Positions 1-10,615 of a stretch of 10,615 nucleotides of DNA are shown in pieces (position 1 is the first letter of the stretch; every line of letters begins with the position of its first letter). The stretch lies in NCBI GenBank assembly GCA_009702465.1, contig WLHY01000021.1, forward strand, positions 1 through 10,615. Direction: 5' to 3'. This DNA is from Actinomycetota bacterium (GTDB taxonomy: Bacteria; Actinomycetota; Actinomycetes; Nanopelagicales; Nanopelagicaceae). The position numbers and the translations under genes are program-made. The notes below the pieces were generated by a model. That model did not search any database, was not told where the DNA came from, and was given only the letters and a program-made list of their open reading frames with translations.

Positions 1-689
1 ATAATTTCTTGGGGCAAACCAATTTCAACCTGGCCATCACCTTGCACTAGAACAATTCGATCAACAAAATGTATAACTCGCTCTAACTTATGTTCAGCCA
101 TTATTACCGTCAGGCCAAGATCGTGAACTAGCTTGTTAATGATGGCTAGCACCTCTTCAGCCGCAACTGGATCTAGCGCACTGGTTGGTTCATCAAGAAC
201 TAGAACCTTGGGATTCATTACAAGGGCGGAAGCGATTGCAACTCTTTGCTGCTCGCCACCTGAGAGGGTAGATAAGCTTCGCTTTCTAATCGGTTGCAAG
301 CCCAATAAATCAATAACCTCTTCAACTCTACGCCGAATTACAGATCGTTCAATTCCATTTGTTTCTAATCCAAATGCAATCTCATCCTCCACCTGATCAG
401 TCACAAAACCATTCAATGGATTCTGACCAACAATTCCAATAATTCCAGATAGCTGGCCTGGCTTAAGTTGGTTGATTGATTGTCCAGCAACAATGATTTC
501 GCCACTCAAAATGCCTGAGGTGTGATGTGGGATTAGCCCATTAATTAACTTCATGAAACTACTTTTGCCGGCACCAGTTAAGCCGATAATTAAAATTAAT
601 TCACTCTCATTAACCGTGAAGGTAAGGTTTTCTAAGATTGTTTTTCTTGAGTTGGGATAGACCAATGAGACGTTGGAAAATGAGATCAT
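1..689 (-). CDS. ecfA: ECF transporter ATP-binding protein EcfA (partial, C-terminus beyond left edge)
   Basis: ATPase subunit of an energy-coupling factor (ECF) importer; on the cytoplasmic face it hydrolyses ATP to drive vitamin or metal uptake through EcfT and an S component. Reading the minus strand from the ATG at 689 gives 229 codons, still open at the window edge. Visible motifs: Walker A GLTGAGKSS (residues 36-44), Q-loop Gln89 in VGQNP, the EcfA-typical VEDEIAFG (100-107), ABC signature LSGGEQQR (142-149), Walker B VLVLDEP (162-168), D-loop SALD and switch His200 in AEH. The ATG overlaps the ecfT stop in an ATGA (4 bases), so translation is probably coupled. Some actinobacterial EcfA proteins carry two fused ATPase domains; only the first could be seen here. 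The ligand is inferred from the upstream cobalamin riboswitch, not from this protein. Confidence 0.93.
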   Translation of the reverse strand, partial: MISFSNVSLVYPNSRKTILENLTFTVNESELILIIGLTGAGKSSFMKLINGLIPHHTSGILSGEIIVAGQSINQLKPGQLSGIIGIVGQNPLNGFVTDQVEDEIAFGLETNGIERSVIRRRVEEVIDLLGLQPIRKRSLSTLSGGEQQRVAIASALVMNPKVLVLDEPTSALDPVAAEEVLAIINKLVHDLGLTVIMAEHKLERVIHFVDRIVLVQGDGQVEIGLPQEI

Positions 690-1519
690 ATTTTTACCGC
701 CATAGGTTTAGTTAATAGCAACGGAACCATTGCGAACAACGTAAAGATAGGAATTACCAAAGAGAATCCAACAGTTGAAATCAGGGTGGGCAGGAAGATC
801 AATAGGTAGATACTCAGCGCAACCACTAAATAATCAACAAAGGTGAAGCTCTCTGCACGGTATGAGGTTGGTTTCTTACTGTAACCAAAACCTCTGCTCT
901 CCATCGCCGCAGATAGATCTATCGCTCTTTCTAAGCTCTCTTCCAAGACGGGGGTAAGAACTTTGTTGAAATTCCTAAGATTTATCTTTGCCTCACCTCG
1001 AAATTTACGGGCCATTTTTACACGTTGATAGGAGGCGAGAATTTGCGGTAGAACTGAAAAGGCAATAATTAGAGTGACGCCAAATAAGTACAAACGTTTG
1101 GACATCATTTTGATTATTTGGATAGGAGAGGAGAGTGCAGTTGCGGCGCCGAAGGCAATCACAATTAAAGCAAAGGTTAAACTTTCATCCAGCACCGAAA
1201 GCAATCTTTGTTCAGTTACCTCTCCACCAATTCTTACCCCCGCTAACCACTGTGGCATTTGTAGTTGCGGAAGGGTAAAAACAACATTACCTGGCAGGTA
1301 GGTTCCAATAATTACCGCAAAGATAAATCTAATTACCATGGCGGAGATGGCTATTTGTAGGGCAAAGTTAAATGATCGACCCCACAAGGTATCTGTACCC
1401 CGCTTAGCTACGATGAAAATAAAGATCAGGATGGTGATAATCAATATTAGATTCTCACCACCCCGAAGAGCTGCTGCAGCCAGCGCGATAGACCAAATCC
1501 ACCAGGTCGCTGAATTCAT
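686..1519 (-). CDS. ecfT: ECF transporter transmembrane protein EcfT (CbiQ family)
   Basis: Integral membrane scaffold that couples the EcfA ATPases to a substrate-binding S component. The 277-residue product is strongly hydrophobic, with membrane segments around 5-19, 23-37, 50-71, 112-130, 143-162 and two or more between 226 and 270. The cytoplasmic coupling region contains two Arg-Gly motifs, ARKFRG (170-175) and AMESRG (205-210); the second is the diagnostic EcfT ATPase-docking motif, within SLERAIDLSAAMESRGFG. Length and layout fit the CbiQ/EcfT family. It lies 34 bases downstream of the SCO2322-like gene and overlaps ecfA by 4 bases, so the three read as one operon behind the cobalamin riboswitch. 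The ribosome binding site is weak (a TAGAG-like stretch), which fits translation in an operon. No S component is seen in the window; it may lie beyond the left edge or elsewhere. Confidence 0.9.
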   Translation of the reverse strand: MNSATWWIWSIALAAAALRGGENLILIITILIFIFIVAKRGTDTLWGRSFNFALQIAISAMVIRFIFAVIIGTYLPGNVVFTLPQLQMPQWLAGVRIGGEVTEQRLLSVLDESLTFALIVIAFGAATALSSPIQIIKMMSKRLYLFGVTLIIAFSVLPQILASYQRVKMARKFRGEAKINLRNFNKVLTPVLEESLERAIDLSAAMESRGFGYSKKPTSYRAESFTFVDYLVVALSIYLLIFLPTLISTVGFSLVIPIFTLFAMVPLLLTKPMAVKI

Positions 1520-1553
1520 TTCAACTCTACTCTTTAAGCCTTTATGAAGTTAA

Positions 1554-2234
1554 CTAGAGTTGCTTACGCTTTTTGATAGCGACTGTCAGCAAGATTCCAA
1601 ATAATGCCGCTAACGCCACCGCAAGTGTTGGTGCAAAACTAAACTCATCGGTTGAAGATAGATCAGATGGATTCTCGCCTGTAGCAACCGCTTGCGCAAT
1701 TGGCATATCAACCTCGGGCGCACACTCAGTGGCTGGATAACCCTCTATTCCGCAAAGCAAACCGCTACTGTCATTTCTTACTGTAACTGCGGTATTAAGT
1801 ACATCAACACCGGTTGCGCCACTCTTTACTAGCGCACAAGTTGAGATTGCCTTTGGTGGCACCTCACCGCTGGGGGCGATATTGGCTTCACCAAAATTAA
1901 TCACTAAGCCAACTCTGATCTTGCCAGCTGCAGCTGGAGTATCGGCACACAAGGTTGCAAAATCTGCGGTACTACTAGGTGCAACCGCTGGAACCTCTGC
2001 ATTGCTGATGCTGAAAGAGTGACCTTCTACTGCACCATCTTTAAGTTCAACAGTTGGGCCGGTCATTGCCGCAACCCAAGTATTACTTCCTGGTGCTGCT
2101 TGAAAGTAGCCCCAGTATCGATAACCCTTATCAGCAGATGCTGAGTTAATTAAGGTAAGCGGGGATAGGGCGGTGATTATTACAACCAGCCCAATTCGAA
2201 GTTGTTGATTTTTCTTACTAATTGATTTATTCAT
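1554..2234 (-). CDS. Secreted, membrane-anchored SCO2322-family-like protein
   Basis: A 226-residue exported protein, first gene of the riboswitch-controlled ECF operon. The N-terminus is a Sec signal peptide: a basic stretch (KSISKK...R), a hydrophobic core (GLVVIITALSPLTL) and a likely ASA-D cleavage near residue 34. The mature part begins with an aromatic run, YRYWGYF. The C-terminus has one membrane helix (about FAPTLAVALAALFGILLTVAI) and a KKRKQL tail, so the domain should face outward and stay anchored. Four cysteines in the outer domain (in TLCAD, STCAL, LLCGI and TECAP) could form two disulfides. It resembles the actinobacterial SCO2322 family, which I recall sitting next to ECF genes; function is unproven. 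I infer a role in capturing or presenting the ligand. The ATG at 2234 is preferred because GAGAGG lies 6 bases upstream and the signal peptide starts there; a longer frame from 2330 would run through the riboswitch leader. Confidence 0.8.
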   Translation of the reverse strand: MNKSISKKNQQLRIGLVVIITALSPLTLINSASADKGYRYWGYFQAAPGSNTWVAAMTGPTVELKDGAVEGHSFSISNAEVPAVAPSSTADFATLCADTPAAAGKIRVGLVINFGEANIAPSGEVPPKAISTCALVKSGATGVDVLNTAVTVRNDSSGLLCGIEGYPATECAPEVDMPIAQAVATGENPSDLSSTDEFSFAPTLAVALAALFGILLTVAIKKRKQL

Positions 2235-2240
2235 GTTAAG

Positions 2241-2292
2241 CCTCTCTTGGATGAGAGTCTTACGAGGGCAAAAGAGACTCAAGCCAATGAGT
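2241..2292 (-). promoter_or_regulatory. Riboswitch expression platform: three mutually exclusive hairpins ending on the Shine-Dalgarno
   Basis: Between the B12 box and the ATG the leader RNA (minus strand) contains three short stems that exclude each other. Stem A pairs ACTCA (2288-2292) with TGAGT (2277-2281). Stem B pairs GAGTCT (2275-2280) with AGACTC (2255-2260), and shares four bases with A. Stem C pairs CTCTC (2253-2257) with GAGAG (2242-2246), and shares three bases with B; its 3' arm is the Shine-Dalgarno GAGAGG. Predicted logic: A blocks B, so C forms and hides the ribosome binding site (off); B blocks C and frees it (on). No U-run follows stem C, so control of translation is more likely than termination. 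The pairings are read directly; the switching order is inference. Confidence 0.6.
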
Positions 2293-2336
2293 TTCTCCGC
2301 ACCGTAATCCTCGACGGTTGGATAGATCAAGAAGAA

Positions 2337-2437
2337 AGTAGGTAATCCGACTTAAATCAAATATTGATACTTTGATTTTCACGGTTGCGGGTCAGCGTCG
2401 GTTTTGCACCGACTTCCCCTAGCTTTCAACCTTTACT
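2337..2437 (-). ncRNA. Cobalamin (vitamin B12) riboswitch aptamer
   Basis: On the minus strand the leader carries the conserved cobalamin riboswitch core at 2379-2419: GGGGAAG, a GTCGGT/ACCGAC stem around GCAAA, then GCTGACCCGCAACCGTGA. The peripheral stem follows as AAATCAAA/TTTGATTT (2371-2378 with 2354-2361). The B12 box AGTCGGATTACC is at 2341-2352. Closing helices are visible: AGTA (2434-2437) pairs with TACT (2337-2340), and GGT (2429-2431) pairs with ACC next to the B12 box. The order matches the known Rfam cobalamin family. It lies about 100 bases upstream of the SCO2322-like ATG, in the right direction. High cobalamin is expected to repress the operon, as is usual for B12 transport genes. 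Confidence 0.93.
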
Positions 2438-2461
2438 GCTTTTATTTCAATATTCACTTTT

Positions 2462-2480
2462 TACCTGATTGAACCAGGTA
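2462..2480. promoter_or_regulatory. Near-perfect 19-bp dyad, possible operator or 5' leader hairpin
   Basis: The arms TACCTG (2462-2467) and CAGGTA (2475-2480) are perfect inverted repeats, and the TT/AA inside the loop also match, so eight of nine positions pair around a central G. The dyad lies between the riboswitch and the aldo/keto reductase gene, just past a possible minus-strand promoter. No T-run follows on either strand, which argues against a terminator. It could be a protein operator serving either divergent gene, or a 5'-end hairpin on the riboswitch transcript. No known regulator site was recognised. The rest of the gap (2481-2588) shows no other clear structure. Confidence 0.4.
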
Positions 2481-2485
2481 GCCAT

Positions 2486-2513
2486 ATCCTAGATCGAAAA
2501 ATAGGGTAACCAA
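2486..2513 (-). promoter_or_regulatory. Possible promoter of the B12-regulated ECF operon
   Basis: On the minus strand TTGGTT (2508-2513) could be a -35 element and TAGGAT (2486-2491) a -10 element, 16 bp apart. The start point would fall near 2479, at the edge of the 19-bp dyad and about 40 nucleotides before the riboswitch. Neither hexamer is close to perfect, so this is a weak call resting mainly on position. Confidence 0.3.
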
Positions 2514-2588
2514 TCAGCCACGCCTACCAATCACCGATAATCCAACTTCAAATATTGCCTTAATCCATTTTTAAAGTAAGGTTCAAAT

Positions 2589-3590
2589 ATGGAACATAGA
2601 CGACTTGGCAGTACTGGAATGTATGTATCTGAGATTACCTATGGAAATTGGATTACCCACGGCTCGCAAGTAGAAGCAGAAGCGGCAATCAAATGTGTTA
2701 AAGAGGCTTTCAACCAAGGGATCACAAGTTATGACACCGCCGATGTTTATGCCGGCACAAAGGCAGAGTCAGTCTTAGGTAAGGCGCTCAAAGGTTATCG
2801 GCGTGAAGGCTACGAACTCTTTACCAAGGTTTACTGGCCTACCGGTACTGGAAAAAATGATCGCGGACTTTCCCGTAAGCATATTGTTGAATCATGCAAC
2901 GCTTCACTTAAAAGATTAAAGACGGATTACATAGATCTTTACCAGGCACATCGCTTTGATTATGAAACTCCATTAGAAGAAACTCTCAGCGCATTTGATG
3001 ATCTCATCCGACAGGGCAAGGTTCACTACATCGGATTCTCAGAGTGGAATGCAGAACAAATTGCAGCGGCACTGAAGATTCAGGATGCAAAGGGGTACAA
3101 CCGATTTGTTTCTAGCCAACCACAGTACTCAATGCTTTGGCGCGTAATTGAAGCAGCGGTAATTCCACTCTCTGAAAAAGAGGGGATCGGCCAAATAGTT
3201 TGGTCGCCAATTGGACAGGGTGTGTTAACTGGCAAGTATCTGCCAGGCAAGAAAGCGCCGGCTGGATCAAGGGCTACCGATAAAAAAGGTGGCGCAGATA
3301 TGATTTCAAGATTTATGAATGATCAGGTACTTACAGCTGTTCAGAAATTAATTCCAATTGCAAAGAAGGTTGATTTAACACCAGCCCAGTTGGCAATTGC
3401 TTGGGTACTACAAAATCCAAATGTTTCTAGCTCCATAATTGGCGCAACCAAGCCAACACAGATCAAAGAGAATGTGAAGGCGAGCGGAGTTAAGTTAGAT
3501 CCTTCGATTATGAGTGAGATCGATCAGGCGATTGGCGGTATTGCAGAGAAAGATCCAAGCAAGACAATCTCGCCAAAACCTCGCGCTTAA
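2589..3590 (+). CDS. Aldo/keto reductase (Kv-beta-like subfamily)
   Basis: Cytoplasmic NADPH-dependent oxidoreductase of 333 residues that should reduce aldehydes or ketones; the substrate cannot be told from sequence. The full AKR catalytic tetrad is present: Asp49 and Tyr54 in YDTADVYAG, Lys80 in FTKVYWP and His121 in QAHRFD. The start MEHRRLGSTGMYVSEITYG is the usual first strand of the barrel. Later blocks fit the cofactor-binding half: IGFSEWN, QPQYSML, WSPIGQGVLTGKY and the C-terminal SSIIGATKPTQIKEN. The loop before K80 and the SPIGQGVLTGKY block resemble the Kv-beta/YghZ-like AKRs more than the xylose reductase type. TAAGG (2577-2581), 7 bases before the ATG, supports the start. It stands alone on its strand and its stop codon overlaps that of the convergent DUF3043 gene. 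Confidence 0.92.
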   Translation: MEHRRLGSTGMYVSEITYGNWITHGSQVEAEAAIKCVKEAFNQGITSYDTADVYAGTKAESVLGKALKGYRREGYELFTKVYWPTGTGKNDRGLSRKHIVESCNASLKRLKTDYIDLYQAHRFDYETPLEETLSAFDDLIRQGKVHYIGFSEWNAEQIAAALKIQDAKGYNRFVSSQPQYSMLWRVIEAAVIPLSEKEGIGQIVWSPIGQGVLTGKYLPGKKAPAGSRATDKKGGADMISRFMNDQVLTAVQKLIPIAKKVDLTPAQLAIAWVLQNPNVSSSIIGATKPTQIKENVKASGVKLDPSIMSEIDQAIGGIAEKDPSKTISPKPRA

Positions 3591-4132
3591 TTAACCTTGT
3601 CGCCAACCTTTACCTGTGGCGCAGGTGCTCTTAATCTGCGCATTTGAGTTGATCTCAACCAGGCGTACATACCGACACCGCGAAGCGATTCACCAGGATA
3701 TTTCAGAGTAATTAACTTCTTCATCCTGCGGGCTAATAAAAAACCATCAACAGCGGCATAAAGCATGGCGGAGTACATCACAGCGATCGCGAAGATTTGA
3801 ATGGTTGGGTTTGGAATAATTGTTAGGAATAAAACAAACATAATCAAAACTAAAAAATACTCTGAGATTGTTCGTCGGCTATCAACATAATTTCGAATAA
3901 ATCTCTTGGCCGGCCCTCTATCTCTTGGTGGAAGAGCACTCTCCTCGCCACGCATAAAAGCAGCACGTGATTCCAAACGTCGAGCTCGAGATTGCGCCTT
4001 TAATTTTTTCTTATCAGATGATGATGCGTTAGGAGAGAGAATTGAACTCTTTGTTTTTGCCTCTGCCTCTTTGCGCTTTGGCGTTGGTTTGCCTTTTTTG
4101 CCAACACTCTTTTTCTCTTCAGCTTTGCTCAT
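3587..4132 (-). CDS. DUF3043 domain-containing membrane protein
   Basis: Actinobacterial protein of unknown function, 181 residues. The first 80 residues are highly charged, with the family-typical GKKGKPTPKRKEAEA (11-25) and a run of Lys/Arg; this part is probably disordered and cytoplasmic. Two membrane helices follow at about 91-106 and 109-133, the link between them holding PNP. The tail ends in a conserved-looking YPGESLRGVGMYAWLRSTQMRRLRAP (145-170). Both ends being basic, an inside-inside hairpin topology is likely. It starts 4 bases after the nadA stop and is surely cotranscribed with nadA; no functional link to NAD synthesis is proven. Its TAA overlaps the stop of the convergent reductase gene in the palindrome TTAATTAA (3587-3594). 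Confidence 0.88.
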   Translation of the reverse strand: MSKAEEKKSVGKKGKPTPKRKEAEAKTKSSILSPNASSSDKKKLKAQSRARRLESRAAFMRGEESALPPRDRGPAKRFIRNYVDSRRTISEYFLVLIMFVLFLTIIPNPTIQIFAIAVMYSAMLYAAVDGFLLARRMKKLITLKYPGESLRGVGMYAWLRSTQMRRLRAPAPQVKVGDKVN

Positions 4133-4136
4133 GCGG

Positions 4137-5279
4137 CTAAGGTAGAGCCAACATTCGATCTAGTGCAACTTTTGCATGCATCGCTGTGTCGGGGTTAACC
4201 GAGATTTGGTTAACTACCTTGCCTGCGACCAATGACTCCATTGCCCAAACTAGGTGTGGTAAATCGATCCGATTCATTGTGCTGCAGTAGCAGATAGTTT
4301 TATCAAGAAATATCACATTTTTCTCAGGATTCTCATTAGCCAATCTCTGTACCAAGTTCAATTCAGTTCCAATCGCCCAACTCGAACCTGCTGGTGATTG
4401 CTGAACAGTTTGAATAATCATCTCAGTGCTGCCAACAACATCGGCGGCAGCCACCACCTCATGCTGACACTCTGGATGAACAAGTATTTTTACCCCAGCC
4501 AATTTACTGCGAGCATCTTTAATGTTATCTAAGCTAAATCTGCCGTGAACTGAGCAATGCCCACGCCATAAAATTACCTTAGCTCTTTTAACCTCTTCAT
4601 CTGTTAATCCACCATTGCGTTTCCAAGGGTTCCAAACAACACAATCATCAAGAGATAAGCCCAACTTTAAAACTGCAGTATTTCGGCCTAGATGTTGATC
4701 GGGCAGAAATAAAATCTTTTCACCCTTCTCAAATGCCCACCTCATTGCACGCTCTGCATTTGATGAGGTACATACTGCGCCACCATTCTTCCCAGTGAAA
4801 GCCTTTATCGCAGCGGATGAGTTCATGTAGGTAATCGGAGTTGTTTTACCTGTTAAATTTAATTTTTCAAGTTGTGCCCAGCAATCATTTACTTGAACTG
4901 CTGTGGCCATATCTGCCATCGAACAACCTGCGGAAAGATCGGGCAGGATAACTTGCTGTGAAGACTTAGTTAAAATATCAGCACTTTCTGCCATGAAATG
5001 CACACCACAGAAGATGATGCAATTAGCATCAGGGTTATCTGCAGCAGCTTGCGCCAACTTAAATGAGTCGCCTCGGATATCGGCAAAATCAATTACCTCA
5101 TCACGTTGGTAATGGTGTCCCAAAATCATTACCTGATCACCAAGGCTGGCGCGTGCTTTGATCGCTCGCTCTACCAGTTTTGGATCACTAGCTGATGGCA
5201 ACTGCCCATCGCATGAGACGCCACGCTCACTTTTTGGATCACCCTCTTGACCAAGCAAAAGTAGTTCAGTCAAACTCAT
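4137..5279 (-). CDS. nadA: Quinolinate synthase NadA
   Basis: Condenses iminoaspartate with dihydroxyacetone phosphate to quinolinate in de novo NAD synthesis; a cytoplasmic, oxygen-sensitive 4Fe-4S enzyme. The 380-residue product has the long actinobacterial NadA form. Visible blocks: ILGHHYQRDEV (52-62) with the substrate-binding His and Tyr residues, then SAGCSMADM with Cys119, GGAVCTSSN with Cys170 and KTICYCSTMN with Cys330. These three cysteines occupy the cluster-ligand positions; Cys332 is extra and close by. HPEC (268-271) and GTE (304-306) are also typical. The ATG at 5279 has AGGA about 9 bases upstream. nadB and nadC are not beside it; instead DUF3043 follows after 4 bases. It diverges from erpA, whose product can deliver iron-sulfur clusters, and a perfect inverted repeat lies between them. 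Confidence 0.96.
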   Translation of the reverse strand: MSLTELLLLGQEGDPKSERGVSCDGQLPSASDPKLVERAIKARASLGDQVMILGHHYQRDEVIDFADIRGDSFKLAQAAADNPDANCIIFCGVHFMAESADILTKSSQQVILPDLSAGCSMADMATAVQVNDCWAQLEKLNLTGKTTPITYMNSSAAIKAFTGKNGGAVCTSSNAERAMRWAFEKGEKILFLPDQHLGRNTAVLKLGLSLDDCVVWNPWKRNGGLTDEEVKRAKVILWRGHCSVHGRFSLDNIKDARSKLAGVKILVHPECQHEVVAAADVVGSTEMIIQTVQQSPAGSSWAIGTELNLVQRLANENPEKNVIFLDKTICYCSTMNRIDLPHLVWAMESLVAGKVVNQISVNPDTAMHAKVALDRMLALP

Positions 5280-5322
5280 GTACCAATCCTAAAGGCTTCA
5301 GGCTTTCAAGGAGACATTTATC

Positions 5323-5351
5323 TTGATTCACTAGTAACCTTGCCCTATAGG
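5323..5351 (+). promoter_or_regulatory. Predicted erpA promoter
   Basis: TTGATT (5323-5328) and TATAGG (5346-5351) are separated by exactly 17 bp and resemble -35 and -10 elements read toward erpA. The predicted start falls near 5358, inside the 9-bp inverted repeat that begins at 5354. CCTATAGG (5344-5351) is itself palindromic, so it could also act as a -10 toward nadA, but no good -35 is seen in that direction. Confidence 0.45.
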
Positions 5352-5353
5352 AG

Positions 5354-5374
5354 TTACCACCGTATCGGTGGTAA
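5354..5374. promoter_or_regulatory. Perfect 9-bp inverted repeat, likely operator between nadA and erpA
   Basis: TTACCACCG (5354-5362) and CGGTGGTAA (5366-5374) are perfect inverted repeats around a TAT spacer. The repeat lies in the 132-bp divergent interval and covers the predicted erpA transcription start, as expected of a repressor site. It is not followed by a T-run on either strand, so it is unlikely to be a terminator. I do not recognise the motif as the site of a known regulator. The rest of the interval holds only the direct repeat GGCTT-CA-GGCTT (5294-5305) and the promoter described. Confidence 0.65.
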
Positions 5375-5411
5375 TAGTTCAAAGAGTTTAAACCGATAGA
5401 AATGGATCAAG

Positions 5412-5780
5412 ATGAGCACAGATGCATCACCAGCGACAGATGTAAAAATTACATCGGCAGGCATTTCACTGACACCAGTTGCAGCTGAAAAAGTTGCCGC
5501 TTTGTTAGGACAAGAGGGCCGAGATGACTTAGCCCTGCGAGTTGCTGTTCAACCTGGTGGATGTTCTGGTTTGCGATACCAACTTTACTTTGATGATCGT
5601 GCCTTAGAGGGTGACACCATCACTCAATTTGGAGCGGTCAAGGTTGTCACCGACAAGATGAGCACTCCTTACTTAATGGGCGCCTCAATTGACTTTGTAG
5701 ATACTATTCAAAAACAGGGCTTCACTATTGATAATCCAAATGCCGGTGGTTCATGTGCATGTGGTGATTCCTTTAATTAA
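5412..5780 (+). CDS. erpA: A-type iron-sulfur cluster carrier (ErpA/IscA/HesB family)
   Basis: Small cytoplasmic scaffold or carrier that delivers Fe-S clusters to client enzymes. The 122-residue product contains the complete A-type signature: Cys51 in PGGCSGLRY, and Cys115 and Cys117 in GGSCACGDSF at the C-terminus. The first 15 residues are a loose extension; the domain starts near ISLTPVAAEKVAALL. The ErpA assignment over IscA rests on the stand-alone context and on resemblance to the actinobacterial HesB protein (Rv2204c in M. tuberculosis). No strong Shine-Dalgarno is present before the ATG; GGATCAAG is the best stretch. Divergent nadA encodes a 4Fe-4S enzyme, a plausible client, and both could be controlled from the inverted repeat between them. 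Confidence 0.93.
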   Translation: MSTDASPATDVKITSAGISLTPVAAEKVAALLGQEGRDDLALRVAVQPGGCSGLRYQLYFDDRALEGDTITQFGAVKVVTDKMSTPYLMGASIDFVDTIQKQGFTIDNPNAGGSCACGDSFN

Positions 5781-5808
5781 TATTTAATCCTTAAAAAATT
5801 AATTTAAA

Positions 5809-6798
5809 ATGAGAGTTGCTATCGCTGGCTCCGTGGGTGGCGACCACATCATGAGCTTTAACGGAAAGTTCACCGACTCACTAGTTGCTGGCTCCTTAGC
5901 AAAGGTTTCCCTCTCTTTTTTAGTTGATACCCTAGAGATTCGTCGTGGTGGCTGCGGCGCAAATATCTCCTTTGGTATGGGCGCACTTGGCTTAAATCCA
6001 ATTCTGATTGCTGCAGTTGGCAAAGATTGGGTTGATTACCAGGCCTGGTTAAATCGCCACGGCGTAGATACATCCCATGTTTTAGTCTCAGAAAAACTGC
6101 ACACCGCAACCTTTATGGTGACTACCGATACTGAGTTAAATCAGATCGCATCATTTTTTCCGGGCGCAATGAGTGAGGCCAGAAATATCGAGTTAGCTCC
6201 AATCATGGCAAAGACTGGACAGTTTGATCTACTTGTTATTTCTCCTGATGATCCCGAAGCAATGATGCGCTATAGCGATATGGCACGTCGATTAAAGATT
6301 CCAGTAGCGGCTGATCCATCACAACAAATGGCACGAATGAGTGGTGAGGAGATTGCCCAATTAATCGATGGCGCAAAGTACTTATTTTTAAATGAGTACG
6401 AGCTAGCACTTGCGATTCAAAAAACAGGTTGGACCGATCGACAATTATTTGACCGGGTACAAGTTCGAGTTGTAACCCTTGGATCAAAGGGTGCGCAGAT
6501 AGAGGAACACGGCAAGGAAACGATCTATGTATCTGTGCCAAAGGAGGATTCAAAGGTTGATCCAACTGGAGTCGGAGATAATTTTCGCTCAGGCTTTATT
6601 GCTGGACTTTCCTGGGGCTTGGGTCATGAAAGATGCGCACAGTTAGGTTCTATGTTGGCCACATACTGTCTTGAGACAACTGGAACGCAGGAGTATAAAT
6701 TCACCAAAGCTGATTTTCTTAGCAGATTTAGAGCAGCTTACGGAGATGCAGCCGCTGAGGAGATCTCACAACATTTAGTTGTGAATTTACAAAGCTAG
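5809..6798 (+). CDS. PfkB-family carbohydrate kinase, adenosine kinase-like
   Basis: Ribokinase-fold kinase of 329 residues that transfers phosphate from ATP to a sugar or nucleoside hydroxyl. The first PfkB motif is seen in RRGGCGANISFGMGALG (45-61). The second is DPTGVGDNFRSGF, with Asp257 as the expected catalytic base and GVGD as the anion hole. DPTGVGD rather than DTTGAGD, and the gene order beside erpA and ctaC, resemble M. tuberculosis AdoK (Rv2202c), so adenosine phosphorylation is the best guess; a sugar substrate is not excluded. It follows erpA after 28 very AT-rich bases. No Shine-Dalgarno is visible before the ATG, so initiation is unusual or depends on readthrough from erpA. Its TAG abuts the TAA of the convergent NifS-like gene with no spacer. 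Confidence 0.9.
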   Translation: MRVAIAGSVGGDHIMSFNGKFTDSLVAGSLAKVSLSFLVDTLEIRRGGCGANISFGMGALGLNPILIAAVGKDWVDYQAWLNRHGVDTSHVLVSEKLHTATFMVTTDTELNQIASFFPGAMSEARNIELAPIMAKTGQFDLLVISPDDPEAMMRYSDMARRLKIPVAADPSQQMARMSGEEIAQLIDGAKYLFLNEYELALAIQKTGWTDRQLFDRVQVRVVTLGSKGAQIEEHGKETIYVSVPKEDSKVDPTGVGDNFRSGFIAGLSWGLGHERCAQLGSMLATYCLETTGTQEYKFTKADFLSRFRAAYGDAAAEEISQHLVVNLQS

Positions 6799-7863
6799 TT
6801 AAACCGCACGCAACTTATTTACGGTAGTAACAATCGCATCAGATAAATCTTGTACTTGCTGCATCGTTGTGTTCAGATGAAAAGTGATTCTGATATTTCC
6901 AGTTGTCTTCGCCCCCATAGCATGCAATACATGACTCGGCGCCATATCAGCTGATTTACATGCCGATCCAGAATCAACTGCAAAACCCATATCCTCTAGT
7001 TCGAGCACCAATCGATCCGCCTCTAAATCTGCAAAGACTAAGCTCAAATACTTGGAGAGATAATTAGCTGCATTAGGGGTGTAGTAGGCAATTTTTGCAT
7101 TATCCAAAGTATTTAAAAGTAATTCGCGGTAACCCAAATTATCCTGCTTTTTTAAGATGTAATTTTCTAATGCGACCGCACTTGCTAAGGCAAGGGGTAT
7201 CGAAAATGAGTTAGGCGTTTTTTGATAATCATTATGAGGCAGGGGATTACGCCATTGCGCCCCCTCTTTTACAATCAAAATACCCAAGCCACTTGGCCCA
7301 TACCAAGATCTGCTATCAAATAAAGCGGTGTCATATGTGAAGTTAGGAAGGTAATCAACACCGCTTGATGTGCAATCTGCAAAAACTTTAGAACCGGTAG
7401 GTGCAGCAAGGGAAATAATCCCAGTCTCACCATTTGCAACCTGCCACGAAATAACATCCTGACTAGATGAATCGAAACTCGCAATCACGCCAGATTTATT
7501 TACTGGTACTTTGTGGAGAACACCACCACCGTTTTGATAATTATCGCCAACCGCAAAGATCTCTTGTTTATCAACTTCGGAAATAAACAATTGGTTTCCA
7601 GATGTTAAAAGGCCAGATATTCCAAGATGAAACCCTAAATTCACCTCACCTAAAAATTCGATCTCATCACTTCTTACTTGAAGGTGTTTGGCAAAGGTAT
7701 TTCGAGCCTCATTTAATAAAAGCGCTGTTTGGCGAGAATCAGAATTGATCTTTGCAGGGTCTGGCCAACCTTGGTGAAATACTTGTGAAATAACTTTCCC
7801 GGCCGCCAAATCAAGGGGAGCTTCTTGCTGGAACCCGCTTGTGATACGAACCACCCGCTGCAC
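6799..7863 (-). CDS. Cysteine desulfurase-like (NifS/IscS, class V aminotransferase fold) protein lacking the PLP lysine
   Basis: A 354-residue member of the NifS/IscS fold, by length and by its C-terminal block DSGSACKSADMAPSHVLHAMG with Cys302 in the persulfide-loop position, followed by RITF (325-328). Real desulfurases bind PLP through Lys in a SAHKxYGPKG motif; the matching stretch here is FDSRSWYGPSG (182-192), so the Lys is Ser186 and the preceding His is Arg185. Other PLP contacts are also altered: the TEANN block reads VNLGFHL, the EH pair is EV (96-97), DxxQ is D163-C-T-S166, and the N-terminal LDNAATTP is gone. The frame is intact, so this is not simple decay. It is probably not a normal desulfurase; a sulfur-carrying or regulatory pseudoenzyme is possible. 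The start is GTG with GGAAGG 4 bases upstream; GTG at codon 4 is an alternative. It diverges from ctaC. Confidence 0.82.
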   Translation of the reverse strand: MQRVVRITSGFQQEAPLDLAAGKVISQVFHQGWPDPAKINSDSRQTALLLNEARNTFAKHLQVRSDEIEFLGEVNLGFHLGISGLLTSGNQLFISEVDKQEIFAVGDNYQNGGGVLHKVPVNKSGVIASFDSSSQDVISWQVANGETGIISLAAPTGSKVFADCTSSGVDYLPNFTYDTALFDSRSWYGPSGLGILIVKEGAQWRNPLPHNDYQKTPNSFSIPLALASAVALENYILKKQDNLGYRELLLNTLDNAKIAYYTPNAANYLSKYLSLVFADLEADRLVLELEDMGFAVDSGSACKSADMAPSHVLHAMGAKTTGNIRITFHLNTTMQQVQDLSDAIVTTVNKLRAV

Positions 7864-7900
7864 GCTACCTTCCCGGAGAGAACCAACTCGGGCGCAAGGT

Positions 7901-7912
7901 TATCCTTACCCT
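7901..7912 (+). promoter_or_regulatory. Possible -10 element of a leaderless ctaC transcript
   Basis: TATCCT (7901-7906) fits the actinobacterial TANNNT -10 and ends six bases before the ctaC ATG, which would place the transcription start on the A of the start codon. No Shine-Dalgarno lies at normal distance; AAGGT at 7896-7900 is 12 bases away. TACCCT (7907-7912) also fits TANNNT but is too close. No convincing -35 is seen. Confidence 0.35.
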
Positions 7913-8695
7913 ATGCGTCCCAGCCACCTAAAAAAGATTAGTGCGGGGTTGTTTGGAAGCCTCTTTTTAACAGGTTGCTCATCAGATGAAATCTCTGGTC
8001 TGGGCTTTGAGCAAGGCGTGACAAGCGTAAATGATGAAGCATTATCACTTTGGCAGGGTGCCTGGATTGCCGCAGCAGTTGTTGGAGTTGTAACGCTGGT
8101 ACTTATCTTGTGGCCAGTTGTTTTTCATCGCAAGAAAAATGAAGAGTTTCCAAAACAAACCCGAGAGAACAATTTTATTGAGATTACATTCATAATTATT
8201 CCATTTTTAATTGTGGCGGTTTTGTTTTACTTCACAGTAGTTAAAGAGAGCAAAATCGTTAAGGTATCACCTGACTCGCAAGTTTCACACATAATTGATG
8301 TCAATGGTTTTCAATGGTCATGGCAATTCACCTACAAAGAGGCTGGGGATTTTCCAGCAGCTTCAGTTACGGGAACGCCAGCTCAGCCGCCAACCTTGTA
8401 CTTACCACAAGGAAAAAAGGTTAAATTCACAATTAACTCAAATGATGTAGTTCATGGTTTTTGGATTCCCGCTTTTATGATTCAAATGCAAAATTTGCCG
8501 GGGGTAGAGAATTACCTTGAATTCACACCAAATAAGTTAGGTACCTATCCTGGAAGGTGCAATATTTTGTGTGGACGAAACCACTCTCAGATGCTGTTCA
8601 GCGTAAAGGTTGTAACACCGGCCGAATATGAATCCTATATTCAGTCGTTACGAGATTTAAACCAGAATGAAATAGATAAGGCGGCAACACCATGA
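7913..8695 (+). CDS. ctaC: Cytochrome c oxidase subunit II (CtaC), lipoprotein
   Basis: Subunit of the aa3-type terminal oxidase that takes electrons at its CuA centre, on the outer face of the membrane. From the ATG at 7913 the product has 260 residues. A lipobox LTGC gives lipid-modified Cys22 after signal-peptide cleavage. Two membrane helices follow, about 50-71 and 89-110, then the cupredoxin domain with the aromatic patch NGFQWSWQF (131-139). CuA ligands are His181, Cys216, Cys220, His224 and Met227 ([14 protein letters not shown]). The usual Glu between the two cysteines (CxExC) is Ile218; it normally gives a backbone contact to CuA and a side-chain ligand to the Mg/Mn site. An in-frame ATG at 7841 lies inside the divergent gene and would spoil the signal peptide. 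The TGA overlaps the ctaD ATG (ATGA). Confidence 0.96.
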
Positions 8696-10347
8696 CAACT
8701 TACGCTCCAAGACCTACGTTAAAGCGGGCGCCTATAGTGCCTACAAGTAAGGGAAAGTTGTTTGTAAAGTTCATCACCTCAACCGACCACAAAACAATCG
8801 GTTACCTATATCTGATCACCTCATTTGTATGGTTCCTAATTGGTGGAATTTTGGCAATGGCTCTGCGAGCGGAGTTAACTCGACCAGGAATGCAATTTTT
8901 AAGTAATGAGCAGTACAACCAAGTATTCACAATGCATGGAACCATTATGTTGTTGATGTTTGCAACACCTTTATTTGTTGGTTTTGCTAATGTGATTATG
9001 CCGCTGCAAATTGGTGCTGCAGATGTTGCTTTCCCAAGATTAAACATGTTGTCCTATTGGCTTTACTCATTTGGTGGCACCATGGCTTTTATCGGCTTCT
9101 TAACACCAGGTGGTGCAGCATCCTTTGGTTGGACCGCATACGCACCCTTATCTAACTCACAGTACTCACCAGGAATTGGCGCAGATCTTTGGTTGATGGG
9201 TCTAGCAATTAGCGGTATCGGAACAATCCTAGGTGGCGTTAACTTCATTACAACTATTTTTACGATGCGAGCTCCGGGAATGACAATGTTCCGCATGTCG
9301 ATTTTTACCTGGAATGTTTTGTTAACTTCGATTCTGGTTCTACTAGCCTTCCCAGCACTTGCCGCTGCATTTCTTGCACTTGAATCTGATCGTTTATTTG
9401 GCAGCTTAATCTTTGATCCAGCTAATGGCGGAGCCATGTTGTGGCAACATCTATTTTGGTTCTTTGGCCACCCCGAAGTTTATATTTTAGCTCTACCATT
9501 TTTTGGAATCGCTACTGAGATTTTGCCAGTCTTTAGCCGCAAACCAATCTTTGGCTACAAAGGTTTGATCGCAGCAACAATTGCAATCTCAGCTCTTTCG
9601 GTATCGGTTTGGGCGCACCATATGTACGCCAGCGGTCAAGTACTTCTTCCCTTCTTCTCCTTTATGACATTTTTAATCGGCATACCTACCGGCGTTAAAT
9701 TTGTGAATTGGATCGGCACTATGTGGCGGGGTTCAATCTCTTTTGATACGCCAATGCTATTTGTCCTCGGCTTTTTAATTACCTTCTTATTTGGTGGATT
9801 AACTGGTGTTATTTTGGCAAGCCCACCACTTAACTTTGCAGTATCTGCCTCCTACTTTGTAGTGGCTCACTTCCATTACGTTCTATTTGGCACCGTAGTG
9901 TTTGCTATGTTTGCTGGCTTCTACTTCTGGTGGCCAAAGTTCACCGGACGCATGCTAGATGAGCGCCTGGGTAAAATTCATTTCTGGACATTATTCTTTG
10001 GCTTCCACACTACATTCTTGATTCAACACTGGCTAGGAATTAAAGGTTTTCCTCGCCGATATGCGGATTACTTAGCATCTGATGGCTTCACGGGAATGAA
10101 TATGATTTCAACTGTTGGATCAGGATTATTAGCATTATCAATGATTCCATTCTTTATAAATATTTGGCAGAGTAGAAATGCACCAAAGGTCACTGTTGAT
10201 GATCCTTGGGGCTATGGCGGCTCACTTGAATGGGCAACCTCTTGTCCGCCACCGCGACATAACTTCACATCTATGCCAAGAATTAGAAGTGAGCGCCCAG
10301 CCTTTGATCTTCACCATCCTCATATGGCAGAAACGAGCAAACATTAA
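8692..10347 (+). CDS. ctaD: Cytochrome c oxidase subunit I (CtaD), aa3-type
   Basis: Catalytic subunit of the proton-pumping oxidase, 551 residues with about 12 membrane helices. Seen: His82 (MHGT) and His395 for haem a; His393 for haem a3; His260, His309 and His310 for CuB; Tyr264 in GHPEVY, the cross-linked Tyr. The D-channel Asp111 ([11 protein letters not shown]) and Glu262, and the K-channel Thr333/Lys336 (IPTGVK), are kept, so this is an A-type pump. The Arg pair in FPRRYADY (456-457) is also present. Unusually, the [12 protein letters not shown] block reads [12 protein letters not shown]: His and Asp of the Mg/Mn site are Ser385 and Ala386, and an upstream conserved Asp is Asn381. The C-terminus ([13 protein letters not shown]) is actinobacterial. 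It overlaps ctaC by 4 bases and ctaF by 1. ctaE and bc complex genes are not in the window. Confidence 0.97.
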
Positions 10348-10615
10348 TGAAGGTCGGTTGGCAATTATTTAATGGTTTAGCTCTTTTCTACCTCATAACT
10401 GCGATCTTGTATTGGCAGATTGGCGGGGAGGCGGTCGGTATAACTGCAATTGGGTTAAGTGCTGGCCTTGCTTTTATTGTTGGGTTTTATCTTTGGTTTA
10501 CTGATCGCAGATCTGGTGGCCTCTTACCTGAAGATAATTTGCAGGGTGAGATCGCAGATCGAGCTGGCGAGATGGGCTTTTTCTCACCTCACTCTTGGTG
10601 GCCGCTACCGCTTGC
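10347..10615 (+). CDS. ctaF: Cytochrome c oxidase subunit 4, actinobacterial type (CtaF), partial at right edge
   Basis: Small membrane subunit specific to the actinobacterial aa3 oxidase, which works with the bcc complex. The ATG overlaps the ctaD stop by one base (TAATG), and 89 codons are open to the window edge. Two membrane helices are seen at about 7-24 and 30-51, followed by a cytoplasmic segment with PEDN (61-64), then EIADRAGEMGFFSPHSWWPLPL (68-89), which matches the family signature before the third helix. Full-length relatives are roughly 130-140 residues, so about a third is missing. Start and frame are clear from the overlap and the signature; only a weak ribosome binding site is present, consistent with translational coupling to ctaD. 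Confidence 0.93.
   Translation, partial: MKVGWQLFNGLALFYLITAILYWQIGGEAVGITAIGLSAGLAFIVGFYLWFTDRRSGGLLPEDNLQGEIADRAGEMGFFSPHSWWPLPL

Follow-up and report, generated by a model that had tools for sequence, protein, structure and literature searches.

A ctaC-linked desulfurase homologue of Actinomycetia that lacks the Schiff-base lysine and keeps the persulfide-loop cysteine

Cysteine desulfurases carry a loop with the motif SGSAC, as a section of PMC8300815 states, and the numbering of the Schiff-base lysine and the loop cysteine of IscS as Lys206 and Cys328 is taken from parts of that paper and of PMC2854127. In Escherichia coli, TusA takes sulfur from the loop cysteine of IscS, and Asp52 is a docking acid on IscS, according to portions of the latter source. 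Desulfurase folds without the lysine are already known. IscS of Archaeoglobus fulgidus has Asp in its place and is reported to lack desulfurase activity and to ligate, through a Cys, an Fe-S cluster carried by IscU, and IscS1 of Methanosarcina acetivorans is also without the lysine, as described in sections of PMC7585200. In addition, actinobacterial proteins annotated as 'cysteine desulfurase/sulfurtransferase TusA family protein' (in Streptomyces, among others) belong to the same family as the protein studied here and share its Cys loop, but they have the lysine and a fused or adjacent TusA, whereas our protein has neither. In the open-licence literature, searched by titles and the starts of abstracts, we found no description of a ctaC-linked, often TusA-paired family whose lysine is missing in several lineages while every lineage examined keeps the cysteine.

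The gene encoding this cysteine desulfurase-like (CD-like) protein lies in the window, by which we mean the whole analysed stretch of 10,615 nucleotides of a Nanopelagicaceae assembly. The features of the locus are collected in Table 1.

Table 1. Features of the CD-like gene and its surroundings in the window
Feature	Position	Strand	Remark
CD-like gene, Lys-less class I cysteine desulfurase-like, 354 aa	6799..7863	-	GTG start
Ser186 codon TCT	7306..7308	-	place of PLP Schiff-base Lys
Cys302 codon TGT	6958..6960	-	persulfide-loop cysteine
Asn144	7432..7434	-	IscS Asn155 place
Asp163	7375..7377	-	IscS Asp180 place
Arg325	6889..6891	-	substrate-carboxylate Arg place
Gap between divergent starts of CD-like gene and ctaC	7864..7912	.	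49 bp
ctaC, aa3 oxidase subunit II	7913..8695	+	head to head with CD-like gene
ctaD homologue, oxidase subunit I	8692..10347	+	homologues recur in place
PfkB-family kinase	5809..6798	+	abuts CD-like stop
ErpA/IscA-type Fe-S protein	5412..5780	+	family matches
NadA quinolinate synthase	4137..5279	-	family matches

The order nadA-erpA-pfkB-gene-ctaC-ctaD, or the visible part of it, recurs in the family of the window and in most of the class loci examined, with the CD-like gene head to head with ctaC across these loci and pfkB missing in some. The gene following ctaC is presumably ctaD, a name that we give from gene order. The position between erpA/pfkB and ctaC-ctaD is that of the Actinomycetia ctaC-linked desulfurase-TusA module, and the neighbours at a Streptomyces locus (L255) are the same as those in the window; the window protein itself has no TusA adjacent or fused. 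Because pfkB abuts the CD-like stop, there is no room for tusA between them. The preliminary description of this DNA had pointed to erpA and nadA nearby, and both were indeed matched to their families; the telling neighbours, more than these two, are ctaC and, in relatives, tusA. At L017, L019, L025, L057 and the g40 loci (L150-L158), which are without pfkB, erpA directly abuts the CD-like gene.

The CD-like reading frame is intact, as had been described, running through 354 codons with no internal stop. The product has the aminotransferase class V fold (Pfam Aminotran_5, 43.3 bits), and its best score against the NCBIfam desulfurase equivalogs, 82.9 bits with TIGR03402, is far below the cut-off of 530.75. 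The AlphaFold model had a pLDDT of 90.6, with the Cys loop among the low-scoring parts. Sequence searches of the PDB and Foldseek were both led by A. fulgidus IscS (and its D199K mutant), VIA-align ranked Nfs1 at the top and A. fulgidus no more than 2 Z away, and the top fold matches were IscS/Nfs1, including E. coli IscS-TusA. A. fulgidus IscS2 (PDB 4eb5, 4hvk) likewise has an IscS fold in which the Schiff-base Lys is replaced and the loop Cys kept, and the Asp of its SSNDIYGP aligns with Ser186. A. fulgidus IscS2 and M. acetivorans IscS1 are, however, archaeal and partnered by IscU, whereas the relatives found here have tusA at the ctaC locus and are Lys-less in several families; a scan of 7 proteins of the window showed nothing IscU-like.

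Alignment with the SufS and the NifS/IscS-type protein of the same genome and with orthologues placed Ser186 at the lysine and Arg185 at the preceding His, which agrees with the preliminary description, and Cys302 in SGSAC followed by PSHVL, so that the reported retention of the loop and the following helix is borne out as well. Both proteins of the same genome have the lysine (SGHK in SufS, SAHK in the NifS/IscS-type protein), and a normal SufS is thus encoded elsewhere. The further claim that every major PLP contact is lost was too broad: according to the alignment, from which all our statements on the pocket derive, the protein has lost the lysine, the two His, the Gln and the Ser/Thr that bind the phosphate, but Asn144, Asp163 and Arg325 are kept. 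Among the Lys-less rows, the residue is kept at the Asn144 place in 106/106, at the Asp163 place in 104/106 and at the Arg325 place in 102/104 with letters. On the phosphate-binding side, the family has new, largely conserved residues, namely Glu73 (75/90 rows), Arg99 (78/90) and Asp183 (73/90). Residue 99, at the His104 place, is Lys in the window protein itself; a substitute lysine was considered there, and with Lys in 11/90 family rows it is no general substitute.

We then determined the spread of this state among orthologues from fetched Actinomycetia loci. The lysine column held a letter in 164 rows, 106 without Lys and 58 with Lys, a proportion that is no measure of the frequency in nature because the rows outside the window's family were picked for spread, low-scoring ones included. 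Lys was absent in 90/90 rows of the family, which rules out a local error or a strain-specific mutation. The remaining Lys-less rows came from f22, f23, f33, f34 (9/9), f40, f42, f45 and genus g124 of f38. At the Cys302 column, C was found in 104/104 Lys-less rows with letters (88/88 in the window's family) and in 58/58 Lys-bearing rows. Concerning the two residues singled out in the preliminary description, Cys302 is therefore kept, but Ser occurs in only 62/90 family rows, and the constant at residue 186 is the absence of Lys. Internal stops reported in G073, G113, G123 and G063 were read as early natural stops, because the frames in L147-L150 comprise 355-364 aa with the Cys loop included. 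Some relatives of the f34 protein retain SAH with Met, Thr, Ala or Val in the next place, which looks like a half-way state, and L180, L181, L182 (f14), L191 (f27) and L173 (f41), with Lys kept and the preceding His changed to Arg or Ala, are possible half-way states too.

Matches at E 0.001 were found in 59/60 relatives and 198/201 family genomes, the weakest of them likely being the NifS paralogue. In 28 further Aminotran_5 loci of relatives, a motif allowing any letter at the Lys position matched in 23, all with Lys, and was unmatched in 5, which belong without exception to G054, G394 and G427, genomes outside the family. Three database searches, two seeded with Lys-less family members and one with a Lys-less f34 member, gave 316 Lys-less proteins and Cys in 360/360 among the best 120 of each; several of the Lys-less proteins listed are labelled 'cysteine desulfurase'. 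Among named loci (best 80 of 571), Lys was lacking in 11/80, and Cys as well as a directly downstream or fused TusA with CPxP was present in 80/80, including these 11; since the loci were found by patterns, one of which spans PSHVL beside the loop, the counts are no census. The Lys-less ones were from Cellulomonas (3), Sediminihabitans, Isoptericola, Terrabacter, Phycicoccus, Knoellia, Janibacter, Nocardioides sp. AX2bis and one MAG, and the Lys-bearing ones include Streptomyces and Nonomuraea. Nocardioides sp. AX2bis has CAC at the lysine codon, and Lys is kept in two other Nocardioides loci. The locus is thus open to testing in named strains, whether Lys-less (Cellulomonas, Knoellia, Terrabacter) or Lys-bearing (Streptomyces, Nonomuraea).

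A tree of CtaD and CtaC from 38 genomes requires the Lys state to have changed at least seven times; in it, Lys-less f38-g124 joined f38-g82, which bears Lys (95/92), and f34 stood beside Lys-bearing f2 (100/97). The tree of the gene itself, with long branches and a weak backbone, showed 2 changes and did not reject monophyly of the Lys-less rows (p 0.55) or of f38 (p 0.29), and for this reason the count of changes rests on the neighbour-gene tree. The direction would be one of Lys loss, judging from the Lys in other desulfurases; an incoming Lys-less copy may instead have replaced the resident gene. We infer both the losses from the module, of the lysine and, on the branch of the window, of TusA, and the order in which they would have occurred. 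If Lys loss recurred, the locus would be a natural experiment that splits the sulfur-carrying from the sulfur-releasing function.

Selection on the gene was estimated by NG86. The dN/dS ratio, defined in 70 of the 75 family pairs with at least 70% identity, ranged from 0.043 to 0.198, and from 0.068 to 0.198 in the 16 pairs with dS < 1, the pairs being non-independent because they share sequences. For the window gene and its nearest relative, L010, the ratio was 0.085. These values, far from 1, and the unbroken frame argue against neutral decay, which the preliminary description had named as evidence that would overturn it. The mean pairwise identity in the family was 40% (800 sampled pairs), and columns conserved in at least 95% of the Lys-less rows were concentrated around the Cys loop, 12/30 in residues 297-326 versus 14/324 elsewhere (Fisher, p 6e-8). 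The CD-like gene is the fastest of the block; its identity to L011 was 64%, and that of PfkB, ErpA, CtaC and the available part of CtaD was 94, 88, 81 and 92%, respectively. In six genomes of the sister genus g39, chosen because they had no strong match, it was cleanly deleted so that PfkB abuts CtaC (L102-L107), and it is absent at the G027 locus (L109) as well. These made up the 7 closed places in a look-up of 15 genomes, in which five carried the gene, whole or broken, and G017, G024 and G124 yielded no readable locus. In G020 (L034, 1501-2212), the gene breaks near residue 207-240 with erpA next, and either the Cys loop was lost or the contig is misassembled.

TusA was found directly downstream of the CD-like gene or fused at its C-terminus in 109/168 loci (four duplicates included), that is, in 55/58 Lys-bearing and 50/105 Lys-less rows. 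The CPxP cysteine lay inside the TusA domain alignment in 54/55 and 50/50 of these, respectively, the match at L050 missing that part. When 30 genomes were searched, TusA was present in 18, and by coordinates it was beside or in the CD-like gene in 16 of the 18, the two exceptions being G364 and G379. In these two and in G410 and G434, all of them f34 genomes, TusA is on a different contig from the Lys-less gene. In a draw across the class, 189/296 genomes had TusA, and it is not bound to the CD-like gene because it also occurs without a strong match to it, for example in G224 and G259. TusA was not found in the genome of the window (0.89 Mb, 69% complete) or in three near-complete congeners, and none stood beside the CD-like gene in 22 rows of the genus (of which L023 and L031 end within 160 bases of the gene), in 9/9 g40 rows and in 10/11 g39 rows.

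In the E. coli IscS-TusA complex (PDB 3lvj), unlike here, the desulfurase is an active enzyme, and its docking residues W45/E49/D52 correspond to Arg44/Leu48/Asn51 of the window protein when the conserved Ala-Arg of the helix is matched by eye. The place of Asp52 was acidic (D/E) in 52/55 Lys-bearing TusA-paired rows and in 9/12 Lys-less TusA-paired rows outside the family, but only in 9/38 TusA-paired rows of the window's family. Within the family, this fraction did not differ significantly from the 8/52 of the unpaired rows (Fisher, p 0.42), and docking of TusA is thus unsupported there.

TusA pairing in relatives favours sulfur transfer, and the CD-like protein is probably a sulfur-handling helper, a relay or an adaptor, and not an enzyme. 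On the sequence evidence, we consider it very likely that it is a selected, Cys-dependent protein and not a desulfurase. The preliminary description had suggested a selected pseudoenzyme acting as sulfur relay, Fe-S assembly partner or regulator, and there is good support for selection on a protein that lacks the Lys and keeps the Cys, whereas no computation shows which role it has. Our best explanation, to which we give nearly an even chance as a whole, is a relay descended from a TusA-partnered desulfurase. The ancestor would have been a Lys-bearing desulfurase with a TusA partner at the Actinomycetia ctaC locus, and its class I fold would have been retained for the mobile cysteine loop, without PLP-dependent desulfuration. 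The cell's own SufS or NifS/IscS would make the persulfide sulfur, Cys302 would take it over, and the receiver would be the adjacent TusA in many relatives. In the genus of the window, for which the searches found no TusA, a different protein would receive it, perhaps ErpA or one of the SUF proteins. The persulfide relay step itself we hold tentatively, somewhat short of even, because the docking-acid test went against it; the failure to find TusA in the window genome and three near-complete congeners, the loss of the docking acid in most family rows and the deletion of the gene in some relatives count against a relay. Against the explanation as a whole also stand the presence of TusA in genomes with no strong match to the gene, the faster evolution of the gene relative to its neighbours, and its own tree, on which a single Lys-less clade is not rejected. 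A bolder proposal, which we regard as conceivable and rather doubtful, is that the desulfurase-TusA pair at the ctaC locus turned into a PLP-free persulfide carrier system many times independently, the catalysis being expendable and the loop cysteine indispensable, and that the empty cofactor site of the window's family was rebuilt as a new, conserved charged pocket that has a ligand or partner of its own.

The loop cysteine might instead ligate an Fe-S cluster on a scaffold or on ErpA, with no sulfur moved, as reported for A. fulgidus. The Lys-less IscS of that archaeon heads the PDB sequence searches and Foldseek, and erpA is nearby and adjoins the gene directly where pfkB was lost. We nevertheless regard a cluster ligand as unlikely, since no IscU-like protein appeared among the scanned window proteins and the recurring partner gene in relatives encodes TusA, a sulfur carrier. 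A regulatory or stabilising subunit that pairs with active SufS/NifS in a mixed dimer, or with ErpA or TusA, and tunes them would fit the fold retained in a confident model and the charged set (Glu73, Arg99, Asp183) that replaces the PLP phosphate binders in the family. However, the invariant positions cluster around the Cys loop, which a pure regulator could dispense with, and such a role seems improbable to us.

We judge it equally improbable that the gene is a remnant under weakening selection that is leaving small genomes, its Cys loop kept by history alone. The clean deletions at six sister-genus loci, the absence at the G027 locus, the broken copy in G020 and the fastest rate in the block would be expected of a remnant, but dN/dS of 0.04-0.20 and a Cys in every family row with letters, despite the low mean identity, would not. 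Least probable by far is that the protein is still an enzyme, which binds PLP or another cofactor without the Schiff-base lysine. Three residues of the pocket, Asn144, Asp163 and Arg325, persist, but in the family the phosphate side is largely acidic, most rows have neither His, and the sole Lys kept in more than 60% of the family rows, Lys38, is Arg in 56/58 Lys-bearing rows.

Some minor observations concern the assemblies and the rest of the window. Contigs C9 and C34 of G018 (L026, L057) carry two different copies of the locus in one draft, perhaps a mixed bin, and G035 is likewise (L032, L040). Database proteins 78-83% identical to the protein of G026, a family member, are labelled Candidatus Nanopelagicaceae, from which we take this to be the family of the window, and P0121, 100% identical to the G026 protein, is labelled Candidatus Paceibacterota, probably from a mislabelled bin. 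At positions 3-1519 of the window, two minus-strand frames resemble, by eye, the ATPase and a membrane partner of an ECF/cobalt-type ABC transporter.
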